A DNA stretch of 55,225 bases from an uncultured Clostridium sp. (GTDB taxonomy: Bacteria > Bacillota > Clostridia > Lachnospirales > Lachnospiraceae), in contig CAMWYM010000005.1 of the NCBI GenBank assembly GCA_947178475.1, positions 1 to 55,225 of the forward strand. Direction: 5' to 3'. How positions within the stretch are numbered: the first letter of the stretch is position 1; each line of letters begins with the position of its first letter. Position numbers and translations under genes: made by a program. Of this stretch, positions 1-55,225 are shown piece after piece. The notes under the pieces are model-generated. The model ran no database searches and had not been told where the DNA came from. It was given only the letters and a program-made list of their open reading frames with translations.

Positions 1-69
1 ATTTTATCATAGAAGACCAGTTATTTCTATTTACAGAAAAAGTTTCACAAACTCGAATTATATATAATT

Positions 70-117
70 TAAAAATATAGCATCTATGTCCAAAATTGAG
101 CATAGATGCTATTCTTT
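70..117 (-). terminator. Rho-independent terminator after ileS
   Basis: An 11-bp inverted repeat (TAGCATCTATG / CATAGATGCTA) with a 12-nt loop lies just past the ileS stop. On the minus strand the stem is followed by ATATTTTTAAAT. The plus-strand side also has a short T-run, so it may act in both directions. Confidence 0.8.
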
Positions 118-139
118 TACATTAACCTGTTATTTTTAA

Positions 140-3100
140 TTATGCATTTTTCGTAACGCCCAAATCAACCTTTTCGCCATTGATGCTCCAGTTCTTGGTA
201 TAACCCTTTGCCTCATCATACTCAATACCGGTGGCCAGCACATCACTGAAGATTGCTTCCTCATTCCGTTTCATAATTTCTGCAACCTTATCATTCCCGG
301 CAACAGAAATGGTAATCTGATCCATGACCTCAAAGCCTGCTTCCTTCCGCATGGTCTGTACCTTGGAAATGATTTCACGGACGAAGCCTTCCTCCAGCAG
401 TTCTTCTGTCAGTTGAATATCCAGCACCACAGTCACTACTGCATCCGCTTCTGTCACATAGTCATCAGACTTGGCAAGCTCAATCAGTAAATCTTCTTCT
501 GCAAGGGATACAGAAACTCCATTCACATCAAATTTCAACGCACCCTCACTCTTTAAGGTATTCATTGCCTCATTGCCGTTTACGCCTGCCAGATATTCCC
601 GGATACCATTTAACTGCTTACCGTATTTCGGACCAACCGTTTTTAACTGCGGCTTAAAGCTGTATGAGCTGAATTCAGACACATCATCCTTAAAAGTAAC
701 TGCCTTCACATTTAACTCGTCCTCAATAATTTCTTTATAGAAATCCGAAAGCTCTTTTTCAGCCTTTACATACATGTTGCCGATTGGCTGTCTGTTCTTG
801 ATATTGGCACTGTTTCTTGCTGCACGTCCTAATACAACAATCTTAAGCACCTCATCCATATCTGCTTCAAGCTCTTTGTCCACAAGCTTTTCCTCACAGA
901 CAGGGAAATCACACAAATGGATACTCTTCGGTGCTGTCTGATCTACGCTCATCACCAGATTCTGGTAAATATCCTCCGTCATAAACGGAATCATCGGAGC
1001 CGCTACCTTACATATTGTGACCAGTGCCGTGTAAAGGGTCATATACGCATTAATCTTATCCTGCTCCATTCCCTTTGCCCAGAAACGCTCACGGGAACGT
1101 CTTACATACCAGTTACTGCAATCATCCACAAATTCACTCATGGCTCTTGCAGCCTCTGGAATCCGGTAATTGCCAAGATTCTCATCCACTATCTTCACCA
1201 CTGTATTCAGCTTGGAAAGCAACCATTTATCCATAACCGGAAGCTTATCATATTCTAAGCTATATTTTGTCGGGTCAAAATTATCGATATTCGCATACAG
1301 CACATAAAATGCATAGGTATTCCACAGTGTACCCATGAATTTACGCTGTCCCTCCACTACTGCATCCTCATGGAACCGGTTTGGCAGCCAAGGGGCAGAA
1401 TTCGTATAGAAATACCAGCGGATGGCGTCTGCACCGTACTGGTTTAACGCCTCCATCGGGTCTACTGCATTTCCCTTTGACTTACTCATCTTCTGACCGT
1501 CTTTATCCTGAACATGACCAAGAACGATAACATTCTTATATGGCGCCTCGTTAAAAATCAATGTCGAAATCGCCATCAGGGAATAAAACCATCCTCTCGT
1601 CTGGTCAACGGCTTCTGAAATAAAGTCAGCTGGGAAATTCTCCTTAAAAATATCCTCATTTTCAAAAGGATAATGCCACTGTGCAAAAGGCATGGCACCG
1701 GAATCAAACCAGCAGTCGATTACCTCCGGCACTCTCTTCATTTCCTTCCCGCAATCCGGACACTTGATGGTCACCGCATCAATGTATGGGCGATGCAGCT
1801 CGATATCCTCCGGACAGTTATCACTCATTTCCTTAAGCTCTGCAATGGAACCGATGGCGTGACGCTTGCCACACTCACATTCCCAGATATTAAGCGGAGT
1901 TCCCCAGTAACGGTTACGGGAAATTCCCCAATCCTGAACGTTCTTTAGCCAATCGCCAAAACGTCCTTTTCCGATAGACTCCGGAATCCAGTTTACAGTA
2001 TCGTTATTGCGGATCAAGTCCTCGCGGACCTCTGTCATTTTTACAAACCATGTATCTCTTGCATAGTAGATAAGCGGCGTATCGCATCTCCAGCAGAACG
2101 GATAATCATGCTCAAATTTCGGTGCATCAAACAGCAGTCCCCTGTTATCCAAATCCACCAATACCTTCGGGTCCGCATCCTTCACAAACAACCCGGCAAA
2201 TGGGGTTTCCTCCGTTAAGTTACCCTTACCGTCCACAAACTGTACAAATGGAAGGTCGTATTTTCTTCCCACCTGTGCATCATCCTCACCAAATGCAGGT
2301 GCGATATGAACAATACCGGTACCGTCAGTCATGGTTACATAGGAATCACAGGTAATGAAATGTCCTTTCTTCTTCTGTTTTTCAGCTACTTCTGCAGCAC
2401 AGGCAAATAAAGGCTCATACTCCTTATTCTCCAAATCCGTACCGACGTAAGTCTCCAATACTTCATAAGCCGGGACATTATTCTCCTCATCTGCCAGCTT
2501 ACCTAAAACCTTGTCAAGAAGCGCCTCGGCCATATAATAGGTATAGCCATCTGCCGCCTTTACCTTACAGTAAGTCTCCTCCGGATTTACACAAAGTGCC
2601 ACATTAGAAGGCAGTGTCCATGGTGTGGTTGTCCATGCCAGAAAATAGGCATCCTCTCCGATTACCTTAAAGCGTACTACAGCAGAACGCTCCTTCACTA
2701 GCTTATAGCCCTGTGCCACCTCGTGGCTGGAAAGCGGCGTACCACAGCGAGGGCAATACGGTACAATCTTAAATCCCTTATACAGTAAATCCCTGTCCCA
2801 GATTTTCTTCAGTGCCCACCATTCCGACTCGATAAAATCATTGTGATAGGTTACATACGGGTCATCCATATCTGCCCAAAATCCAACCTTGCCGGAAAAC
2901 TCTTCCCACATTCCCTTGTATTTCCAGACAGATTCCTTACATTTTGTAATAAATGGGTCAAGCCCGTATTCCTCAATCTGTTCCTTGCCGTCAATTCCAA
3001 GCAGCTTCTCTACCTCTAACTCTACCGGAAGTCCATGGGTATCCCAGCCTGCTTTACGGATAATCTTGTGTCCCTTCATGGTCTGGTATCTCGGAATCAT

Positions 3101-3298
3101 ATCCTTGATGACACGGGTTAACACATGTCCGATATGTGGCTTGCCGTTTGCAGTCGGTGGTCCGTCATAAAAGGTGTATACCGGCTTACCTTCCTTCTCT
3201 TCAATGGACTGTTCAAAAATCTTGTTCTCTTTCCAGAAATCGAGCGTCTTTTGTTCACGCTCTACAAAGTTTAGGTTTGTTGATACTTTTTCGTACAT
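140..3298 (-). CDS. ileS: Isoleucine--tRNA ligase (IleRS)
   Basis: Cytoplasmic class I aminoacyl-tRNA synthetase that charges tRNA-Ile with isoleucine and edits misacylated valine. The 1052-residue product shows the HIGH-type signature GKPHIGHVL near residue 53, the KMSKS loop (DGQKMSKSKGNAVDP), the editing-domain WTTTPWTLPSN motif and a C-terminal anticodon-binding region. The length and domain set fit the long eukaryote-like IleRS type; such enzymes are often less sensitive to mupirocin, which is family knowledge and not seen here. It is transcribed alone on the minus strand from a T-box-controlled promoter and ends at a strong terminator. The start is the ATG at 3298, preceded by GAAAGGAATTAG. 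No frameshift or missing motif was noticed. Confidence 0.98.
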   Translation of the reverse strand: MYEKVSTNLNFVEREQKTLDFWKENKIFEQSIEEKEGKPVYTFYDGPPTANGKPHIGHVLTRVIKDMIPRYQTMKGHKIIRKAGWDTHGLPVELEVEKLLGIDGKEQIEEYGLDPFITKCKESVWKYKGMWEEFSGKVGFWADMDDPYVTYHNDFIESEWWALKKIWDRDLLYKGFKIVPYCPRCGTPLSSHEVAQGYKLVKERSAVVRFKVIGEDAYFLAWTTTPWTLPSNVALCVNPEETYCKVKAADGYTYYMAEALLDKVLGKLADEENNVPAYEVLETYVGTDLENKEYEPLFACAAEVAEKQKKKGHFITCDSYVTMTDGTGIVHIAPAFGEDDAQVGRKYDLPFVQFVDGKGNLTEETPFAGLFVKDADPKVLVDLDNRGLLFDAPKFEHDYPFCWRCDTPLIYYARDTWFVKMTEVREDLIRNNDTVNWIPESIGKGRFGDWLKNVQDWGISRNRYWGTPLNIWECECGKRHAIGSIAELKEMSDNCPEDIELHRPYIDAVTIKCPDCGKEMKRVPEVIDCWFDSGAMPFAQWHYPFENEDIFKENFPADFISEAVDQTRGWFYSLMAISTLIFNEAPYKNVIVLGHVQDKDGQKMSKSKGNAVDPMEALNQYGADAIRWYFYTNSAPWLPNRFHEDAVVEGQRKFMGTLWNTYAFYVLYANIDNFDPTKYSLEYDKLPVMDKWLLSKLNTVVKIVDENLGNYRIPEAARAMSEFVDDCSNWYVRRSRERFWAKGMEQDKINAYMTLYTALVTICKVAAPMIPFMTEDIYQNLVMSVDQTAPKSIHLCDFPVCEEKLVDKELEADMDEVLKIVVLGRAARNSANIKNRQPIGNMYVKAEKELSDFYKEIIEDELNVKAVTFKDDVSEFSSYSFKPQLKTVGPKYGKQLNGIREYLAGVNGNEAMNTLKSEGALKFDVNGVSVSLAEEDLLIELAKSDDYVTEADAVVTVVLDIQLTEELLEEGFVREIISKVQTMRKEAGFEVMDQITISVAGNDKVAEIMKRNEEAIFSDVLATGIEYDEAKGYTKNWSINGEKVDLGVTKNA

Positions 3299-3324
3299 AA
3301 TCTAATTCCTTTCTATAATAATAC

Positions 3325-3745
3325 AAAAGCCCTTCTCCTCCTGTATCAGGACGAAAAGGGCTTGTTATTCGCTATACCACCTAATACACTGTACTCTGCA
3401 AAGTACATAAGCTCTATAAAGAAGACCAAATCGGTAATCTCTTTGCTGCTTAGGCTATTCTCTGCTTTCATACATGGTTTCTGTAACGGGAAACAACCGT
3501 TGGAGCCTATTAGATTTCAACATATCATCACAAGACATCTGCATTCACTTACTGCATCTATGACAAAACACGAAACCGTTCAGTCCAAAACTCTGGAGTG
3601 ATATTCCCAAATTTACTATTCCTGTCTGTCTTCCACCATCACAGACTCGCTGGTTTTGGAACTGCCACCGCCTGTTTGTACTCCGTGCTATTCCAAAAAA
3701 GTTTCATAAAAAAGGTACTGTCTCCTTCAACGTCTTTCACAACTA
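3325..3745 (-). promoter_or_regulatory. T-box leader (tRNA-Ile sensing) of ileS
   Basis: Minus-strand leader of about 420 nt between the promoter and ileS. It carries the conserved T-box sequence at 3371-3385 (TTAGGTGGTATAGCG), which pairs with the tRNA acceptor end. This is followed by the terminator hairpin AAGCCCTT...AAGGGCTT with a T-run (3325-3364), including the usual CGTCCT element in the loop side. Far upstream, the context GGGAATATCACTCC has ATC at 3600-3602, the position expected of the isoleucine specifier codon. Uncharged tRNA-Ile would stabilise the antiterminator and turn ileS on. The gap from specifier to T-box, about 215 nt, is on the long side. Confidence 0.9.
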
Positions 3746-3750
3746 TGTTT

Positions 3751-3779
3751 TTTATAGCATTTCTTATGTTTTTTGTCAA
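3751..3779 (-). promoter_or_regulatory. Sigma-A promoter of ileS
   Basis: Consensus -35 TTGACA (3774-3779), a 17-nt spacer and -10 TATAAA (3751-3756) on the minus strand. It lies just upstream of the T-box leader. Confidence 0.9.
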
Positions 3780-3880
3780 TAGGTCCTTTCTTGTGTTTCG
3801 GTACTTTTCTGACAAATTCTAATTTTTCTACGTTAGCTATCCATAACTTTTAAATCAATCCAGTTTTCCAAAAATTGCAA

Positions 3881-3924
3881 CAATAAAAAAGCAGACAACC
3901 ATCTTCTTATAATTCGTTATCTGC
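3881..3924 (-). terminator. Terminator after the Cro/CI regulator
   Basis: On the minus strand GCAGATAAC (3924-3916) pairs with GTTGTCTGC (3899-3891), with one G-U pair, followed by TTTTTTATTG. It lies about 150 nt past the stop of the gene at 4072-4389. Otherwise 3780-4071 shows no gene. Confidence 0.75.
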
Positions 3925-4071
3925 AACATAAACCAAAGTATTTATCTCCCTCTGGTTTTCTATAATTCTTTTCTAAGGCTTCCGACACAATCTATACAAA
4001 AATCACATTATTCAAAATATTTAACTTATAACCATAATTTGAATAACATCTTTTGTCCATACTTAATACTT

Positions 4072-4389
4072 TTATAATAATTCATATATTTGCTTCAGGA
4101 TAACACTAAGCCGTTCCGTTTGGCTTTGATTAAATAATTGCAATATTTCCACTAATTTGTGATCATATTCCACTTTTTCTGTTCCTGTTAATATATAATC
4201 CGAATTCACTTTCAACGCATTACATAGATTATAGAGAACAATTGCAGAAAAACCTTTTCTCCCTGTCTCAATCTCATATAAAAATTTAGGCGAGATAGAT
4301 GCCAATTCTGCTAAACATTCTCTTGTATACCCCCGCATAACACGAGCCAGCAAAATTCTTTCACCTGCTTCTTTATATAAAGCCATCAT
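4072..4389 (-). CDS. Cro/CI-family (XRE) transcriptional regulator
   Basis: A 105-residue protein with an N-terminal helix-turn-helix (about residues 8-65: ERILLARVMRGYTRECLAEL, then SPKFLYEIETGRKGFS as the recognition region) and a short alpha-helical tail likely used for dimerisation. A clean AGGAGG lies 9 nt before the ATG. It is divergent from agrB across 291 bp, and a second regulator of the same family (7339-7758) heads the kinase/regulator operon on the other side of the Agr island. This suggests both belong to the control of the island. The operator and targets cannot be read from sequence. Confidence 0.85.
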   Translation of the reverse strand: MMALYKEAGERILLARVMRGYTRECLAELASISPKFLYEIETGRKGFSAIVLYNLCNALKVNSDYILTGTEKVEYDHKLVEILQLFNQSQTERLSVILKQIYELL

Positions 4390-4680
4390 TTGTACTAACC
4401 TCCTACTATATACTAAAATAACTCATTGTACTTTTTCTCAAAACCTGCTATTGTTCCGCCAATTATTACCTAAAGTGTATTGTCTATTTTATCAAATACA
4501 CATTTCTTAATTTAAATTTGTCACCAACTACCACAAATAATGACCAAACAAATAATATTTGCTTTTAATCATTAAGCCCATTAAGTTTAGTCTCCAAAGT
4601 ACCTATTTCAACTCTATTTTAAAAACTCAGTCTCGTTTTGTACTATATTTGATTCATTGATTTAGGATTGGAGAACATAA
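4390..4680. promoter_or_regulatory. Divergent control region, XRE gene / agrBD
   Basis: AT-rich 291-bp region without a gene. For agrBD the best promoter is TTTAAA, a 17-nt spacer and TACTAT on the plus strand, about 35 nt before the GTG start. No clear pair of AgrA/LytTR 9-bp direct repeats was found by eye. No strong consensus promoter was identified for the leftward gene. Confidence 0.4.
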
Positions 4681-5229
4681 GTGTTTAAATTAAGTAGCAA
4701 AAGAGAATTAAATGAACGTGAAAAAAAATTGAATGAATATTACTGGAAATGTTTTTTGTCTGAATTTAGTAAGATATGTATATTTCTGATTATTTTCATA
4801 TTTCTGGATTTAACCACAGAATATATTTTTTCACTTCTATATTTGATGTTATTACGAAATAACGGCGGCGGACTTCATTGTAAACATTACATAAGCTGTT
4901 TATTAGTCAGCTTTACGTTTATATATGTCAGCATTTTTCTTGCTATATATATAACAGTTCCAAAACCATTAACCTATATAAGTATTGTTCTTTGCATGCT
5001 ATTTGGATATTATTTAGTACCTATCACTTCAAATAACCGTCCGGCAGCAACTCCATTACAAATAAAAAGATGTAAACAAAATACAGTATCAATAATAATT
5101 CTGTTTTTTATATTGATATGCTTATGTCCACATAGCACATATATATACATTGGTTATTGGACAATTATTTTGCATATACTGCAGCTGTTAATTGCCCAAG
5201 CAAAGAGGGAGGTGAGTAACAATGTCTAA
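4681..5229 (+). CDS. AgrB-like peptide-processing membrane protease
   Basis: Membrane cysteine endopeptidase that cuts the C-terminal tail from an AgrD precursor, cyclises the signal and helps export it. The 182-residue product has several hydrophobic segments and the family signature LLRNNGGGLHCKHYISC. His66 and Cys73 match the catalytic His77/Cys84 spacing of S. aureus AgrB, and the RxxGGGxH context is preserved. The start is GTG, with GGAG 7 nt upstream. The 3' end overlaps the agrD-like gene by 8 nt, giving translational coupling. It is convergent with the kinase gene, separated by a bidirectional terminator. Family assignment is secure; the substrate is inferred from position. Confidence 0.92.
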   Translation: MFKLSSKRELNEREKKLNEYYWKCFLSEFSKICIFLIIFIFLDLTTEYIFSLLYLMLLRNNGGGLHCKHYISCLLVSFTFIYVSIFLAIYITVPKPLTYISIVLCMLFGYYLVPITSNNRPAATPLQIKRCKQNTVSIIILFFILICLCPHSTYIYIGYWTIILHILQLLIAQAKREVSNNV

Positions 5230-5305
5230 TCGGGGATTTCATTTTGATTTTATCAGTTTACTATTCTTCGGTGAGCCAAAGCATCCGTTTTTAAATGAAG
5301 AATAA
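5222..5305 (+). CDS. AgrD-like autoinducing peptide precursor (27 aa)
   Basis: A 27-codon ORF that begins inside the agrB stop region (ATG at 5222) with a strong SD, GGGAGGTG, 7 nt upstream. The product has a short N-terminal leader of about 11 residues, then SLLFF, then the polar tail GEPKHPFLNEE. That tail resembles the conserved AgrD tail with E, P and L residues after the AgrB cut site. If AgrB cuts after Phe16, the ring would be the five residues Ser12-Phe16 closed by a serine ester, as in the S. intermedius signal; the usual Cys is absent from the whole peptide. The leader is shorter than the amphipathic helix of staphylococcal AgrD. Its position after agrB and before a terminator is exactly that expected. 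Confidence 0.82.
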   Translation: MSNRGFHFDFISLLFFGEPKHPFLNEE

Positions 5306-5308
5306 CTC

Positions 5309-5345
5309 AAAAGGTGCCATCAATAATTCTGATGGCACTTTTACT
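5309..5345. terminator. Bidirectional terminator between agrBD and the kinase gene
   Basis: Perfect 9-bp stem GTGCCATCA / TGATGGCAC with an AATAATTC-type loop. It has A-runs on the left and T-runs on the right, so it can end transcripts from both directions. It overlaps the last codons of the convergent kinase gene. Confidence 0.88.
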
Positions 5346-6621
5346 TTATAATTCTAACGGCAAATTCAATCCAATTATCCGCATCCTTTACAGTATTAGA
5401 CACCTTCAATTCTACATCATACTTCTTTGTCAATTCCAAAACTCTTGTTAAGCCTATTCCCCTATTTTCACCCTTAGTACTAAAACCTTTAACAAACATT
5501 TTCTCAATTTCAGAATAGGTAATATATCTTGAAGGATTGGAAACACAAATGGTTATTACATTTTCATCCTCTACGAACTCTAATTTTATCTGTTTATGTT
5601 TTCTTTGCTGTAATGCTAAACTTTCGCACGCATTGTCAAGTAATATTCCAAGCATCTCTATTAATTCATAAAGTTGGAAGCAGCAATTCGCTTGTTCAAT
5701 ATGTATATTGTAATCAACTGATACATCACTTTGTTCACATGAAAGACATCTGTGATATAAATAACCTGCTAATATAGGATTATTACAACTAGTTAATATT
5801 GAGTCAAATTTACAATTTTTTTGAATGGTATTTCCATACTCTTTTTGCATATAAACCAATTCATCCATAGACTTTGCAACTAAATGCATACTATATATAA
5901 CTCCCAATTGATTTTTAAAATCATGCTGCCTGCGTCTGACATCAGTAATTAAGTTCTCATAAGCCCCACCATAAATCCTTTGCACTTCTAATTCATAATT
6001 CTTTTTTTCAATTTCATTCTGCGCCAACACTAATCGATACAGATAGAATAATATTAATATCAAAGAAACTAAAACAAATATGCCATATACGCTCATAGGC
6101 TTTTGAATCAAATAATAGTCCATCAGTAAAACAATCATTGATGCACCCAATAATATTACAATTCCATACATATCCCGATTATATTTTGTCGTTTTCCTAA
6201 ATTTTAAGAGAATAACATTCCTTTTCATAAAACATGCAATAACCAATGCAATTATACTCGATAACAACAAAATATAAATCGAATTGCTTTCACCTCCACA
6301 AACATTAGTAACAAAAGCCACTATGCTTTCAATACAGCCTACCAGCACAAAACCAACAACAAACCTGATAATTGTTTTTGCAATCTTTTGTTTAAACTCA
6401 ATATAACAATATATAAATAGCAATACATACAACACAATAGAACATGGTGCCGGTAGTATCTTTAGATTAATAAGCATGTATAAACTGATATCTATGAATA
6501 TTATTCCAATCGTATATTTATCAAAATGTATTTCTTGCTTAAATGCGACTTGTAGACATTGTAGAACCATTAATACTTCAAATAACAAAATAGCTATCGA
6601 TATAAATTCATTCATCATCAT
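5341..6621 (-). CDS. AgrC-like sensor histidine kinase
   Basis: A 426-residue membrane sensor. About six hydrophobic segments fill residues 1-200. A linker leads to the phospho-acceptor box RRRQHDFKNQL (His233) and a GHKL-type ATPase domain with LLDNACESL (N box) and GENRGIGL (G box). This layout, with HDFKN in place of a HisKA H-box, is that of AgrC-type (HPK10) kinases that sense cyclic peptides. The gene overlaps the response-regulator gene by 14 nt, so the two are co-translated. Its likely ligand is the product of the adjacent agrBD pair. ATG triplets are clustered at the start, so the exact start among the first three Met codons is uncertain. Confidence 0.92.
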   Translation of the reverse strand: MMMNEFISIAILLFEVLMVLQCLQVAFKQEIHFDKYTIGIIFIDISLYMLINLKILPAPCSIVLYVLLFIYCYIEFKQKIAKTIIRFVVGFVLVGCIESIVAFVTNVCGGESNSIYILLLSSIIALVIACFMKRNVILLKFRKTTKYNRDMYGIVILLGASMIVLLMDYYLIQKPMSVYGIFVLVSLILILFYLYRLVLAQNEIEKKNYELEVQRIYGGAYENLITDVRRRQHDFKNQLGVIYSMHLVAKSMDELVYMQKEYGNTIQKNCKFDSILTSCNNPILAGYLYHRCLSCEQSDVSVDYNIHIEQANCCFQLYELIEMLGILLDNACESLALQQRKHKQIKLEFVEDENVITICVSNPSRYITYSEIEKMFVKGFSTKGENRGIGLTRVLELTKKYDVELKVSNTVKDADNWIEFAVRIIK

Positions 6622-7339
6622 CCATTTTCTCTTTAAAAGCCTTTTTCATTACAACACCAATCTCTACAGGACTATTTATATATTTAAGCTTAATATATCG
6701 GTTGACATAATCTATCTGTTCTATATATTTTCTATTGACAATACAATATCTACTACATGCAATAAATGATTTTGAATTCAGTTCTTTAAGAATTTCTCCA
6801 CAGGTCTTATATGGTATCTCCAATTCATCATTGACACAAAATATTTTTATTTTTCTTCGGATACTTTGTATATAAATAATATCTTTAATATATACAGAAT
6901 ACACGATTCCGTCTTTCCGGAAATATGCATACCTATCGTCTTCTTCCCTGACAGGGAATTCCAAGGCATCTAAAATAGTGTCCCTTACTTGAGCGACACT
7001 AAATGGTTTTTCAATATATCCTAAACAATGCAATTGACTATAGGAATACAGCTTGGGATCTTCCAATGATGTAATAAAAACTAATGGCGTAAATTTATAC
7101 TTAACTACTCCCCTAATCTCTTTTGCAAAACTCAAACCAGATACATCTCCAGGCTTTTTTGTATTTAATATTATATCTATCAAAAACAAGTGTATATGAT
7201 ACTCAAGGGCTAATTGAAATGCCTTCTCAATGCTATTAGCACAATATACTCTGACATCTTTATGCAATTCCTCAATAATTGCATATAATGCGTTCATGTG
7301 CGTTTCATTATCTTCAACTATCAAAATATTCCTTTGCAT
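6608..7339 (-). CDS. AgrA-like response regulator (receiver + LytTR)
   Basis: A 243-residue regulator. Residues 1-125 are a receiver domain with acidic pocket VEDN, phospho-acceptor Asp55 in FLIDIIL and a conserved Lys in YIEKPF. Residues about 140-240 form a LytTR DNA-binding domain (IKDIIYIQSIRRKIKIF, then FIACSRYCIVNRKYIEQI). This is the AgrA architecture. Its ATG overlaps the stop of the upstream Cro/CI gene (TGATG), and its 3' end overlaps the kinase, so all three form one operon. An expected role is activation of agrBD and possibly neighbouring operons when the peptide accumulates; clear binding repeats were not recognised by eye. Confidence 0.92.
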   Translation of the reverse strand: MQRNILIVEDNETHMNALYAIIEELHKDVRVYCANSIEKAFQLALEYHIHLFLIDIILNTKKPGDVSGLSFAKEIRGVVKYKFTPLVFITSLEDPKLYSYSQLHCLGYIEKPFSVAQVRDTILDALEFPVREEDDRYAYFRKDGIVYSVYIKDIIYIQSIRRKIKIFCVNDELEIPYKTCGEILKELNSKSFIACSRYCIVNRKYIEQIDYVNRYIKLKYINSPVEIGVVMKKAFKEKMDDDE

Positions 7340-7758
7340 CAGCCTTCTCCATTACTCTGCAGCTTTCGAAGAAGTTGCATAATTTCTTTATCTTCATTCG
7401 ACTGATTATCTTGCAATGGAAATGCAGTATCCTTAATCTTTGTAAAATAAACCAATAATCTTAACAACAAGAACATCTTGTCTGGCTCTGAACAATTTAA
7501 AATCATGCACCAGGTATCTTCCAGATTCTGATTATCACCATAAAGAATATAATCCGTTGATATATTCATTACCCTACGCAAATTTCTAAGGCTGGATAAA
7601 GAAACTTGATTCTCGCCACTTTCAACCTTTTTATATGCTGATAACGAAATTCCTAAAATCTCTGAAAATTGTTCTTGTGTTAAATTAGCATTTTCCCGAA
7701 TTCGACGCAATCTTGTGGCTGATTGCATTCTTTCTTTCAATGTGTCTATTTTACTCAT
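7339..7758 (-). CDS. Cro/CI-family (XRE) regulator heading the kinase operon
   Basis: A 139-residue protein with a typical helix-turn-helix at about residues 15-72 (RIRENANLTQEQFSEILG, then LSAYKKVESGENQVSL) and an acidic C-terminal helical tail. It is the first gene of the minus-strand operon with the AgrA- and AgrC-like genes, joined by a TGATG overlap. The SD is GGAGG, 9 nt before the ATG. A TATAAT hexamer lies about 20 nt further upstream but has no good -35. It may make the quorum circuit respond to a second signal, or repress it; this is inference. Confidence 0.85.
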   Translation of the reverse strand: MSKIDTLKERMQSATRLRRIRENANLTQEQFSEILGISLSAYKKVESGENQVSLSSLRNLRRVMNISTDYILYGDNQNLEDTWCMILNCSEPDKMFLLLRLLVYFTKIKDTAFPLQDNQSNEDKEIMQLLRKLQSNGEG

Positions 7759-7973
7759 GGTCTATATCCTCCATCATTAGATTATATAGTCCATATTACT
7801 TTATCCATATTCATACTATTTATCCAGCCATCGCAAATATACCAAAAGTACATTTATAATATACTTCCCCAAAAGAAAACTAAGCATTCCTTATTCGCTA
7901 CAAAAAGTGAGTTTATATCAAGCTTTCCCCATAAAGAATATCTTTTTTTAATCTTTTTATTAGTCCATCAACT

Positions 7974-8014
7974 AAAAAGACCGGTATTTTATTAATTATA
8001 TATACCGATCTTCA
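7974..8014 (-). terminator. Terminator of the T7SS operon
   Basis: On the minus strand GATCGGTAT pairs with ATACCGGTC across an AT-rich loop, followed by TTTTTAG. It lies directly after the last gene of the secretion operon. The rest of 7759-8040 holds only AT-rich sequence and the XRE promoter region. Confidence 0.75.
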
Positions 8015-8040
8015 AAAGCAATTCCTATCTTTGCCTTTCT

Positions 8041-8226
8041 CTATACCAGATGCCCAAAAAGACATATGCACAAAATCAAAATACCAATTCCTATTGTACG
8101 TCCCACCATTTGTCCAGTACTCATCGGGGCACCATGCTTCTTTTCATATCCTTCCTTCAATCCAAATCGCACAATCAAAAATGCAATCAAAAACGGAGTT
8201 CCAATATAACCTATTAAAAATGCCAT
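8041..8226 (-). CDS. Small two-helix membrane protein at the end of the T7SS operon
   Basis: A 61-residue protein: hydrophobic segment at residues 2-23, a charged loop (RFGLKEGYEKKHG), and a second hydrophobic segment at about 42-61. The ATG at 8226 is chosen over an upstream TTG because GGGAGG lies 10 nt before it. It follows a decayed gene by about 20 nt, as the last gene before the operon terminator. It resembles no family I can name. Its position after two immunity candidates makes a membrane-located immunity or accessory role possible. Confidence 0.7.
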   Translation of the reverse strand: MAFLIGYIGTPFLIAFLIVRFGLKEGYEKKHGAPMSTGQMVGRTIGIGILILCICLFGHLV

Positions 8227-8245
8227 ATACTCTATTCCTCCCAAT

Positions 8246-8540
8246 TTACTTTTCTGTTAAGAGTTCTCTCTCAAAGTCCACTAAAGCATCTCTGCTTAAC
8301 AACTTTTTGACTTCTTCACTTCCCTTTTTCTCTACTAATTCCCTCTATAATCGCTATTTCATAATCTTTCCCATCCGGCAAAATACCATAAACTGCAATC
8401 GCAGTATCGTCATTTACCAGACGGGCACCTCCCAAAAAGTTTTCAATTCTACCTTCAGCAGTCCATTCTCTCAGGTAATGACTAAAAAGAACAGTCTCTC
8501 CTACATATCATTCACTTCATAAACAGGCAGGTAATACAGT
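8246..8540 (-). pseudogene. Frameshifted gene remnant in the immunity region
   Basis: The minus strand encodes a coherent peptide in pieces. YLPVYEVNDM stops at a TAG, but the next frame continues VGETVLFSHYLREWTAEG, RIENFLGGARLVNDD and AIAVYGILPDGKDYEIAII to a TGA. A further frame carries EEVKKLLSRDALVDFEREL and LTEK before a final TAA. At least two frameshifts are therefore needed to restore one reading frame of about 95 codons. No SD or start is obvious, so the 5' end may also be lost. I do not recognise the family. Its place between immunity candidates suggests a former orphan immunity or toxin-tip gene. Confidence 0.6.
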
Positions 8541-8547
8541 TACTTTA

Positions 8548-8733
8548 TTATCTTTCTAATTCCATTTTTTTAACAGCTTGGAGCCAGTCATTCCATAGTG
8601 CCGGATCCATAGTCTCCTCATTACCTGTTAGAATCATGTCTCCAAGTAGTTCTCCAACATCATCAGAGCCCGTTCTTTCATAAAATTGTTCTAAAAAATA
8701 TATCATAGCTATATATGCCTCTTGATTTGTCAT
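8548..8733 (-). CDS. Small acidic protein, probable immunity protein
   Basis: 61 residues from the ATG at 8733, chosen because AAGGAG lies 6 nt before it; a longer frame from 8832 has a weak start overlapping the upstream stop. The protein is helical and acidic, with FLEQFYERTGSDDVGELLGD and, near the end, DPALWNDWLQAVKK. This pattern recalls small immunity proteins found beside contact-dependent or polymorphic toxins, a match from memory that was not tested. It is the second ORF downstream of the LXG-like toxin. It could be the true partner of the toxin or an orphan immunity gene. Confidence 0.65.
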   Translation of the reverse strand: MTNQEAYIAMIYFLEQFYERTGSDDVGELLGDMILTGNEETMDPALWNDWLQAVKKMELER

Positions 8734-8825
8734 TTTTATCTCCTTGAATTGGCTTATTAGGATTTGAAAGACCTGTTTCAGAATTATAAACCGTCGATGA
8801 ATTATTAACTCCTCCATTTCAAATT

Positions 8826-9176
8826 TTACCATTCTAAACCTGTACCCATATTTGTCTTCAGTTTTTCATTCAAAATACCTAATACAGCTTTTAGCCTTTG
8901 CTCTAATGTATCCACAATCTCCTCCTCTTGTTCTATGGAATATATTATATTTCCAAAATCCTCATGCCAAAGTAACTCATAGGTAATTTTACCTAAATGT
9001 AATTTTATCACACTAAAATATATATAATCTACCTTTTCTTCTGCTAACATACCAAACTCCCTGCAGAAAATCTTTGCCAAATAATCACCACCGTCTTCAT
9101 AATCCCAATTAATAAGCAAAAACTCTATTCTATTTTTTTTATCTACATTTATATGTTTTTTATAGGTTACTTCCAT
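8826..9176 (-). CDS. Probable cognate immunity protein of the LXG-like toxin
   Basis: A 116-residue soluble protein, start ATG at 9176, five nucleotides after the toxin stop. This arrangement, toxin then small acidic gene, is the standard toxin-immunity pair in T7SS loci. The protein has no signal peptide or membrane segment, so it would act in the cytoplasm. It shows mixed alpha/beta character, with KLHLGKITYELLWHEDFGN and an acidic helix EQEEEIVDTLEQRLKAV. I do not recognise a named immunity family, so the function rests on position. Confidence 0.65.
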   Translation of the reverse strand: MEVTYKKHINVDKKNRIEFLLINWDYEDGGDYLAKIFCREFGMLAEEKVDYIYFSVIKLHLGKITYELLWHEDFGNIIYSIEQEEEIVDTLEQRLKAVLGILNEKLKTNMGTGLEW

Positions 9177-9181
9177 ATGCT

Positions 9182-10723
9182 TTACTCCAATCCCAATGAT
9201 TTATTTACAGATTTTCTTGAACGTTGTGAACTTTCAATAATTGCTTTATATATATCATCTCCTTTCAAACCCTTTTCTCTCTGCTTTCTAACAATTTCTT
9301 CCCATGTAAGATTCGGATCTGTTTTATATAAAGACTCTGCTGTTGCCCTATCTGCCATAAGTTCTCTAGCCAGCGTCCTAAACTGATTTCGCAGATTAAA
9401 TGCCTGTTTCGCCTGTTCTTCCAAAGGTAAACTTTTATCAATCATATCTGGTATTTTTGCCTCTTGTTCCAAATACCACTTTCTTGCTTCAACATTACTT
9501 AAAGAATGTTTACCACCCTTACCAGACACATTTGGAACATCCAGTGTATCCTTTGGTACATTACCAGGACTTGTTACATCATCCGCTTTGCTTGTCACAC
9601 CTGCCACATCTGCCACGTCATCCGCTTTTCCTGCTGCACCTGCTACATCATCCGCTTTTCCTGCTATACCTGCGACATCCTCTACGTCATCTATCTTTCC
9701 AGCAGCATTGGCTACATCTGTTACATCATCTGCCTTTCCAGCCCCTTTCATTGCTTTTCCTAGCAGAAAGTCCGTAATCACGTAGCTTGCTATATACACT
9801 GCTCCTTCTTTTTCATAGGTGTCGCTGGTATACTGTGCCATGGATTCTATCGTGTCTATCGGATTCATTATCGCTTCCACTATCGGGTCGAAATACCAAT
9901 CATACTCACGCAGCGCATCCTCTACCCATTCCGGAGGCTCATCCGTCAACAGACTGACTACCCTTGCCGCATCTGCCCTTACTGCATAATACAGCATAAC
10001 TTCAATGTTTGCAATCCCCTCTACCGCTTCTATGACAGCCATCTTCATTCCTTTTAACAGGCTGTTTACAAATTCTGTATGGTTTACTTTCGATTGTCTC
10101 AGACAATCCATTGGACTGGAACATATTCTTCTTGCTGCTAATGCCCTCCAGCGATGCTCGTCATCCTTATTCTCATATTTTTTTACCTTTTCCTTGTAAT
10201 AACGATTTAAGGTTTCCTTGTCATCTTCCAGCTTTTCTATTAACTTAGGTATAATCTCTCCCTGAATCTGGTTATATATCTTTGCATAATTTTTTTCCAT
10301 CTTAATCCGGTCTTCATCTGTTAAACCTTCATATGGCTCTGTCTGGGGCAGGTAACGTTTTTTTATATTCTCTACATTCACTAATTGACATTTAATTGCC
10401 ATCATGTTCATATAAATATCATTTCTTCCCACTCTTGTTGTTCCGGTAAGTGGTTTTATGATCCCTGTCATATCATCTATAAATTCACGCAAAGAATTAC
10501 ATAATGTTGAAACCTCAGCTATGCTTTTATCTACACTCTTTTTCGCTTTCTTGTATCTTTTCTTTAACTGCCTAAATGACACTGCATCATTATTAGCCTC
10601 CACCAATTTGTCAACCTGCTCCAAGGCATCACGGATTATGTATAATTCATTCCAGTATTGATTTAGTTTTGATAGCAGAATATTTAGCATTTCATAATTG
10701 ATACGAATGTCTCGTTTCTCCAT
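9182..10723 (-). CDS. LXG-like T7SS polymorphic toxin
   Basis: 513 residues without a signal peptide. Residues 1-200 are helical and charged, as in LXG-type N-terminal secretion domains of T7SSb toxins. Residues 205-325 form a middle domain with some hydrophobic stretches. Residues 329-390 are a low-complexity linker of 10-13-residue units (GKADDVADVAGVT and variants). Residues 401-513 form a separate C-terminal domain (ARKWYLEQEAKIP, FNLRNQFRTLARELMADR, TDPNLTWEEI, SSQRSRKSVNKSLGLE) that I recall from the ends of Rhs and other polymorphic toxins; its activity is not known to me. Two small partners precede it and two immunity candidates follow. The N-terminal LXG assignment rests on length, helicity and context. 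Confidence 0.78.
   Translation of the reverse strand: MEKRDIRINYEMLNILLSKLNQYWNELYIIRDALEQVDKLVEANNDAVSFRQLKKRYKKAKKSVDKSIAEVSTLCNSLREFIDDMTGIIKPLTGTTRVGRNDIYMNMMAIKCQLVNVENIKKRYLPQTEPYEGLTDEDRIKMEKNYAKIYNQIQGEIIPKLIEKLEDDKETLNRYYKEKVKKYENKDDEHRWRALAARRICSSPMDCLRQSKVNHTEFVNSLLKGMKMAVIEAVEGIANIEVMLYYAVRADAARVVSLLTDEPPEWVEDALREYDWYFDPIVEAIMNPIDTIESMAQYTSDTYEKEGAVYIASYVITDFLLGKAMKGAGKADDVTDVANAAGKIDDVEDVAGIAGKADDVAGAAGKADDVADVAGVTSKADDVTSPGNVPKDTLDVPNVSGKGGKHSLSNVEARKWYLEQEAKIPDMIDKSLPLEEQAKQAFNLRNQFRTLARELMADRATAESLYKTDPNLTWEEIVRKQREKGLKGDDIYKAIIESSQRSRKSVNKSLGLE
9554..9739 (-). repeat. 39-bp-type tandem repeats coding the toxin linker
   Basis: About five imperfect units, four of 39 bp and one of 30 bp, encode (G/S)K(A/I)DDV-x-DVA-type repeats. 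They form a flexible hinge between the secretion part and the C-terminal toxin domain. Such repeats can change in number or help swap toxin tips by recombination; the second is inference. Confidence 0.85.
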
Positions 10724-10734
10724 AAAAGTCTCCT

Positions 10735-10941
10735 TTATTCGTATGTTATTGCTTCAATCTCAGCAATAGCTTCAAGTATGCTTCCCTGCATATTTGTTAT
10801 CACAAAATCAATATCATCGTATAAAGTAACATTTTCTATATCCATTTCATCAAAATTTTCTCGGATAGCTGCACTTATATCTTCTAAATCGCCTATAATC
10901 CCATTCTTAAATAAAACTGCTTGTTCCCTAGACATTAACAA
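10735..10941 (-). CDS. Small helical LXG-partner protein (68 aa)
   Basis: A 68-residue acidic helical protein with no cysteine or membrane segment, located 11 nt before the toxin gene. The start is either TTG at 10941, 9 nt after GGAGG, or the ATG two codons later; it overlaps the preceding stop. Known LXG toxins need one or two small alpha-helical partners (Lap proteins) encoded just upstream, which bind the LXG domain and help target it to the secretion machine. Size, order and overlap fit that role. The family itself is not recognised. Confidence 0.7.
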   Translation of the reverse strand: MLMSREQAVLFKNGIIGDLEDISAAIRENFDEMDIENVTLYDDIDFVITNMQGSILEAIAEIEAITYE

Positions 10942-11243
10942 TTTTTATTGCCTCCTTTTATTTTCATTGCAATTGCTTCATCCGCCTCTTCCCATATATT
11001 GAATACACTATTAAGTTCAGAACAATAATTAGACACTGACTCTAGCGTTTTTTTCGTCCGGTCATCTTTATATATCCTCAATAATTTTTCAAATTCCTCC
11101 AAATAGTCCGAATTATAGGATTGAAGGCAATCCATCGCAGAACCTACAAATTCTTTATAATGCGGAGTAAAATCGTCTACCGCAGTTTTCAAAGTTAATG
11201 CTGCAGTTTTTAAGCTTTGCAAATCTATTTCTATCTTACTCAT
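10935..11243 (-). CDS. WXG100-like / Lap-type helical partner (102 aa)
   Basis: A 102-residue two-helix protein: IDLQSLKTAALTLKTAVDDF, a central turn, then a helix with LLRIYKDDRTKKTLESV. It resembles WXG100-like partners of LXG toxins (Lap or DUF3130-type) but has no central WXG. SD GGAGTG lies 7 nt before the ATG, and the gene overlaps the upstream DUF4176 gene by 8 nt. It likely forms a complex with the LXG-like toxin and the 68-residue protein for export. Confidence 0.75.
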   Translation of the reverse strand: MSKIEIDLQSLKTAALTLKTAVDDFTPHYKEFVGSAMDCLQSYNSDYLEEFEKLLRIYKDDRTKKTLESVSNYCSELNSVFNIWEEADEAIAMKIKGGNKNC

Positions 11244-11907
11244 TTGTCATCACTCCTAATTCTTCTCTATACTTCTCCATTCTCCCCTTGCTGAGAAATC
11301 CAAAGGATACTGCTTCATTATCCAAAATCAATTCCTTTTTCATCAATAATATATATGCATTATCCATATCATCCTGATATCCTGCATGAACCACTGAATC
11401 AATCAACGAGCTAGTGAATTGAATGCATCGGCCATACCCTAATGTTCCAACCGGATACACAGTTCCTACATATGGAAAATAGGCTTCTTTATCTGCCGTT
11501 GAAGAAAATCTTTCTATAATCACCACTTTGACTTTATATGTCTGATTTTTTAATTTTAAAGATTTGGAAAAGTCTTCACTTAGTTCCACTACCGTACCCA
11601 GCGGATAAATTGGTTCAAAAATATCGATAAAACGAGCTATTAATTCTCTTGCGTTTTCATATTCAAGTACTATCTCTTGATTTTTCCATATTAGATGACA
11701 TTCTTCATCCATATAAAATGACAACCGCATTTCGTTTTGCTCTGCTTTTTCTACCGCATTATTCATACATTCAAAACATGAATACCAAAATGAAATTGTC
11801 CTTTCACTTTCCAGACCTAATTGCATCAACATAACCTGTTGCTCATCATTCAAATAATCTACATCTTCTAAGTAATCCGAAAATAGCTTTAATAACTCCT
11901 CTTTCAT
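11236..11907 (-). CDS. DUF4176-domain protein of the T7SS locus
   Basis: About 223 residues. The second half carries the DUF4176 pattern: YPLGTVVEL near the middle, KVKVVIIERF, YFPYVGTVYPVGTLGYG, then VVHAGYQDDMDNAYILLM. DUF4176 proteins are regularly coded beside LXG toxins in Firmicute T7SS loci, but their biochemical role is unknown. The first half is a helical region with Cys residues in FWYSCFECMNN. The ATG at 11907 is preferred because AGAAGG lies 8 nt upstream; GTG at 11916 is the alternative. It sits between essC and the toxin partners in tight overlap. Confidence 0.8.
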   Translation of the reverse strand: MKEELLKLFSDYLEDVDYLNDEQQVMLMQLGLESERTISFWYSCFECMNNAVEKAEQNEMRLSFYMDEECHLIWKNQEIVLEYENARELIARFIDIFEPIYPLGTVVELSEDFSKSLKLKNQTYKVKVVIIERFSSTADKEAYFPYVGTVYPVGTLGYGRCIQFTSSLIDSVVHAGYQDDMDNAYILLMKKELILDNEAVSFGFLSKGRMEKYREELGVMTNE

Positions 11908-11924
11908 CATTCGCACCTTCTTTC

Positions 11925-14900
11925 TTACACCAATGGAATTTTAATTTTTATTATTTTTCCCTTATTTATAATATATCCCATTCCAGTTTCTACTTCCTCA
12001 TTTCGAATATACGGAACATCAAATATAGACTGGTCACTTGATTTGCCAAGAATCACACCATTAACTGCTTCTTTCATATACTTAGTTAGCTCACCATACC
12101 CTCGCAGCTTACCGTTAGTTGCAGTTGCAATTATAGTAATTCCATAGTTTTCCAAACACATGATTGTTTCAGCAGCCTCAGCTAATTCAATGTCCTCCAA
12201 TGCTTCCGTCAAGTCATCCCAATCCTCAACTAAGACCACAATATTAGACAACTGTTCATAATAAGCCTTAGGCGTCAACATCGGATTACTTACACGCTGC
12301 ATTTGATATTGTTCCTCCCTATCCTCCATTATTTTCTTAATACTCTCGTCAAAAGATAATATCGCATCTTTATTGTTAATATAGGTGACATTCTCCTGTG
12401 CCTGATATAACATCAACTCTGAATCTTTAGAATCGAATAAGTAAATGGGAATATCCGCTGAAATATTATGAAGTAACACTTTCAACATATTGGTTCTGCC
12501 AGTTTGTGCCGAACCGATAATAAGCTGCCTGTATGTATTCAATTCTATATACTGTGGCACAACTTCTTCTGTCTCAAGACCAATTGGCACAAGATGTTTT
12601 GGTGCTATTTTGTAATATGCCTTAAAGGATGCAATTGTTAATTCTTCCGGCAGCATCGGAATCGCTTTCGGTCTCTGTCCAGTATATACATCAGATAATC
12701 TTTGGATATACCCCCTTACTGTCTCCATGTAGGACACCAAATCCAAAGCATCTGCAACAGCATACAACTGAATCTGATTGACATTTTCCAATTTTACCAG
12801 ACCCCTTCCCTTAATCTCCGTTAATGGATATTGGGTACGTCCAATTGCAGCCTGCATATCTGAACTTTCATACATAAATAATACTATCTTATTCTTGAAA
12901 TTATTTTGTACCGTGTATCTAACCGCCCCCAGCCTTGTTGCCGTAATCACTACATAGATACCAAGACTCACACCATCTCTTGTAAATTGCGTTAATACAG
13001 CCTCCAGGTCAACCTCTAACTCTCTTATGACATCATAATTATCAATGAATAAAAAGATAGCTGGCAGCTTTTCCACTGTAATCTGGTTATACATAGTGAA
13101 ATTCATTGCACTCGCATCTGCAAATAATCTCTTACGCATTTTAATCTCTTCCTGCAGAATTTTGATTAGCTTCTGTAGTTTTTTCATATCATCCAAACTT
13201 ATATAATCTGCAGTATGCGGTAAATTCTTAAATTGTATCAAACCGGAATTACCAAAATCTAAGATATAATAATGCACTCGTTCTGCGGAATTCTTAATTG
13301 CCATCTCCATCATCATCGTAGATAATGTAAAGGTTTTACCAAATCCTGACGAGCCATAGATGGCCAAATTACCATCCTCCGGAAAATCAATTTTATATTC
13401 TACCTGCTTTTGTTGTTCCGGAATATCTACCAAGCCCAATGTTGTCTTCAAATCAAACTCCATTTTCTGATTAACATCTGATATATACCCCTCGGCAATA
13501 TATGAGCTAATCAACATACGTTCCAATGACGGAAGCCATGGGCTTTTCACTTTATCTACATGCTCATCTTCAAAAATGTCATGTATATGAGATACCACAA
13601 CATCCAATTGTGTTGATTTTATTTGATTTCCGTCCGTATTCTTACTTAAATCCTGATTAATCAGCTCACCTTGACCCAAATCATTTACAAGATATACTCT
13701 GTCATCCACAAACTCTTCTTCTGTATCTGCATTAAAGGCCGCTCCACTCCACGCCGACTGAAACAGCTCATAAATTTCATTGTTACCCACCTGCAAATAT
13801 GCGCGGCCTGCTTGTGTAATAAATGCGGCATCCGGAGTTTTAATAATTTCTTTACTGTCTCCTTCATTCTGTACCTTTAACGCTAACTTGAATTTTGAAT
13901 TTGTCCAAATCTGGTCATCCACTACTCCGCTCGGTTTCTGTGTAGCAAGAATCAGGTGTATACCAAGGCTTCGTCCAATTCGTGCCGCAGACACCAGTTC
14001 TGACATAAAATCCGGCTGCTCCTTCTTAAGCTCTGCAAATTCGTCACTGATTAGGAACAAATGGGGAATTGGCTCTATTGCCTTACCCAGCTTAAATAGC
14101 TTGTTATATGCATTAATATGATTGACATCATATTGACTGAATATCTTTTGCCGTCGGGCCAACTCGCTTTTGATCGATGCCATTGCACGCATACTTTCAC
14201 TGCCATCCAAGTTAGTAATTGTTCCCAATAGGTGTGGAAGGTCCTTAAACAGATTCGCCATTCCGCCACCCTTATAATCAATCAACAAAAATCCAACCTC
14301 ATATGGATGAAAATTTACTGCCAATGAAAGAATATACGACTGCACAATCTCTGATTTTCCCGAACCAGTGGTTCCTGCAACCAAACCATGCGGACCATGT
14401 GCTTTCTCATGTAAATTAAGATATACATAATCTTCCTTTGCGCGCACCCCCAACGGAACAGCAAGTGATTTATGTGACTCATTCTTTTTCCATCTCTGTT
14501 TTACCTGCAACTGCTCTGGTCTTTCCACCTGATACATATCAAAGAAAGTAATACTCTCAGGAATTTGTGACATAATTCCCTGTTCGTGTTTCAATACACT
14601 CAAATCTCTTGCCATTTTTTCCAAATCAACATCTCCCACATGGGATAACGTCAATTTTTCATTAACCATTTCCTTGTTACTCAACAACAAGCAACCATCT
14701 GTAGAATTTTCCACCATAAATACAGTACCTATATACTCTGGTAAATCAGCCTGAAAATAACTGGTGTATATAATAGAAAAACCTAACTTATCTCCATCTT
14801 TATCCAAATATTCCATAATGGAATGATCCATAATCATTTTGGGTTCATCAATAATAAAAACATAATGTGGTAAAAACCTGCTCTCCTTCTTACTCTCATC

Positions 14901-15830
14901 CAACTTGTCTTTTCGTGCTTTTAATATCTGCGTTAAGCTTCCCAATACCTGGTCACGCATTTTCTCCGAGTTCACACAACCAGACACATTTAAATCATTC
15001 AAGCGGAAATGTGGATACCAACGCATCCAACGAAAATCATCATCATATTTCGCATCATAGATTGCAATCATCTCCACATCATGGTAACTTTGCAAAAACG
15101 TCAGCTGCGATACCAGAAGCTTTAACTGTTCATGCACATTCCTCTTTTCACCCACCAGCCCCAGATGCGCCTTTTTCAAATCTGCCACAACCGGCTTTTG
15201 GGGAAGCACTACCGCTTCATCCTTAATCTCATTTGCCTCTATAAGTAACTTGTCTTTATCCATAGAAAGTTCATCATAATCCAGCTCAATCGGAAATGAG
15301 ACCAGCTTTTTATTATGTCCTAGAACTACCTGTAAAAAATCTTCATCATTACAATTCCGTTCATAAATACGGCTACTCTTTTGCTCCACCATACCATAAA
15401 TCTTATCTACATCTGGAAAATTATATGAATCTGCTTCAATCTCCTGTTCTCTTCTCCGATAAATTTCTTTCCGCATCTTTAACAAGTACTTCTGGTATAG
15501 CTCTTCTCTCTTTTTATTTGATTCTCTGCACTCCTTTTGATCGCTCAAAAACTTTACAACAGAAATAATAACGGTCATAAGTGTTCCTGATGCAGACATT
15601 AATACATAGGAACCTCTATTCATGAATATACTGATACACACTGTTACCGCTAACATACACAAAGGTGGGACGATTAATTGAACAATACTTCCTTTCTGCA
15701 TTCGCTTTTTTGCTGGCGGACTATTAAACTTGATACTTTCAGCATTTGTACGTTTGATTAATCTTGGTGACCTTCTATATCGAATGCTCTCTTTATATGC
15801 ATCTGATACATTTAACTGTACATTACTCAT
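11925..15830 (-). CDS. essC: EssC/YukBA-type T7SS ATPase
   Basis: Membrane-bound FtsK/SpoIIIE-type motor that powers T7SSb export. Of 1301 residues, two transmembrane segments lie at about 49-90. The first ATPase domain has Walker A GTTGSGKS near residue 485 and Walker B FLISDEFAEL. The second has GSSGFGKT near 826. The third has GSAQTGRTN near 1103, where Arg replaces the Walker A Lys, so it probably binds nucleotide poorly. Staphylococcal EssC is about 180 residues longer and starts with two FHA domains; the membrane segments here begin so early that these are missing. The start is ATG at 15830 with GGAGG upstream, overlapping essB. Confidence 0.95.
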   Translation of the reverse strand: MSNVQLNVSDAYKESIRYRRSPRLIKRTNAESIKFNSPPAKKRMQKGSIVQLIVPPLCMLAVTVCISIFMNRGSYVLMSASGTLMTVIISVVKFLSDQKECRESNKKREELYQKYLLKMRKEIYRRREQEIEADSYNFPDVDKIYGMVEQKSSRIYERNCNDEDFLQVVLGHNKKLVSFPIELDYDELSMDKDKLLIEANEIKDEAVVLPQKPVVADLKKAHLGLVGEKRNVHEQLKLLVSQLTFLQSYHDVEMIAIYDAKYDDDFRWMRWYPHFRLNDLNVSGCVNSEKMRDQVLGSLTQILKARKDKLDESKKESRFLPHYVFIIDEPKMIMDHSIMEYLDKDGDKLGFSIIYTSYFQADLPEYIGTVFMVENSTDGCLLLSNKEMVNEKLTLSHVGDVDLEKMARDLSVLKHEQGIMSQIPESITFFDMYQVERPEQLQVKQRWKKNESHKSLAVPLGVRAKEDYVYLNLHEKAHGPHGLVAGTTGSGKSEIVQSYILSLAVNFHPYEVGFLLIDYKGGGMANLFKDLPHLLGTITNLDGSESMRAMASIKSELARRQKIFSQYDVNHINAYNKLFKLGKAIEPIPHLFLISDEFAELKKEQPDFMSELVSAARIGRSLGIHLILATQKPSGVVDDQIWTNSKFKLALKVQNEGDSKEIIKTPDAAFITQAGRAYLQVGNNEIYELFQSAWSGAAFNADTEEEFVDDRVYLVNDLGQGELINQDLSKNTDGNQIKSTQLDVVVSHIHDIFEDEHVDKVKSPWLPSLERMLISSYIAEGYISDVNQKMEFDLKTTLGLVDIPEQQKQVEYKIDFPEDGNLAIYGSSGFGKTFTLSTMMMEMAIKNSAERVHYYILDFGNSGLIQFKNLPHTADYISLDDMKKLQKLIKILQEEIKMRKRLFADASAMNFTMYNQITVEKLPAIFLFIDNYDVIRELEVDLEAVLTQFTRDGVSLGIYVVITATRLGAVRYTVQNNFKNKIVLFMYESSDMQAAIGRTQYPLTEIKGRGLVKLENVNQIQLYAVADALDLVSYMETVRGYIQRLSDVYTGQRPKAIPMLPEELTIASFKAYYKIAPKHLVPIGLETEEVVPQYIELNTYRQLIIGSAQTGRTNMLKVLLHNISADIPIYLFDSKDSELMLYQAQENVTYINNKDAILSFDESIKKIMEDREEQYQMQRVSNPMLTPKAYYEQLSNIVVLVEDWDDLTEALEDIELAEAAETIMCLENYGITIIATATNGKLRGYGELTKYMKEAVNGVILGKSSDQSIFDVPYIRNEEVETGMGYIINKGKIIKIKIPLV

Positions 15831-16953
15831 TCTCTTCCTCCTCCACAGAATACTGTTCTGCCAGAGAATCTATCTTACTCTGTAAATTGGTAATCGCTTC
15901 ATTCTTCTCCGTACCTGTCAGTTCTGTATTTTCCTCTAACTGTTGCTTTTCCTTCAAATATGCGTATAGAAGCAATTCATCATCGGAGCGCTGCATTGCA
16001 ATATTCTCCGCCTCAGTAACATTACCTCTTCCCAACTCAATCCAATATTCTGAAATCTGTTCACTGCCCTCCGGTAATAGCAATGCCAGTATATTGTCTT
16101 TCTGTTCAGCAGTTAAATCCTCGCTTTTCACGTATGCCACTGCTAATACATATTTTTGACGACTATCAAGATTTTCGGTACGAATACCCCTGCCTGCATC
16201 TATGAGCGATACATAATCCTCTACCAGATAATTTCCATATACCTCTAACATATGTTTTTGTTCTTCAACCTTATAAAAATAAAGATATAGTAATCCCCCC
16301 AACAATACCGTTATAAGTAAACTTGCAAAAACAATATATCCGTTTTTTCTTTTATATACTGCCCGCTTTACTTCAACATAATAAACATTGCGTTCTTCCA
16401 CTATTTTTTCATATTGTTCTTCTAAAGCCGTTAATATAGCATCTACTGATTCCGCTTCTAAAATTTTATTCAGAAACTTATCTTTTCTTAAAAGTGCTTG
16501 TCCACCCTCTAGATAATCCTCATAATCATAACGACTTTGCATAACATAACCAATCAAAGATTTATATTCCTCTATAAAATGCTCTTGCTTGCCAGAATAG
16601 TCTTTTGAGACAATATCCCTATGCATAACATACACATTTCCTTTCATATCATAATATAAATTATCCGGATTCATAGAAAATGAATATTGCTTTCGTAAAT
16701 CCTGCACATTTTTCACATTTCCCAGCACAACCATTTGTTTTAATTTGTCATCTTTTCTGAGCTGTCGAAGGGGGGTTACATGTTTCTTATTATATGTAAA
16801 CTGAAGTTCTTCCTCTGTTTCTTCTATAATACAATCAAGAAACCCTTCCTGACTTTCAACTAATCTATCATATTCTTCTTCTCTCACAACCATCCCAGAC
16901 TTCTTCACAACAATTGTCACAACATCCTTTTTATCATTCTGTTTATCTCTCAT
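15823..16953 (-). CDS. essB: EssB/YukC-type T7SS membrane protein
   Basis: Core T7SSb subunit. From the ATG at 16953 (SD AAGGAG, 8 nt upstream) it is 376 residues. It has a cytoplasmic pseudokinase-like region of about 200 residues with DNLYYDMKGNVYVMHRD, one transmembrane helix (YIVFASLLITVLLGGLLYLY), and an outer helical region with an acidic C-terminus. EssB bridges EsaB, EssC and EsaA in the secretion complex. It overlaps esaB by 11 nt and essC by 8 nt. A longer frame from 17016 lies inside esaB and is not needed. Confidence 0.92.
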   Translation of the reverse strand: MRDKQNDKKDVVTIVVKKSGMVVREEEYDRLVESQEGFLDCIIEETEEELQFTYNKKHVTPLRQLRKDDKLKQMVVLGNVKNVQDLRKQYSFSMNPDNLYYDMKGNVYVMHRDIVSKDYSGKQEHFIEEYKSLIGYVMQSRYDYEDYLEGGQALLRKDKFLNKILEAESVDAILTALEEQYEKIVEERNVYYVEVKRAVYKRKNGYIVFASLLITVLLGGLLYLYFYKVEEQKHMLEVYGNYLVEDYVSLIDAGRGIRTENLDSRQKYVLAVAYVKSEDLTAEQKDNILALLLPEGSEQISEYWIELGRGNVTEAENIAMQRSDDELLLYAYLKEKQQLEENTELTGTEKNEAITNLQSKIDSLAEQYSVEEEENE

Positions 16954-17203
16954 CTTTGTTCTCCTTTTCACAGGTAATACCAACAATGTCCGCTGTATAG
17001 ACCCCATTCTCCTCATATGTTTGTTTCATGTCTAACCATTGGCTATTTCTTACCGAAAACACTTGATACGACTCACACTTAGTACCATCAATCAATCCAT
17101 TTTCCATAAGAACCTGTAAGGTATCCTTAATTCTTTGTTCTGAGGGAACCTGTATATCAAATGCTTTCTTTTCATTTTCTTTAATTGTTAATGTCAATAT
17201 CAT
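16943..17203 (-). CDS. esaB: EsaB/YukD-type ubiquitin-like protein
   Basis: An 86-residue cytoplasmic protein with the beta-grasp pattern of YukD/EsaB: ILTLTIKENEKKAFDIQVP, then a helix QRIKDTLQVLMENGLI and later strands. EsaB is a small T7SSb component needed for secretion. The ATG at 17203 is chosen since AGAGGAG lies just upstream. It overlaps both essA (23 nt) and essB. Confidence 0.87.
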   Translation of the reverse strand: MILTLTIKENEKKAFDIQVPSEQRIKDTLQVLMENGLIDGTKCESYQVFSVRNSQWLDMKQTYEENGVYTADIVGITCEKENKDER

Positions 17204-17573
17204 TATTTGCACTCCTCTTATTGTCTGCCATGCCGAATACAATGCAGCAAATTACAATCCCAATAAATATACTTCCCAGCAACATATAATAGTTTACATA
17301 ATCAATTTCTTGTTGTATATTTCTACTAACTGCCCTTTGTCCAGAATGAAACATTCTGCTCTTAAGCACATCCTCTTCATCCTGTATATTGGGGATAACA
17401 AAACATTGTTCCTGCAATTTTTGCTCTGCCGCTTTTTCCTCTTCTTCTTTTTTATATATAATCAAATCGAATTCGTCGGTAAACAAATGTATATTATTCA
17501 AGTCTGTTAAAGATTCCCCAATTTGCTTTTTTTCTTTTAAAACACTTGTATCCAATTCCAATCTATCTTCCAT
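17181..17573 (-). CDS. EssA-like single-pass T7SS membrane protein
   Basis: 130 residues from the ATG at 17573, which has GGAG 6 nt upstream; a longer frame from GTG 17603 adds 10 residues. The acidic cytoplasmic region includes KKEEEEKAAEQKLQEQ, and one C-terminal transmembrane helix (MLLGSIFIGIVICCIVFGMA) is followed by a short polar tail. EssA proteins are this size with a single C-terminal helix, and the gene sits between esxA and esaB as in known loci. Sequence similarity to EssA is not strong by eye, so the symbol is left blank. Confidence 0.75.
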   Translation of the reverse strand: MEDRLELDTSVLKEKKQIGESLTDLNNIHLFTDEFDLIIYKKEEEEKAAEQKLQEQCFVIPNIQDEEDVLKSRMFHSGQRAVSRNIQQEIDYVNYYMLLGSIFIGIVICCIVFGMADNKRSANNDIDINN

Positions 17574-17592
17574 ATAGTTCTCCATTGACAGA

Positions 17593-17618
17593 CAGCCTTC
17601 CACCGCAGTGAAAGGCTG
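17593..17618 (-). other. Intercistronic hairpin between esxA and essA-like gene
   Basis: CAGCCTT / AAGGCTG inverted repeat with a short loop and no T-run. It may stabilise the esxA mRNA end or reduce read-through, giving more EsxA than machine subunits. Confidence 0.5.
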
Positions 17619-17627
17619 ATTACTGTG

Positions 17628-17921
17628 TTACGCATTCTTTAGTTTTTTAGCAATATCTGTATCTGCATCAGTCATAATCTTACTAATGTCTCTAATCTGT
17701 TGTGCCAAATCACCAATTAACTCCTCTGTAGCCTTGAAGCCTGGCTTTAACCTTGCAAATTGTGAATCATACTCATCACTCGCCGCTCCATCCCATGCAC
17801 CACACAATTCTTTTACTAAAGATTCCATCTGGTTAACAATTGTACTAAACTCTGTCCCCTTTTTATCCAACTGAGTTGCTTTTGCAGCCATTTCCGTAGG
17901 ATCCATTTTAATTGATGCCAT
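17628..17921 (-). CDS. esxA: WXG100 protein (EsxA-like)
   Basis: A 97-residue secreted helical-hairpin protein of the WXG100 family, the hallmark T7SS substrate and machine co-factor. The turn motif is Trp43-Asp44-Gly45 in CGAWDGAAS between two amphipathic helices. A C-terminal YxxxD/E-type export signal is not obvious. It has the strongest SD of the operon (AGGAGG, 7 nt before the ATG), which fits high expression. It lies directly after esaA. Confidence 0.95.
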   Translation of the reverse strand: MASIKMDPTEMAAKATQLDKKGTEFSTIVNQMESLVKELCGAWDGAASDEYDSQFARLKPGFKATEELIGDLAQQIRDISKIMTDADTDIAKKLKNA

Positions 17922-17943
17922 TTTCTTTACCTCCTGTTTTTTA

Positions 17944-20262
17944 TTACAAATCCTGCTTTTGCAGGTATTTGTTCTTTTTTCTCATTTGCATAATCAAAAT
18001 ACTTCCACCTGTCACACAGAGTATTATGCTACATAATATCGTAACTAATTGCATCCTGTTATTATCTATATCTTTATCACCTTTAGGTTCTGTGAAATCT
18101 ACCACTCTATTCTCTGACAAATCTTCCTGCGCAATCGGCGATGCTATGTAGCTATATACATTCCTATTTTCCAACTCACCAATTCTCGAATAGGGCAATA
18201 TATTTAAGATATTGGCCATCAAATCATTATTGCTTGCGTTCATTTGTTCTCTATTTGATTTAATACTTTCAATACCATTATCTATATTTGTATGGGTTTC
18301 TTTATTTGCATTTTGAATACTTTTTTCCCAGTTTTCTAAGTTATTGTCATTCACTTCATTCGACTGGGTAACATATGCTTCATATTCAGCACTTTTCTTA
18401 TCCACTTCATTCTGGATTTTCTGCATATTTCCATAAAATGACTTTTCAAACGAACCTCTTTTCTTTTCATCGCCAAAACTATTAATTGTAAATGTCCCTA
18501 ATTTCATATTCCAATCTGACCAAACTGTATCTAAAGCTGTATAACTTGCAGTCAAATCCGTATACTTTTTCATTATAGAACCACTAATAGGACTAATAAC
18601 AGTTCCTGTAATCAAGCTATCCAATGCATCAGCATCAACAAAATCAGGTTCATATGTATTAGCAAATAATACATTTGCTCTTTTTTCCAGTTTAATTTGC
18701 TCCTCTGATTTTTCATCATTATCCAATTCCCCCGATTTATCATCATCCGTTTCTATTTCCGATTCTTCTGTGGAATCCTCCTTTTCCTCTACAGGCTCAA
18801 TAGATAGATTAACTTCTGTTGTATACCAATCATCTATTAGCTCTATAGCCTCTGTTGCCTCTATTTTTTCCGGGTCTAACTGACTGGTCAATTCATCTGA
18901 CACGCCATAATAATTTAACTCTGCCTTCAGCCAATTAGTTATCGATTCTTTTAATTTTGCATTTCTTTCCATTTGTGACATCTCTCCAATTCGAGAAATG
19001 TCTGTACTCAAAGCCCCTTTCAAAACATCATCATATGTTTTATTCAATATTACCTCTGATGTAATATCGCCTATAATAACTCCACTATCAGCTGTAGCAG
19101 CATACAAGTCATCAATCTTATTATTCAGATTGGCAATTTCTCCTTTTAGTTCATTTATTATATCCCGCGCTGTGCTATATATGTTTAAACTTGTTATCTC
19201 GTTATCAAACTTACTTTCGCTTTCAACTACAATATTGCATTCATCATAAGCCAATATATAAAAATTTTTTAATTGCTGCTTTTGGTCCATATTCAGATTA
19301 GTCAATTGTTCATTTGTATATTTTTGACATTTATCCATGTATTCGTCAAAATTATACGCTGCCTGCTTATCGTAGTCATCCTTCCATTCAGATAAATCTG
19401 CATTGTAATCACTGATATATTTCCTTATCTCTCCATCATTTTCTATATCAAATTCCTCACCTTCATCAATATCCGCCATTCCTCCAATTTCTGCATTTAA
19501 TTCTCCCATTTTTGAAGAGACGTCTGTCATGCCGGATATCAGCTTGTCATATTCCTGCTGTGCACTTGCCTCGCTAGATTTATATTCTGTAGATAAATCA
19601 GAAAATACCGTTTGCATATCCGAATATATTTTCGAAAAATCCAACCTTGCAATAGTATTGTCTACATGACTTTGATTAGGAAATTCAGGATCAACAACCA
19701 GACTTGTTTCAGTAAACTGTAATACTGCCTGTAAATCCTTCAAATCATTTTCCAACAATTCACCTGCGCCATCCTGAACCGTATGTACTTCTTTCAATAT
19801 TGCATCGATATACACATATTCGATATCTGTGCTCAAATTTTCATTGAATGCCCATATATCGGCAACTATCTGTTCCCTTATCCCATAATCCAAATTGGGA
19901 TTAATTTTGTATATAATATTACTTTTTATTGGTTCTATATTAATACTCTCTATATTTTTTGAAAAAACAGCTGGAATAATGATATACGCAGCATACAAAT
20001 TATTTTCTAATCCACGTCGTGCCTGTTCCAGACTCATAATCTCAAAATTATCATCTAATTTATTAATAAATTCTGTCCCGTAGTATTTATGTTCTCCATT
20101 TACTTCTATACCATCATCTAAATTTACTAAGGCAATTTTATTAATTGTCAGCAGTTCTTTCTCTTCTGCTGAACCATTGATATATCCTCCCATCCATACA
20201 CAACCCGCAATAACCAATAGTTGCACTAAAATAAACCCAATTACTTTAATTGCCTTTTTCAT
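17944..20262 (-). CDS. esaA: EsaA/YueB-type T7SS membrane protein
   Basis: A 772-residue protein with one N-terminal transmembrane helix (VIGFILVQLLVIAGCVWMG), the YhgE/Pip-type start KIALVNLDDGIEVNG, a long outer coiled-coil region, and a C-terminal helix (LVTILCSIILCVTGGSILIM). EsaA/YueB proteins form the extracellular stalk of T7SSb; YueB is also the SPP1 phage receptor. It is shorter than S. aureus EsaA (about 1009) or B. subtilis YueB (about 1076). First gene of the operon, SD AAAGGAG 10 nt upstream. The promoter in the 190-bp gap is not clear; TTGGTA-17-TATCAA on the minus strand is the best I see. Confidence 0.9.
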   Translation of the reverse strand: MKKAIKVIGFILVQLLVIAGCVWMGGYINGSAEEKELLTINKIALVNLDDGIEVNGEHKYYGTEFINKLDDNFEIMSLEQARRGLENNLYAAYIIIPAVFSKNIESINIEPIKSNIIYKINPNLDYGIREQIVADIWAFNENLSTDIEYVYIDAILKEVHTVQDGAGELLENDLKDLQAVLQFTETSLVVDPEFPNQSHVDNTIARLDFSKIYSDMQTVFSDLSTEYKSSEASAQQEYDKLISGMTDVSSKMGELNAEIGGMADIDEGEEFDIENDGEIRKYISDYNADLSEWKDDYDKQAAYNFDEYMDKCQKYTNEQLTNLNMDQKQQLKNFYILAYDECNIVVESESKFDNEITSLNIYSTARDIINELKGEIANLNNKIDDLYAATADSGVIIGDITSEVILNKTYDDVLKGALSTDISRIGEMSQMERNAKLKESITNWLKAELNYYGVSDELTSQLDPEKIEATEAIELIDDWYTTEVNLSIEPVEEKEDSTEESEIETDDDKSGELDNDEKSEEQIKLEKRANVLFANTYEPDFVDADALDSLITGTVISPISGSIMKKYTDLTASYTALDTVWSDWNMKLGTFTINSFGDEKKRGSFEKSFYGNMQKIQNEVDKKSAEYEAYVTQSNEVNDNNLENWEKSIQNANKETHTNIDNGIESIKSNREQMNASNNDLMANILNILPYSRIGELENRNVYSYIASPIAQEDLSENRVVDFTEPKGDKDIDNNRMQLVTILCSIILCVTGGSILIMQMRKKNKYLQKQDL

Positions 20263-20450
20263 ATCTGCTTGTCTCCTTTAGGTCCAATGCCATTTGTGAT
20301 ATACGCTCTTTTTTATCATACATATTTCTTTTGATATCTAAAATGCACTATTGTACCAACCTTATTTCCCTATTGTTCTTAATCCTATTACTGTGATAAC
20401 CACTCTACCCAAGCCAAAATATAAATATACCCTGTTTATTTTTTTGCATA

Positions 20451-20482
20451 CAAAAAGGGAAGAACTTCTCCATTCTTCCCTG
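20451..20482 (-). terminator. Terminator before the T7SS operon
   Basis: Perfect GGGAAGAA / TTCTTCCC stem with an 8-nt loop and TTTTTGT on the minus strand. It ends the transcript of the secreted-protein gene and insulates the T7SS operon. Confidence 0.9.
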
Positions 20483-20512
20483 CTTATTTCTATATCTTCT
20501 TCCCATATCGAC

Positions 20513-21394
20513 TCAGCCTGCAAACACAGCTTCCTTAAACTCCTGCTTATGTTTCTTAGCACATGGAATATATCCGGTTTTTCCTTTTCCATTCTTTATC
20601 TGGAAATATATCTTATTATTCCTAAAAATAATCCTGTTAATCTTAACGGTATTTCCTTTCTTTATCGTATATACCACTTTCTTAGAGCCTGCTTTTTTAT
20701 ATGCCTTAAGCTTCTTTCCCGCTGTCCACTTATTTTTAACCGGCATGTCTTTATACTGGACTTTTTGACTGTTTTCTATGTACCCAAAATCAAAGCTCTC
20801 ATGACGCGCCTGACACTTACATATCATGTACACGTATTTCATCCTCCAATGTGTAATTCCGGTTGTAAAAAACTGTGCGCTTGCATCTAAAACCAAACTG
20901 TCTCCCGACACTTTTGTAATCGTCACATTATAATAATCTCCATATTTTGAGTACGGTTTCTGAAAATCACATATACTTTCTAATTGACCGTCTTTCAGCC
21001 TATATAACTCATGCATACAATCGTCATCACTGCCAACTGTGCTTTCAATATCTATAAAAGTTCTTCCGTTTTTCAGGGTGATAAGCTGAAGACTCCAATA
21101 CGGATAATCATTTCTGGTCTGTTCAAATACAACAACATCGTTTACATATATTCTTAAGGTTCCTGCACCATCCGCATCTGCACGGCCTGCATCCGCTGTT
21201 GTTGAGCTCTCCGTAACCACAACTTTAACTGCGTCCGATACTCCGTCTTCGTCCAAATCATATTGGCTGTATACTGTTCCGGGCGTTACCTTCGTAATGC
21301 CGCTTCCCGCTGCCTCCGCTTTTTGTGCCATTGCCAGGAAAAGTATACCACTTATTACAAGCATAAAATTCATTTTCTTTTTTAAATAATTCAT
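20513..21394 (-). CDS. Secreted protein with C-terminal SH3-like domain
   Basis: 293 residues from the ATG at 21394 (SD AAGGAG, 6 nt). A signal peptide, KKKMNFMLVISGILFLAMAQ, has a predicted cut after AEA. The next part contains the Asp-rich segment YDLDEDGVSDAVKV, like FG-GAP/VCBS or dockerin-type calcium loops, and a beta-rich region. The last 90 residues (GKKLKAYKKAGSKKVVYTIK, then NGKGKTGYIPC) look like a bacterial SH3 domain that could bind cell wall. Exported function unknown; it ends at a terminator, so it is not co-transcribed with the T7SS genes. Confidence 0.75.
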   Translation of the reverse strand: MNYLKKKMNFMLVISGILFLAMAQKAEAAGSGITKVTPGTVYSQYDLDEDGVSDAVKVVVTESSTTADAGRADADGAGTLRIYVNDVVVFEQTRNDYPYWSLQLITLKNGRTFIDIESTVGSDDDCMHELYRLKDGQLESICDFQKPYSKYGDYYNVTITKVSGDSLVLDASAQFFTTGITHWRMKYVYMICKCQARHESFDFGYIENSQKVQYKDMPVKNKWTAGKKLKAYKKAGSKKVVYTIKKGNTVKINRIIFRNNKIYFQIKNGKGKTGYIPCAKKHKQEFKEAVFAG

Positions 21395-21451
21395 AATGCA
21401 CTCCTTTCTCCACAATAACAACCATTATGGTGTCCCCTTTAGTTCTGTTTC

Positions 21452-22375
21452 TTATTTTCCAAGCACTACTGCATTCCAATAGGCTTTTGCACCATAAGGA
21501 GTTAATGTCGTACCATCCAAAACGACTACCTGCAGCTCATACTTCCCTTCGCTGCTTTTCACAAATGCCAATTGTGTTTCAATCGTAGAAGTACCGATAT
21601 CAACAAAAACATTTCCATCCATTTTCACGCTACCGTTCCCCACAAAAACAACTGTCACGCCAGACCCCTGTTTATCCACAGCCGCAGTCTCCACAACCAC
21701 ACTACGCATCAATTTGTCTCCAAGACGTGTACCCTCATCTGTAACCTGATCCATCACTTCTGCTGCTGTCAGCCGGGTTTCCTCATCGGTAATGGCGATA
21801 ATGCCCCCATATCCCATAAACGCCTTAATCAAAAAGATTCCCAAAGCAACTGACGCTATAAACACACCAAGTCCCAGCATCTTTCCAATTCCACTGTCTC
21901 CCTTTATATGCGTATTCCTCTTTGCTGGATAGAAAAACGGCAGCAACCATGCCCAGAACACGAGAGATAATTTTCTCTCATATAAAACATTCACTAAAAT
22001 CGCATCAATAATACAGAGTACCTCGAAGAAACTATACATACCAGTAAATTTCATTAAATTCATTGCCACATTATAGGGCTTCTGCATACAAATCCACACA
22101 CCGGAAACCATCTCAAAAACAAAACAGAGATACACCACTATTTTTCCTATCACCAGAACGATATTGCCTTCATTTCCGCTCTTTGCCTGAAATGTCTCTG
22201 TTTCCACCGTACTTCTGACGGAGGACATGACAACCGGTTTGTCCGGCAAATCCCACGGATTCTGCGGTTCTACATTTACGTCCCCTGTCTTCCTGTCATC
22301 GGCTTCCTGACCGGATAGTCTTAACCCGTTTCCAGATTGTTGTTCTGTTTCTTCTCCTGCTAATTTTAAACCCAT
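21452..22375 (-). CDS. Multipass membrane protein of unknown function
   Basis: 307 residues; the ATG at 22375 has GGAG 7 nt upstream. The N-terminal 70 residues are polar and hold two copies of a short motif (GLKLAGEE and GLRLSGQE). About four transmembrane segments follow (IGKIVVYLCFVFEMVSGVWI, FFEVLCIIDAILVNVLY, VFWAWLLPFFYPA, LGVFIASVALGIFLIKAF). The last 120 residues form a soluble domain (SSEGKYELQVVVLDG, YGAKAYWNAVVLGK). It is followed by the secreted protein gene, with which it probably forms an operon. No family is recognised. Confidence 0.7.
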   Translation of the reverse strand: MGLKLAGEETEQQSGNGLRLSGQEADDRKTGDVNVEPQNPWDLPDKPVVMSSVRSTVETETFQAKSGNEGNIVLVIGKIVVYLCFVFEMVSGVWICMQKPYNVAMNLMKFTGMYSFFEVLCIIDAILVNVLYERKLSLVFWAWLLPFFYPAKRNTHIKGDSGIGKMLGLGVFIASVALGIFLIKAFMGYGGIIAITDEETRLTAAEVMDQVTDEGTRLGDKLMRSVVVETAAVDKQGSGVTVVFVGNGSVKMDGNVFVDIGTSTIETQLAFVKSSEGKYELQVVVLDGTTLTPYGAKAYWNAVVLGK

Positions 22376-22436
22376 CACTCTTCTCCTTATCCATTTAAAG
22401 TGTTCTTATCATAACATATGACACCAAATAACACAC

Positions 22437-23375
22437 CTATTTTGATGTCGGTCGCACATTCGTTTCAAACATTCTGCTGTAACCCAGCCATTCCTCACCT
22501 TTTCCGCCATCCAGAAGCTCAATAAAGCCCTCCAGCTTCGCATCAGCGTTATCCGCAAAGGACAACGCTACCGCTTCAATTAATGCCGGCTTTTTCGGTG
22601 AACCATATTCCAGTTCACCGTGATGTGTCAGAATACAGTGCTTCAGCTCATTGGCAAGCTTGACCGGAAACCCATCAATCTGTGTCATCTTTTCCTCTAT
22701 CATAATTGTACCTGTCACGATATGTCCAATCAACTGACCTTCATCCGTATAGTCATTCTCTGGAAAAGAAGAAATCTCCTTCATTTTTCCAATATCATGG
22801 CAAAGCGCAGCAGTAATCAGCAAATCCCGGTTGATTACCGGATAATGGGATGCATAAAATTCACAAAGTCTTGACACAGACAGGCTATGCTCCAATAGCC
22901 CCCCTGCAAAATTGTGATGCATGGTCTTTGCCGCCGAATGGATTTTAAAAGCCTTCACAAAATCTGTATCCTCTATAAATATCATCTGCAGCAGCTTGGA
23001 TAAATGCGGCTCCTGCACCGTATGTATCAAAGAGACCAGCTCGTCATACATTTCCTCCAAATCATATTTGGAACAGGGCATATAATCCCTTGGATCATAC
23101 TCTCCCTCTGACGCCTTTCTCACACGCCGAATATTCATCTGCAATGTTCCCTGATAGCTAATCACCTGTGCATCAACCTGAATATAATCCATAGACTCAA
23201 AATGTTCAATTCCGCTGGATAAATCCCAAACCTTGCCGTCTACAGAACCAGTTTTGTCATGCAGCTGCATAGAATAATAATTCTTACCCGCCTTAGTCTG
23301 CAATGTCCTCTTATCCTTACAGAGATAAATAGATGAAATCATATCACCTTCTTTTAATTCCTTAATAAATCTCAT
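22437..23375 (-). CDS. yhaM: YhaM-type 3'-5' exoribonuclease (OB-fold + HD domain)
   Basis: A 312-residue enzyme. Residues 1-90 form an OB-fold nucleic-acid-binding domain (YSMQLHDKTGSVDGKVWDL). Residues 150-300 are an HD metal-binding phosphohydrolase domain with GLLEHSLSV, ALCHDIGKMKE and ILTHHGELEYGSPK. Family members degrade RNA and single-stranded DNA from the 3' end, in RNA turnover. SD AAGGAG lies upstream of ATG 23375. It follows the sensor kinase by 43 nt on the same strand. Confidence 0.92.
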   Translation of the reverse strand: MRFIKELKEGDMISSIYLCKDKRTLQTKAGKNYYSMQLHDKTGSVDGKVWDLSSGIEHFESMDYIQVDAQVISYQGTLQMNIRRVRKASEGEYDPRDYMPCSKYDLEEMYDELVSLIHTVQEPHLSKLLQMIFIEDTDFVKAFKIHSAAKTMHHNFAGGLLEHSLSVSRLCEFYASHYPVINRDLLITAALCHDIGKMKEISSFPENDYTDEGQLIGHIVTGTIMIEEKMTQIDGFPVKLANELKHCILTHHGELEYGSPKKPALIEAVALSFADNADAKLEGFIELLDGGKGEEWLGYSRMFETNVRPTSK

Positions 23376-23418
23376 ATAGATTAATCTCCTTCCTCCTATA
23401 TGTTAAATATATAATCCA

Positions 23419-24855
23419 TCACCCTATTTGTTTCTCCTCATGACCACCCCTGCGCTGCAGAGAAAAGACAAACTCACTTCCGGCTCCCTCCGTGCTGATA
23501 AGGTTAATATTTTCACCATGTGCTCTGATGATTTCTTTCGTAATAGCAAGACCAAGCCCAGTTCCCTGCTTATCCTTTCCCCTTGAGGAATCTGTCTTGT
23601 AAAAACGATCCCACACTTTATTCTGCTTGTCCCTTTCTATTCCCGGTCCTTCGTCCTTGACCGACACAAAAATTTTATCATTTTTATCATATATTGTCAC
23701 GATAATCCTGCTTTTTTCCGGACTAAACTTAATTGCATTGTCAATGAGATTATATACTACCTGTCCGATTTTCATTTTGTCTGCATAGACCATAGTATCC
23801 TCTGCCGGACACTTTATTCGAAAATCAATACTCTTCTCCTCACAAAGACCTTCTACTGTATTACGCGTCTCTCTGACAACATCCACAATATCAAAATTCT
23901 GCTTTTTCAAAATGGGACCATACACATCAAAATCATTTAATTCCAACAGACCAGTAGTAAGCTTAGTCAGTCGCTTAGATTCATTTAATACAATATTCAG
24001 ATACCTATCATACTTCTCCACAGGTATAGTACCGTCCAGCATTGCCTCCAGATAACCCTTAATTGAGGTAAGCGGCGAGCGGAAGTCGTGGGAAATATTG
24101 GCGATAAAATTTTTGCGGTACTCATCTAATTTACTTAATTCGCTGGCCATATACTCCAGAGAATCCGATAATTCCCCGATTTCATCCTTACTCTTTACTC
24201 CTGTCCGAACCTCAAAATTCCCCTTCGCATACTCTCTGGCCGTATTGTTTATTCTTGCCAGCGGTCTTAGCACTACACCGGAAAGGAACATTAATACAAC
24301 ACCCACAACCAAAATCATCACTACGAACGGCATATACATAATTTCCAGCATATCATTTTGAAGGCTGTCCAGCTCGGTCATGGAGGTGTGAAGCACCAAA
24401 AATCCCTTTTGCTCCTCTGCCGCATAAATGGGTATTCCGATACTGATTACATTTGTTTCAAACACACCGCTGAAATTACCGGTTCTTGTAAAGCCTTTTC
24501 CTAAGTCAACCTCCGGGTCCAGATTGCGGATATTGTTCGGAATCTTTGCGTAATCACCGGAATTGGAGGCCGCAATCAAAGTGCCGTCAGATGAAAAAAA
24601 CCATACATTTGTCTTCAGAGTGTCCTCAAACTCATCAAATCTAAGCTGCAGATATTCCAGCGAAGTAATACCCTGAATATAAGAGGAAATCGTCTGTTCT
24701 GAAAGCAGCGTTGCCTCATTAATCAGATTATTCTGTTTCTCATTGACTAAGGCTTTCTGGACTGCATAAGTCGTATACCCTGCCAGTGCAATAAAGATTC
24801 CCACCAACAGGATAATAATAACCACTATGATTTTATCAAAAAATGTATGCTTCAA
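23419..24855 (-). CDS. Membrane sensor histidine kinase (HAMP-HisKA)
   Basis: A 478-residue two-pass kinase. It has helices at about 10-32 and 168-192, an outer sensing domain between them, a HAMP linker, HisKA box ANISHDFRSPLTSIKGYLE, N box NLIDNAIKFS, G1 box VKDEGPGIERD and G2 GTGLGLAIT. The layout is of the WalK/ResE/PhoR type. The start is TTG at 24855, preceded by GGGGTGA. It is 15 nt downstream of the response regulator gene, its partner. The signal is unknown. Confidence 0.92.
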   Translation of the reverse strand: MKHTFFDKIIVVIIILLVGIFIALAGYTTYAVQKALVNEKQNNLINEATLLSEQTISSYIQGITSLEYLQLRFDEFEDTLKTNVWFFSSDGTLIAASNSGDYAKIPNNIRNLDPEVDLGKGFTRTGNFSGVFETNVISIGIPIYAAEEQKGFLVLHTSMTELDSLQNDMLEIMYMPFVVMILVVGVVLMFLSGVVLRPLARINNTAREYAKGNFEVRTGVKSKDEIGELSDSLEYMASELSKLDEYRKNFIANISHDFRSPLTSIKGYLEAMLDGTIPVEKYDRYLNIVLNESKRLTKLTTGLLELNDFDVYGPILKKQNFDIVDVVRETRNTVEGLCEEKSIDFRIKCPAEDTMVYADKMKIGQVVYNLIDNAIKFSPEKSRIIVTIYDKNDKIFVSVKDEGPGIERDKQNKVWDRFYKTDSSRGKDKQGTGLGLAITKEIIRAHGENINLISTEGAGSEFVFSLQRRGGHEEKQIG

Positions 24856-24870
24856 CCCATTTCACCCCGA

Positions 24871-25575
24871 CTACTTCACTTCAAACTTGTAACCAATTCC
24901 CCATACAGTTGCAATAGACCAATTGCTTTTGTCTTTTATCTTCTCCCTGACACGTTTCACATGTACATCCACCGTTCTGGTATCACCGATATAATCATAA
25001 CCCCAAATCTTATCCAGCAACTGCTCTCTGGTAAACACCTGATTAGGCTTACTGGCAAGGAAAAACAGCAACTCCAGCTCCTTGGGTGGCATTTCCACCG
25101 GCTTGCCGTCATATACCACGGAATAACTGGTAAGATTTACAGTCAAGCCATCATATTTGACATATTCTCCCTGCTCCTCTACAGCAGGTGCGGCGTTTTC
25201 CTGAATATGACTTGTACGGCGTAGAATTGCCTGTACACGTGCTACCAGTTCATTGGAATCAAAGGGTTTTATCATATAATCATCCGCACCGATTTTCAAA
25301 CCCAAAACCTTATCAAACACTTCCCCCTTCGCCGATAACATAATAATCGGAACATCACTGTCCTTCCGAATCTCCCGGCACACATCATAACCATCCATTC
25401 CCGGCAGCATAATATCCAGCAAAATCAAATTAGGTTGAAACGATTTGAACTTAGTAATGGCTTCCTCACCGTTATAGGCTATCTCCGTGTCAAAGCACTC
25501 TTTAATCAGATACAGAGAAATCAACTCCGCAATATTCTCATCATCATCTACAATCAATATTCTTCTCTTATCCAT
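24871..25575 (-). CDS. OmpR/PhoB-family response regulator
   Basis: 234 residues: receiver domain (DDDENIAEL, phospho-acceptor Asp in LILLDIMLPGMDG, Lys in MIKPFDSNELVARV) and a C-terminal winged helix (ELLFFLASKPNQVFTREQLL, then GDTRTVDVHVKRVREKI). SD GGAGG 5 nt before the ATG. It lies 11 nt after mutS2 and just before its kinase. Confidence 0.95.
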   Translation of the reverse strand: MDKRRILIVDDDENIAELISLYLIKECFDTEIAYNGEEAITKFKSFQPNLILLDIMLPGMDGYDVCREIRKDSDVPIIMLSAKGEVFDKVLGLKIGADDYMIKPFDSNELVARVQAILRRTSHIQENAAPAVEEQGEYVKYDGLTVNLTSYSVVYDGKPVEMPPKELELLFFLASKPNQVFTREQLLDKIWGYDYIGDTRTVDVHVKRVREKIKDKSNWSIATVWGIGYKFEVK

Positions 25576-25586
25576 TACTACCTCCT

Positions 25587-27980
25587 TTACAGCTCCACAA
25601 TAGTCACACCGGCATCTCCCTCACCGAATTCTCCCAGACGGAAGGACTTAACATAGGATTGCCTTTTTAGGTATTCATGGATACCTTTTCTCAATGCTCC
25701 GGTTCCTTTTCCGTGTACCACCCTCACCTGATTTAAATGGGACAGACAGGCATCGTCCAAATATTTATCCAATTCCATCACTGCCTCATCTACTGTCATT
25801 CCAAGCAGATTAATCTCTGGTTTAATCGTTGCCGACTTGTTAACGGAGGCTCGATATTGGGTCATCTTTTGCTTCGGAGACTGCTTCTTTTCCTCCTGGA
25901 TAATCTCCACATCGGTTATTTTAACTGTACTCTGTAAAATACCCATCTGGACGGTTATTTCCCCCTTCTGGTTCGGCAGTGAACGAACCGTTCCCTCCGT
26001 GTTCATGCTAATGACATGCACGGTATCTCCAAGATGAAAATCCGCCGCCTTATGTCCTGACTTCCGATTCGGTGTTTTATATTGCAGCTTGTCATTTACC
26101 TTACCCAGCTTTTCACGAAGCTCCCCTCTCGCCTTCTCCATTTCTTTATTGCTTGCACTATGAGGATTCTTCTCCCAGCTGTTATATTTACGAATTGATT
26201 CATCAGCAAAGGCCTTTGCCTCCTCCAAAATATCCCTTGCTTGCTCCCTTGCATTCCGCAGGATATCCTGTTTACGCTGCTCGATATGCTCATTCTTAGA
26301 GGCAAGTCTATCCTTCAGCTTCTGTATTTCTTCCTTGTTGGCCGCTATCTCCTCCTGCTCCTGCTCAATGGTCCTCTTGGATTTCTCCAAATCTGCCAAA
26401 ATTGTTTCCATATCTATTGTATCATTGTCCATTTGTGCCCTTGCACTGTCTATTATACCGTTTGGCAGTCCAAGCTTCGCAGCAATGGCAAAGGCATTGG
26501 ATTTACCCGGAATGCCAATCAGTAGGTGATAGGTCGGGCTTAATGTCTCCACATCAAATTCACAACAGGCATTTTCCACTCCCGGTGTAGTCATGGCAAA
26601 GGTCTTCAACTCGCTGTAATGGGTAGTAGCCATGCAGCTTATTCCCTTCTGATGAAGATGATTCAAAATAGCGGCAGCCAGAGCGGAGCCTTCCACCGGG
26701 TCAGTCCCTCCTCCTAACTCATCAAATAAAATCAAGGTATCCTTTGCAGCATGCTTCATAATATATACAATATTGGTCATGTGAGAAGAAAAGGTACTCA
26801 GGCTCTGTTCAATACTCTGCTCATCACCAATATCCGCAAACACATCCCGAAACACAGCAAGCTTCGAGCCCTGAAATGCCGGAATATGCAGACCGGACTG
26901 CCCCATCAAGGTGAACAGTCCAAGAGTCTTCAGGGAAACCGTCTTACCACCGGTATTCGGTCCAGTGACAATCAGCATAGTAAAATCCTTCCCCAGATTA
27001 AGGTCAATTGGAACTACACTGTGTTTTTCCAACAGCGGATGCCGTCCCTGCTTAATATCAACAATCCCCTGGTCATTTAGCTCCGGCTCCGTGCCGTCAT
27101 AGGATTTTGCATAGCACGCTTTGGCAAAAATGAAATCCAGTCTGGTAAGGATTTCCACATTCATCTCAATACTATCCTTTGATACCGCCACCTGCTCACT
27201 TAAATTTGCCAGAATTTTTTCTATCTCCATCGCCTCTTCAGCAGCCAGTTCCTTTAACTCATTGTTTAAGTTTACCACCGCCATCGGTTCTATAAAAAAT
27301 GTAGCACCGGTAGAGGACTGGTCATGTACCATACCCGGAAACTGGCTCTTATATTCCGATTTCACCGGAATACAATACCGTCCGTTTCGCATGGTTACAA
27401 TAGAATCCTGCAACATAGTCTGGTTATCCTGCTTTGCAACAATACGATTTAGCACCTCGTGCACCTTGCCGTTAGCCACCTTCATACTACGACGGATATC
27501 CTTCAATGCCGCCGAGGCATCATCAGCAATCTCATTCTCCGATAAAATGCAGCGGTTAATCTCTCTCGCCAGATGCTCCAGTGGCATCAGGCTTTCAAAA
27601 TATCCGGTGAGAGAATCCTGCCTTGTCTCCACAGCAGAGTTTTCACTATCGGAAACCTGTCCACCATATTGTTTTGCATTTTCTGCCACCTTAAGAAGCT
27701 TTGCCACATCCAGCAGCTCATTAATCGAAAGTGCAGCTCCTACTGCCACACGTTTCATCGCCTCACCAATCGGATAGACACCTGAAAAGGAAATATTTCC
27801 ATGCTGATATACTCTTGTCAGCGCATCTCGCGTTTCCTCCTGATTCTTCCGAATCTCCACTATATCTCCTGACGGCTTTAAGCGCTCACACATACGCTTC
27901 CCTGCGGGACAAGTCGCAAAACCGGTCAGTTGGTCTATAATTTTGTAATATTCCAATACTCGTAATGTCCTTTTATTCAC
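25587..27980 (-). CDS. mutS2: MutS2 ATPase/endonuclease
   Basis: About 797 residues from the GTG at 27980, which has AGGAGG 6 nt upstream; an ATG ten codons earlier has no SD. Walker A TGPNTGGKTVSLKTL, Walker B LILFDELGGGTDPVEGSAL, a long coiled coil around residues 520-640, and a C-terminal Smr domain (INLLGMTVDEAVMELD, RVVHGKGTGALRKGIH). MutS2 suppresses recombination in some bacteria and in Bacillus acts on collided ribosomes. It lies between trmL and the two-component genes. Confidence 0.95.
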   Translation of the reverse strand: MNKRTLRVLEYYKIIDQLTGFATCPAGKRMCERLKPSGDIVEIRKNQEETRDALTRVYQHGNISFSGVYPIGEAMKRVAVGAALSINELLDVAKLLKVAENAKQYGGQVSDSENSAVETRQDSLTGYFESLMPLEHLAREINRCILSENEIADDASAALKDIRRSMKVANGKVHEVLNRIVAKQDNQTMLQDSIVTMRNGRYCIPVKSEYKSQFPGMVHDQSSTGATFFIEPMAVVNLNNELKELAAEEAMEIEKILANLSEQVAVSKDSIEMNVEILTRLDFIFAKACYAKSYDGTEPELNDQGIVDIKQGRHPLLEKHSVVPIDLNLGKDFTMLIVTGPNTGGKTVSLKTLGLFTLMGQSGLHIPAFQGSKLAVFRDVFADIGDEQSIEQSLSTFSSHMTNIVYIMKHAAKDTLILFDELGGGTDPVEGSALAAAILNHLHQKGISCMATTHYSELKTFAMTTPGVENACCEFDVETLSPTYHLLIGIPGKSNAFAIAAKLGLPNGIIDSARAQMDNDTIDMETILADLEKSKRTIEQEQEEIAANKEEIQKLKDRLASKNEHIEQRKQDILRNAREQARDILEEAKAFADESIRKYNSWEKNPHSASNKEMEKARGELREKLGKVNDKLQYKTPNRKSGHKAADFHLGDTVHVISMNTEGTVRSLPNQKGEITVQMGILQSTVKITDVEIIQEEKKQSPKQKMTQYRASVNKSATIKPEINLLGMTVDEAVMELDKYLDDACLSHLNQVRVVHGKGTGALRKGIHEYLKRQSYVKSFRLGEFGEGDAGVTIVEL

Positions 27981-28036
27981 AATTTTCCTCCTGCCATCCC
28001 ATATCTGCAACAGTCCGTTTTATATACTTCTCCTGC

Positions 28037-28528
28037 TCACCATTCATAACGGTGAAGCTGTCCCTCCATCTGAAAATTCATAAATTCATTCTGCCTCAAT
28101 GCCTCATACAAAATAATCGCCACAGAATTAGATAAATTCAATGACCGTATATCATCTAACATTGGTATTCTCACACAGGTCTCCTTATTATCTAATAAAA
28201 TCTCCTCCGGAATACCGGCACTTTCCTTTCCAAACATAATATAGCAGTCCTCTTCATAATGCACATCAGTATAGGTCTGCTTTGATTTGGTGGTAGCCAT
28301 ATAAATCCTTGCTCCAGGATTTCTCTCCAAAAATTCCTCATAACACACATAGGTGGTCACGTCCAATTTGTCCCAGTAGTCCATTCCTGCTCGCTTAATC
28401 ATTTTGTCATTTATGCGAAAGCCCAAAGGCTCAATCAGATGAAGCCTTGCGCCTGTAGCCACACAGGTTCTCCCAATATTTCCGGTATTTGCCGGCATCT
28501 CCGGCTCATGCAACACAATATTTATCAT
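28037..28528 (-). CDS. trmL: tRNA (cytidine(34)-2'-O)-methyltransferase TrmL
   Basis: SPOUT-fold methyltransferase that modifies the wobble nucleotide of some tRNA-Leu species. 163 residues from the ATG at 28528, which overlaps the aminotransferase stop. Conserved N-terminus NIVLHEPEMPANTGNIGRTC and C-terminal knot motifs IMFGKESAGIPEEIL, RIPMLDDIRSLNLSNSVAI. A longer frame from 28648 lies inside the upstream gene and is rejected. Confidence 0.93.
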   Translation of the reverse strand: MINIVLHEPEMPANTGNIGRTCVATGARLHLIEPLGFRINDKMIKRAGMDYWDKLDVTTYVCYEEFLERNPGARIYMATTKSKQTYTDVHYEEDCYIMFGKESAGIPEEILLDNKETCVRIPMLDDIRSLNLSNSVAIILYEALRQNEFMNFQMEGQLHRYEW

Positions 28529-29709
28529 ATCCCTGCTTTTGTACTCTCCTCTCGCAATTCCTGTATAAACGCACCCAGCCTTCCAATTGCAACCTTCAAT
28601 TCCTCCAGTGAATAGGCATAGGATATTCTTAAAAAGCCTTCCCCACACGCTCCAAAGGCATCACCAGGTACCACAGCTAATTTCTTGCTGTTTAACAGTC
28701 TTGTGGCAAACTCCTCCGAGGACAATCCAAATTCCTTTATACAGGGAAATATATAAAATGCTCCTAATGGTTCAAAGCAGGGCAGTCCCATTTCCTCAAA
28801 TTCATGAAGCAGGTATCTTCTCCTCTGATCGTAGGATTCCCGCATATTTTCCACATCCCGCTGACAGTCCCGCAAAGCGGAAAGAGCCGCATATTGGCTG
28901 GTAGTCGGCGCACACATAATGGCATACTGATGTATCTTTGTCATCTGTTCCATAATCATTGCAGGTCCCAATGCATAGCCCAGCCGCCAGCCAGTCATGG
29001 CAAAGGTTTTGGAAAAACCGCTGATCACAATTGTACGCTCCCGCATTCCCGGCAGTGAAGCAATACTTACATGACCACTGTTATATGTGAGTTCTGCATA
29101 TATCTCGTCCGATATAACATAAAGGTCGTTTCGAATGACAACCTCCGCAACAGCCTCTAAATCCTCTCTGGTCATTATGGCACCGGTAGGATTATTGGGG
29201 TAAGACAAAATCAGCAGCTTCGTCTTCTTCGTGATAGCCGCCTCCAGTTCCTGCTTAGTCAAACGGAACTGGTTTTCGTTTTTCAATGAAATTGTCACCG
29301 GAACACCGCCTGCCAGATCCACGCAAGGCACATAAGACACAAAACAGGGCTCCGGCACAATAACCTCATCACCCGGATTCAGCATCGCTCTCAATGCCAC
29401 ATCAATCCCCTCACTGCCACCCACAGTCAACAGCGCCTCCGTCTTCGGATTGTACGCAACATGAAATCTGCTGTCCATATATTCACAAATTGCCTGACGC
29501 AGCTCTAAAAGACCTGCATTAGACGTATAAAAGGTTCTTCCTCTTTCCAGAGAATAAATTCCCTCCTCACGAACACTCCACGGAGTATCGAAATCAGGTT
29601 CTCCTACACCTAGAGAAATTGCCTCCGGCATCTCACTTACAATATCAAAAAACTTACGAATCCCAGAGGGTTTCATCTTGATTACTTTATCGGATAGTGG
29701 ATTTCTCAT
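28525..29709 (-). CDS. Class I/II PLP-dependent aminotransferase
   Basis: 394 residues of the aspartate aminotransferase fold-type I family. LGVGEPDFDTPW near the start, LLILSYPNNPTGAIMT, and the PLP lysine in VISGFSKTFAMTGWRLGYA. C-terminal Arg region FLRISYAYSLEEL. The substrate cannot be fixed; close family members act on aspartate, aromatic amino acids or N-acetyl-diaminopimelate. It overlaps the Lrp-type regulator by 4 nt (ATGA), so the pair is translated together; the regulator may sense an amino acid handled by this enzyme. Confidence 0.9.
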   Translation of the reverse strand: MRNPLSDKVIKMKPSGIRKFFDIVSEMPEAISLGVGEPDFDTPWSVREEGIYSLERGRTFYTSNAGLLELRQAICEYMDSRFHVAYNPKTEALLTVGGSEGIDVALRAMLNPGDEVIVPEPCFVSYVPCVDLAGGVPVTISLKNENQFRLTKQELEAAITKKTKLLILSYPNNPTGAIMTREDLEAVAEVVIRNDLYVISDEIYAELTYNSGHVSIASLPGMRERTIVISGFSKTFAMTGWRLGYALGPAMIMEQMTKIHQYAIMCAPTTSQYAALSALRDCQRDVENMRESYDQRRRYLLHEFEEMGLPCFEPLGAFYIFPCIKEFGLSSEEFATRLLNSKKLAVVPGDAFGACGEGFLRISYAYSLEELKVAIGRLGAFIQELREESTKAGI

Positions 29710-30203
29710 GCTGTCACCACCTGTCTTTCATCTTTCTTTCGCTGTTCAATCTTTGTTCCTGCCTCCTTATACTTCTTCAGTACAAAATGCGTAGATGTAC
29801 TGAGTACTCCCTCCATAGGTGCCAACTTCCTCGCCACAAACTGAGCCACCTCTTTCATCGTCTTTCCCTCAATAAATACAGTCATATCAAAACCACCGGA
29901 CATCAAATACAGAGAAGTCACCTCCTCGTAATTATAAATGCGCTCTGCCACCCGGTCAAAACCCTGTCCCCTCTGAGGCTGAACCTTAACTTCAATCAGT
30001 GCAGTTACCCGCTCTGTATCCGTTTTATCCCAGTTGATAACCGTATTGTATCCACAAATTATCTGTTCCTGCTCCATGTCATGAATCGTATTGATCACCA
30101 CTGACTCATCTATCCCAAGAACCGTAGCCATATCCGCAGTATCCATCTTGGAATTATTCTCAATTAATTTTAATATTTTGGTTCTCTCATTCTGCATTGT
30201 CAT
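29706..30203 (-). CDS. Lrp/AsnC-family regulator
   Basis: About 165 residues. N-terminal winged helix-turn-helix (ILKLIENNSKMDTADMATVL, DESVVINTIHDMEQEQIICGY) and a C-terminal RAM/AsnC ligand-binding domain (ALIEVKVQPQRGQGFD, YLMSGGFDMTVFIEGKTM). ATG 30203 with AAAGGAAAG upstream; ATG 30197 is an alternative. It is 13 nt from the AIR-synthase-like gene and overlaps the aminotransferase. Confidence 0.92.
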   Translation of the reverse strand: MTMQNERTKILKLIENNSKMDTADMATVLGIDESVVINTIHDMEQEQIICGYNTVINWDKTDTERVTALIEVKVQPQRGQGFDRVAERIYNYEEVTSLYLMSGGFDMTVFIEGKTMKEVAQFVARKLAPMEGVLSTSTHFVLKKYKEAGTKIEQRKKDERQVVTA

Positions 30204-30216
30204 CTTTCCTTTCTTT

Positions 30217-31215
30217 TTAGACTGGCAGCGGCTGTCCATAAAATACTGCATTCAAGGCATCTCCCTTTGGCGGATTTAAAAATCTCTCCTCATCCCCTAG
30301 CAGAATCTTACGCTCCGCTGATTTCGTTGTTTTCCCCAATATAGCTGCCTGTATTCCTGCTTCATTCATCTTCCCGACAAGCTGCTCTCCATTGCCCGTC
30401 ACCAGCAGCAGACTACCCTGACCATTCATCATATAGGGATTGAGGTCAAAATATTCAGCAACCTCGATAATTTCCTGCTTAACCGGTATCGCTTCTATCG
30501 GAATCTCCGCACCACAGTTGCAGGCTGACAACAGCTGCCATAATGCGCCAAATACTCCTCCATTAGACACATCATGAGCCGCATAAATCCATTCACAAAT
30601 TTCGGCATTCTCCTCTAGAATTTCCAGCTCCGGCATCAACGAAGTATATCGCATATAGTCTGCCGCTACAGTTATATAGCTTTCTGGATAACGGCTTGCC
30701 AGCTCCTTCTTCCGCAGTGCAGCAAGAATCGCTCCACCGTATAGTCCCGCCCATTTTGTCATTACAATATCCAGATCCGCCGTCACCTCTTTGTGGCGGC
30801 TTTCCCACAACTTCTCTCCATACACCGTCACCACCACAGTCGGCGAGACAACTGATGGCACCAGCTCCGTATGCCCGGAAAATATTTCTATCCGGTATTG
30901 CTCCGCCTGTCTGGCGAGATTATCCGTAATTGCACGAAGTGTTGACTCCTCACTGTGCTCCGGCATCAAAACCGCTGTAGCGGCACCATAAGGCTTTCCC
31001 CCCGCCGCAATGACATTATTAACCGCATTATCAAAAGCATATCTTTCGTTTCCCATATAAGAAAAGGCAGTGGTGGCCATGGATGTTACCATGCTGCCAG
31101 TCACTGCCCCATCATGTCCAACTGCAGTCCGGAGTGTTGTTTCCGGTCTGCGATACCGTATGGGATTGATTACAGAACGCTTAAACGTATGCTCCGGTAA
31201 TTTACCAGTTCTCAT
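30217..31215 (-). CDS. AIR-synthase-related (PurM/HypE-like) protein
   Basis: 332 residues from the ATG at 31215, which has GGAGGG 7 nt upstream. It begins RTGKLPEHTFKRSVI, like HypE, then has HDGAVTGSM, AFDNAVNNVIAAGGKPYGA (ATP-binding PurM N-domain), the GLYGGAILAAL region and DVSNGGVFGALWQL. The PurM superfamily binds ATP and phosphorylates or dehydrates its substrate. No other hydrogenase maturation genes are near, so a HypE role is not supported. The substrate is unknown; it lies between the VanW and lrp genes in one apparent operon. Confidence 0.82.
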   Translation of the reverse strand: MRTGKLPEHTFKRSVINPIRYRRPETTLRTAVGHDGAVTGSMVTSMATTAFSYMGNERYAFDNAVNNVIAAGGKPYGAATAVLMPEHSEESTLRAITDNLARQAEQYRIEIFSGHTELVPSVVSPTVVVTVYGEKLWESRHKEVTADLDIVMTKWAGLYGGAILAALRKKELASRYPESYITVAADYMRYTSLMPELEILEENAEICEWIYAAHDVSNGGVFGALWQLLSACNCGAEIPIEAIPVKQEIIEVAEYFDLNPYMMNGQGSLLLVTGNGEQLVGKMNEAGIQAAILGKTTKSAERKILLGDEERFLNPPKGDALNAVFYGQPLPV

Positions 31216-31282
31216 TCCGATTCCCTCCGTCCACTCATACATGGGACTATCCTTAACTCAAGCCAAAGAGCTTATAGTAGTT

Positions 31283-32842
31283 TCATCTCAAAATCCACCG
31301 GCTCCTGTATCTAGTCATCTGTCTGTCCATAAGCAGACTGATGTGCATCCCATCCGGTGTGTCTGTGCTGGATGGATCTGTTACTGGATCCTCGGGTTCT
31401 GGATTATCCGAGGTAGAAGGATCTTTGTTCTTATCATCATCCTTATTCTTATCCTTATCTTTATCCTTATTGTCCTTATCCTTCTTTTTCTTAGTACCGA
31501 CACGAATCTTGCCCCGTACTTTCTCATATTGACTGCTATTGACCATAACCGACTCCTGAAGCTCTCCGTCAACATAAATATGCTTCCACAGCTCACAGTA
31601 ATATCCTGTATAAGCCGACTGCTCTGTCATGGTTTTTCCCTCTTCTAAAGTGTCGTCCTTTATCTCCTCCGGATCATCCGGCTCATAGGTCTGAATAGTC
31701 TTGCTCTCAAATTCGATTGTACGGTTTGACGGCCGGGTGTCATGTCCGTAAATGGCAAAGGAAATCGTACCGCCACCGGCATAGCCTTCAATATATATAG
31801 GATATTCCGTATCGTTAGTAAACTTAAAATCAAAAAGTCCCTCAGCGATCGCCGCATCCCGTGAGCGCTCTACATAACTGACCGTCAGACTGTGAGGTCT
31901 ACGCTCGTCTACTTTAAGCTCCGCATTGATCACCGCATTATACAGGGTAGTAGACACCTGACAGATACCTCCGCCAAGTCCCTCAACCAGCTCGTTATTC
32001 ACATACTGTCCCGCATCCGCATATCCGTTTTCCTCAGTAAAAGGCGTTACCGTATCCAGCATAGAAAACTGCTCTCCCGGCATCATAACCCTTCCGCTAA
32101 TCTTGCTGGCACCAGTAGCCAGATTCTTAGACCGGCTGGTCTGACTCTGGTTATAAGTCGTCTGGTACTGTCCCATTACGCTGTCTATCATGTAAAAGTC
32201 TTCCTCCGTATACTGAGGGTCTGTCTCCTCTACAACGGCATTCATCTTAATATCCTTCTGTTCCCACTCCTCGGCAAACAACTCCTTTACTGCCTGAATC
32301 GTTTCCTCAACCTTAATAGAAGTTCCCTTGACCCCGGCATATACAGTAAATTCACCATTTTCTCTGGAAATAGAGGCATCCTTTGGTGTTGTCACGATAT
32401 CATCGGTCTCGTTTTCCAGCTTGTCCTTTAACTTATTCTCGTCAAACACCTTCTCCGGCACCAGTACAACATTTTCCTCTTCCAGTGACTTAATCTCTCT
32501 ATATCGGGATAATATATTGCCTCGTCTTCCATAATGCATTGCCTCATTAACAGCATCTTCCACCGACACAGAAATCCCAATATCTCTCAATGTTGTAGTA
32601 TAGGAGCCTGCCGAAGTGGTAAAGGTCAGCCTGAGATTGTCAATACCATCTATATATTTGTCATATTCCTTCATTGCCTCATCCTTGGTCAATCCGCCTA
32701 CATATACCCCGTCCAGATACACGCCACCATAGATTACCTGGTCATCCTCCTCTGCTGCCTTAACCTGACCGATTGCCATGGTCACAATCCCCATAGTCAG
32801 CAAAAATACAATTAATCTTAATGATTTTCTTTTCTTCATCAT
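31283..32842 (-). CDS. VanW-domain exported protein
   Basis: 519 residues. Signal/anchor segment at 8-29 (LIVFLLTMGIVTMAIGQ, cut near VKA), peptidoglycan-binding-4-type repeats at about 40-220, then the VanW domain (RVMMPGEQFSMLDTVTPF, GYADAGQYVNNELVEGLGGG, ICQVSTTLYNA). A G5-like region and a Lys/Asp-rich low-complexity tail (KDKDNKDKDKDKNKDDDKNK) follow. VanW function is unknown; it is common in clostridial cell-envelope proteins. The last 20 residues turn basic, while another frame reads AHQSAYGQTDD and, after a stop, IQEPVDFEMK, so a late frameshift is possible. SD GAGG 7 nt before ATG 32842. Confidence 0.88.
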   Translation of the reverse strand: MMKKRKSLRLIVFLLTMGIVTMAIGQVKAAEEDDQVIYGGVYLDGVYVGGLTKDEAMKEYDKYIDGIDNLRLTFTTSAGSYTTTLRDIGISVSVEDAVNEAMHYGRRGNILSRYREIKSLEEENVVLVPEKVFDENKLKDKLENETDDIVTTPKDASISRENGEFTVYAGVKGTSIKVEETIQAVKELFAEEWEQKDIKMNAVVEETDPQYTEEDFYMIDSVMGQYQTTYNQSQTSRSKNLATGASKISGRVMMPGEQFSMLDTVTPFTEENGYADAGQYVNNELVEGLGGGICQVSTTLYNAVINAELKVDERRPHSLTVSYVERSRDAAIAEGLFDFKFTNDTEYPIYIEGYAGGGTISFAIYGHDTRPSNRTIEFESKTIQTYEPDDPEEIKDDTLEEGKTMTEQSAYTGYYCELWKHIYVDGELQESVMVNSSQYEKVRGKIRVGTKKKKDKDNKDKDKDKNKDDDKNKDPSTSDNPEPEDPVTDPSSTDTPDGMHISLLMDRQMTRYRSRWILR

Positions 32843-33104
32843 ATCATTACCTCAGCTTTATTCCCGCATATACAGCGAACCTGTTCCTGCAATTAACATC
32901 TGCGTACGTATCAAATACCCCGTAGCCTTCCCCGGGGTATTCAAATTAACTATAACGGTTTTACCTGTTCCTGTATCCGTAAAACCAACAAACATCAAAC
33001 TTATTATACTCGCGAACGAAATTGATTGCCAGATTCAACATTTTGCCGCGGTATATGCAGTTAAACTAAGCATCTGCCTTCGGCAAATACTAAAGTTAAC
33101 TAGT
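32843..33104 (-). promoter_or_regulatory. Long structured 5' leader of the VanW operon
   Basis: About 260 nt of non-coding transcript between the promoter and the VanW start. By eye it folds into several hairpins: a long one near its 5' end (about 33066-33105, loop GAA), an 8-bp GGTTTTAC/GTAAAACC stem (32957-32986) and an 8-bp AATACCCC/GGGGTATT stem (32914-32941). An 11-nt sequence, CAGGAACAGGT on the minus strand, occurs twice (32963-32973 and 32879-32889). No T-run terminator is present. I could not match a known riboswitch class. Confidence 0.55.
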
Positions 33105-33110
33105 ATAATC

Positions 33111-33138
33111 ATTGTAGCACATCACACACAGTTTTCAA
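33111..33138 (-). promoter_or_regulatory. Promoter of the VanW operon
   Basis: -35 TTGAAA (33133-33138), 16-nt spacer, -10 TACAAT (33111-33116) with an extended TGC just before it, on the minus strand. It probably drives the long gene row down to about 22437. Confidence 0.75.
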
Positions 33139-33270
33139 GTATTTAAAATAATATTGTCACTATTTACGAATAAATTGACTTTTTTGAAATGATTTTGTAT
33201 ATTTTACTTATTGGACAGAAAACTGCCCGTGCAGCTCCTGCCATAAAGGCAGGTAAATCTGCTCAGACAA

Positions 33271-33384
33271 TTAGAAGCCGCCAACAGATGTAACGATACA
33301 GCTCAGTACCATAACAACAACCAAAATGATTGCAATGACACAAGAAATAATCTTCTGTGTTTTTTTGCTTCCAAAATTGAACAT
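33271..33384 (-). CDS. 37-residue membrane miniprotein
   Basis: A short ORF with SD GAGGTG 5 nt before the ATG. The product starts MFNFGSKKTQKII (positively charged end) and continues as one hydrophobic helix (VIAIILVVVMVLSCIV) ending TSVGGF. Such single-helix miniproteins are common in Firmicutes but are usually missed. It has its own promoter (33442-33470) and is divergent from the gene at 33415. Function unknown. GC-rich hairpins at 33219-33255 follow it and may end its transcript. Confidence 0.72.
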   Translation of the reverse strand: MFNFGSKKTQKIISCVIAIILVVVMVLSCIVTSVGGF

Positions 33385-33414
33385 ATTAACACCTCTTTTC
33401 TGAAAGGACATATC

Positions 33415-34038
33415 ATGAAGCTTATTTTATTACCATCCATTACTATATTAGTGCTGGTGCTCCATCACAACCTGCGCAAATCCAACGGTATAGAAAAACG
33501 TGGAATCAGTGCCTACCTCAAACAGGAGGATCAGGCCAACAGCACCAGACGCCAAGACATATCCGGACTTCCCTATATCGAAGTCCCTCTTGACACTTTT
33601 CCCTTAGATATTACCCTAAATGACGAAAAAAAGCAAATAAAGATTACGGAATACAAAAAACAAATATTGGCATTATCCCAAAAACAGATGTTAAATCTGA
33701 TCGGGGTGTCCAATACCCAGCTCAAAAAGCTTTACGGTCCCGCCAATCTGGAGCTTTTAACTATCTGTGACCAGAACTATTCCCTCTATCTGCGCAATCT
33801 GCAGCTATTTGCAGAATGCATTTACGACGAATATCCGGAAGATGCCGTATCTGTACTCGAATACTGCATTTCTACCGGCACAGACATTTCTGGCACCTAC
33901 GATTTACTTGCCAGATACTATGCTGCACACGGGATGACCGATAAGTTTGCTAAGCTGTACGACCGTATTCCCGATAAAGACTCCATTGCCGGCAAAGTAA
34001 TCGTCAAAAAACTGGACACACTCAACCCTTCTGCATAA
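33415..34038 (+). CDS. Conserved protein of unknown function, N-terminal membrane segment
   Basis: 207 residues; SD AAAGGA 6 nt before the ATG. A short hydrophobic start (LILLPSITILVLVLHH) anchors or exports it. The rest is helical with TPR-like spacing (LRNLQLFAECIYDEYPEDAV, YDLLARYYAAHGMTDKFAKLY). I do not recognise a family; it may be a tetratricopeptide-type scaffold. It stands 148 nt before the ECF sigma gene on the same strand. Confidence 0.7.
   Translation: MKLILLPSITILVLVLHHNLRKSNGIEKRGISAYLKQEDQANSTRRQDISGLPYIEVPLDTFPLDITLNDEKKQIKITEYKKQILALSQKQMLNLIGVSNTQLKKLYGPANLELLTICDQNYSLYLRNLQLFAECIYDEYPEDAVSVLEYCISTGTDISGTYDLLARYYAAHGMTDKFAKLYDRIPDKDSIAGKVIVKKLDTLNPSA
33442..33470 (-). promoter_or_regulatory. 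Promoter of the miniprotein gene
   Basis: -35 TTGTGA (33465-33470), 17-nt spacer, -10 TATAGT (33442-33447) on the minus strand, inside the start of the divergent gene at 33415. Confidence 0.5.
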
Positions 34039-34186
34039 ATCTGCAGACTATCTTTATAAGATTCTGATTTTTTTGCATTTTGTTGCAACACTTTTCCTTT
34101 TTTTACACACTACTATAATAGGTATACCACAATGATGAGAAACACGCTTTGCGAGTTTCTCCCGCAAGAAAGCAGAGGTGAACAGA

Positions 34187-34720
34187 TTGAACGAAGAAGA
34201 AATCAAAGCTCATGTACTGCTTGCACGTAACGGCCACACTGCTTCGTTTTGCAAGCTCTACGAACTCTATTACAAGGATATGTATCGTTTTGCCTACTAT
34301 ATGCTGGGAAATGTACAGGACGCTGAGGACGTTATCAGTGAAACAGTGTTAGACGCATTTACCGGAATCAAAAAGCTCAAGAAGCCGGAACGGTTCAAGG
34401 CATGGATTTTCAAAATACTATCCACAAAATGCAAACGTCAGATAGCGGTCTATGCCGCTGACCGCAAGCAGAAAAAAGAGGACATGGATAATATGCCATT
34501 GTCCAGAGAGGACCATCCCTATGCAGAGCAGCTGGATATCCGGTCTGCCTTTGCCGCCCTGAATGAAACGGAGCGGACGGTCATCTCCCTTATGGTATTT
34601 GGCGGTTACAACAGCAAAGAGACAGCCAAAATTTTAAACAGCACGGAAGGGACAGTACGCTCCTCCAAGAGCCGTGCCTTCGCTAAGATGTCAAAATATT
34701 TAAAGGAGGATTTCGCATGA
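34187..34720 (+). CDS. ECF-type RNA polymerase sigma factor
   Basis: 177 residues from the TTG at 34187, which has AGAGGTGA 5-6 nt upstream; GTG at 34178 has a poor SD. Region 2 is at YELYYKDMYRFAYYMLGNVQ, DAEDVISETVLDAF; region 4 is at LNETERTVISLMVFGGYNSK, EGTVRSSKSRAFAKM. The upstream TGCAACACTTTT (from 34084) resembles the -35 element of ECF promoters, so it may control itself; a TATAAT also lies at about 34113. Its stop overlaps the next gene (ATGA), the usual sign of a sigma/anti-sigma pair. Confidence 0.93.
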   Translation: MNEEEIKAHVLLARNGHTASFCKLYELYYKDMYRFAYYMLGNVQDAEDVISETVLDAFTGIKKLKKPERFKAWIFKILSTKCKRQIAVYAADRKQKKEDMDNMPLSREDHPYAEQLDIRSAFAALNETERTVISLMVFGGYNSKETAKILNSTEGTVRSSKSRAFAKMSKYLKEDFA

Positions 34721-36942
34721 ACGAAAAGGATATTATGCACAATATTGAAAATAAAACCAAAGACATACCTATTCCAGACAGCATTTCCCCTGAAGCAATG
34801 CAGAAAATGTTGGATTCCCATATAAACGAAACAGATCTGTCTGCCAAGAACGGTACAGGCAGGGACAAAAGCCCTCACACCGGCATACACGGCAGGAACA
34901 CCCGCCGTATTGCGGTCTGCATTTGTGCGTGCATTGCGCTCTGTCTTGCAGGCGGCATGGGATTTTTCACACTCCGACAATCCGACAACAAGTCAGGCAC
35001 ATACAATGAAGGTGCAACCGCAACGTCAAGTGATGAAGCTGCTGAGGAATACGGTGCGGGCGATGCCGATACCTCCGATAATTTTGACAGCGATTTGGCC
35101 TACCAGTCTGGTCTTATCTCTCCGGACAGCTATGATGATTATTACGAGACACTCAAATCAGCCTATGATGATTACTATGACCGTATTGCCAGTGTCCAAA
35201 CCAACTATGATGTTACGGAGGCCGAAATGGAGGATGCCGTGATGGAGGATAGCGCTGCGAAAGACATGGGAGCTGTCACAGGGGGGGCTGCCACTAATTC
35301 TGCCGATGTTCTCAGAAGTGACAAGCAAAAAGCAGATTACTCCACCACAAATACCCAGGAGCAGTCAGTAGACGAGGGAGATGTCATCAAGACCGACGGA
35401 ACTTATATTTATAAGGTTACCCACAGCTTTAATAACAGAACAGGAGATTATGAAACACGGCTTATCATTACCAAGACAGACAAGGGAAATCTGACCTATA
35501 TAACCAGCATCAATTTAAATGGCGTGCTGGATAATTCCGAAAAAGACTATGTTAATTTTGAAGAATTCTATTTATACAATGACCAGCTGGTGTTTTTATA
35601 CACCCAGAATCGATATGCTGATGATATGAATAACACCGACTCTACCAAGACCTATATTGTCATCTACGACATAAAGGATAAGGAAAATCCAAAGGAGGTC
35701 AAACAGCTTTCCCAATCCGGATGGTTTGTAAGCTCCAGAATTAGTGACGGCTATCTATACACCATCAGTAACTTTAATGATACCTCCCTGGAGTCCAAGA
35801 AACCATATACCAATTATATTCCGACAATCAACGATAAAACCATTGACTGCAAGAATATCTACTATCCCAGAAATGTGTTGATGGAAACCACCTATGTAAT
35901 GACCAGTCTGGATTTGTCTCAGCCAACAGATTTTGCTGATACAAAAGCCATACCGACCAAAGCCGGACAGACCTATGTCAGTGACTCCTCCATCTACATT
36001 TTTACAACGCTATACGATAGCGTAACCAAAACGGAAATCACAAAGGTAGGCTATGACAAAGGAAAACTGACACCAGGAAGCAGTGCTACGGTTGCCGGAT
36101 ACCTCTATGGCTCCTTTGCCCTTAGTGAGTATAACGGATATCTGCGAATTGTTGCCACAATTCCTGCTAATAACATCTCGCTTTTACGAGGCTTTACCAT
36201 AGAAGAAACAATGGATTCCTCACAAAGCACCGCCGAGGTCATCCCCGAAGATGTCAACGCTCTCTATATTTTAGACAGTAACATGAACCTGACCGGGAAG
36301 CTGTCCGGTCTTGCACCAGGAGAACAGATTTATTCTGCCAGATTTATGGGAGATATCGGCTACTTTGTAACCTTCAGGAACACAGATCCCCTGTTTTCCG
36401 TAGACCTGTCAGACCCATATAATCCACAGATTTTAGGGAAACTGAAGATCCCTGGTTTTTCCGAATATCTGCACTTTTACGGTGACGGTCTGCTGCTGGG
36501 TATCGGTGAAGAACGGGATGAAACCACCTCGGAATTTAAAGGACTTAAGCTATCCATGTTTGACATTAATAATCCGGCTGATGTGACGGAACAGGATAAG
36601 TATATCATAGAAAAATCCTCCTACAGCGAGGCTCTCTACAACCATAAGGCCATCATGATTAATTCAGAAAAGAATATTTTCGGCTTCCTGTATTGCTGTA
36701 TGGACTCTAACTACAATGATATATATTACTATTCCACATACTCATATGACAAGGAAAAGGGCTTTGTCGAAACGGCCAGATACCGGATTAACGATGGCTC
36801 AGAGTATGAATATGATGCAGTAAGGGGTGTCTATATCGGAGATTATCTCTATCTTGCAACCAACCGGTCTATCACCAGCTACAAACTAGGCTCGGTCGAT
36901 GCCATTGCACAGATTAACCTTGACAATATTGAGACTAATTGA
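34717..36942 (+). CDS. Membrane-anchored beta-propeller protein, probable anti-sigma
   Basis: 741 residues. A short cytoplasmic part is followed by one transmembrane helix (IAVCICACIALCLAGGMGFF) at about residues 67-86. An acidic linker with Tyr/Asp-rich stretches follows, then a large beta-propeller region matching proteins described as secreted C-terminal beta-propeller (distant WD40; PF09826-like): QEQSVDEGDVIKTDGTYIY, then IYIFTTLYDS and YIGDYLYLATNRSI. Overlap with the ECF sigma gene suggests that the cytoplasmic part binds the sigma factor and the outer propeller senses the envelope; this is inference from position. Ends at a strong terminator. Confidence 0.85.
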   Translation: MNEKDIMHNIENKTKDIPIPDSISPEAMQKMLDSHINETDLSAKNGTGRDKSPHTGIHGRNTRRIAVCICACIALCLAGGMGFFTLRQSDNKSGTYNEGATATSSDEAAEEYGAGDADTSDNFDSDLAYQSGLISPDSYDDYYETLKSAYDDYYDRIASVQTNYDVTEAEMEDAVMEDSAAKDMGAVTGGAATNSADVLRSDKQKADYSTTNTQEQSVDEGDVIKTDGTYIYKVTHSFNNRTGDYETRLIITKTDKGNLTYITSINLNGVLDNSEKDYVNFEEFYLYNDQLVFLYTQNRYADDMNNTDSTKTYIVIYDIKDKENPKEVKQLSQSGWFVSSRISDGYLYTISNFNDTSLESKKPYTNYIPTINDKTIDCKNIYYPRNVLMETTYVMTSLDLSQPTDFADTKAIPTKAGQTYVSDSSIYIFTTLYDSVTKTEITKVGYDKGKLTPGSSATVAGYLYGSFALSEYNGYLRIVATIPANNISLLRGFTIEETMDSSQSTAEVIPEDVNALYILDSNMNLTGKLSGLAPGEQIYSARFMGDIGYFVTFRNTDPLFSVDLSDPYNPQILGKLKIPGFSEYLHFYGDGLLLGIGEERDETTSEFKGLKLSMFDINNPADVTEQDKYIIEKSSYSEALYNHKAIMINSEKNIFGFLYCCMDSNYNDIYYYSTYSYDKEKGFVETARYRINDGSEYEYDAVRGVYIGDYLYLATNRSITSYKLGSVDAIAQINLDNIETN

Positions 36943-36975
36943 TTCGTCAGGTGCTCTTTGCCTGACAGGTAGCAT

Positions 36976-37004
36976 TAGGGGCTGCTCCGGCAGCCCCTTT
37001 AATT
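36976..37004. terminator. Bidirectional terminator
   Basis: GGGGCTGC TCCG GCAGCCCC hairpin followed by TTTAATTT on the plus strand, placed between the convergent beta-propeller and hemL genes. A weaker hairpin (GTCAGG/CCTGAC) precedes it. Confidence 0.85.
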
Positions 37005-38270
37005 TGGACAAAATCCCCTCACCGCAGCACAGGTCCTTTCCACATCCTCCTCGCTATGAGCTGCAGATACAAACATTGCCTCATACTGGGATGGTGCGAG
37101 ATAGATTCCCTGTCCTAACATATATCTGAAATATTCTGCATATTTTTCCGTATCAGAGCTTATTGCCGTTTCATAATCCACCACATCTTTCTCTGTAAAA
37201 AATACACTCAGCAAGGAGCCGATTTGGTTCACGCAGACAGCCTTTCCAAAATGGCTTTTTATCGCCTCCGCTATCTGTAACGTATGAACCTGTAGCCAGC
37301 TATATAAGCTTTTTCCTCTCTCCTCCAATATCTCCAATGTAGCGATGCCGGCAGCCGTTGCCACCGGATTACCGGATAACGTACCTGCCTGATAGACACC
37401 TCCCACAGGCGATACCATCTCCATAATATCCCTGCGCCCGCCATAGGCAGCCATAGGCATACCACCACCGATAATTTTCCCCAGTGTAGTAAGGTCAGGC
37501 TTTACCCCGAAATATTCCTGAGCACCTCCCAATGACAACCGGAAACCGGTAATCACCTCATCAAAGATTAAGAGACTGTGATACCGGTCAGTAATTTCTC
37601 TCAATCCCTGCAAAAACCCCTCCTCAGGCAGAACAACTCCCATATTGGCAGCTACCGGTTCCACAATCACTGCCGCAATGTCACTGCCGAACTCCTCAAA
37701 CAAAGTCTCCACTGAAAGAAGATGATTATATTCCGCAACCAGTGTATTCCTTGCATAGTCTGCCGGAACTCCAAGACTGTCCGGTGCCGACTGCGTCAAC
37801 GCCCCTGAGCCTGCTTTTACCAGCATCCCGTCAGAGTGACCATGATAGCAGCCGCGAAATTTCACAATCTTATTCCTCCCGGTATATCCTCTTGCCACAC
37901 GAACAGCACTCATCACCGCCTCCGTCCCTGAGCTAACTAACCGAATCATCTCCATGGATGGCATAAACCTTCTTACCAATTCTGCCAAAATATATTCCTG
38001 CTCTGTAGGTGCGCCAAAGGTCAGTCCCCTTTCACAGGCCTTTCTCACTGCCTCTACTACTCTGTCATCCGCATGACCTAAAATCCCGGGGCCCCATGAA
38101 CAGACATAGTCAATATAGGCATTGCCATCCACATCCATAATTCTTGAACCCTTTGCTTTCTCAATAAACAACGGATTCCTGTCTACCGCCCGAAATGCAC
38201 GCACCGGACTGTTGACTCCTCCCGGCATTATTTCCTTCGATTTTGCAAACAGCACCTCCGATTTACTCAT
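36999..38270 (-). CDS. hemL: Glutamate-1-semialdehyde 2,1-aminomutase
   Basis: PLP enzyme turning glutamate-1-semialdehyde into 5-aminolevulinate, second step of the C5 pathway. 423 residues; start motif PGGVNSPVRAF, FRGCYHGHSDGMLVKAGSG, LIFDEVITGFRLS, and the PLP lysine in TTLGKIIGGGMPMAAYGG. SD GAGGAAGGGC before the ATG. Last gene of the tetrapyrrole operon, overlapping hemB by 8 nt. Confidence 0.97.
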   Translation of the reverse strand: MSKSEVLFAKSKEIMPGGVNSPVRAFRAVDRNPLFIEKAKGSRIMDVDGNAYIDYVCSWGPGILGHADDRVVEAVRKACERGLTFGAPTEQEYILAELVRRFMPSMEMIRLVSSGTEAVMSAVRVARGYTGRNKIVKFRGCYHGHSDGMLVKAGSGALTQSAPDSLGVPADYARNTLVAEYNHLLSVETLFEEFGSDIAAVIVEPVAANMGVVLPEEGFLQGLREITDRYHSLLIFDEVITGFRLSLGGAQEYFGVKPDLTTLGKIIGGGMPMAAYGGRRDIMEMVSPVGGVYQAGTLSGNPVATAAGIATLEILEERGKSLYSWLQVHTLQIAEAIKSHFGKAVCVNQIGSLLSVFFTEKDVVDYETAISSDTEKYAEYFRYMLGQGIYLAPSQYEAMFVSAAHSEEDVERTCAAVRGFCPN

Positions 38271-39237
38271 GCCCTTCCTCCTTCAGCCACGCTGCCACAT
38301 CCAATGCATGATAGGTTATGATAATCCTTGCCCCTGCCCTCTTCATTGCAATCAGATTTTCCATAACTATCCGTTTCTCATCTATCCAGCCGTTCTTAGC
38401 CGCTGCCTTTACCATAGAATACTCTCCACTGACATTATAGACCGCAACCGGGCAGCCGGTATGCTGACAAACCTCCTTCACCACATCCAGATAGGCAAGT
38501 GCCGGTTTAACCATAATGATATCTGCACCCTCATCAATATCATTCTCACATTCTCGAACAGCCTCCCTTCCATTGGCAGGGTCCATCTGATAGGTTCTTC
38601 TATCTCCGAAGGACGGAGCCGAGTGTGCCGCATCGCGAAAGGGTGAATAATAACCTGATGCAAATTTGGCACTGTATGCCATAATCATCGTATTGTAAAA
38701 ACCGTTTTCATCCAGCACCTTCCTGATGTACTCCACTCTTCCGTCCATCATATCCGACGGTGCAATGACGTCAGCACCGGACTCCACCAGACTCACCGAC
38801 ATTTTCCCCAGCAGCACCAGCGTTTCATCATTTAAAATCTCTGTACCGCGCACCAGACCGCAATGACCGTGGGAGGTATACTCGCAAAGACACACATCAG
38901 CAATCACCAAAAGCTCTGGCGCTTTCTCCTTAATATGACGGATTGCCCTCTGCGTGATTCCCTGATCATTATAGGCCTCACTACCCTTTTCATCCTTATG
39001 CTCTGGAATACCAAAAATCAATATCGCTCGTATTCCTGCCTCTAATATCCGGGAAAGCTCCTGATCAAACCTATCAATAGACCACTGGTAAATTCCCGGC
39101 ATGGATTCCACCGGATTTTTAATATTTTCACCCTCAATCACAAATACCGGATAAACCAAATCATTTATATCCAGAGTATTTTCCCTTACCAAGCTTCTCA
39201 CCGCTTCATTTACCCGCAATCTTCTCATGCGTACCAT
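38263..39237 (-). CDS. hemB: Delta-aminolevulinic acid dehydratase (porphobilinogen synthase)
   Basis: Joins two 5-aminolevulinate molecules into porphobilinogen. 324 residues with Cys-rich metal site DVCLCEYTSHGHCG, the catalytic lysines in MVKPALAYLDVV and upstream APSDMMDGRV, and AVYNVSGEYSMVKAA. Located between cobA-hemD and hemL. Confidence 0.97.
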   Translation of the reverse strand: MVRMRRLRVNEAVRSLVRENTLDINDLVYPVFVIEGENIKNPVESMPGIYQWSIDRFDQELSRILEAGIRAILIFGIPEHKDEKGSEAYNDQGITQRAIRHIKEKAPELLVIADVCLCEYTSHGHCGLVRGTEILNDETLVLLGKMSVSLVESGADVIAPSDMMDGRVEYIRKVLDENGFYNTMIMAYSAKFASGYYSPFRDAAHSAPSFGDRRTYQMDPANGREAVRECENDIDEGADIIMVKPALAYLDVVKEVCQHTGCPVAVYNVSGEYSMVKAAAKNGWIDEKRIVMENLIAMKRAGARIIITYHALDVAAWLKEEGHE

Positions 39238-39275
39238 CTAGCTTCCACCTCCGTTTTCCTCTTTTTCGTTCTATC

Positions 39276-40778
39276 TTACAGACCTGCCATATCTCTTACT
39301 GCCTGCAGAATCCCCTCTGTATTATTGACCGTAGCGATTCTGTCCGCTCTTCCGTGAAGATCAGCCAGCTTTTGCTCCGTAACCTCTCCGATACAGACAA
39401 TTTTTACTTTTTCAGAAAGGATAAAACCCACCTTTTCCACCTCACAGAAAAATTCTGTCACACCGGAAGCACTGGCAAACACCAGATAATCCATACTACT
39501 CAAATCATCAATATTTCCTATTAGGTGTCCTGTCACATCATAAATACCAAGCTCGCAAAAATCTGCCTGCTGTCGCCTCAAAGCTTCGATAAGCACTGGA
39601 CTCCCCTGTATTGCTCTGGGAATCAGCACACTCTCTCCCTGCCCTAAAATCCGCGGAAATTCCTCCGCCAATGTGGAAATTTTATAATCCGACGGAACAA
39701 AATCCGCATGAAAGCCATATTCTAAAAGCTTGTCTGCCGTACCACTGCCCAGCACCCCGAAACGTATATCCGTAAAACTGCGGAAATCTATTCTATTTCT
39801 TTTTACCTCCTCAAAAAACAGGCTTACTCCATTCTGGCTGGTAAACAGAATCCATTTATACCGTTCTAAATGCTGCAGTTCCCTGCGCAGCAACTCCATT
39901 TCCGCAGTGGGACAAACCTCCATGCTGCAAATTTGCTGTGGGCACACCCCCATTTTCCGGAATCCATTTTTCAATTTTTTCCATAGCAGGTCTGTGGCAA
40001 CAACGCCAATCCGTTTTCCTGAAGCCGATGCGCCTTCCTCTATCTCCTGCTCTGCCTGCATAAATAACTGCGCTGTTTCACCAATCACGATAACTGCCGG
40101 TGGGCGCAAGCCTTTTTCCTCAACCCTCTGAACAATATTTTCCAGATTTCCTCTTACCACCTGTTGTCCAGTCATTGTACCTTTTGAAATCACCGCTACT
40201 GGTGTGACTACCGACTTTCCTGCAGCTATCAGTCTGCCCGTAAGTTCACTGAGATGAGAAAGTCCCATCAAAAAAACAATAGTCCCTTCCAGCTTTGCAA
40301 GAGTTTCATAGTCATAATCCGGTATTCCGGAAGCTTCCTCCGTATGCCCCGTTATCACATGAAAGCTCCTTGCCATTCCCCGGTGTGTTACCGGGATACC
40401 GGCACATTCCGGTACTGCCACTGCCGAAGTTACTCCGGGAATCACCTCACAGGTAATACCAGCCTGGCAAAGAGCTTCAAACTCCTCACCACCTCTTCCA
40501 AAAACAAAAGGGTCTCCTCCCTTTAATCGGACAACCATATCATATCGATGTCCGCAATCTATCAGAATACGGTTGATTTCCTCCTGATTTTTGGAGTGTC
40601 TGCCCTTTTCCTTACCCACATAGATTTTCTCACAATCCTCGCTGACATAATCCAGCAGCTCCTCCGATATCAGTCTATCATAAACTACCGCATCACAGCT
40701 TTGCAATTTTTCCAGTCCCTTCCGGGTAATCAGACCGGCATCACCCGGTCCTGCTCCCACAAGATAAACCCTGCCCAT
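39276..40778 (-). CDS. CobA-HemD fusion: uroporphyrinogen-III C-methyltransferase / synthase
   Basis: 500 residues from the ATG at 40778, with GAGG 9 nt upstream; it overlaps the end of hemC only in the longer frame. Residues 1-240 are CobA (VYLVGAGPGDAGLITRKG, RLKGGDPFVFGRGGEE, VIPGVTSAVAVPECAGIPVT), which methylates uroporphyrinogen III to precorrin-2. Residues about 255-500 are HemD (ILFTSQNGVSLFFEEV, IYDVTGHLIGN, VFASASGVTEFF), which closes the ring to uroporphyrinogen III. The fusion is common in clostridia and channels flux to corrinoid or sirohaem. Confidence 0.96.
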   Translation of the reverse strand: MGRVYLVGAGPGDAGLITRKGLEKLQSCDAVVYDRLISEELLDYVSEDCEKIYVGKEKGRHSKNQEEINRILIDCGHRYDMVVRLKGGDPFVFGRGGEEFEALCQAGITCEVIPGVTSAVAVPECAGIPVTHRGMARSFHVITGHTEEASGIPDYDYETLAKLEGTIVFLMGLSHLSELTGRLIAAGKSVVTPVAVISKGTMTGQQVVRGNLENIVQRVEEKGLRPPAVIVIGETAQLFMQAEQEIEEGASASGKRIGVVATDLLWKKLKNGFRKMGVCPQQICSMEVCPTAEMELLRRELQHLERYKWILFTSQNGVSLFFEEVKRNRIDFRSFTDIRFGVLGSGTADKLLEYGFHADFVPSDYKISTLAEEFPRILGQGESVLIPRAIQGSPVLIEALRRQQADFCELGIYDVTGHLIGNIDDLSSMDYLVFASASGVTEFFCEVEKVGFILSEKVKIVCIGEVTEQKLADLHGRADRIATVNNTEGILQAVRDMAGL

Positions 40779-40789
40779 ACCAACCATCC

Positions 40790-41680
40790 TCATTCATATG
40801 CAATCATTTCTTCCGCCAGTCTTTCTGCCAGCTTCAATCTCATCTCCACCGTCGTCTGTTCCCGTTTTTTATAGATTTTTCCGTTTATGCTCCGAACAAC
40901 AGAAACGACTATTCCACCACCACTTATCTCAGAAAAAACACCGACTGCCTCATGACAGTCTGCCTGCAGCAGACTAAGAATTCTGCGCTCAGTTTCCAGC
41001 TCCAGCTCTGTCTCACTGTCGGAAACGCTTCTCGCCAGCCGGCTGATTTCGTCATCCTCTCTTCCCTCTATGGCAATGATTCCCTGACCACCGGCGGGAA
41101 CCATCTCCTCATAGGAAAAGTAACGGTACTCCAAATCCTTCTGTTCAAGCAGACTAAGCCGCTCCAATCCTGCCGCCGCAAGAACTATGCCATCATAAAA
41201 GCCATCTCGCAGCTTCTGCAGTCTGGTAGTGACATTTCCCCGAATAGGAACACACTGTGCCTGCGGATACAGCTCCTCTAGTTGAAATCGGCGGCGAAGA
41301 CTTCCCGTACCCACTTTCATCATCTCTTTTTGTACTGCCTCTTTTCCTGTCACCAGAACATCTCTGGCATCCCCTCTTGGCAGTACACCGGCAATCATCA
41401 ATCCGTCCATAAGCTTCATCGGCATATCCTTAGCACTGTGCACCGCAAGGTCAATCCGCCCTTTAGCCAGTGCTGTTTCAAACTCCTCGACAAATACTCC
41501 CTTTCCGCCAAAATCCACCAGTGGTCTATCCAGTGTTCTATCCCCCTGTGTACTTATCACTACCTTTTCTATATTCAATTCCGGGTAATGACTCTGCAAA
41601 GCTGTTATTACCTGTTCTGTCTGTGCCAATGCAAGGAGACTACCCCGGGTACCGACTCTGATTGTTCTGTCCTGCTTCAT
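40790..41680 (-). CDS. hemC: Porphobilinogen deaminase (hydroxymethylbilane synthase)
   Basis: Links four porphobilinogen units. 296 residues; IRVGTRGSLLALAQTEQV, AVHSAKDMPM, GTGSLRRRFQLEEL, IRGNVTTRLQKL and the cofactor cysteine in LLQADCHEAVGVF. SD GGGAGAGGG before the ATG. Directly after the precorrin-2 dehydrogenase gene. Confidence 0.97.
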   Translation of the reverse strand: MKQDRTIRVGTRGSLLALAQTEQVITALQSHYPELNIEKVVISTQGDRTLDRPLVDFGGKGVFVEEFETALAKGRIDLAVHSAKDMPMKLMDGLMIAGVLPRGDARDVLVTGKEAVQKEMMKVGTGSLRRRFQLEELYPQAQCVPIRGNVTTRLQKLRDGFYDGIVLAAAGLERLSLLEQKDLEYRYFSYEEMVPAGGQGIIAIEGREDDEISRLARSVSDSETELELETERRILSLLQADCHEAVGVFSEISGGGIVVSVVRSINGKIYKKREQTTVEMRLKLAERLAEEMIAYE

Positions 41681-42310
41681 CTATCCCTCTCCCGTTTCCT
41701 GAACTTCCTTTATTATCCCATCCACCACTTCCTTGGTAATCAGCCCGGCATTTTCCTCACCGTACTCCACCAGCCTGTCAAAAGCGGTCTTTCTCTCCTT
41801 TTGTGTACCCAACTGCTCAGATACAAAGTCACGGTATCTGCCCAATGCCTCCACCATATCTCCATAATAGTCCGGCAGCTGACTCTGAAGCTGCTTTTTA
41901 ACATATGCTGCCATTGCCGGACTTTTCCCACCGGTGGACACTGCAAGCAGAAAATCTCTTTCTTTTACCATTGCAGGAAACAAAAAGCTGCATTCCTCTT
42001 CTTTGTCCACCACATTTACCGGAATCCCTTTCTTCCTGCAAAGCAGCGAAATATGACTATTTAACCTCTCGTCATCTGTTGCGGCAACCACACAATTCAT
42101 TCCCTCTATATCACTGTCCCGAAACGACCTTTTCACCCGCTCACAATTCACCGTTTCCGTTGTCCAGCCGAACCAGAATTCCTCCGCAATTACCCGGATA
42201 TGCATTCCAAAATCCTGTAATGCCTTGACCTTACGGCAGGCAACTCTTCCACCACCTGCCACGAGACAATGCCAACCGTCGACGTCCACCATAAATGGGA
42301 AGTATGCCAT
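41681..42310 (-). CDS. Precorrin-2 dehydrogenase (Met8/CysG-N type)
   Basis: 209 residues, NAD-binding Rossmann start (PFMVDVDGWHCLVAGGGRVA) and the family sequence LAVSTGGKSPAMAAYVKKQL. It oxidises precorrin-2 to sirohydrochlorin; some members also insert iron. Its presence beside cobA-hemD shows the pathway goes beyond uroporphyrinogen III toward sirohaem or anaerobic B12. Between hemA and hemC. Confidence 0.92.
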   Translation of the reverse strand: MAYFPFMVDVDGWHCLVAGGGRVACRKVKALQDFGMHIRVIAEEFWFGWTTETVNCERVKRSFRDSDIEGMNCVVAATDDERLNSHISLLCRKKGIPVNVVDKEEECSFLFPAMVKERDFLLAVSTGGKSPAMAAYVKKQLQSQLPDYYGDMVEALGRYRDFVSEQLGTQKERKTAFDRLVEYGEENAGLITKEVVDGIIKEVQETGEG

Positions 42311-42331
42311 GTCCTATTCTCCCTTCCTCAG

Positions 42332-43516
42332 TCAATCTATTTCTGTTTTACAAATCCGTGAAAGCACCTCATAAAGCTGCTCACTGTCCAAGGTATCCCG
42401 CAGATAAGAAATCATCTTTTGAAACCAGGTTTCCTTAAATTTATCTTTCATTCTGCCCTGAAACTCACGTATACACAGCTTCTTCAGCGTCTCCTCCACA
42501 CACTCCTCCATAATATGCCGAGCCTTATCAACCTCCCCAAGCCGGATATCACTGTTGGTTTCTGAAAGATTCCTGAAATAATCGATATCATATAAGGTAA
42601 CTCCCTCTATATTTCCAAGCTGCCTGTCAATATCACGAGGCACCGCTAAATCAATCAAAAGATAATGTCCTCCCTGCGCAGCGTGTGTTAAAAACTCTTT
42701 TTTTATTAAGGTAAAGTGAGGACTCGCTGTAGCACTGACAATGACCGATATCTCGGGCACCGCCTCATACCTCCTGTCAAAATCCTTCCATTCCAAATAC
42801 TTATGCCGATAAAGATACATTCCCTCCTCTGTGGGATGCCTACGGCTGGTTCCGATTACTGGAATCCCTTTTGCCAGCAGATTCTTTGCCACAATAGATC
42901 CAATCCGCCCCGCTGCACCGATAACAAGCACTCCCTGGTGCAAATCCTTTCCGAAATGCTCTGTCATACCGGAGCCATTTGAAATATTCTGTTCTCTCTT
43001 TCTTAAATACTGCTCTATCACATTTGCAGTCAATGTCCCCACGGATACTGGCGTACTGGATAATCGAGTCTCCGATTTAGACAGCTTGGCACAGTTAAAA
43101 GCTCCCTGAAAAATAATATTGATTTCCCCATTGGTAAAGCCTTGCCGGTTAGATACGAGATATGCCTCCTTCACCTGCCGCAAAATCTCATCCTCTCCCA
43201 ACACCATGGAATCCAATCCGCAGGTCACCTTAAACAAATGACGTACAGCACCTTGTCCCTGATAATATAAACAATATTTCTTAATTTCCTCACCGCTGAC
43301 ACCCTTGCTTTTTGAAAGCGCAGCCTCAGCAGATTCAAACCCTTCCCCAGTAAAATAAAGCTCGCTGCGGTTACAGGTTGACAGCACGACACCTCCGGTT
43401 ACCGTCTGACCATCTATAAGCCCAGACAGAAAAGCAATCTGCTCTTCCTCAGAAAAAGCAAACTGCTGTCGTTTCTCTAATGAAGTTTTCTTAAAACTGA
43501 CGCTGATACAAAACAT
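42332..43516 (-). CDS. hemA: Glutamyl-tRNA reductase
   Basis: First committed step of the C5 pathway. It uses glutamyl-tRNA and NADPH to make glutamate-1-semialdehyde. 394 residues; catalytic Cys in LSTCNRSELYF, GLDSMVLGEDEILRQVKEAY, VGTLTANVIEQ and LVIGAAGRIGSIVAKNLLAK. SD GGAAGGAATAACG. Preceded by only 18 nt by an AAA ATPase gene, so it is probably on that transcript; no cobalamin riboswitch was recognised. Confidence 0.96.
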   Translation of the reverse strand: MFCISVSFKKTSLEKRQQFAFSEEEQIAFLSGLIDGQTVTGGVVLSTCNRSELYFTGEGFESAEAALSKSKGVSGEEIKKYCLYYQGQGAVRHLFKVTCGLDSMVLGEDEILRQVKEAYLVSNRQGFTNGEINIIFQGAFNCAKLSKSETRLSSTPVSVGTLTANVIEQYLRKREQNISNGSGMTEHFGKDLHQGVLVIGAAGRIGSIVAKNLLAKGIPVIGTSRRHPTEEGMYLYRHKYLEWKDFDRRYEAVPEISVIVSATASPHFTLIKKEFLTHAAQGGHYLLIDLAVPRDIDRQLGNIEGVTLYDIDYFRNLSETNSDIRLGEVDKARHIMEECVEETLKKLCIREFQGRMKDKFKETWFQKMISYLRDTLDSEQLYEVLSRICKTEID

Positions 43517-43534
43517 CGTTATTCCTTCCGCCGG

Positions 43535-44827
43535 TTAAAAATTCCACAATCCATAAAGTGGAATATTCAACACGCCCTTTGAAAACCCCAGCTCGTCCAA
43601 AGAAATGCGGATTGCCATATGATTTCTATATTTGCTGTTAAACACCTTCATACTCTGCGCTTTTCTCCTGATTCTTGACTGTACATCTACCGGCACCACA
43701 TCTCCATCATCCTCAAACACAAAATCTACTCTGGCCGTTGCGCCGGAAATCCAGAAATACAGATCCTGTACCATTTTGTTCATCGTAAGCTCCGACAACA
43801 CAAACTGCTCCAGCAAAGCCCCGTTGATATCCTCCATGGTCTCATCCCCAGTCTTGATCTCATCATGGGACACCCCGCACATCACTCTCAACATACCATG
43901 ATCTAAATGATACAGTTCAAAAGACTTGTCATCCACCTGTGTCACCAGTGGAGCAATACCGTTACGAATACGGTTCACCTTGCGAACCAGTCCGGTATCC
44001 ACCAGCCAATTAACAGAATTTTCATACTCTCTTGCTCTGGCTTTTGTGTCTACATACTGATACATAAACTTACGATTATCCTTCTCCATCTGCTCCGGAA
44101 TACTATGCCAGATTCTATCTGCCTTCTGGGCATAGGTCTTAGGCGCATAGCGTGCAATATGTTCCTTGCTCCTCACCAAAAGCTCCCGCAAAATTGCATC
44201 CGTCCGGTCAAAATCATGGTTCTTCACATAATCAAGCACGACAATCGGCATACCACCGGTAATATAAAATATCTTTAAATATTTCGTAATCTCTTCAATC
44301 ACTTCCGGCTTCACCGGCTCTATTTTCTGGTTTTCAATGGATTTACAAAGCTCCTGCGCCTTATTCGCAGTAAGAAATTCTTCAAAGGTCATTGGATAGA
44401 GCTTCAGCGGATAAAACTCTGCCGCATACTCCCCCTCATGGGCAATCACACCCACTGTAGAAGCAATAATACAAATAGGAAGCTCCGGTCTTTGACTCTT
44501 AAGACTCATAATCGCTTCCACCGCTCGCGGATACAAATGTGCCTCATCAAAAATCAGCAATGTCTGTCTGTCCTCAAAGGATTGATCACAGTACATGCAA
44601 AGTGCCGCCAATAAACGTTCCGCTTTTATCCTTGTCCCCTGCTTAAACAGCGGATATACCTCCTCATCCTTTTCAAAATCAACATAGATAAGATTCTTGA
44701 AGAAGCCCTGTCCAAAGTCAATCATGGTCCATGTCTTCCCCACACCCTTGGCACCCTTTAAGAGCAGAACCTGACTCTGCCCCTTATCATACCACGCCAT
44801 TAAATCATTCATAATAATACGATACAT
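43535..44827 (-). CDS. AAA ATPase with DUF4143-type C-terminus
   Basis: 430 residues from the ATG at 44827 (GGAGG 6 nt upstream). AAA part: Walker A LLLKGAKGVGKTWTMIDFG, Walker B LLIFDEAHLYPRAVEAIMSL; the C-terminal part carries the DUF4143 pattern (DLYFWISGATARVDFVFEDD, GDVVPVDVQS). This fold contains a PD-(D/E)XK-like core in many members. Function of these widespread genes is unknown. It has its own promoter and may drive the hem genes by read-through. Confidence 0.88.
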   Translation of the reverse strand: MYRIIMNDLMAWYDKGQSQVLLLKGAKGVGKTWTMIDFGQGFFKNLIYVDFEKDEEVYPLFKQGTRIKAERLLAALCMYCDQSFEDRQTLLIFDEAHLYPRAVEAIMSLKSQRPELPICIIASTVGVIAHEGEYAAEFYPLKLYPMTFEEFLTANKAQELCKSIENQKIEPVKPEVIEEITKYLKIFYITGGMPIVVLDYVKNHDFDRTDAILRELLVRSKEHIARYAPKTYAQKADRIWHSIPEQMEKDNRKFMYQYVDTKARAREYENSVNWLVDTGLVRKVNRIRNGIAPLVTQVDDKSFELYHLDHGMLRVMCGVSHDEIKTGDETMEDINGALLEQFVLSELTMNKMVQDLYFWISGATARVDFVFEDDGDVVPVDVQSRIRRKAQSMKVFNSKYRNHMAIRISLDELGFSKGVLNIPLYGLWNF

Positions 44828-44878
44828 ATTGCCCCTCCTGCCGGTAAAATTCCATCTGCATTGCCGTTTTATCACAAT

Positions 44879-44925
44879 GAAGCTCACTAATGCCCACGCA
44901 GGTCATCAACCTCCGCTTCACCCAA
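44879..44925 (-). repeat. Leader hairpin repeat, copy A
   Basis: About 47 bp, minus strand GAAGCGGAGGTTGATGACCT then GCGTGGGCATTAGTGAGCTTC. It is nearly the same as copy B at 50999-51044. GAAGC/GCTTC and TGATG/CATTA pairs give a two-step stem. It lies in the 5' leader of the AAA ATPase/hem transcript. Confidence 0.75.
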
Positions 44926-44957
44926 CCCTGCAAAATAATTCACAAAAATCTAACCTA

Positions 44958-44986
44958 ACTATAACACTCTAATTAATAAATGTAAA
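44958..44986 (-). promoter_or_regulatory. Promoter of the AAA ATPase/hem operon
   Basis: -35 TTTACA (44981-44986), 17-nt spacer, -10 TATAGT (44958-44963) on the minus strand. It overlaps the T-run side of the terminator after the Sel1/TPR gene. Confidence 0.75.
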
Positions 44987-45018
44987 GAATAAAGAGGAGC
45001 AGCACTATGTACTCCTCC
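44987..45018 (-). terminator. Terminator of the Sel1/TPR protein gene
   Basis: GAGGAG / CTCCTC stem on the minus strand followed by TTTATTCTTT, 18 nt past the stop. Confidence 0.7.
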
Positions 45019-45035
45019 CCCTAACCGTTATCCTA

Positions 45036-47789
45036 TTATACAAACACCAGCCCGTCATCATCTTCATCCTTGCTAATCGATAACATTCCATTGTCACCGG
45101 TATTCGACATTAGCAGTGTCAGACCGATATGTCTGTTGGCCTTATCACCGGTAGCTACATAAATCTCACCGGATTCAACCAAGGTAAGTGCAATTTCCAT
45201 CGCCTGCTCCTTAAACCGCATCAACTCTCTCCGGTCAAGAGAGCTTAATTTAAACAGATACTGGTTCTTTGAACTAATCAGCAGAATGCTGTACTTATTA
45301 TTACCCGCCTTGCGCGTCAGCATACCAGAACCAACCATTCTGGAATTTGCAACCAGAATCTCTGAATTTTCCTCACCGGCATACTCACTATAAATCAAAT
45401 TAAATACCTTGTTATATTCATCCTCGGAATCCACATTAACCGGCATCTCTGCCACGGCAAATTCTACAACAGAATCGGCAAACCGTATTGTGCCTCCCTC
45501 ATCGTTAATGACAGCCGTACAGCTCTTCGGCACCTGTAAGCGGAAGAATTTGTTCTGGATAACCTTGTTTGAACCATTCTCCACCGGATTCAACAGCTCC
45601 TTAAATTTCTCCTCAATCAGGTGCATTGCACTCAGGGCATCCACATCTCCCTCTTTTACAATCTCCTTCAAGCCCTCATACAAATCTTTTATCGATTGAT
45701 CCAGACTATTGACAATAGCTAACAGCTTCTTAGTCGCCGGAATGGAGCCTTTTGTCGCCACATCATAATAGAGCTTCAGCTTCTCATCATCCGATACGCC
45801 CTTGGAAATCTTATGTTCAATAACCTGATACAGATATTCCTTACTAAACTCCTCATATCCCGCCTCGTATGCCTGATAAAAATAATCCAGACTCATAATC
45901 GGACCGGAATATCCCTCTTCCCGCTCTCTCACCTGACAAAATGCACCATATTCATAAGCGGCCTGCACACTGCCCAGCTGTATCGCTTTTTGAAAGGCCT
46001 GCTCAATCTCAAGGTCTGTAGCCAGATAAAATACCTGTTCCTTTTTATTCATCGCCACCTTAAATGCGGTATCGGCAATACCTTCATTGACTGCACGCTC
46101 CCACTTCTCGATAGTGGGCTGCAGTTCCTCAGGAGCTCCTAAATTCTTAATATCACGGATATATGGCTCTGCCTCGAAGATACCATTCTCCAATGCCCGT
46201 GTCAGATACTGTAGTGCCAGCGCACCGTCACGTTTACCGCCCACAAGACCATAGTAGTAAAATCTTCCCAGATAGAATGGGACCCTCTTATGATTCAGAC
46301 GATCTGCGTTTTCGTACCATTTCTTCGCTTCCACATAATCCTTCAGCTGCTGGTCATAGATAGTACCAATCAAAAATGCCAAATCTGGATCTTTGTTAGC
46401 ATCAAATAGCTGTTTTGCAAAACCGATGGTCTTATTGATATCCCGATATGGACTGTCCTCATCGAAATACAGCTCAATCAATAAATAGCTTGCTTTTTCG
46501 CTTCCGTTTTGAATCGCAACAGAGGCAAATTGCATCGCCTGTTCATAGTCTTCCATATTATAGTAATAGAGCGCTTCATTATAATACTGTATCTCCGTCC
46601 GGTTAGCACTCTTATTACTGAGCAGTGTTGGAATCACAAAGGCAAAGGAATTGGCAACCTCAAAAATAATCTCATTGTACTGCTCCATAATATCCATCGT
46701 TGAACAGACAAAACGGAGACACGCCCAACGGTTCTTCTGCTTAAATACAAATGTCACAATCCCCTTATCAATCTCTTTATGATAAAAACGCGCAGATATG
46801 CCGTTAGCATATTCTGTAATATAAGGCGTAATATTTAAATCACAATCGTATGCCTCATTCATATAATAGAGATAATCATCAATCTTCCGCACAGAATCTT
46901 TAGGAACCGTGGTATAGGTTACATAAATTGCAAAATCCGTATAGGTATGGCTAGGGGCATAGTATTCCTCATCGGTGTCCACATCTATACTCTTCACCCA
47001 GTCCTTAGGCAGCTTATGGATATATCCCTCTACCTGATCATGTACATATGTATACTGATACTGAAGCTTGGAAGCATCCTGCGCCTTATAACGAAATTCC
47101 ATTCCTTTTGCTCTCCGCTTTTCAGAGATTTCCGAATATATCTTATCCTTTTCCTCAAACTCAATACTATCCGCATGGGTTTCGTTGTATTCAATCTGCT
47201 CTAACGCAGCCTTCGCCTTATCATCACCCTTGTCTGCCAGCTTCTTATACCATGATTTGGCCTTGTCCATGTCAATGGGAATAACGAAATCACTCTTCTG
47301 TCCAAATTGATCAACCCGGTTAAGACCGTGCTCATAAATGTCCCCCAACCGCATATATGCCTGTGACACATCATAGGAAGCCGCCTTCTCTAAGTAGGAT
47401 ATCGCCTTAGAAAAATTCTGGATATCCAGCATAATCAGACCAAGCTTATAGAGCAGATTACCATCATCAACCAGCTTCAGATAACGCTCGTAGTACTTAG
47501 CAGCTAATTCCCTGTCAATCTTTGCCTTAATATTCTGATACTTACCAGTCTCGAATACCTCACCGAGAATTTTCAGTGCTTCACAGCCATATTGCTGATA
47601 CTGTATTTCCATCATTCCAATATCCGCAATCTGGTTCAGCGCCTTAATTGCTTCCTCCGAGATTCCGTGCTCTAACAGTTCCTGCGCTTTCTGGTATTGG
47701 CGTTCCACATAATCCGGTTGTTCTACTACTTTTTTTTCTGATTGCTTTCCAAATGGAATTTTATTTAAAAAATTCGAAAACCGTCCCAT
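45036..47789 (-). CDS. Large Sel1/TPR-repeat protein
   Basis: 917 residues from ATG 47789 (AGGTG 7 nt upstream). Residues 30-220 hold TPR/Sel1 units (YQKAQELLEHGISEEAIKAL, AISYLEKAASYDVSQAYMRL, AKSWYKKLADKGDDKAKAAL). A non-repeat beta-rich domain spans about 235-400, a second Sel1 array follows at about 410-700 (GGKRDGALALQYLTRALENG), and a last beta-rich domain lies at about 755-890 (NKFFRLQVPKSCTAVIND). No signal peptide, so a cytoplasmic scaffold. Specific partners unknown; no nearby gene suggests a pathway. Confidence 0.8.
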   Translation of the reverse strand: MGRFSNFLNKIPFGKQSEKKVVEQPDYVERQYQKAQELLEHGISEEAIKALNQIADIGMMEIQYQQYGCEALKILGEVFETGKYQNIKAKIDRELAAKYYERYLKLVDDGNLLYKLGLIMLDIQNFSKAISYLEKAASYDVSQAYMRLGDIYEHGLNRVDQFGQKSDFVIPIDMDKAKSWYKKLADKGDDKAKAALEQIEYNETHADSIEFEEKDKIYSEISEKRRAKGMEFRYKAQDASKLQYQYTYVHDQVEGYIHKLPKDWVKSIDVDTDEEYYAPSHTYTDFAIYVTYTTVPKDSVRKIDDYLYYMNEAYDCDLNITPYITEYANGISARFYHKEIDKGIVTFVFKQKNRWACLRFVCSTMDIMEQYNEIIFEVANSFAFVIPTLLSNKSANRTEIQYYNEALYYYNMEDYEQAMQFASVAIQNGSEKASYLLIELYFDEDSPYRDINKTIGFAKQLFDANKDPDLAFLIGTIYDQQLKDYVEAKKWYENADRLNHKRVPFYLGRFYYYGLVGGKRDGALALQYLTRALENGIFEAEPYIRDIKNLGAPEELQPTIEKWERAVNEGIADTAFKVAMNKKEQVFYLATDLEIEQAFQKAIQLGSVQAAYEYGAFCQVREREEGYSGPIMSLDYFYQAYEAGYEEFSKEYLYQVIEHKISKGVSDDEKLKLYYDVATKGSIPATKKLLAIVNSLDQSIKDLYEGLKEIVKEGDVDALSAMHLIEEKFKELLNPVENGSNKVIQNKFFRLQVPKSCTAVINDEGGTIRFADSVVEFAVAEMPVNVDSEDEYNKVFNLIYSEYAGEENSEILVANSRMVGSGMLTRKAGNNKYSILLISSKNQYLFKLSSLDRRELMRFKEQAMEIALTLVESGEIYVATGDKANRHIGLTLLMSNTGDNGMLSISKDEDDDGLVFV

Positions 47790-47945
47790 TCCTCTCACCT
47801 ACACTTTTCCATAATTATACTAATTTTATCACAGTGTATCCCAAAGGGCAAGGGACATTCCAGAAAATCTTTCGCCATTTTATGCATTTTTTGCCTTGCT
47901 AAATTCTCCACCTCCCATTATAATTTTTTCAGACTACAATTCTTT

Positions 47946-48156
47946 CAGGTGATTGCGAAACTCTGTTTTTTAAGACGTTCGTTGTGTAATATAGACAAAT
48001 CATCGCAGGGCACGCTTGCGCTACTTGTCGCTCGTAACGGTACATAAGGTGCCAAAATACGGCACCTAAGTACCGACGGCTCCAAAGTACCCTGCTTGCG
48101 ATATTGTCTATATTGCACAACTAGGTTTTAGAAATAGAGAGTTTCGCAATCATCTA
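47946..48156. mobile_element. 211-bp MITE-like palindromic element
   Basis: Terminal inverted repeats of about 19 bp (left CAGGTGATTGCGAAACTCT, right complement TAGATGATTGCGAAACTCT; 17 of 19 match). Inner arms keep matching (GTTGTGyAATATAGACAA) up to a central GGTAC-GGTGCC / GGCACC-GTACC hairpin near 48053. The element is flanked by 10-bp direct repeats ACAATTCTTT at 47936-47945 and 48157-48166, as expected of a target-site duplication. It codes for nothing obvious. It sits about 45 nt before rlmI, within the 403-bp gap 47800-48202. Could also act as a large RNA hairpin. Confidence 0.82.
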
Positions 48157-48202
48157 ACAATTCTTTAATAAAAAGGAATGCCAACGTAAAAGGAGAATAG
48201 AG

Positions 48203-49405
48203 ATGAGCCAGGCAATAGTAACTCTGAAAAAGGGAGAGGGCAGGACAATTAAAACAGGCGGTGCCTGGATTTATGACAACGAGATAGATACCATTATGGG
48301 AAACTTTACCGATGGAGATATCGTAATCGTGAAGGATTTCGATGGATATCCCATGGGAAGAGGTTTTATCAACCGTAATTCCAAAATCACAATACGAATG
48401 ATGACCAGACATGCAGATACAGAAATAGATGAGACATTTATCAGAATGCGTGTCAGAAATGCGTGGGAGTACCGCAAAAAAACAGTAGACACTGACAGCT
48501 GTCGGGTGATATTTGGCGAAGCAGATTTTCTGCCCGGAATCATCGTGGACAAGTTTTCGGATGTGCTGGTGGTACAGTCCCTTGCCCTTGGAATCGACCG
48601 CTTTAAGCTGCAGATTCTCGACTGTCTGAAAGAAGAAATGGCAAAGGATGGCATTGCTATCCGCGGAATCTATGAGCGAAGCGATGTCAAGGTCAGAAAA
48701 CAGGAGGGGATGGCGCTTTATAAAGGTTTTATCGGTGAAGAATTTGATACAAAGGTTCCCATTGCGGAGAACGGTGTCAAATATATTGTAGATGTAAAGG
48801 ACGGACAAAAAACCGGGTTTTTTCTCGACCAGAAATATAACCGGCTGGCAATACAGAGGTTTTGTAAAAATGCAAAGGTTCTGGATTGTTTTACCCATAC
48901 CGGCTCCTTTGCTTTAAATGCAGGGATTGCAGGTGCTTCTTCAGTTCTTGGGGTGGATGCATCTGAACTTGCTGTTTCGCAGGCAGCAGAAAATGCAGAC
49001 CTAAACGGTTTGTCGGATACGGTGACCTTCCGATGCGCAGATGTATTTGACCTGCTCCCTGAGCTGGAAAAGGAGGGTGATCAATTTGATGTTGTAATAT
49101 TGGACCCACCGGCATTTACCAAGTCCCGCAATTCTATTAAGAACGCAACAAAGGGATATCGTGAAATCAATATGCGGGGACTTAAGCTGGTAAAAGACGG
49201 TGGTTTTCTTGCGACCTGTTCCTGCTCCCATTTTATGAGTTATGAATTATTTACAAAAACGATAAATGAAGCGGCAAGGGCTGTTCACAAAAGGCTTCGT
49301 CAAGTGGAATACCGCACCCAGTCTCCTGATCATCCGATTCTCTGGGCAGCAGATGAATCCTATTATCTTAAGTTTTATATCTTTCAGGTGTGTGAGGAGA
49401 AATAA
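48203..49405 (+). CDS. RlmI-type 23S rRNA cytosine-C5 methyltransferase
   Basis: 400 residues. N-terminal PUA domain (VTLKKGEGRTIKTGGAWIYD, GYPMGRGFIN), then a class I SAM methyltransferase: KTGFFLDQKYNR, VLDCFTHTGSFALNAG (SAM site), VILDPPAFTKSRNSI and the Cys motif TCSCSHFMSYE. RlmI methylates C1962 of E. coli 23S rRNA; the exact target here is inferred. SD AAAGGAG 8 nt before the ATG. Promoter not clear because the MITE-like element lies directly upstream. Confidence 0.9.
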   Translation: MSQAIVTLKKGEGRTIKTGGAWIYDNEIDTIMGNFTDGDIVIVKDFDGYPMGRGFINRNSKITIRMMTRHADTEIDETFIRMRVRNAWEYRKKTVDTDSCRVIFGEADFLPGIIVDKFSDVLVVQSLALGIDRFKLQILDCLKEEMAKDGIAIRGIYERSDVKVRKQEGMALYKGFIGEEFDTKVPIAENGVKYIVDVKDGQKTGFFLDQKYNRLAIQRFCKNAKVLDCFTHTGSFALNAGIAGASSVLGVDASELAVSQAAENADLNGLSDTVTFRCADVFDLLPELEKEGDQFDVVILDPPAFTKSRNSIKNATKGYREINMRGLKLVKDGGFLATCSCSHFMSYELFTKTINEAARAVHKRLRQVEYRTQSPDHPILWAADESYYLKFYIFQVCEEK

Positions 49406-49476
49406 GCAGGACCATTCACCGGTTCACACGCTCCTCCGCCTGTTCCTGACCATAATATTCAGGAAATCCGGTTCTC

Positions 49477-50784
49477 TCAAAAACCACTAAGCTTTCTCCC
49501 CTTTATACACACAAAAATGCCGGTCATCGCAACCACGAACTCCGTAACGGGAAATGCCAGCCATAGCCCGGTCATTTTCCAAATCACAGACAGTACAAAT
49601 GCCATTGGCACAATCAGAAAAAATCCACGCAGCAGCGAAACCATATTTGCCGGTTTGGCACAGTCCGTAGACGCAAAGTAAATGGATATTACAATATTAA
49701 ATCCCGCAAACACGCATGCAGTAAAATATAATCTGATTCCCTCCACAGCAATCCGCTGCAGTTCTCCATTTCCCTCACTGTTGAAAATCGCCGCAATGCC
49801 ATCTGCCATAAAAAACATACACAAATAAATGATTCCGGATAATATTACTACTGTGCTTACCGCATACCGGAAAATGGCTTGTACATTGTCCCGCTTCCCC
49901 ATTCCATAGTACTTACTGATAACCGGCTGTATTCCCTGTGCAATTCCTGTGTAAATAGCTAAAACTACCAATGACAGATTTGCAATAATCCCATATGCGG
50001 CAACCCCTATGTTCCCCAATATACCCAATATAATCATATTAAATATCATCATCACCACTCCTGAGGAGACCTCAGAGACAAAGGACGGCGCACCTGTAAT
50101 AAACACATGCTTTATCATTTGAAATTGAATTTTATCTTTAACAAAATGAAATCGATTCTTTCTCTTAACAAAAAATGGCGATAAAATCAGCAAGCTGATA
50201 ACCGGTGCTAAACCAGTGGCAAGAACCGCACCAAAAATCCCCATATTAAAACCAAAAATAAATATATAATCCAAAATAATATTGGAAAAGCTCCCTCCTA
50301 ACATTGCCATCATGGACTGCCTAGGCTCCCCGTCATTTCTCACAAAGCAGAGAAGCACATCATTCAACAGAAATGCAGGCGCAAACAAAAACAAAACCTT
50401 CAGATAGGTATAACACATGGAATAGACAGAGTTATCTGCTCCAAGCAGACGGGTAATCCCCTCGGCTCCGGTAAATCCAGTTATAAAAAACAGGATTCCA
50501 AAGATACATACCAAACACATAGTTTGCGTAAACATGCGGTTCTTTTCTTCGTCTCTTCCCTGACCTTTTAGCATAGAATATCTGGTTGCACCTCCCATCC
50601 CAAGCATCAATCCGGTACCATGAATCAAGCTGTAAACCGGAATTGCCAGATTTAGGGCAGCCAGTCCACCACTTCCCAAGCCCTTTGACACAAAATACGT
50701 ATCCGCCAGAATATAGCAGGACAACCCTATCATTCCCAAAACATTTAACGCTGTGTACTTGACATATTCCTTAAAACAACTCAT
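49477..50784 (-). CDS. MATE-family multidrug/organic cation transporter
   Basis: About 435 residues with 12 hydrophobic segments; family motifs GLGSGGLAALNLAIPVYSLI, LMLGMGGATRYSML, GIAQGIQPVISKYYGMGKRD. It exports organic compounds using a Na+ or H+ gradient. ATG 50784 is taken since GGAGG is 11 nt upstream; ATG 50802 is possible but has a poor SD. A strong terminator-like hairpin stands in its leader (50815-50870), so expression may be set by attenuation. Confidence 0.92.
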   Translation of the reverse strand: MSCFKEYVKYTALNVLGMIGLSCYILADTYFVSKGLGSGGLAALNLAIPVYSLIHGTGLMLGMGGATRYSMLKGQGRDEEKNRMFTQTMCLVCIFGILFFITGFTGAEGITRLLGADNSVYSMCYTYLKVLFLFAPAFLLNDVLLCFVRNDGEPRQSMMAMLGGSFSNIILDYIFIFGFNMGIFGAVLATGLAPVISLLILSPFFVKRKNRFHFVKDKIQFQMIKHVFITGAPSFVSEVSSGVVMMIFNMIILGILGNIGVAAYGIIANLSLVVLAIYTGIAQGIQPVISKYYGMGKRDNVQAIFRYAVSTVVILSGIIYLCMFFMADGIAAIFNSEGNGELQRIAVEGIRLYFTACVFAGFNIVISIYFASTDCAKPANMVSLLRGFFLIVPMAFVLSVIWKMTGLWLAFPVTEFVVAMTGIFVCIKGRKLSGF

Positions 50785-50814
50785 CTCTATGACAACCTCC
50801 ATATAACCTGTCTA

Positions 50815-50870
50815 ACAAAAAACACCAGGACTTCATATCTTCTACGGCCTAACGATATGAAACCTGGTGC
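50815..50870 (-). terminator. Terminator-like hairpin in the MATE leader
   Basis: On the minus strand CACCAGG-TTTCATATC pairs with GATATGAAG-TCCTGGTG and is followed by TTTTTTGTT. It lies between the promoter at 51155-51183 and the MATE start, so it either ends the VanZ transcript or is the off-switch of a regulated leader. An alternative anti-terminator was not found. Confidence 0.75.
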
Positions 50871-50976
50871 TAAACCTCTTTACCCGGCGGCAAAGAAAGC
50901 ACTGTTCTATTCTTTTTAATGATAAAATCTTTACAGGGTCACATGCCTGCTTTGTATCTGCCTAACAAAAGCGACC

Positions 50977-51060
50977 ATTGGTGACATTGTATACAAGGAA
51001 GCTCGCTGATGCTCGCGCAGGTCATCAATCTCCGCTTCACTCCGATTGGTGACATTGTAT
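50977..51060 (-). repeat. Leader hairpin repeat, copy B, with flanking 16-bp direct repeats
   Basis: Copy B (50999-51044) of the hairpin seen at 44879-44925; minus strand GAAGCGGAGATTGATGACCT then GCGCGAGCATCAGCGAGCTTC. It is bounded by exact 16-bp direct repeats ATTGGTGACATTGTAT (50977-50992 and 51045-51060), so a 52-bp segment appears inserted or duplicated there. It lies in the leader of the MATE gene. Confidence 0.75.
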
Positions 51061-51154
51061 CACATCCGGTGTTAAACTGCAACGACACGGACATCGGTTT
51101 TCCTCTTTTATTTCCTTCCTGTTTCCTGCTATGCCCTCTCCTCAGGGTAGGAAA

Positions 51155-51183
51155 ATTATACCAACTGGCACTCACCTAAACAA
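51155..51183 (-). promoter_or_regulatory. Probable promoter of the MATE gene
   Basis: -35 TTGTTT (51178-51183, across the VanZ stop), 17-nt spacer, -10 TATAAT (51155-51160), minus strand. The next 45 nt resemble those after a similar promoter at 52917-52946. The leader to MATE would be about 360 nt long. Confidence 0.55.
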
Positions 51184-51817
51184 ACATATCAAACACCGGC
51201 TGTCCCAGATATATAGCCACAGTCAAAAAAACAATTGTCAACAACCATAACCCTAAGGATATTGTCTTATCCAAAGCACTGACCTTTTTCCTTTTTAAAA
51301 GCCACACATATATAATATATAAAGAATATCCCAACGCACACCCAAATGTATTATTTATCATATCATCCAGCTCAAACAGCCCCAAATGCAACACCAACTG
51401 CAAAACTTCCACAAATACAGAAAAAGAAAAACCCACACACACAGTCTTCCACCATCTGCGCATATTGACAAAAAACATTGGCAGTATTAGCCCAATTGGA
51501 ATAAACAAAGCAATATTACCTGTAACAAAATACCAATCCAAAGGGTCCCTGTTGGTCCACGCCTCCTTAATGCACCAAAATAAACGCAGCTCTATCTTTG
51601 GCTCCTCCGTCTTAACTCTCCCTACTATCGTTATAAATAGTACAATTAAAAACCAATAGAAAACAAACAAAGTCCCAACAAAATTTTTCCATTTATCCCT
51701 TGACATAAATATTTTCCCAACGATTGCACAAATAGCTGCCAGAATCAGACCTCCCACCAGAACAGCGTATGCATTTGTATATCCATATAGAGCTATATTA
51801 TATAAATTCTGATTCAT
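51176..51817 (-). CDS. VanZ-family membrane protein
   Basis: 213 residues from ATG 51817 (AAGGGG 4 nt upstream). Five or so hydrophobic segments and the VanZ signature FSVFVEVLQLVLHLGLFELD, DMINNTFGCALGYSLY. VanZ proteins are linked to low-level teicoplanin resistance and are widespread; the molecular role is not settled. No other van genes are nearby apart from the unrelated VanW protein. Confidence 0.88.
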   Translation of the reverse strand: MNQNLYNIALYGYTNAYAVLVGGLILAAICAIVGKIFMSRDKWKNFVGTLFVFYWFLIVLFITIVGRVKTEEPKIELRLFWCIKEAWTNRDPLDWYFVTGNIALFIPIGLILPMFFVNMRRWWKTVCVGFSFSVFVEVLQLVLHLGLFELDDMINNTFGCALGYSLYIIYVWLLKRKKVSALDKTISLGLWLLTIVFLTVAIYLGQPVFDMFV

Positions 51818-51854
51818 TATTCCCCTTATGATGTTTTGTGACTTACGTAATTCA

Positions 51855-52781
51855 TCACAATAACATTTTGAATTCTTCCACACTCTTCTGTAATCTTTTC
51901 GCTGCTTCTTCTACCGAAATCAAACCGTCCTTTACCAATCCGATTAATGTTTCCTTTTTGCCCTGAGTTATCCCCACTGTTATCCCTTGGGATATTCCTT
52001 CATTCTTTATTCTTTTCGCTTCATAATCTAAAACTTTTCCACCCATAACGGATTTCACTCCTTCCTTTACCCTGTCATGATTCCCAGTCAGATGTTCCAG
52101 TACCTTATTTGACATATCGATAATCGTACATTTCGTAAATTCATCGATAACCGTATTATTGCACAATTCCTCAAGCATATTCTTAATATATTCATATTCA
52201 TCCATCAAGGCTTCAAGCTTGCGCTCATCTTTATCATACTCAGAAAACTTCCCCTCATGGGTAAAAATATAAAACGGGATTAAGAATAATAACCGTTTAT
52301 CAAAAATTTCCTGTATAGAGTATATCTGCACCTTTAATACCGGCACCTCATAAATCATTTCACCACCGGATGTTCTAATACAGATCTTCATTATGTCAGG
52401 TGTTTTCCAATCGGACCTTAAATACAGTATTGCAGAATTCGGGAATTCAACCGTAAGCATATCTCCGGTTACTTCGCCATCATCCAAAGCAATCTGTGTG
52501 TCATATTCAAAAATACGGACCATCATACGGTTGTCATCTGTACTCTGACATTCCCAGTGATACTTCTTCGTGATATTCCCCTTTACAATGAAACAGGTAT
52601 CGGTAATTCGCTCCTCTTCCACTCCATCCTTCCGGTTTAGGAAATGCTCATTGGGAAAAAATATGATCTCCTCATCCCCGGAATATTCCTCATGAAATGT
52701 TTCATTGATAACAGGAATTATCAATTGGCTGCAATCATTCAGTAATGTCCGAAACACATCATCATATGGTGTATTTTTCAT
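51855..52781 (-). CDS. PD-(D/E)XK nuclease-family (Rpn-like) protein
   Basis: 308 residues from ATG 52781. N-terminus TPYDDVFRTLLNDCSQLIIP is typical of Rpn/PDDEXK 'transposase-like' proteins; the active-site pattern is visible as ITDTCFIV, then YHWECQST (D and ExQ). A C-terminal part with GISQGITVGITQGKKETLIG is the usual repeat tail of this family. Rpn proteins are DNA endonucleases that promote recombination; some act in anti-phage defence. No partner gene is seen. Confidence 0.82.
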   Translation of the reverse strand: MKNTPYDDVFRTLLNDCSQLIIPVINETFHEEYSGDEEIIFFPNEHFLNRKDGVEEERITDTCFIVKGNITKKYHWECQSTDDNRMMVRIFEYDTQIALDDGEVTGDMLTVEFPNSAILYLRSDWKTPDIMKICIRTSGGEMIYEVPVLKVQIYSIQEIFDKRLLFLIPFYIFTHEGKFSEYDKDERKLEALMDEYEYIKNMLEELCNNTVIDEFTKCTIIDMSNKVLEHLTGNHDRVKEGVKSVMGGKVLDYEAKRIKNEGISQGITVGITQGKKETLIGLVKDGLISVEEAAKRLQKSVEEFKMLL

Positions 52782-52916
52782 CTTAAGCTCTCTTTCTAAT
52801 AAACAGTTTAACATCAAACATTAGTAAAAACAATATGTATAATAAAATTCTCTCTGATGTTTTCACTTCTGTTTCCCATCTGTTCCCCGCTGTGTATTCT
52901 TCTCCGGGTAAGAAAA

Positions 52917-52946
52917 ATTATAACAGCCAATACCCACCTAAAGCAA
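52917..52946 (-). promoter_or_regulatory. Probable promoter of the PD-(D/E)XK gene
   Basis: -10 TATAAT (52917-52922), -35 TTGCTT (52941-52946) with 18-nt spacer, minus strand. Sequence from 52868 on resembles 51112-51160. The rest of 52818-53135 shows no gene; it is AT-rich. Confidence 0.5.
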
Positions 52947-53186
52947 TTAACTTTCTATGAAATATACTGACAAAATCATGAACACTTTTTGAAAAATTTT
53001 TCAGAAATCAAGAAGGAATCCGAATGATATGTCTTTCCTCCGGTTCAAATCCTTTCCATATAATTATCTTACCATTGACGTTTTTAGATATATGAGCTAT
53101 TATATAAAAACGCTATAGACAGAGAAACTAATCAAATGCGCAGAGTCAGCAATGACCCTGAATCCATACACAGGAGAACCCATATA

Positions 53187-53942
53187 ATGTATGAACCACT
53201 TAAAAAATCTCAAAAAGAAAATCATATGAATCTAGTCCAAAATCGGAGGAATTCACTCATTAAGAAAAAAACTACCCCAACACAGGTCCCCGCTCCATTT
53301 AATGATATACGCCTCCATTACAGCCTGCAAAAGAAAACACTTGATGAATCGTCTCATCCAAAAAGATCCCAGACACATATGAATCAGGGACAAGCAGAAC
53401 ACCAATTCAACAATGTTGTCCAATTATATATACCAAATGAACAGACATATCAGGGTGAAAGCATTGTATGGGAGGGCGACATTGAAAAAAATGATTTCTG
53501 GGATACCGTTGCTGCCGGTTTCCAAATGGCAAAACAGCAGCTTGAAAAGACAATACAAGCATGGATAAACGAAGGAAACCCCGATGCATCTTTGGCACAA
53601 TATGCCCGACAGGTATTAGACATCTTAAATAGTGATGATTTGCAAATATATCCTATGTGTATCCCGTATACATATGGACTTTCCGGATTTAATGAGCACG
53701 CAATTTCCCTTAATATTAACCTGCTCAATAAGAAAAATGAACAAATGGCAAAAACTCTTATACATGAAGCATTTCATATCATTGGGGGCTGCTGGGAAGT
53801 GGACGCAGCAGGTAAGCACACCCCCAAAGAAGAAACACGGAGTACCAGTAAAAACATCTCTTATTTATATAAACAGCTTAATGAAGTAGAACTTAAAAAT
53901 ATCAATGCTGATACTTTTGCACAATATGTAATGCAATGGTAG
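53187..53942 (+). CDS. Zincin-like putative secreted metallopeptidase/effector
   Basis: 251 residues from ATG 53187 (GGAG 10 nt upstream; an ATG 17 codons earlier has no SD). The first 90 residues are polar, low-order and basic, with the short element NNVVQLYIPNE like the VVQ motif seen in some contractile-injection cargo proteins. The C-terminal half has the zinc site LIHEAFHIIGG (HExxH) and ends LKNINADTFAQYV, similar to the Asn-Ala-Asp end of deuterolysin/lysine-specific endopeptidases. No signal peptide. Possibly an exported toxin; this is from motif resemblance only. Confidence 0.7.
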   Translation: MYEPLKKSQKENHMNLVQNRRNSLIKKKTTPTQVPAPFNDIRLHYSLQKKTLDESSHPKRSQTHMNQGQAEHQFNNVVQLYIPNEQTYQGESIVWEGDIEKNDFWDTVAAGFQMAKQQLEKTIQAWINEGNPDASLAQYARQVLDILNSDDLQIYPMCIPYTYGLSGFNEHAISLNINLLNKKNEQMAKTLIHEAFHIIGGCWEVDAAGKHTPKEETRSTSKNISYLYKQLNEVELKNINADTFAQYVMQW

Positions 53943-54074
53943 GATCATTTGCAGACGGACTTATCGTACAAAACAGATTTTAAGTGCCATATGCTTTTTC
54001 TTGAATTTTCATAGCAAGAGGATATTGCATACAAAGGTTTTCTGACACCCAGCAACAGGGACATAGATACCAGA

Positions 54075-55225
54075 TTATTTAACCACCACCCTAACCTTTT
54101 TCTTCATGCCATTAGAAGTTATTGTGATGGTAGCCTTTCCGGTTGCCATCGCCTTTAATTTCCCATTTTTCGTTACTTTTACAACTTTCTTATTATTAGA
54201 GATATATTTAATTTTCCCCAAAGGTCTTACGGTAACCTTCAGTTTGTAAGTTTCACCTGGGGTCAGATTAATTCCCTTTTTCGGGGAATTCACTTTAAGT
54301 TCTGCTTTCTTAACAACTACTTTACAGCGAACAGCGTTTTTTTCAAGCTTGGCAGTTATATATGCTGTTCCCTTCTTCTTAGCGGTAAGCTTTCCCTTCT
54401 TAGAAACGGTTACTACTTTTCTATTTGAGGAGGTCCATTTCGGTACAACATTTGAATCTGCAACCTTAGCAGATAATTGTGCTGTTTTGATTCCCTTTGT
54501 GTAAAGTGTAAGTTTTTTCACATTTGCAGCCATTTGGAGCTTTGCCTTTTGATTCTTAACAGGTTTCTTATAGGTTGCAAAAATTGTAAGCTTGGTTTGT
54601 GTATCCGTTCCGGGATTTTCATTTTCACTTGCAGTCTCATTTCCATTTATTGTGGCACTACTCTGCTCGGTTGTGCTTTCAGATGGTTGTGGCGTTACCG
54701 GCGTTTCTGTCGTAGGCGGTTCCGGTGCAGGCATATCATCCTTCCTATACACTGCGGTTACGGTAATATCTTCTGTAACCTGCGTAATGGATGCACTCCA
54801 TTTTTCAAATGTATAACCCGCCCGCACAGGTGCTTCCGGTGCCGTTCCGTCCTCACCATAATTCACCGTCTCAGATTTTAAGATTTTGCCGTCGTAATCC
54901 TGATAGGTAATCGTAAATGAAATAACCTCCCATTTCGCATACAATGTAACATCCTCTGCTGGCATGGTTGTAAATTCATACTCCTCCGTCAACGCTTCAT
55001 CACTGTACCAGCCTGTAAAGGTATAGCCCTCTCTTACAGGGTTCTCTGGTTCCTCTACCTCTGCTCCATAGTCTGTGGTAAGAAAAGCTACTTCACTTCC
55101 TCCATTGCTCTCAAAGGTAATCGTATAGCTATTCACTTCCCATTTCGCATACAACGTAACATCCTCCACCGGCATGGTTGTAAATTCATACTCCTCCGTC
55201 AACGCTTCATCACTGTACCAGCCTG
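54075..55225 (-). CDS. Large surface protein, 3' part (InlB-type repeats + Ig-like domains)
   Basis: The frame is open to the window edge, so the 5' end is missing. Visible order: Listeria/Bacteroides (InlB B / Flg_new) repeats of 70 residues (PVREGYTFTGWYSDEALTEE, MPAEDVTLYAKWEV), one diverged repeat (ITYQDYDGKILKSETVNYGE), a Pro/Thr/Ser linker (TETPVTPQPSESTTEQ), then Lys-rich bacterial Ig-like (Big2-type) domains with WTSSNRKVVTVSKKGKLTAK and ISNNKKVVKVTKNGKLKAMA. No LPXTG sorting signal; the Ig-like end may attach to the wall by charge. Probably an adhesin-like secreted protein. Confidence 0.85.
   Translation of the reverse strand, partial: GWYSDEALTEEYEFTTMPVEDVTLYAKWEVNSYTITFESNGGSEVAFLTTDYGAEVEEPENPVREGYTFTGWYSDEALTEEYEFTTMPAEDVTLYAKWEVISFTITYQDYDGKILKSETVNYGEDGTAPEAPVRAGYTFEKWSASITQVTEDITVTAVYRKDDMPAPEPPTTETPVTPQPSESTTEQSSATINGNETASENENPGTDTQTKLTIFATYKKPVKNQKAKLQMAANVKKLTLYTKGIKTAQLSAKVADSNVVPKWTSSNRKVVTVSKKGKLTAKKKGTAYITAKLEKNAVRCKVVVKKAELKVNSPKKGINLTPGETYKLKVTVRPLGKIKYISNNKKVVKVTKNGKLKAMATGKATITITSNGMKKKVRVVVK
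54931..55225 (-). repeat. 210-bp near-identical coding repeats
   Basis: CATTTCGCATACAA at 54931 recurs at 55141, a 210-bp period (70 codons), with only a few differences in the visible overlap. The second copy runs out of the window. The high DNA identity points to recent duplication or gene conversion. Confidence 0.85.

What the first reader, a model, noticed from the sequence alone, without database searches (positions are those of the whole stretch)
5222..5305. Hidden 27-codon AgrD gene predicting a serine-lactone quorum peptide
Seen: an ORF with strong SD overlapping the agrB end, coding ...SLLFF|GEPKHPFLNEE with no cysteine at all. Known: AgrB cuts AgrD after a five-residue ring closed by Cys (rarely Ser, as in S. 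intermedius). Inferred: the ring is Ser-Leu-Leu-Phe-Phe, a lactone, made from one of the shortest AgrD precursors. Cys-free AgrD peptides outside staphylococci are little described, and such genes are normally missed.
Basis: partly seen in the sequence, partly recalled or inferred. Interest (0 to 1): 0.78.

Follow-up and report, generated by a model that had tools for sequence, protein, structure and literature searches.

The report
Serine-type AgrD quorum peptide gene
A 27-codon gene hidden behind agrB very probably encodes a bacterial signalling peptide whose ring is closed by serine instead of the usual cysteine, and it belongs to a little-annotated class of such genes in related bacteria.

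Summary
Window 5222-5305 (+) is an ORF with a strong Shine-Dalgarno, overlapping the agrB stop by 8 nt, encoding MSNRGFHFDFI-SLLFF-GEPKHPFLNEE, without cysteine. The strict motif appears in 0 of 20,000 shuffles, and relatives carry the same motif at the same place. In a supported clade of 29 AgrBs ring residue 1 is Ser in 24 and Cys in 5, and tail residue +2 is Glu in 29: Ser is the usual state here. The clade's tails lack the Leu at +9 reported essential in S. aureus (1 of 29 have it, against 22 of 22 outside). NCBI's AgrD model passes none of the 9 clade peptides tested. The kinase operon converges on agrBD in 25 of the 26 clade loci with a visible kinase. The window's 11-residue leader is the shortest of 28; its two nearest relatives are odd too (16 residues; fused to AgrB).

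Most likely AgrB cuts after Phe16 and Ser12 closes a five-residue lactone, sensed by the neighbouring kinase. Ring chemistry and activity are inferred. New variant of a known kind.

The parts
4681..5229 (+). agrB, 182 aa membrane peptidase; R59, H66 and C73 match in spacing the S. aureus R70, H77 and C84
   Evidence: PF04647 E 5.6e-27; R59/G63/G64/H66/C73 invariant in 24 of 24 aligned AgrBs
5208..5215 (+). Shine-Dalgarno GGAGGTGA for agrD, inside the 3' end of agrB
   Evidence: 8-nt match, spacing 6
5222..5305 (+). agrD-like gene, 27 aa, overlaps the agrB stop by 8 nt
5222..5254 (+). leader of 11 residues (MSNRGFHFDFI), shortest of 28 clade leaders
5255..5269 (+). predicted ring Ser-Leu-Leu-Phe-Phe (Ser codon AGT)
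5270..5302 (+). C-terminal tail GEPKHPFLNEE, removed by AgrB (inferred); Glu+2 and Pro+6 kept, Leu+9 absent
5310..5342 (.). hairpin (13 bp) where the two operons converge (it reaches 2 nt into the kinase stop codon); likely two-way terminator
5341..6621 (-). AgrC-like GHKL histidine kinase, 426 aa, converging on agrBD
   Evidence: PF14501 E 3.4e-13; staphylococcal AgrC model over residues 10-402 at E 2.2e-15, but the DcuS/MalK-type model scores higher (E 2.8e-25); both far below their cut-offs
6608..7339 (-). AgrA-like response regulator (REC + LytTR)
   Evidence: PF00072, PF04397
7339..7758 (-). XRE-family regulator, first gene of the regulator/kinase operon
   Evidence: PF01381; XRE-like gene beside the regulator in 15 of 25 loci scanned
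4072..4389 (-). second XRE-family regulator, divergent from agrB
   Evidence: PF12844; related gene in 7 of 25 loci scanned

Best explanation
The ORF is a functional AgrD-like precursor of a variant agr system. AgrB binds the GEPxxP tail, its Cys73 attacks the bond after Phe16, the 11-residue tail leaves, and the hydroxyl of Ser12 attacks the acyl-enzyme to release a five-residue lactone, cyclo(Ser-Leu-Leu-Phe-Phe), with leader residues still attached. A host protease trims these. The lactone is exported and sensed by the AgrC-like kinase encoded on the opposite strand, which acts through the LytTR regulator. Shown here: the genes, their conservation, the Ser/Cys distribution, the tail change and the convergent layout. 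Inferred: cleavage site, lactone bond, export, sensing and targets.
For: AgrB is a clear PF04647 member with its catalytic residues. The mini-ORF has an SD, overlap with agrB and a terminator-like hairpin. The motif lies at the same place in 25 of 25 AgrBs scoring at least 187 bits. In the 29-member clade residue 1 is Ser 24/Cys 5, residue 5 Phe/Leu 29, +1 Gly 28, +2 Glu 29, +6 Pro 23. Ser and Cys replace each other: 11 changes on the best tree of 51, at least 8 forced by starred branches (the finder asked for C or S, but none of the 25 nearest lacked one). Four closely related AgrDs are under purifying selection (dN/dS 0.06-0.25 in the five pairs where dS could be computed, at dS 1.25-2.96, near saturation; the sixth pair saturated). 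In the nearest relative the motif is fused in frame to AgrB (L016). The kinase occurs at E<=1e-40 in 6 of the 26 genus genomes, and all 6 hold an AgrB of the clade.
Against: No mass spectrum, transcript or activity. The leader is 11 residues, whereas an N-terminal amphipathic helix is reported to appear essential in S. aureus, as is L41, whose place holds Asn here (PMC10482373). S. aureus AgrB1 and AgrB2 could not process a Ser AgrD (same source), so competence must be specific to this AgrB. The window's peptide has no close orthologue (nearest AgrB 41-47% identical), so selection on this very ORF could not be measured. Three of the 24 Ser members carry a Cys at ring residue 3 (L004, L008, L024), so they are not Cys-free, though that Cys would leave a three-residue ring. 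The kinase resembles the DcuS/MalK-type model more than the AgrC model. L024 shows no kinase in 12 kb (L077) and L026 has it on the same strand.
Confidence: 0.8

Rival explanations
1. The ORF is AgrD-derived but decayed: the leader was lost, AgrB can no longer process it, and the locus is on its way out.
For: Shortest leader of 28; nearest relatives also have odd leaders, one a fusion that lacks AgrB's last segment; patchy presence of the module.
Against: Ring, Glu+2, Pro+6, SD, AgrB, kinase and regulator are all intact in the window; L017 (L069) keeps a 16-residue leader beside an open AgrB, kinase and regulator, so short leaders persist in the subclade.
Confidence: 0.13
2. The precursor is real and cut by AgrB, but the product is linear or closed through another residue, so no Ser lactone exists.
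For: The bond cannot be read from sequence; 3 of 24 Ser members have another candidate, a Cys at ring residue 3, though the window has none.
Against: Ser and Cys alternate at exactly this position inside and outside the clade, as expected of the ring nucleophile; a Ser lactone AIP is established in the S. intermedius group (PMC10482373 and PMC3673130, passages).
Confidence: 0.06
3. Chance ORF; AgrB's real substrate lies elsewhere.
For: Two other agrB genes in this genome (C39, C89) have no recognisable GE-type AgrD beside them, and 48 of the 101 AgrBs examined have none.
Against: 0 of 20,000 shuffles give the strict motif; same place and motif in 25 of 25 near AgrBs.
Confidence: 0.01

Closest known systems
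Staphylococcus intermedius group AIP (Ser lactone; Ji et al. 2005, seen only through passages of PMC10482373 and PMC3673130)
   Same: AgrB/AgrD system with Ser in place of Cys; lactone product established there
   Different: There an exception among Cys species; here Ser is the majority state of a separate AgrB clade, with convergent kinase operon, different tail and, in the window, a shorter leader
Canonical S. aureus agrBDCA (PMC10482373, PMC10196373, passages)
   Same: AgrB family and catalytic residues, Glu at +2, Pro at +6, sensor kinase and response regulator at the locus
   Different: Ser not Cys, no Leu at +9, leader 11 not 24-25 residues, kinase/regulator on the opposite strand, XRE genes
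E. faecalis FsrB/FsrD (GBAP)
   Same: Peptide lactone signal, AgrB-type processing protein; precursor gene tied closely to that gene
   Different: Ring of 9 residues (PMC4916163, passage); fsrD lies wholly inside fsrB in another frame (PMC3673130, passage)
Clostridium acetobutylicum agr (PMC10301443, passages)
   Same: agrBD separate from agrCA
   Different: Six-membered ring there; five here

Membership tests
agr-type (AgrB/AgrD) peptide signalling | AgrB peptidase gene adjacent with catalytic His/Cys | tested here: met
   PF04647 E 5.6e-27; H66, C73 in 24 of 24
agr-type (AgrB/AgrD) peptide signalling | Short precursor beside agrB with nucleophile (Cys or Ser) five residues before a Glu-containing tail | tested here: met
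agr-type (AgrB/AgrD) peptide signalling | AgrC-like kinase plus LytTR regulator at the locus | tested here: met
   GHKL kinase and REC-LytTR; by NCBIfam the kinase is below the AgrC cut-off and nearer DcuS/MalK
agr-type (AgrB/AgrD) peptide signalling | Cyclic peptide made by AgrB and sensed by the kinase | not testable with these tools
   needs mass spectrometry and reporter assays
Canonical (staphylococcal-type) AgrD | Ring Cys | tested here: not met
   Ser; no Cys in the ORF
Canonical (staphylococcal-type) AgrD | Amphipathic leader of about 24-25 residues | tested here: not met
   11 residues, upstream in-frame stop
Canonical (staphylococcal-type) AgrD | Glu at +2 (S. aureus E34) | tested here: met
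   29 of 29 clade members, window included (the finder asked for it)
Canonical (staphylococcal-type) AgrD | Leu at +9 (S. aureus L41) | tested here: not met
   Asn in the window; Leu in 1 of 29 clade members, 22 of 22 outside
NCBIfam TIGR04223 (AgrD) | Match over the curated cut-off (19 bits) | tested here: not met
   0 of the 9 clade peptides scanned (of 29), window included; best 16.9 bits; one Cys peptide from beyond the clade (L048) 19.4 bits
Single-operon agrBDCA | Kinase and regulator downstream on the same strand | tested here: not met
   Opposite strand in the window and in 25 of 26 clade loci with a visible kinase

The most novel reading that the evidence does not exclude
A separate class of AgrB/AgrD pairs, probably spread through Lachnospiraceae, reads a different tail code (mostly GE[PY]x[YF]P, without the Leu at +9 thought essential), uses mostly Ser lactones while switching repeatedly to Cys thiolactones, and in the window's own subclade no longer needs the amphipathic leader, the precursor being 27-33 residues or fused to AgrB.
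Probability: 0.4. Interest if true: 0.68.

Novelty: new variant of a known kind. Interest (0 to 1): 0.56.

Why it matters
The only established Ser-lactone AIP with a five-residue ring that I know of (partly recalled) is that of the S. intermedius group. Here Ser is the rule in a whole AgrB clade whose peptide genes a standard model misses, so a set of likely quorum signals goes unannotated. Because Ser and Cys alternate among related AgrBs, the clade is a natural experiment on how an AgrB accepts a hydroxyl or a thiol nucleophile; S. aureus AgrB1 and AgrB2 do not take Ser (PMC10482373). The short-leader subclade makes the need for the AgrD leader directly testable.

Tried and rejected
Chance ORF: rejected. 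Longer N-terminus: excluded by the in-frame TGA at 5213-5215. Programmed +1 shift from agrB into agrD: considered on paper only; the SD sits where it serves the ATG. Curated models: NCBIfam 0 of 9 clade peptides over cut-off, with a single control (L048) at 19.4 bits; Pfam 0 of 10, the control included, so Pfam says nothing either way; no hit for the window ORF alone. AgrB among solved structures: none by sequence or profile; no structure was predicted. Viral contigs: 23 stretches matched a pattern, none a relative. Phage records: one, the unverified faecal scaffold MT839371.1, with a frame-broken agrB and an AgrD-like SLLLF-GEQPYP; not counted. Named-genome scan: one relative, L004. AgrD of the other two agrB genes of this genome: none recognised.

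Limits. Searches return at most 30 loci each; matches without a locus were mostly not examined (in one search all 19 genomes at 130 bits or more had one). The finder asked for Cys or Ser at residue 1 and [GDE]E after residue 5; of 101 distinct AgrBs (agrB frames cut by a contig end dropped; L002, L005, L089 and L120 left out as copies or phage) 53 gave a candidate and 48 none; two poor candidates (L039, L088) were dropped, leaving 51 for the tree. Profile A1 was built from 24 top AgrB matches after I had seen their peptides, so scores with it favour those rows; an AgrB outside the clade (L046) also scores 146 bits. The genomes listed bear the handles (G731 apart), so it is not an independent sample. 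Leader starts were chosen by script (ATG and SD preferred); several peptides have inner ATGs, and L017 could start at one that leaves 10 residues. Ser counts are not independent events. The AGY codon test (23 of 24 against 111 of 331, binomial p 2e-10) ignores relatedness. Long branches (L007, L017, L019, L024, L029, L033 and others) are unsure. L016 ends 29 nt before a contig end, so its fusion may be an assembly fault. Literature: 10 searches of open-licence papers turned up no description of a Ser-type AgrD clade in Lachnospiraceae in the listings and in passages of the nine papers opened; PMC4916163 says in general that a Ser replaces the Cys in some cases. Wuster and Babu 2008 is not held. 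Prior notice elsewhere is possible.

Full report
What is there. The window carries agrB at 4681-5229 (+) (PF04647, E 5.6e-27) and, overlapping its stop by 8 nt, a 27-codon ORF at 5222-5305 encoding MSNRGFHFDFISLLFFGEPKHPFLNEE. GGAGGTGA ends 6 nt before the ATG. An in-frame TGA at 5213-5215 rules out a longer protein. A 13-bp hairpin at 5310-5342 follows (-18.4 kcal/mol, 0 of 200 shuffles as good). There agrBD meets a convergent operon of an XRE regulator, a LytTR response regulator and a GHKL kinase, 7758-5341 (-). The kinase matches the staphylococcal AgrC model over residues 10-402 at E 2.2e-15, but a DcuS/MalK-type model scores higher (E 2.8e-25); both lie far below their cut-offs, so 'AgrC-like' rests on the setting as much as on the sequence.

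Not chance. In 20,000 dinucleotide-preserving shuffles of 5190-5345 a loose AgrD motif arose 6 times and the strict [CS]xxFFGEP motif 0 times, without requiring a start codon.

Relatives. The AgrB has no close orthologue. The window's own genome included, 8 of 26 genus genomes match at E<=1e-5, the best foreign one 37% identical; 26 of 397 family genomes at E<=1e-8, the best foreign one 47% over residues 8-157; 32 of 392 order genomes at E<=1e-8. A profile of 24 AgrBs (A1) finds 19 of 397 family genomes at 130 bits or more, the next at 116; in a phylum sample of 398 no genome but the window's own reaches 120 bits. The family is coded, not named; a named record inside the clade, L004, is an uncultured Lachnospiraceae bacterium, so the family is probably Lachnospiraceae (inferred).

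The peptide gene is conserved. At all 25 AgrBs that score at least 187 bits, window included, lies an AgrD-like motif: 23 Ser, 2 Cys (24 of the 25 are rows of the profile). On a tree of 51 AgrBs the window lies in a supported clade of 29 (99/90): 24 Ser, 5 Cys. Over all 51 rows there are 32 Ser and 19 Cys, with 11 changes on the best tree and at least 8 forced by starred branches. In the clade ring residue 5 is Phe or Leu (29 of 29), +1 Gly (28), +2 Glu (29), +5 Tyr or Phe (26), +6 Pro (23). Three of the 24 Ser members also have a Cys at ring residue 3; 20 of 29 have no Cys in the ring and the first six tail residues. Four closely related AgrDs (L004, L043 twice, L044) show dN/dS of 0.06-0.25 in five pairs at nearly saturated dS; the sixth pair was saturated.

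A changed tail. A review states that E34 and L41 of S. aureus AgrD, its N-terminal amphipathic helix and its tail length appear essential for processing in cell-based assays (PMC10482373, passages). By the AgrD sequence printed in PMC10196373 (passage) these residues are +2 and +9 from the cut. Glu at +2 is in 29 of 29 clade members and 22 of 22 outside, but the finder asked for it. Leu at +9, for which it did not ask, is in 22 of 22 outside the clade and in 1 of 29 inside (L007, a long branch). Pro at +6 is in 22 of 22 outside and 23 of 29 inside; the finder did not require it but ranked candidates with a nearby Pro higher. AgrB keeps R59, H66 and C73 in 24 of 24, spaced as S. aureus R70, H77 and C84; R70 was modelled in contact with E34 (PMC10196373, passages). 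This looks like an AgrB/AgrD pair with an altered tail code, which may explain why TIGR04223 passes 0 of the 9 clade peptides scanned (best 16.9 bits against 19) while the one Cys peptide from beyond the clade, L048, scores 19.4. Pfam finds none of the 10, L048 included.

The leader. Among 28 clade peptides with a start backed by an SD, leaders run from 11 (window) and 16 (L017) through 20 and 21 to 36, with 28 the mode; the 29th, L016, has no start of its own. The window also has the shortest of the longest possible leaders (11, then 16 and 20), although inner ATGs could shorten others (L017 to 10). The window, L016 and L017 form a starred set of three (100/98). In L016 the motif SIIFF-GEPEYP is fused in frame to an AgrB that lacks its usual last segment, but the contig ends 29 nt later. 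A second same-frame AgrB-AgrD ORF, outside the clade, is L047. So this subclade has short or no leaders; whether leaders are dispensable there is a question for the bench.

Layout. The kinase is downstream on the opposite strand in 25 of the 26 clade loci where it is visible, on the same strand in one (L026), and not seen in three: L016 and L019 near contig ends, L024 in a 12-kb stretch. Over all 51 loci it is convergent in 42 of 44 visible, so convergence is not special to the Ser clade. In the genus, kinases at E<=1e-40 occur in 6 of 26 genomes, and all 6 hold a clade AgrB.

How it works, most likely. AgrB cleaves after Phe16, Ser12 closes the lactone, a second protease trims the leader, the peptide is exported and read by the convergent kinase. 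Only the gene-level parts are shown. S. aureus AgrB1 and AgrB2 cannot process Ser AgrD (PMC10482373), so this AgrB must differ in a way that the natural Ser/Cys alternation could help to map. Ser codons are AGY in 23 of 24 Ser members of the clade against 111 of 331 in their agrB genes: one T-to-A step from Cys TGY. This fits repeated Ser/Cys exchange or one AGY ancestor; relatedness prevents a choice.

Compared with what is known. Ser lactone AIPs are established in the S. intermedius group (PMC3673130 and PMC10482373, passages) and, with a larger ring, in GBAP of E. faecalis (PMC4916163, PMC3673130, passages). Separate agrBD and agrCA operons are known in C. acetobutylicum (PMC10301443, passages). 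I found no description of a Ser-majority AgrD clade in Lachnospiraceae in 10 full-text searches of open-licence papers (listed in Tried and rejected); subscription papers were not searched.

Verdict. Observation confirmed; interpretation supported and enlarged: a new variant of a known kind.

Noticed in passing
   Followed up: partly
L047 1354-2175 (-): A second single ORF holding AgrB and then an AgrD-like end SWFLF-GEIPCPKNL; its 3' end overlaps that of the convergent kinase by 8 nt.
   Followed up: partly
   Followed up: partly
window 8548-17016 (-): Type VII secretion-like cluster (FtsK/SpoIIIE ATPase 11925-15830; YukC 15823-17016, PF10140 E 3.1e-79) beside the agr locus; no hit to its ATPase or to the 513-aa LXG-like protein in 25 other agrB loci of 2.4-12.5 kb, so the neighbourhood may be particular to this genome.
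   Followed up: partly
own genome, contigs C39 (L001) and C89 (L003): Two further agrB genes without a recognisable GE-type AgrD nearby; in L003 agrB and a kinase-like ORF end against each other.
   Followed up: partly
L089 (MT839371.1, unverified phage scaffold from human faeces): Carries a frame-broken agrB followed by an AgrD-like SLLLF-GEQPYP; may be bacterial DNA filed as phage.
   Followed up: partly
L052, L053, L047, L059, L057, L067 (outside the clade): Ser at ring residue 1 also occurs with canonical PxxL tails, with Cys sisters on the tree (L057/L054, L067/L060), so Ser/Cys switching is not limited to the window's clade.
   Followed up: partly
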